Part shown: piece by piece, positions 1-10,927 of the stretch | Layout: each line of letters begins with the position of its first letter | How positions within the stretch are numbered: position 1 is the first letter of the stretch | Assembly (NCBI GenBank): GCA_030654635.1 | Contig: JAURXE010000184.1 | Location: 1-10,927, forward strand | Length of the DNA: 10,927 nt | Source of the DNA: Pseudomonas sp. | Lineage (GTDB): Bacteria; Pseudomonadota; Gammaproteobacteria; Pseudomonadales; Pseudomonadaceae | Reading direction: 5' to 3' | The notes under the pieces: generated by a model | Databases searched by the model: none | The model's input: only the letters and a program-made list of their open reading frames with translations | Told to the model about the DNA's origin: nothing | Position numbers and translations under genes: made by a program

Positions 1-153
1 CTGGATCAGCAAATCCCGGCCGGCCTGTACTTGGCCGTGGCTCAGGTGCTGGCTTACGTTTACCAACTCAGGCAGTACCAATCGGGCAAGGGCAAGCGCC
101 CGGCGCCACTGCCGGATCTGCCGATTCCACCCGACCTGCGCCGCGACGTTTAA
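1..153 (+). CDS. flhB: FlhB, flagellar export apparatus protein, C-terminal end (partial)
   Basis: An open frame runs from the window edge for 50 codons to a TAA at 151-153. The peptide begins LDQQIPAGLYLAVAQVLAYV, continues with a YQLRQYQSGKG stretch and ends in a proline-rich tail (PIPPDLRRDV). This matches the end of the cytoplasmic FlhB domain, where an 'IP..LY.AVAQVLAYVYQL' segment is typical. FlhB is the inner-membrane component of the flagellar type III export machine that switches export from rod/hook to filament substrates. The membrane segments and the autocleavage NPTH motif lie upstream of the window and cannot be checked. Its place directly before flhA is the usual Pseudomonas order (fliLMNOPQR-flhB, then flhA). 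The identification rests on a short fragment plus context. Confidence 0.88.
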   Translation: MDQQIPAGLYLAVAQVLAYVYQLRQYQSGKGKRPAPLPDLPIPPDLRRDV

Positions 154-204
154 TTTATATCGTGTCCGGGCACACCGCGTGCACCCTTTAGTTTGCCCAT
201 TGAT

Positions 205-220
205 TAAAGATTTTTCTTTA
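205..220. repeat. AT-rich inverted repeat upstream of the flhA promoter
   Basis: TAAAGA (205-210) and TCTTTA (215-220) form a perfect 6-bp inverted repeat around a TTTT loop, about 25 bases upstream of the -24 element, between flhB and flhA. It is too AT-rich and lacks the GC stem of a normal intrinsic terminator. It could be a bend or a protein site near the sigma-54 promoter, or it could be chance. The rest of 154-315 shows no convincing terminator; GGG (168-170) and CCC (184-186) can only pair in an imperfect, bulged stem. Confidence 0.3.
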
Positions 221-241
221 TCGCTCAATTAGTTGGTCAAC

Positions 242-258
242 TTGGACGAGTTCTTGCA
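242..258 (+). promoter_or_regulatory. Candidate sigma-54 (RpoN) promoter of flhA
   Basis: TTGGACGAGTTCTTGCA has GG at 244-245 and GC at 256-257, exactly the 12-base register of -24/-12 promoters. The -12 half TTGCA matches the consensus TTGCW fully. The -24 half keeps TTGG but departs from the following CACG. The predicted transcription start is about 269, leaving a leader of about 47 bases before the flhA GTG. In P. aeruginosa flhA belongs to the RpoN/FleQ-dependent flagellar class, which agrees with this. The promoter was identified by eye and has not been mapped. Confidence 0.72.
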
Positions 259-284
259 CTAGCAGATTCAAAGGCGCCTTGAGT

Positions 285-298
285 GTCAAAAGATTGAA
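285..298 (+). promoter_or_regulatory. Possible FleQ-binding box in the flhA leader
   Basis: GTCAAAAGATTGAA matches the published FleQ consensus GTCaNTAAAtTGAC at 10 of the 13 defined positions. It lies about 16-30 bases downstream of the predicted start, inside the transcribed leader. P. aeruginosa FleQ is reported to act from leader positions at flhA, fliE and fliL rather than from a distant enhancer, so the position fits. A 7-bp inverted repeat, GATTCAA (265-271) and TTGAATC (294-300), and a near-palindrome centred on GGCGCC (273-278) also lie here. A weaker 8-of-13 match on the opposite strand is at about 224-237. This is an inference from sequence similarity. Confidence 0.5.
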
Positions 299-315
299 TC
301 AGTTGGAGTGGTGAC

Positions 316-2445
316 GTGGCAGTAGATCACACGCAAATGCTCGGTAACGTGCGCAGTAATCTTGCGGGGTTGCGCCAGGGCAATTTGGGCATTCCTCTGA
401 TGTTGCTGGTGATGCTCGGCATGGTCATGTTGCCGATCCCACCGTTCCTGCTCGACGTACTGTTCACCTTCAGTATCGCCCTGTCGATTGTGGTTCTGCT
501 GGTGGGTATTTACGCGTTGCGGCCCCTTGATTTTGCCGTATTTCCGACCATCTTGCTGGCGGCCACCTTGCTGCGTTTGGCGTTGAACGTGGCGTCCACT
601 CGGGTGGTTTTGCTGCATGGGCACGATGGCCATGAGGCCGCCGGTAAGGTGATTCAGGCCTTTGGTGAGGTGGTGATCGGCGGTAACTACGTGGTCGGTA
701 TCGTGGTTTTTGCGATCTTGATGATCATCAACTTCGTGGTGGTGACCAAGGGCGCCGGGCGTATCTCCGAGGTCAGCGCACGCTTTACCCTGGATGCCAT
801 GCCCGGCAAGCAAATGGCCATCGATGCCGACTTGAACGCCGGTTTGATCGAACAGGCAGAAGCCAAGAAGCGCCGCACCGAAGTTTCCCAAGAGGCCGAC
901 TTCTATGGCTCCATGGACGGTGCCAGTAAGTTCGTGCGCGGTGACGCGATCGCCGGTTTGCTGATCCTGTTTATCAACCTGATCGGCGGTATCGCCATCG
1001 GCATATTCCAGCATGATCTACCGTTTACTGAAGCCGCTAAGGTTTACACCCTGCTGACCATTGGTGATGGTTTGGTGGCGCAGATTCCGTCCCTGCTGCT
1101 GTCGACGGCGGCGGCGATCATGGTGACTCGGGTATCTAGCTCGGAAGCCATGGGCGAGCAAGTTCACCGGCAGATGTTTGCTTCGCCGCGTGCACTGGCG
1201 GTGGCCGCGGCCATCATGATTGCCATGGGGCTTGTGCCAGGCATGCCGCACTTCTCCTTCGTCAGTTTGGGATTGGCTGCGGCGGGCTGGGCTTACTGGA
1301 TCGCCAACAAGCAGCGACAGGTCAAGGAAGAGGCGGTGCACGAGGTGCAGCGCCAGCAAGAGGCCCTGCCGGCCGCGCGCTCCCAGGAAACCAAGGAGCT
1401 CGGCTGGGAAGACGTGACGCCGGTCGATATGGTGGGCCTGGAAGTGGGTTATCGGTTGATTCCGCTGGTCGATCGGGCCCAAGGTGGGCAGTTGCTGGCG
1501 CGGATCAAAGGCGTGCGCAAGAAGCTCTCGCAAGAGATGGGTTTTTTGATGCCTTCGGTGCATATCCGCGACAACCTCGACCTGCTGCCCAATGCCTATC
1601 GCTTGACCCTGATGGGCGTCAGCGTCGCCGAAGCGGAAGTCTATCCGGATCGCGAGCTGGCGATTAATCCGGGGCAGGTGTTCGGCCCGCTCAACGGCAT
1701 CGCCGCCAAGGACCCGGCGTTCGGCCTGGAGGCCGTGTGGATAGATCCGAACCAGCGCGACCAGGCGCAGTCGCTCGGCTATACCGTGGTGGACGCCAGC
1801 ACGGTGGTGGCGACTCACCTCAACCAGGTGCTGCACAAACATGCTCATGAACTGCTCGGCCACGAGGAAGTTCAGCAGTTGTTGCAGTTGCTGGCCAAAA
1901 GCTCGCCGAAGCTTGCCGAAGAGTTGGTGCCGGGTACGGTGTCCTTGTCGACCCTGCTCAAAGTGCTGCAGGCGTTGCTGCAAGAGCAGGTGCCGGTACG
2001 GGACATTCGCACCATCGCCGAAACCATCGCCAATGCCGCCACCAAGAGTCAAGATCCCGCCGCCATGGTGGCTGCGGTACGCGTGGCGCTGGCCCGCGCA
2101 ATCGTGCAAAGCGTGGTGGGACTAGAGCCGGAGCTGCCTGTAATCACCCTTGAGCCAAGGTTGGAACAGATATTGCTAAATAGTATTCAGAAGGCCGGGC
2201 AAGGCTCCGAAGAAGGCATTCTTTTGGAACCGGGCATGGCTGAGAAGTTACAACGTTCCTTGGTGGAAGCAGCGCAGCGTCAGGAGATGCTCGGCAAGCC
2301 GGCGATACTGCTGGTGGCCGGCCCGGTTCGGGCGATGCTCTCGCGGTTTGCGCGTCTGGCAGTGCCGAATATGCACGTGCTGGCCTACCAGGAAATCCCG
2401 GATAACAAGCAGGTCACTATCGTTGCGACGGTGGGGCAGAACTGA
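316..2445 (+). CDS. flhA: FlhA, flagellar type III export gate protein
   Basis: FlhA forms the nonameric inner-membrane gate of the flagellar export apparatus. It uses the proton gradient and docks chaperone-substrate complexes on its cytoplasmic ring. The 709 residues are about the normal family length. The N-terminal half (about residues 20-330) is strongly hydrophobic with several membrane helices. The FHIPEP signature lies at about residues 149-176 and includes ARFTLDAMPGKQMAIDADL. The segment SMDGASKFVRGDA (199-211) carries the conserved acidic residue D201, which I take to be the counterpart of the Asp implicated in proton use in Salmonella FlhA. The rest is the soluble FlhA-C domain. 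The start is GTG at 316, supported by TTGGAG at 303-308 with a 7-base spacer; GTG at 311 is out of frame. A sigma-54/FleQ promoter precedes it, and flhF follows after 11 bases, suggesting cotranscription. Confidence 0.97.
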   Translation: MAVDHTQMLGNVRSNLAGLRQGNLGIPLMLLVMLGMVMLPIPPFLLDVLFTFSIALSIVVLLVGIYALRPLDFAVFPTILLAATLLRLALNVASTRVVLLHGHDGHEAAGKVIQAFGEVVIGGNYVVGIVVFAILMIINFVVVTKGAGRISEVSARFTLDAMPGKQMAIDADLNAGLIEQAEAKKRRTEVSQEADFYGSMDGASKFVRGDAIAGLLILFINLIGGIAIGIFQHDLPFTEAAKVYTLLTIGDGLVAQIPSLLLSTAAAIMVTRVSSSEAMGEQVHRQMFASPRALAVAAAIMIAMGLVPGMPHFSFVSLGLAAAGWAYWIANKQRQVKEEAVHEVQRQQEALPAARSQETKELGWEDVTPVDMVGLEVGYRLIPLVDRAQGGQLLARIKGVRKKLSQEMGFLMPSVHIRDNLDLLPNAYRLTLMGVSVAEAEVYPDRELAINPGQVFGPLNGIAAKDPAFGLEAVWIDPNQRDQAQSLGYTVVDASTVVATHLNQVLHKHAHELLGHEEVQQLLQLLAKSSPKLAEELVPGTVSLSTLLKVLQALLQEQVPVRDIRTIAETIANAATKSQDPAAMVAAVRVALARAIVQSVVGLEPELPVITLEPRLEQILLNSIQKAGQGSEEGILLEPGMAEKLQRSLVEAAQRQEMLGKPAILLVAGPVRAMLSRFARLAVPNMHVLAYQEIPDNKQVTIVATVGQN

Positions 2446-2456
2446 GGTCTTAGGCC

Positions 2457-3767
2457 ATGCAAGTCAAACGCTTTTTCGCCGCCGATATGCGTCAAGCCAT
2501 GAAGCTGGTGCGTGATGAGTTGGGTGCTGACGCCTCGATCATTGCCAATCGCCGGGTTGCCGGCGGCGTCGAGCTGACGGCTGCCTTGGACTATCAGATT
2601 CCAGCCGCGCCAAACCGTCAGCCGAATGCCGAGCTAGAAAGCGAGCTGCGCAAAACCCAGGCTCGCATCACCTCGGCGCAAACCGAGCTGAGCACCCGGG
2701 CCAAAGCGGATGCTGGTAAAGATGGCCAGCTGTTTGCCGCGCCCGCCAAGGCCGCTGCTGAGCGTCCAGTCGCGCCAGCCCGGCAAGCCCCCCAGTCAGC
2801 TGCTGTCGCGTTGCCTGCGGGCGATCAGCAGATGCTGGCGGCCATGCGTTTTGAGTTGCACGGTTTGCGCGAGTTGATTGAGGTGCAGTTAGGCTCAATC
2901 GCCTGGGGTCAGTTGCAAACCCGCAAACCACAGCAAGCCAGTTTGTGGCGGCGTTTGCAGCGTATGGGTATCTCAGCTGAGCTAGCCCGCGCCTTGCTGG
3001 AAAAAGTGGCGACTATCACCGAACCCCGCCAGGCGTGGCGCATGTTGCTGGCGCACTTGGCCCACGCCATTGCGACAGTGCCCACCGAGCCACTGGAGGA
3101 GGGTGGGGTGATTGCCCTGGTCGGCCCGGCTGGGATGGGTAAAACCACCACGTTGGCCAAGATGGCGGCGCGTTACGTGCTTAAATACGGCGCGCAAAAC
3201 ATTGCGCTGGTGAGCATGGACAGCTACCGGATTGGCGCCCAGGAGCAGTTAAAAACCCTGGGGCGAATTCTCAATGTGTCGGTTACCCATGTCGATCCTG
3301 GACAGTCCCTGACCCAGGCGTTGGCCCCGTTGGCGCGGCGCAAAGTGGTGTTGATCGACACTGCGGGGCTGCCCGCCAGTGATCCGGCGCTGCGCATGCA
3401 GCTGGAAACCTTGGCGGGGCGCGGGGTAAAAGCGAAAAATTATTTGGTTTTGGCTGCAACCAGTCAGAGCCAAGTGCTCAAGGCCGCCTACCATAGTTAT
3501 AAGCATTGCGGTTTGGCAGGCTGTATTCTGACTAAGTTGGATGAAGCCACCAGCTTGGGTGAGGTTTTAGGGCTGGCCATAAGCCAGCGCCTGCCGGTAG
3601 CCTATGTGGCTGATGGTCCACGCATTCCTGACGACTTGCAGTTACCGCGCAGTCATCAGTTAGTGAGTCGGGCAGTCAGCCTGCAAGTACCAGAAGATCC
3701 GAGTGAAGAGGCTATGGCGGATATGTTCGCAGGCTTGTATCAGCAGACTTCGCGCCGGGTTGGTTAA
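2457..3767 (+). CDS. flhF: FlhF, SRP-type GTPase for polar flagellar placement
   Basis: FlhF is a signal-recognition-particle family GTPase that marks the cell pole and recruits the first flagellar parts there. The 436 residues show the family layout. There is a short conserved N-terminal part (MQVKRFFAADMRQAMKLVRD) and an Ala/Pro/Gln-rich linker to about residue 125. A helical N domain follows, then the G domain with P-loop GPAGMGKTTT (223-232), an SMDSYRIGAQEQL switch segment, DTAG (301-304), TKLD (359-362) and a closing ADGPRIPDDL motif. All nucleotide-binding motifs are intact. The start ATG at 2457 has GAGG at 2444-2447 (overlapping the flhA stop), 9 bases away. The next gene, fleN, encodes its usual functional partner. 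Confidence 0.96.
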   Translation: MQVKRFFAADMRQAMKLVRDELGADASIIANRRVAGGVELTAALDYQIPAAPNRQPNAELESELRKTQARITSAQTELSTRAKADAGKDGQLFAAPAKAAAERPVAPARQAPQSAAVALPAGDQQMLAAMRFELHGLRELIEVQLGSIAWGQLQTRKPQQASLWRRLQRMGISAELARALLEKVATITEPRQAWRMLLAHLAHAIATVPTEPLEEGGVIALVGPAGMGKTTTLAKMAARYVLKYGAQNIALVSMDSYRIGAQEQLKTLGRILNVSVTHVDPGQSLTQALAPLARRKVVLIDTAGLPASDPALRMQLETLAGRGVKAKNYLVLAATSQSQVLKAAYHSYKHCGLAGCILTKLDEATSLGEVLGLAISQRLPVAYVADGPRIPDDLQLPRSHQLVSRAVSLQVPEDPSEEAMADMFAGLYQQTSRRVG

Positions 3768-3867
3768 GTACGCGAAGCAACGAATTTTACACCCGCAGTA
3801 CCTTGTATCGTGTACAGCTAGTTCAGCTGAGCGATTCCAGTCCAAGCAGCACAAGGTGTTAAAGCGC

Positions 3868-4701
3868 ATGAGTAGTAAGCATCCCGTACAGGTGATTGCA
3901 GTGACCGGCGGCAAGGGCGGCGTTGGCAAGACTAATGTGTCGGTCAATTTGGCATTGGCGTTGGCTGACCTTGGTCGCCGCGTGCTGCTGATGGATGCCG
4001 ATCTTGGTTTGGCCAACGTTGACGTGCTGCTCGGTCTCACCGCCAAACGCACGCTGGAAGATGTGATTTCCGGCGAATGCGACTTGCGTGACGTCTTACT
4101 GCAAGGCCCTGGCGGTATTCGCATTGTGCCGGCGGCTTCCGGTGCGCAGAGCATGGTGCAACTGTCGCCGATGCAACACGCCGGTTTGATTCAAGCCTTC
4201 AGTGATATTAGCGACAACGTCGACGTGCTGATTATCGACACAGCCGCCGGTATTGGTGATGGCGTGGTGAGTTTTGTGCGCGCCGCCCAAGAGGTGATCA
4301 TGGTTGTGTGCGATGAACCTACCTCGATTACCGATGCTTATGCGCTGATTAAATTGCTCAATCGTGATTACGGTATGAGCCGTTTCCGGGTATTGGCCAA
4401 CATGGCGCACAGCCCGCAAGAAGGTCACAACCTGTTTGCCAAGTTGACTAAAGTGACCGATCGTTTTCTCGATGTGGCGCTGCAGTACCTCGGCGCCGTG
4501 CCGTACGACGAGTCGGTGCGCAAAGCGGTGCAAAAGCAGCGCGCCGTTTACGAAGCTTTTCCGCGTTCAAAGTGCGCATTGGCGTTTAAGGCCATTGCGC
4601 AAAAAGTCGATGCGTGGCCATTACCGGCTAACCCGCGTGGGCATCTGGAGTTTTTTGTCGAGCGCTTGGTGCAGAGTTCAACTGCAGACTCTAGCGTATG
4701 A
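3868..4701 (+). CDS. fleN: FleN (FlhG), MinD-like ATPase controlling flagellar number
   Basis: FleN is a ParA/MinD-family ATPase that keeps flagellar number at one per pole and, in P. aeruginosa, binds the activator FleQ and reduces its activity. The 277-residue protein has the deviant Walker A GGKGGVGKT at 14-22, MDADLG at 42-47, and a Walker B-like LIIDTAAGIGDGVVSFVR segment. It ends with the PLPANPRGHLEFFVERLVQ tail region seen in Pseudomonas FleN. I chose ATG 3868 because the peptide then begins MSSKHPVQVIAVTGGKGG, matching the family. An in-frame upstream ATG at 3703 would overlap flhF by 65 bases and add 55 unrelated residues. The ribosome site is modest (AAGG at 3853-3856, 11 bases away). 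The final codons overlap the fliA start (ATGA). Confidence 0.95.
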   Translation: MSSKHPVQVIAVTGGKGGVGKTNVSVNLALALADLGRRVLLMDADLGLANVDVLLGLTAKRTLEDVISGECDLRDVLLQGPGGIRIVPAASGAQSMVQLSPMQHAGLIQAFSDISDNVDVLIIDTAAGIGDGVVSFVRAAQEVIMVVCDEPTSITDAYALIKLLNRDYGMSRFRVLANMAHSPQEGHNLFAKLTKVTDRFLDVALQYLGAVPYDESVRKAVQKQRAVYEAFPRSKCALAFKAIAQKVDAWPLPANPRGHLEFFVERLVQSSTADSSV

Positions 4702-5444
4702 CAGTCGCTATGGGGCTTCGCATGTACAGCAAAGCGCAGGCACAAGATTCCCGGCATCAACTCATCGAACAATACGCGCCCTTAGTCAAGCGTATTGCGT
4801 ATCACCTGCTGGCCCGATTACCGGCTAATGTTCAAGTCGATGACTTGATCCAGGCGGGCATGATTGGCTTGCTTGAAGCGTCAACCAAATACGACGCCGG
4901 TAAAGGGGCAAGTTTTGAAACTTATGCCGGCATCCGTATTCGTGGCGCTATGCTGGATGATGTGCGCAAGGGCGATTGGGCGCCGCGCTCGGTGCATCGC
5001 AATACCCGCATGGTCAGCGATGCGATTAGAAAAATTGAAGCGCGAGTCGGTCGCGACGCTAAAGATCAAGAGGTTGCGGCCGAACTACAATTGAGTCTCG
5101 AAGATTACTACGGCATTCTCAGCGATACTTTAGGCAGCCGCTTGTTTAGCTTCGACGACCTGTTGCAGGAAAACGAGCCGGGTGGTGTGCGTGAGTACAC
5201 GGGTACTGCTCAGCTTGAACCGTCTCGTGATCTGGAAGATGAACGTTTCCAGCTGGCCTTGGCCGATGCCATTGCCAACTTGCCGGAACGTGAGCGTTTG
5301 GTCCTGTCGTTGTATTACGATGAGGGGCTGAACCTTAAAGAGATTGGCGAGGTTCTGGGGGTTAGCGAATCGCGTGTCAGTCAGCTGCACAGTCAATGCG
5401 CCGCGCGGTTGCGAGCGCGCTTGGCTGAGTGGCGTGAAAACTGA
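4698..5444 (+). CDS. fliA: FliA, flagellar sigma factor sigma-28
   Basis: FliA directs RNA polymerase to late flagellar and chemotaxis promoters and is held by the anti-sigma factor FlgM until the hook is complete. The 248 residues fit the family. Region 2 spans about 22-100, with VDDLIQAGMIGLLEA and the FETYAGIRIRGAMLDDVR core followed by KGDWAPRSVHR. Region 3 is about 105-140. Region 4 has a helix-turn-helix at about 212-237 (LKEIGEVLGVSESRVSQLH). The start at 4698 overlaps the fleN stop as ATGA and lacks a clear Shine-Dalgarno sequence, suggesting translational coupling. ATG codons at 4710 and 4722 are in frame, but the N-terminus MTVAMGLRMYSKAQAQDS matches the P. aeruginosa protein as I recall it, so I keep the first. 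Confidence 0.96.
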   Translation: MTVAMGLRMYSKAQAQDSRHQLIEQYAPLVKRIAYHLLARLPANVQVDDLIQAGMIGLLEASTKYDAGKGASFETYAGIRIRGAMLDDVRKGDWAPRSVHRNTRMVSDAIRKIEARVGRDAKDQEVAAELQLSLEDYYGILSDTLGSRLFSFDDLLQENEPGGVREYTGTAQLEPSRDLEDERFQLALADAIANLPERERLVLSLYYDEGLNLKEIGEVLGVSESRVSQLHSQCAARLRARLAEWREN

Positions 5445-5462
5445 GCACTGAGCAATACGTCA

Positions 5463-5478
5463 ATTTCACGATTTCACG
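5463..5478. repeat. Tandem octamer upstream of cheY
   Basis: ATTTCACG occurs twice without a gap (5463-5470 and 5471-5478) in the 79-base spacer between fliA and cheY. The repeat is exact. It could be a paired protein site or simple slippage; I do not recognise a known operator. Confidence 0.4.
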
Positions 5479-5479
5479 G

Positions 5480-5500
5480 CATGTCCAGGTCTTGGATATG
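5480..5500 (+). other. Hairpin between fliA and cheY
   Basis: CATGTCCA (5480-5487) pairs with TGGATATG (5493-5500) in an 8-bp stem with one G-U pair and a GGTCT loop. Two further G-U pairs could extend the stem outwards. Only TTTA follows, so it is a poor intrinsic terminator. It may moderate read-through or protect an RNA end between the sigma factor gene and the chemotaxis genes. The function is not established. Confidence 0.4.
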
Positions 5501-5513
5501 TTTAGGACTGTAC

Positions 5514-5518
5514 GGAGG
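5514..5518 (+). promoter_or_regulatory. Ribosome binding site that decides the cheY start
   Basis: GGAGG at 5514-5518 is a near-perfect Shine-Dalgarno core. It lies 5 bases from TTG 5524 but 17 bases from ATG 5536, which is too far for normal initiation. It therefore favours the TTG start. Confidence 0.65.
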
Positions 5519-5523
5519 TCGAT

Positions 5524-5910
5524 TTGGACAAGAACATGAAAATCCTCATCGTCGATGACTTTTCGACGATGCGGCGAATCATCAAGAACCTCTTGCGTGA
5601 CTTGGGATTTACCAATACCGCTGAGGCTGATGATGGCGTCACTGCACTGCCGATGCTGCAAAGCGGCAGCTTTGATTTTCTGGTGACGGACTGGAACATG
5701 CCTGGGATGACTGGCATCGACCTGTTACGTGCCGTGCGCGCCGATGAGCGCCTCAAGCAGTTACCGGTGTTGATGGTGACGGCTGAGGCCAAGCGCGATC
5801 AGATTATCGAAGCAGCGCAAGCGGGCGTGAATGGGTATGTGGTTAAGCCCTTCACGGCGCAAGTGCTGAAAGAGAAGATCGATAAGATCTTTGAGCGGGT
5901 TAACGGCTGA
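5524..5910 (+). CDS. cheY: CheY, chemotaxis response regulator
   Basis: CheY carries the phosphate signal from CheA to the flagellar switch protein FliM. It is a single receiver domain of 128 residues from TTG 5524. The acidic pair D11-D12 binds magnesium, the phospho-acceptor is D56 in VTDWNMPG, and the signalling residues are T86 (VTAEAK), Y105 and K108 (GYVVKPF). All are intact. There is no output domain. I prefer TTG 5524 over ATG 5536 (which gives 124 residues) because GGAGG at 5514-5518 is spaced correctly only for TTG, and because the resulting start [12 protein letters not shown] lines up almost residue for residue with E. coli CheY (MADKELKFLVVDD). Annotations that favour ATG would use 5536. 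cheZ follows after 19 bases. Confidence 0.93.
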
Positions 5911-5929
5911 TGTCGGTCGCGAGGGCGCT

Positions 5930-6718
5930 ATGGAGCATAAAGAGCCGCACATGACTGACCTAGAGTCGAGTCTGAAAACCCACGCCCGCTCTCTAATGGA
6001 AAGCCTCGAGCGCGGTAATTTTAGTGGTGCAATCGAAGTCATTCACGATCTAAACAAAGCCCGCGATCAAGGCCTCTATCACGAGGTGGGCAAGCTGACC
6101 CGCGAGCTGCATAACTCAATCGTTAATTTTCAAGTTGATCTCAGTGGCTCCCACGCGGCGGAAGTTTCTGAAATCAGTGATGCCAGTGAGCGTCTGAATT
6201 ATGTGGTGCGCATGACCGAGAAAGCGGCCAATCGCACCATGGATTTGGTCGAAGAAAGCGCACCACTGGTCAATGAAATTGGCTCTGAGTCGCGGGCCTT
6301 GAGTGCCGACTGGGCGCGTTTTATGCGCCGTGAAGTGGGGGCCGATGAGTTTCGTGAATTGGCTAAACGGATCGAGTCGTTCCTCGAGCAAAGTGATCGT
6401 GACAGCAGCAAATTGTCGGCTCATTTAAACGATATTTTGTTGGCGCAAGATTTCCAGGATCTTACCGGGCAGGTGATCAAGCGGGTCACCAGTATGGTGA
6501 CTGAGGTCGAGCAGAATCTGCTCAAATTGGTCTGCATGGCTTCACAGATTGATCGCTATACCGGCATTCAGCACAATCACGATGAGTTGCGTGCTGAACA
6601 AAAACAACAAAAAGAGCCATCCCGGGGTGAAGGTCCGCAGATTCATGCCGATAAGCGTGAAGACGTTGTATCGGGTCAAGTCGACGTCGACGATCTGTTG
6701 TCCAGCCTTGGTTTTTAG
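5930..6718 (+). CDS. cheZ: CheZ, CheY-phosphate phosphatase
   Basis: CheZ speeds removal of phosphate from CheY and so ends the tumble/reversal signal. The 262 residues are mainly helical, as expected for the long four-helix dimer. The catalytic segment reads LAQDFQDLTGQVIKR, in which D177 and Q181 correspond, by motif, to the E. coli Asp143/Gln147 pair. The C-terminus VDVDDLLSSLGF is the CheY-binding tail. Start ATG 5930 has GAGG at 5921-5924, 5 bases away, and yields MEHKEPHMTDLESSLKTHA, like other Pseudomonas CheZ. ATG 5951 is a possible shorter start, and the TTG at 5891 inside cheY is unlikely. The stop TAG (6716-6718) overlaps the ribosome site of cheA. Confidence 0.94.
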   Translation: MEHKEPHMTDLESSLKTHARSLMESLERGNFSGAIEVIHDLNKARDQGLYHEVGKLTRELHNSIVNFQVDLSGSHAAEVSEISDASERLNYVVRMTEKAANRTMDLVEESAPLVNEIGSESRALSADWARFMRREVGADEFRELAKRIESFLEQSDRDSSKLSAHLNDILLAQDFQDLTGQVIKRVTSMVTEVEQNLLKLVCMASQIDRYTGIQHNHDELRAEQKQQKEPSRGEGPQIHADKREDVVSGQVDVDDLLSSLGF

Positions 6719-6729
6719 GGAGCACGCGA

Positions 6730-8997
6730 ATGAGCTTCGGCGCCGATGAAGAGATTCTCCAGGATTTTCTGGTAGAAGCCGGCGAGATTCTTGAACTGTT
6801 GTCCGAACAGTTGGTTGAGCTTGAAAATCGCCCGGACGATATGAATTTGCTCAATGCCATTTTCCGTGGTTTCCACACGGTTAAAGGCGGAGCCGGTTTC
6901 CTCCAGCTGGATGCGTTGGTGGAGTGCTGCCATATCGCAGAAAATGTGTTCGATATTCTGCGTAAGGGGGCGCGTCGGGTTGATTCCGAACTCATGGACG
7001 TAGTGCTGGAAACCCTGGACGCCGTTAACTCAATGTTTGCCGAGGTTCGCGAACGTACTGAAGTTACTCATGCTACCCCTGAGCTGCTGGCCGCCTTAGC
7101 GCGTTTGGCAGAACCAGGTGGTGCTCCGGCGCCGGCAGCACCTGTACCTGTACCTGTTGCACCGGTCACGGTTGAAGCGGCTGCACCAGCGGCCCCTGAC
7201 GAGAGTGCGGATATCACCGATAACGAGTTCGAGCAGTTGTTGGATGCGTTAGCGCAACCGCCAGTGGCTGACGTCGAGCGGACTGCTCCCGTTGCTTCGG
7301 CGTCCGATGCCATTACTGACGATGAGTTTGAGTCCTTGCTTGATCAGCTGCATGGCAAGGGTCAGTTTGCTGCACCTGAGTCAGCAGCAGAGCCAGTAGT
7401 GTCAGCCACGTCGATAGTGGAAGTCAGTGCTGCGCCGGCGGGCGAAATTACCGATGACGAGTTCGAAGCATTGCTTGATCAGTTGCATGGCAAGGGCAAG
7501 TTTGAGGCCCCGACAGATACGTCAGTTGTTCCTGCTCTCGCAATACCCAGCACAGCAGCACCGGCCAACGGCGAAAACATTACTGACGACGAATTCGAGG
7601 CTTTACTTGACCAGCTGCACGGCAAGGGCAAGTTCGTTGAACCCGTAGCTGCAGCGCCAGTAGTCGCTGCCAAACCAGCTGCCGCAGTGGTGGCCAAGCC
7701 GGTTGCGGCCAGTCAACCGGTTGAGAAGGCCGCTGAGCCTGATTTTGATTCTGAACCAGCGCCAGTTAGGTCCGCGCCGGCAAAAGCTGTGGCTGCGCCA
7801 GTGACGGGCGATAAAGCCGCCGCCAGCGAAGCAGAAACCACCGTGCGGGTCGACACTGCACGGCTGGATGAAATCATGAACATGGTCGGTGAGTTGGTGT
7901 TGGTGCGTAATCGTCTGGTGCGACTGGGCTCCAACAGCAATGACGAAGCCATGGCCAAGGCGGTCTCCAATCTCGATGTGGTAACAGCGGACCTGCAAAC
8001 GGCGGTGATGAAAACCCGCATGCAGCCGATCAAAAAGGTCTTTGGGCGTTTCCCGCGTCTGGTACGAGATCTTGCGCGCAACCTGAAAAAAGAAATCAAC
8101 TTGGAGTTGGTCGGTGAAGAGACCGACCTCGATAAAAACTTGGTGGAGGCCCTCGCGGATCCCTTGGTCCACTTGGTGCGCAACTCAGTTGACCATGGCA
8201 TTGAATCGCCTGATCAGCGCGAGGCCAGTGGCAAGAGCCGCGGCGGTAAAATTATTTTGGCAGCCCAGCAGGAGGGTGACCACATCCTCCTGTCGATTTC
8301 CGATGACGGTAACGGCATGGACCCGGATGTGCTGCGGGCCAAGGCGGTCGAGAAGGGTGTGCTGGATAAAGATGCCGCCGATCGCTTGAGTGATACCGAG
8401 TGCTTCAACCTGATTTTTGCCCCAGGTTTTTCAACCAAGGCTGAGATCACCGACGTTTCGGGTCGCGGTGTCGGCATGGATGTGGTGAAAACCAAAATTT
8501 CGCAACTCAACGGCATCATTAATATTTACTCGACCAAGGGCCAAGGCACCAAAATTGTTATCAAGGTGCCGTTAACCTTGGCAATTATGCCGACGCTGAT
8601 GGTGATGCTCGGCAATCAAGCTTTTGCCTTCCCGTTGGTCAATGTTAATGAAATATTCCACCTTGATCTGTCGCGCACCAATGTGGTCGATGGCCAAGAA
8701 GTGGTAATTGTTCGTGACAAGGCCTTGCCGCTGTTTTACCTCAAGCGTTGGTTGGTAGGCGGCGCTGCTTGTGAAGAGCAAGGTGAGGGGCATGTGGTTA
8801 TTTTGTCGGTTGGCACGCAACGGATTGGCTTTGTCGTTGATCAGTTGGTCGGTCAGGAGGAAGTGGTGATCAAGCCCTTGGGCAAGATGCTGCAAGGTAC
8901 CCCTGGCATGTCTGGCGCCACCATCACTGGTGATGGTCGGATTGCGCTAATCCTTGATGTGCCGAGCATGCTCAAACGTTACGCCCGTCGCGGTTGA
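6730..8997 (+). CDS. cheA: CheA, chemotaxis histidine kinase
   Basis: CheA is the receptor-coupled kinase of the chemotaxis array. It autophosphorylates and passes phosphate to CheY and CheB. Domains in order over 755 residues are as follows. P1 (about 1-130) carries the phospho-acceptor H49 in FHTVKGGAGFL. A long Ala/Pro/Val-rich linker (about 130-368) holds four ITDDEFE-type repeats in place of a recognisable P2 domain. P3 dimerisation (from about 370) begins VRVDTARLDEIMNMVGELV. P4 is the ATPase, with N-box VRNSVDHG (N485), G1 DDGNGMD (525-531), FAPGFST (563-569) and G2 GRGVGMDVVK (578-587). P5 is CheW-like, from about 610 to the end. All catalytic motifs are intact. The start ATG 6730 has AGGGAG at 6717-6722 with a 7-base spacer. 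The length is close to the P. aeruginosa homologue. Confidence 0.97.
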   Translation: MSFGADEEILQDFLVEAGEILELLSEQLVELENRPDDMNLLNAIFRGFHTVKGGAGFLQLDALVECCHIAENVFDILRKGARRVDSELMDVVLETLDAVNSMFAEVRERTEVTHATPELLAALARLAEPGGAPAPAAPVPVPVAPVTVEAAAPAAPDESADITDNEFEQLLDALAQPPVADVERTAPVASASDAITDDEFESLLDQLHGKGQFAAPESAAEPVVSATSIVEVSAAPAGEITDDEFEALLDQLHGKGKFEAPTDTSVVPALAIPSTAAPANGENITDDEFEALLDQLHGKGKFVEPVAAAPVVAAKPAAAVVAKPVAASQPVEKAAEPDFDSEPAPVRSAPAKAVAAPVTGDKAAASEAETTVRVDTARLDEIMNMVGELVLVRNRLVRLGSNSNDEAMAKAVSNLDVVTADLQTAVMKTRMQPIKKVFGRFPRLVRDLARNLKKEINLELVGEETDLDKNLVEALADPLVHLVRNSVDHGIESPDQREASGKSRGGKIILAAQQEGDHILLSISDDGNGMDPDVLRAKAVEKGVLDKDAADRLSDTECFNLIFAPGFSTKAEITDVSGRGVGMDVVKTKISQLNGIINIYSTKGQGTKIVIKVPLTLAIMPTLMVMLGNQAFAFPLVNVNEIFHLDLSRTNVVDGQEVVIVRDKALPLFYLKRWLVGGAACEEQGEGHVVILSVGTQRIGFVVDQLVGQEEVVIKPLGKMLQGTPGMSGATITGDGRIALILDVPSMLKRYARRG
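7213..7635 (+). repeat. Four ITDDEFExLLDQL repeats in the CheA linker
   Basis: Unit 1 is at 7213-7257 (residues 162-176, ITDNEFEQLLDALAQ). Unit 2 is at 7312-7368 (195-213), unit 3 at 7447-7503 (240-258) and unit 4 at 7579-7635 (284-302). Units 3 and 4 both read ITDDEFEALLDQLHGKGKF yet differ by silent changes in 10 of 19 codons. Unit 2 differs from them by only two residues (S for A, Q for K). Spacing between unit starts is 33, 45 and 44 residues, with Ala/Pro/Val/Ser-rich sequence between. This pattern points to selection on the peptide, not recent DNA duplication. Confidence 0.9.
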
Positions 8998-9012
8998 TGG
9001 TCGCTGGCGCGG

Positions 9013-9038
9013 CGCGAATCGACCTGCGTCGGTTCGCG
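9013..9038 (+). other. Strong hairpin between cheA and cheB (possible attenuator or weak terminator)
   Basis: CGCGAATCGAC (9013-9023) pairs with GTCGGTTCGCG (9028-9038) over 11 bp with one T-G wobble and a CTGC loop. It sits 15 bases after the cheA stop and is followed by only TTTA (9039-9042), so full termination is doubtful. Partial termination, RNA processing or protection of the cheA message are possible. It lies in the 108-base cheA-cheB spacer, where I see no convincing promoter. Confidence 0.55.
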
Positions 9039-9105
9039 TTTAGGTTAAGTCGTGGCCCAGCATGTTTAGATACTGCAGGCAGTGAGCAGGTTCTTAGGAG
9101 TGTGT

Positions 9106-10215
9106 ATGGCGGTTAAGGTCTTGGTGGTGGATGACTCGGGTTTCTTTCGCCGCCGCGTCTCGGAGATTCTTTCTGCTGACCCTAATATTCAAGTCATTGG
9201 TACGGCCACTAATGGTCGTGAGGCGATCGATCAGGCCATAGCGCTCAAGCCTGACGTGATCACTATGGATTACGAAATGCCGATGATGGATGGCATCACG
9301 GCCGTGCGTAACATCATGCAGCGCTGCCCAACGCCGGTATTGATGTTTTCCTCGCTGACCCATGAGGGCGCCCGCGTTACCTTGGATGCCCTGGACGCCG
9401 GGGCGGTGGATTTTCTGCCGAAAAATTTCGAAGATATTTCGCGTAACCCTGAAAAAGTTAAGCAGATGCTCTGCGAGAAAGTGCACAGCATTGCCCGCAG
9501 TAACCGTCGCTATGGCAGCTCTGCGCCCACTCCTGCAGTTACCCCGACGCCGTCTAGCAGTACCTACGTCAGCAGCAGTGCGAGTGCCTCGGTGCGCCCG
9601 GTATCGGCCGCGTCTACGAGCAGTTCTCACGCCTCGGCCGCGCCCAAACGCAAAGCTTATAAATTGGTCGCTATCGGCACTTCAACGGGTGGGCCAGTGG
9701 CGCTGCAGCGGGTCTTGACCCAGTTGCCAGCAAACTTTCCGGCGCCCATTGTGCTGATTCAGCATATGCCAGCAGCTTTCACTAAGGCCTTTGCCGAACG
9801 TTTGGACAAGCTATGCAGAATTTCTGTCAAGGAGGCTGAAGACGGTGATCTGCTGCGGCCGGGCTTGGCCTTGCTGGCCCCAGGCGGCAAGCAAATGATG
9901 GTCGATCAACGCGGCGCAGTAAAAATTTTACCGGGCGATGAACGCCTCAATTACAAGCCCTGTGTGGATATCACCTTTGGTTCGGCGGCTAAGTCATTCA
10001 ATGACAAGGTGCTGGCCGTGGTGCTTACTGGCATGGGCGCCGATGGCCGTGAAGGCGCGCGTTTGCTCAAGCAGTGCGGCAGCCAAATCTGGGCGCAAGA
10101 TGAGGCGAGCTGTGTGATTTATGGCATGCCAATGGCGGTGGTCAAAGCTGATCTGGCGGATGCTGTTTACAGTCTCGAGGATATCGGCAGGCATTTGGCT
10201 GAGGCCTGCATCTGA
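9106..10215 (+). CDS. cheB: CheB, receptor methylesterase / glutamine deamidase
   Basis: CheB removes methyl groups from chemoreceptors when phosphorylated by CheA, giving adaptation. Over 369 residues there is an N-terminal receiver domain (D9-D10, phospho-acceptor D55 in ITMDYEMP) and a Ser/Thr/Pro/Ala-rich linker of about residues 133-180. The esterase domain follows with the catalytic triad S193 (GTSTGGP), H220 (IQHMP) and D313 (TGMGADG). All key residues are present. Start ATG 9106 is preceded by TTAGGAG at 9094-9100, 5 bases away, and gives [16 protein letters not shown] at 9082 would put this ribosome site inside the gene and add unrelated residues. The stop TGA (10213-10215) overlaps the motC ATG by one base, implying coupled translation. 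Confidence 0.96.
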
Positions 10216-10871
10216 TGGATGTGCTGAGTCTTATTGGGATTATTTTGGCTTTTGTGGCCATTCTTGGCGGCAATTATTTGGAAGGCGGGCATGTCGGCGC
10301 TTTAGTGAATGGCCCGGCAGCGCTGATTGTGATTGGCGGAACCTTAGGTGCGGCTTTTTTGCAGGCGCCCGTGCATGTACTGAAACGTTCTGGGGTGGTC
10401 ATTCGTTGGATCTTCCTGCCGCCAAAAATTGATCTGCCCGGTGGTATTGCCCGTGTCGTCGGCTGGAGCATGACGGCTCGCAAAGAAGGCTTGCTGGGCC
10501 TGGAGTCGGTGGCTGATTTAGAACAGGATGATTACGCCCGCAAAGGGCTTCAGCTATTGGTCGACGGTGCCGAGCCAGAGGCCATTCGCAGTATTTTAGA
10601 GGTTGACCTGTACACTCAGGAGGGGCGCGACATTCAGGCCGCTAAGGTATTTGAGAGTATGGGTGGCTACGCGCCGACTATCGGTATTATCGGTGCGGTA
10701 ATGGGGTTGATTCACGTTATGGGCAATCTGGCAGACCCCAGCAAGCTTGGCAGCGGTATCGCAGTGGCGTTTGTGGCGACTATCTACGGTGTTGCTTTTG
10801 CCAACCTGTTATTGCTGCCGATAGCGAGCAAGATCAAGGCGGTGGCGCTGCGCCAATCACGCTATCGGTAA
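10215..10871 (+). CDS. motC: MotC (MotA-family stator subunit), cut short by an in-frame stop
   Basis: MotC pairs with MotD to form a proton-driven stator; in P. aeruginosa MotCD supports swarming and high-load rotation. The 218 residues before the stop include four membrane helices (about 4-20, 33-50, 154-172 and 180-203), the conserved cytoplasmic charges R89 and E97 (ARKEGLLGLE), and prolines P154 and P202, which match the functional prolines of MotA. The protein ends RQSRYR, followed by TAA at 10869-10871. The same frame continues at once with MLLEGILSIAEGENPRSIE, the conserved tail that normally follows an RE pair. The stop therefore appears to replace a Glu codon (GAA to TAA), removing roughly the last 28 residues. 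Start ATG 10215 overlaps the cheB stop. The truncated product may be unstable or inactive, or the base may be a sequencing error. Confidence 0.85.
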   Translation: MDVLSLIGIILAFVAILGGNYLEGGHVGALVNGPAALIVIGGTLGAAFLQAPVHVLKRSGVVIRWIFLPPKIDLPGGIARVVGWSMTARKEGLLGLESVADLEQDDYARKGLQLLVDGAEPEAIRSILEVDLYTQEGRDIQAAKVFESMGGYAPTIGIIGAVMGLIHVMGNLADPSKLGSGIAVAFVATIYGVAFANLLLLPIASKIKAVALRQSRYR

Positions 10872-10927
10872 ATGCTCTTGGAGGGCATTTTGTCCATTGC
10901 TGAAGGTGAGAACCCTCGTTCGATTGA
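10872..10927 (+). pseudogene. motC: Orphaned 3' part of motC after the premature stop (runs off the window)
   Basis: Directly after the TAA the same frame reads MLLEGILSIAEGENPRSIE up to the window edge. This is the conserved MotA-family tail (EG.L.I..G.NPR) that should be joined to MotC. It begins with ATG, but I see no ribosome site, and the piece would be too short to work alone. The true end of motC and the start of motD lie beyond the window. Confidence 0.75.

Follow-up and report, generated by a model that had tools for sequence, protein, structure and literature searches.

An in-frame stop codon near a contig end probably gives a false 3ʹ terminus to a Pseudomonas motC gene

The motC gene at the right edge of the Pseudomonas DNA analysed here carries an in-frame TAA codon (positions 10,869 to 10,871, + strand), which is probably the product of an assembly or sequencing error at a contig end in a fragmented Pseudomonas bin, and not a feature of real biology. 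The window (the whole stretch of DNA that was analysed) is an entire contig, C785, of 10,927 bases, and 56 bases lie between the TAA and the contig end. The genome to which it belongs comprises 3.11 Mb in 791 contigs and is 91.34% complete and 4.49% contaminated, and from these figures we infer that it is a metagenome bin. An error at the contig end is the best explanation because the stop is positioned at the edge, a near-identical protein carries the missing tail, no decay is seen, and a second stop is present near the edge of another contig. In this explanation, the assembler would have kept a wrong base near the contig end, perhaps because the edges of contigs were covered thinly or by a mixture of strains. 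The organism then probably makes an ordinary MotC protein of about 246 amino acids, which would pair with MotD to form the second flagellar stator.

Direct reading of positions 10,860 to 10,886 gives CGC TAT CGG TAA ATG CTC TTG GAG GGC, with the TAA in frame with the motC ATG at position 10,215. The open reading frame (ORF) as given (positions 10,215 to 10,871, + strand) encodes 218 amino acids of a MotA-family stator protein of the MotC type. It scores 353.3 bits against the NCBIfam profile NF006583 (‘flagellar motor protein’), for which the cut-off is 237, and aligns with profile positions 1 to 218 of 246; Pfam matches to MotA_ExbB and MotA_N also were found. The window gene resembles the Pseudomonas MotC family (NCBIfam NF006583/PRK09109; Pfam PF01618 and PF20560) in its score above the cut-off, in sharing 217 of 218 residues with a 246-residue protein, and in being adjacent to cheB. 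However, it lacks the full length of about 246 amino acids with the conserved C-terminal tail, ending instead at residue 218 of 246, and the contig stops short of the 3ʹ end of the gene and of motD.

The TAA removes residues 219 to 246 (28 residues) from MotC. Beyond it the frame remains open for 18 codons and 2 bases, where it is cut by the contig end (positions 10,872 to 10,927, + strand). All 18 of the residues encoded there are unchanged relative to residues 220 to 237 of the near-identical protein, P0001, and this remainder of the tail is undecayed. An earlier note, made from the sequence alone, had placed a stop in the motC frame, named the gene, described the frame as otherwise unbroken to the window edge, and estimated a loss of about 28 tail residues, and each of these statements agrees with the direct reading, the ORF list and the profile score. 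The distance of 56 bases between the stop and the contig end had not been mentioned there.

A glutamate codon had been expected in place of the TAA, and comparison with related genes bears this out. We aligned 109 MotC loci (29 fetched and 80 kept of 570 found, possibly with one species in both sets), leaving out the window’s own copies. Glutamate, specified by either of its codons, occupies the stop column in 109/109 of these loci, whose proteins are 246 amino acids long in 107 cases and 247 and 248 in one case each. A cruder + strand count likewise gives glutamate in 85 of the 85 relatives covered, the window’s own two copies apart. Most of the closest motC relatives carry the title Pseudomonas, and some carry only that of Gammaproteobacteria. 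Among the 120 proteins listed of 8000 scored, residue 219 is glutamate in 119, and the remaining one (P0074, 248 amino acids) has the same RYRE motif shifted two residues later. The other 119 are all 246 amino acids long, even though shorter proteins were eligible. The column also holds glutamate in four of four solved MotA sequences with printed alignments, two of which are apparently one protein in different constructs. The earlier note had allowed that homologues might usually terminate here, an idea that we rejected since all 109 aligned loci continue past the column. No second witness of the stop was found, as neither the 109 aligned loci nor the 120 listed proteins include one that ends here.

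The protein that bears most directly on the missing tail is P0001, which is 246 amino acids long, has the whole tail, and equals the window MotC at 217 of 218 residues. It is recorded from three contigs, the longest of which spans 6,257 bases, and so it was not read from the window contig. The degree of identity suggests that P0001 comes from the same species as the window organism. The sole difference between the two proteins within residues 1 to 218 is at residue 194, which is alanine in the window MotC (positions 10,794 to 10,796, + strand). All 34 of the nearest proteins have glycine at this position. The codon is near the contig end, with 131 bases following it, and the alanine is a hint of a second edge error, but only a hint because alanine occurs in 35 of 119 homologues overall.

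The gene order of the window, all on the + strand, is the end of flhB, flhA, flhF, fleN, fliA, cheY, cheZ, cheA, cheB and motC, where the left-edge gene looks like flhB from its sequence. These names were assigned from translations and gene order, with NCBIfam support for cheB and motC; the NCBIfam matches of CheA fall below their cut-offs. Besides motC, eight flagellar and chemotaxis genes were examined in the window, and all eight are whole. The second stator that the earlier note had supposed does exist, as a complete motA and motB pair that encodes intact MotA (283 amino acids) and MotB (350 amino acids) on contig C745 of the same bin (positions 2303 to 4212, − strand; L184). No decay was evident among the 18 post-stop residues and the eight other window genes, an observation with which a recent mutation is also compatible. 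Motility loss across the bin as a whole was considered and set aside, there being no sign of it in the eight neighbouring genes or in MotA and MotB.

The rest of motC together with motD might have resided on another contig of the bin, but none was found with three queries. The last 300 bases of the window match nothing in the bin except themselves, MotD has no close match (the best is 40% identity over query residues 132 to 235, on another contig), and a ParA-like query for the next gene reaches at best 39% identity. In 102 of 109 relatives, no more than 60 nt separate the motC stop from a MotD-like start, according to a rough scan in which a few picks look wrong.

Errors at contig edges are a familiar defect of draft metagenome assemblies. 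We sampled 60 whole contigs of the bin (C785 included) and 20 contig starts, of 791 contigs in total. To this sample we aligned the open frames found in 1.6 Mb of G014, a relative whose genome is a single contig. A contig end was counted as testable if it had aligned codons within 100 nt, which gave 18 ends. In-frame stops in conserved genes occur at two of these 18 ends, or in 2 of the 594 codons that lie no more than 100 nt from an end. One is the TAA of the window, and the other resides in a gene resembling PEP synthase on contig C145, where a TAG at positions 65 to 67 is in frame 64 nt from the contig start (L169). The frame that it interrupts is 94.6% identical to that of the relative and matches a PEP-utilising enzyme in Pfam. 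We take the gene to be PEP synthase, and its stop appears to be a contig-end defect of the kind proposed for motC.

Farther from the ends, three stops were encountered among 20,691 aligned codons, and all three were set aside after inspection. Two of them are upstream of the start of motC itself, within an over-long reference frame, and the third is just before the start of a frame that we presume, from its appearance, to be EtfB-like. With the interior counted as 0 and the window’s stop left out (1 versus 0), Fisher’s test gives p = 0.028; with the window’s stop included, p = 0.0008, a value to be read in the knowledge that this stop was the reason for selecting the window. The test is small, and it leans towards errors at contig edges. 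The two stops resemble the known edge errors of draft assemblies in their distances from contig ends (56 and 64 bases), but differ in that this bin has no general rise of mismatches at its ends. Residues differ from the relative at 17.1, 14.6 and 20.0% in the intervals 0–30, 30–60 and 60–90 nt from an end, compared with 18.7% at 300–1000 nt and 20.8% beyond (60 contigs, with 13 of 120 ends aligned), and contig ends are therefore not generally noisy. A frameshift-like junction, recognised as two alignments of one reference protein, was also observed on contig C385 near position 6653, 1,420 nt inside that contig (L175).

The main alternative, which we consider unlikely, is that the TAA is a true nonsense allele of recent origin that the population carries either in fixed form or as a segregating variant, and that yields MotC without its last 28 residues. 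Such an allele would probably inactivate MotCD and leave the cell dependent on MotAB. The base is present in the sequence as given, and the whole MotA and MotB encoded in the bin would make the loss of one stator tolerable. The predicted model discussed below also locates the stop within one helix and ahead of another. In Vibrio PomA, motility was abolished by truncating the helical motif at the C terminus (PMC10374538), and a spontaneous 53-residue C-terminal truncation of MotA is described for C. jejuni (PMC3928116). In opposition to this allele are the absence of the stop from all 109 loci and all 120 listed proteins, the tail of the near-identical protein, and the undamaged condition of eight neighbouring motility genes and of motA and motB; moreover, the distance of 56 bases from the contig edge would have to be a coincidence. 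A more specific proposal, which we regard as doubtful, is that a nonsense allele of motC has recently deprived a natural Pseudomonas population of its swarming stator, before any decay of the tail and with MotAB and the other flagellar and chemotaxis genes seen here retained, in a shift to a single stator. Still another possibility is that the stop is real but is usefully read through, or that the shortened MotC continues to work. The tail sequence beyond the stop is intact, but an intact tail is equally expected from an error or a very recent mutation, and none of the 109 loci or 120 listed proteins ends at this site; we regard such an arrangement as highly improbable.

A contig-end error, which we consider the probable origin, fits the location of the TAA at the edge of an entire contig in a 791-contig genome, the continuation of P0001 into a complete tail, the 18 unchanged residues past the stop, and the occurrence of an edge stop in an unrelated central metabolic gene. 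However, the excess of end stops is weak with a single case besides that of the window, the three interior stops were discounted only after they had been seen, mismatches do not increase towards contig ends, and the frameshift-like case is 1,420 nt inside a contig. In addition, genes of the motA family do gain real truncations, as PMC3928116 reports for C. jejuni motA. The reading given in the earlier note therefore stands with respect to the anatomy of the gene, the glutamate column and the existence of MotAB, whereas the true loss of the tail, and hence an effect on swarming or on the coupling with motD, is not established. Sequencing error, which had been named there as an alternative, is the better explanation in view of the edge position, the tail-bearing near-identical MotC and the second edge stop.

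If the stop were real, its structural effect can be estimated from a prediction made for P0001 with 21 sequences (mean pLDDT 76.3; 86–95 in the tail blocks), in which helices span residues 175 to 229 and 234 to 245. A stop at residue 219 would shorten the first of these, a long continuation of the fourth membrane span, and the last short helix would be lost altogether. For PomA of Vibrio alginolyticus, PMC10374538 locates R232 of helix H4 on the surface that binds the torque helix of FliG and reports that the R232A change impairs motility, and that motility is abolished when the C-terminal helical motif is truncated. Residues 1 to 245 of P0001 align with PomA residues 1 to 242, and from this range the counterpart of R232 is probably R235, which belongs to the lost MotC tail.

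At the level of the cell, a true stop could leave swimming in place through the whole MotA and MotB of the bin, and it would add a modest case of stator loss in nature. Such a loss is of some interest because deletion of MotCD abolishes swarming in P. aeruginosa (PMC11005332). The case serves mainly as a caution: in a fragmented genome bin, a stop codon that lies some 60 bases or less from the edge of a contig should not be taken to mean that the gene has been lost. A known parallel is in C. jejuni 81-176, where, according to PMC3928116, a spontaneous 53-residue C-terminal truncation of MotA by a change in a G tract was present in 9 of 18 variants and was revertible. The likeness is that a stator protein of the MotA family is shortened at its C terminus; the difference is that a G-tract change produced it there, whereas the present case is one stop at one contig edge with no second witness. 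Interactions of MotC with FlgZ and SadC, as part of c-di-GMP signalling, also have been reported (PMC12288467).
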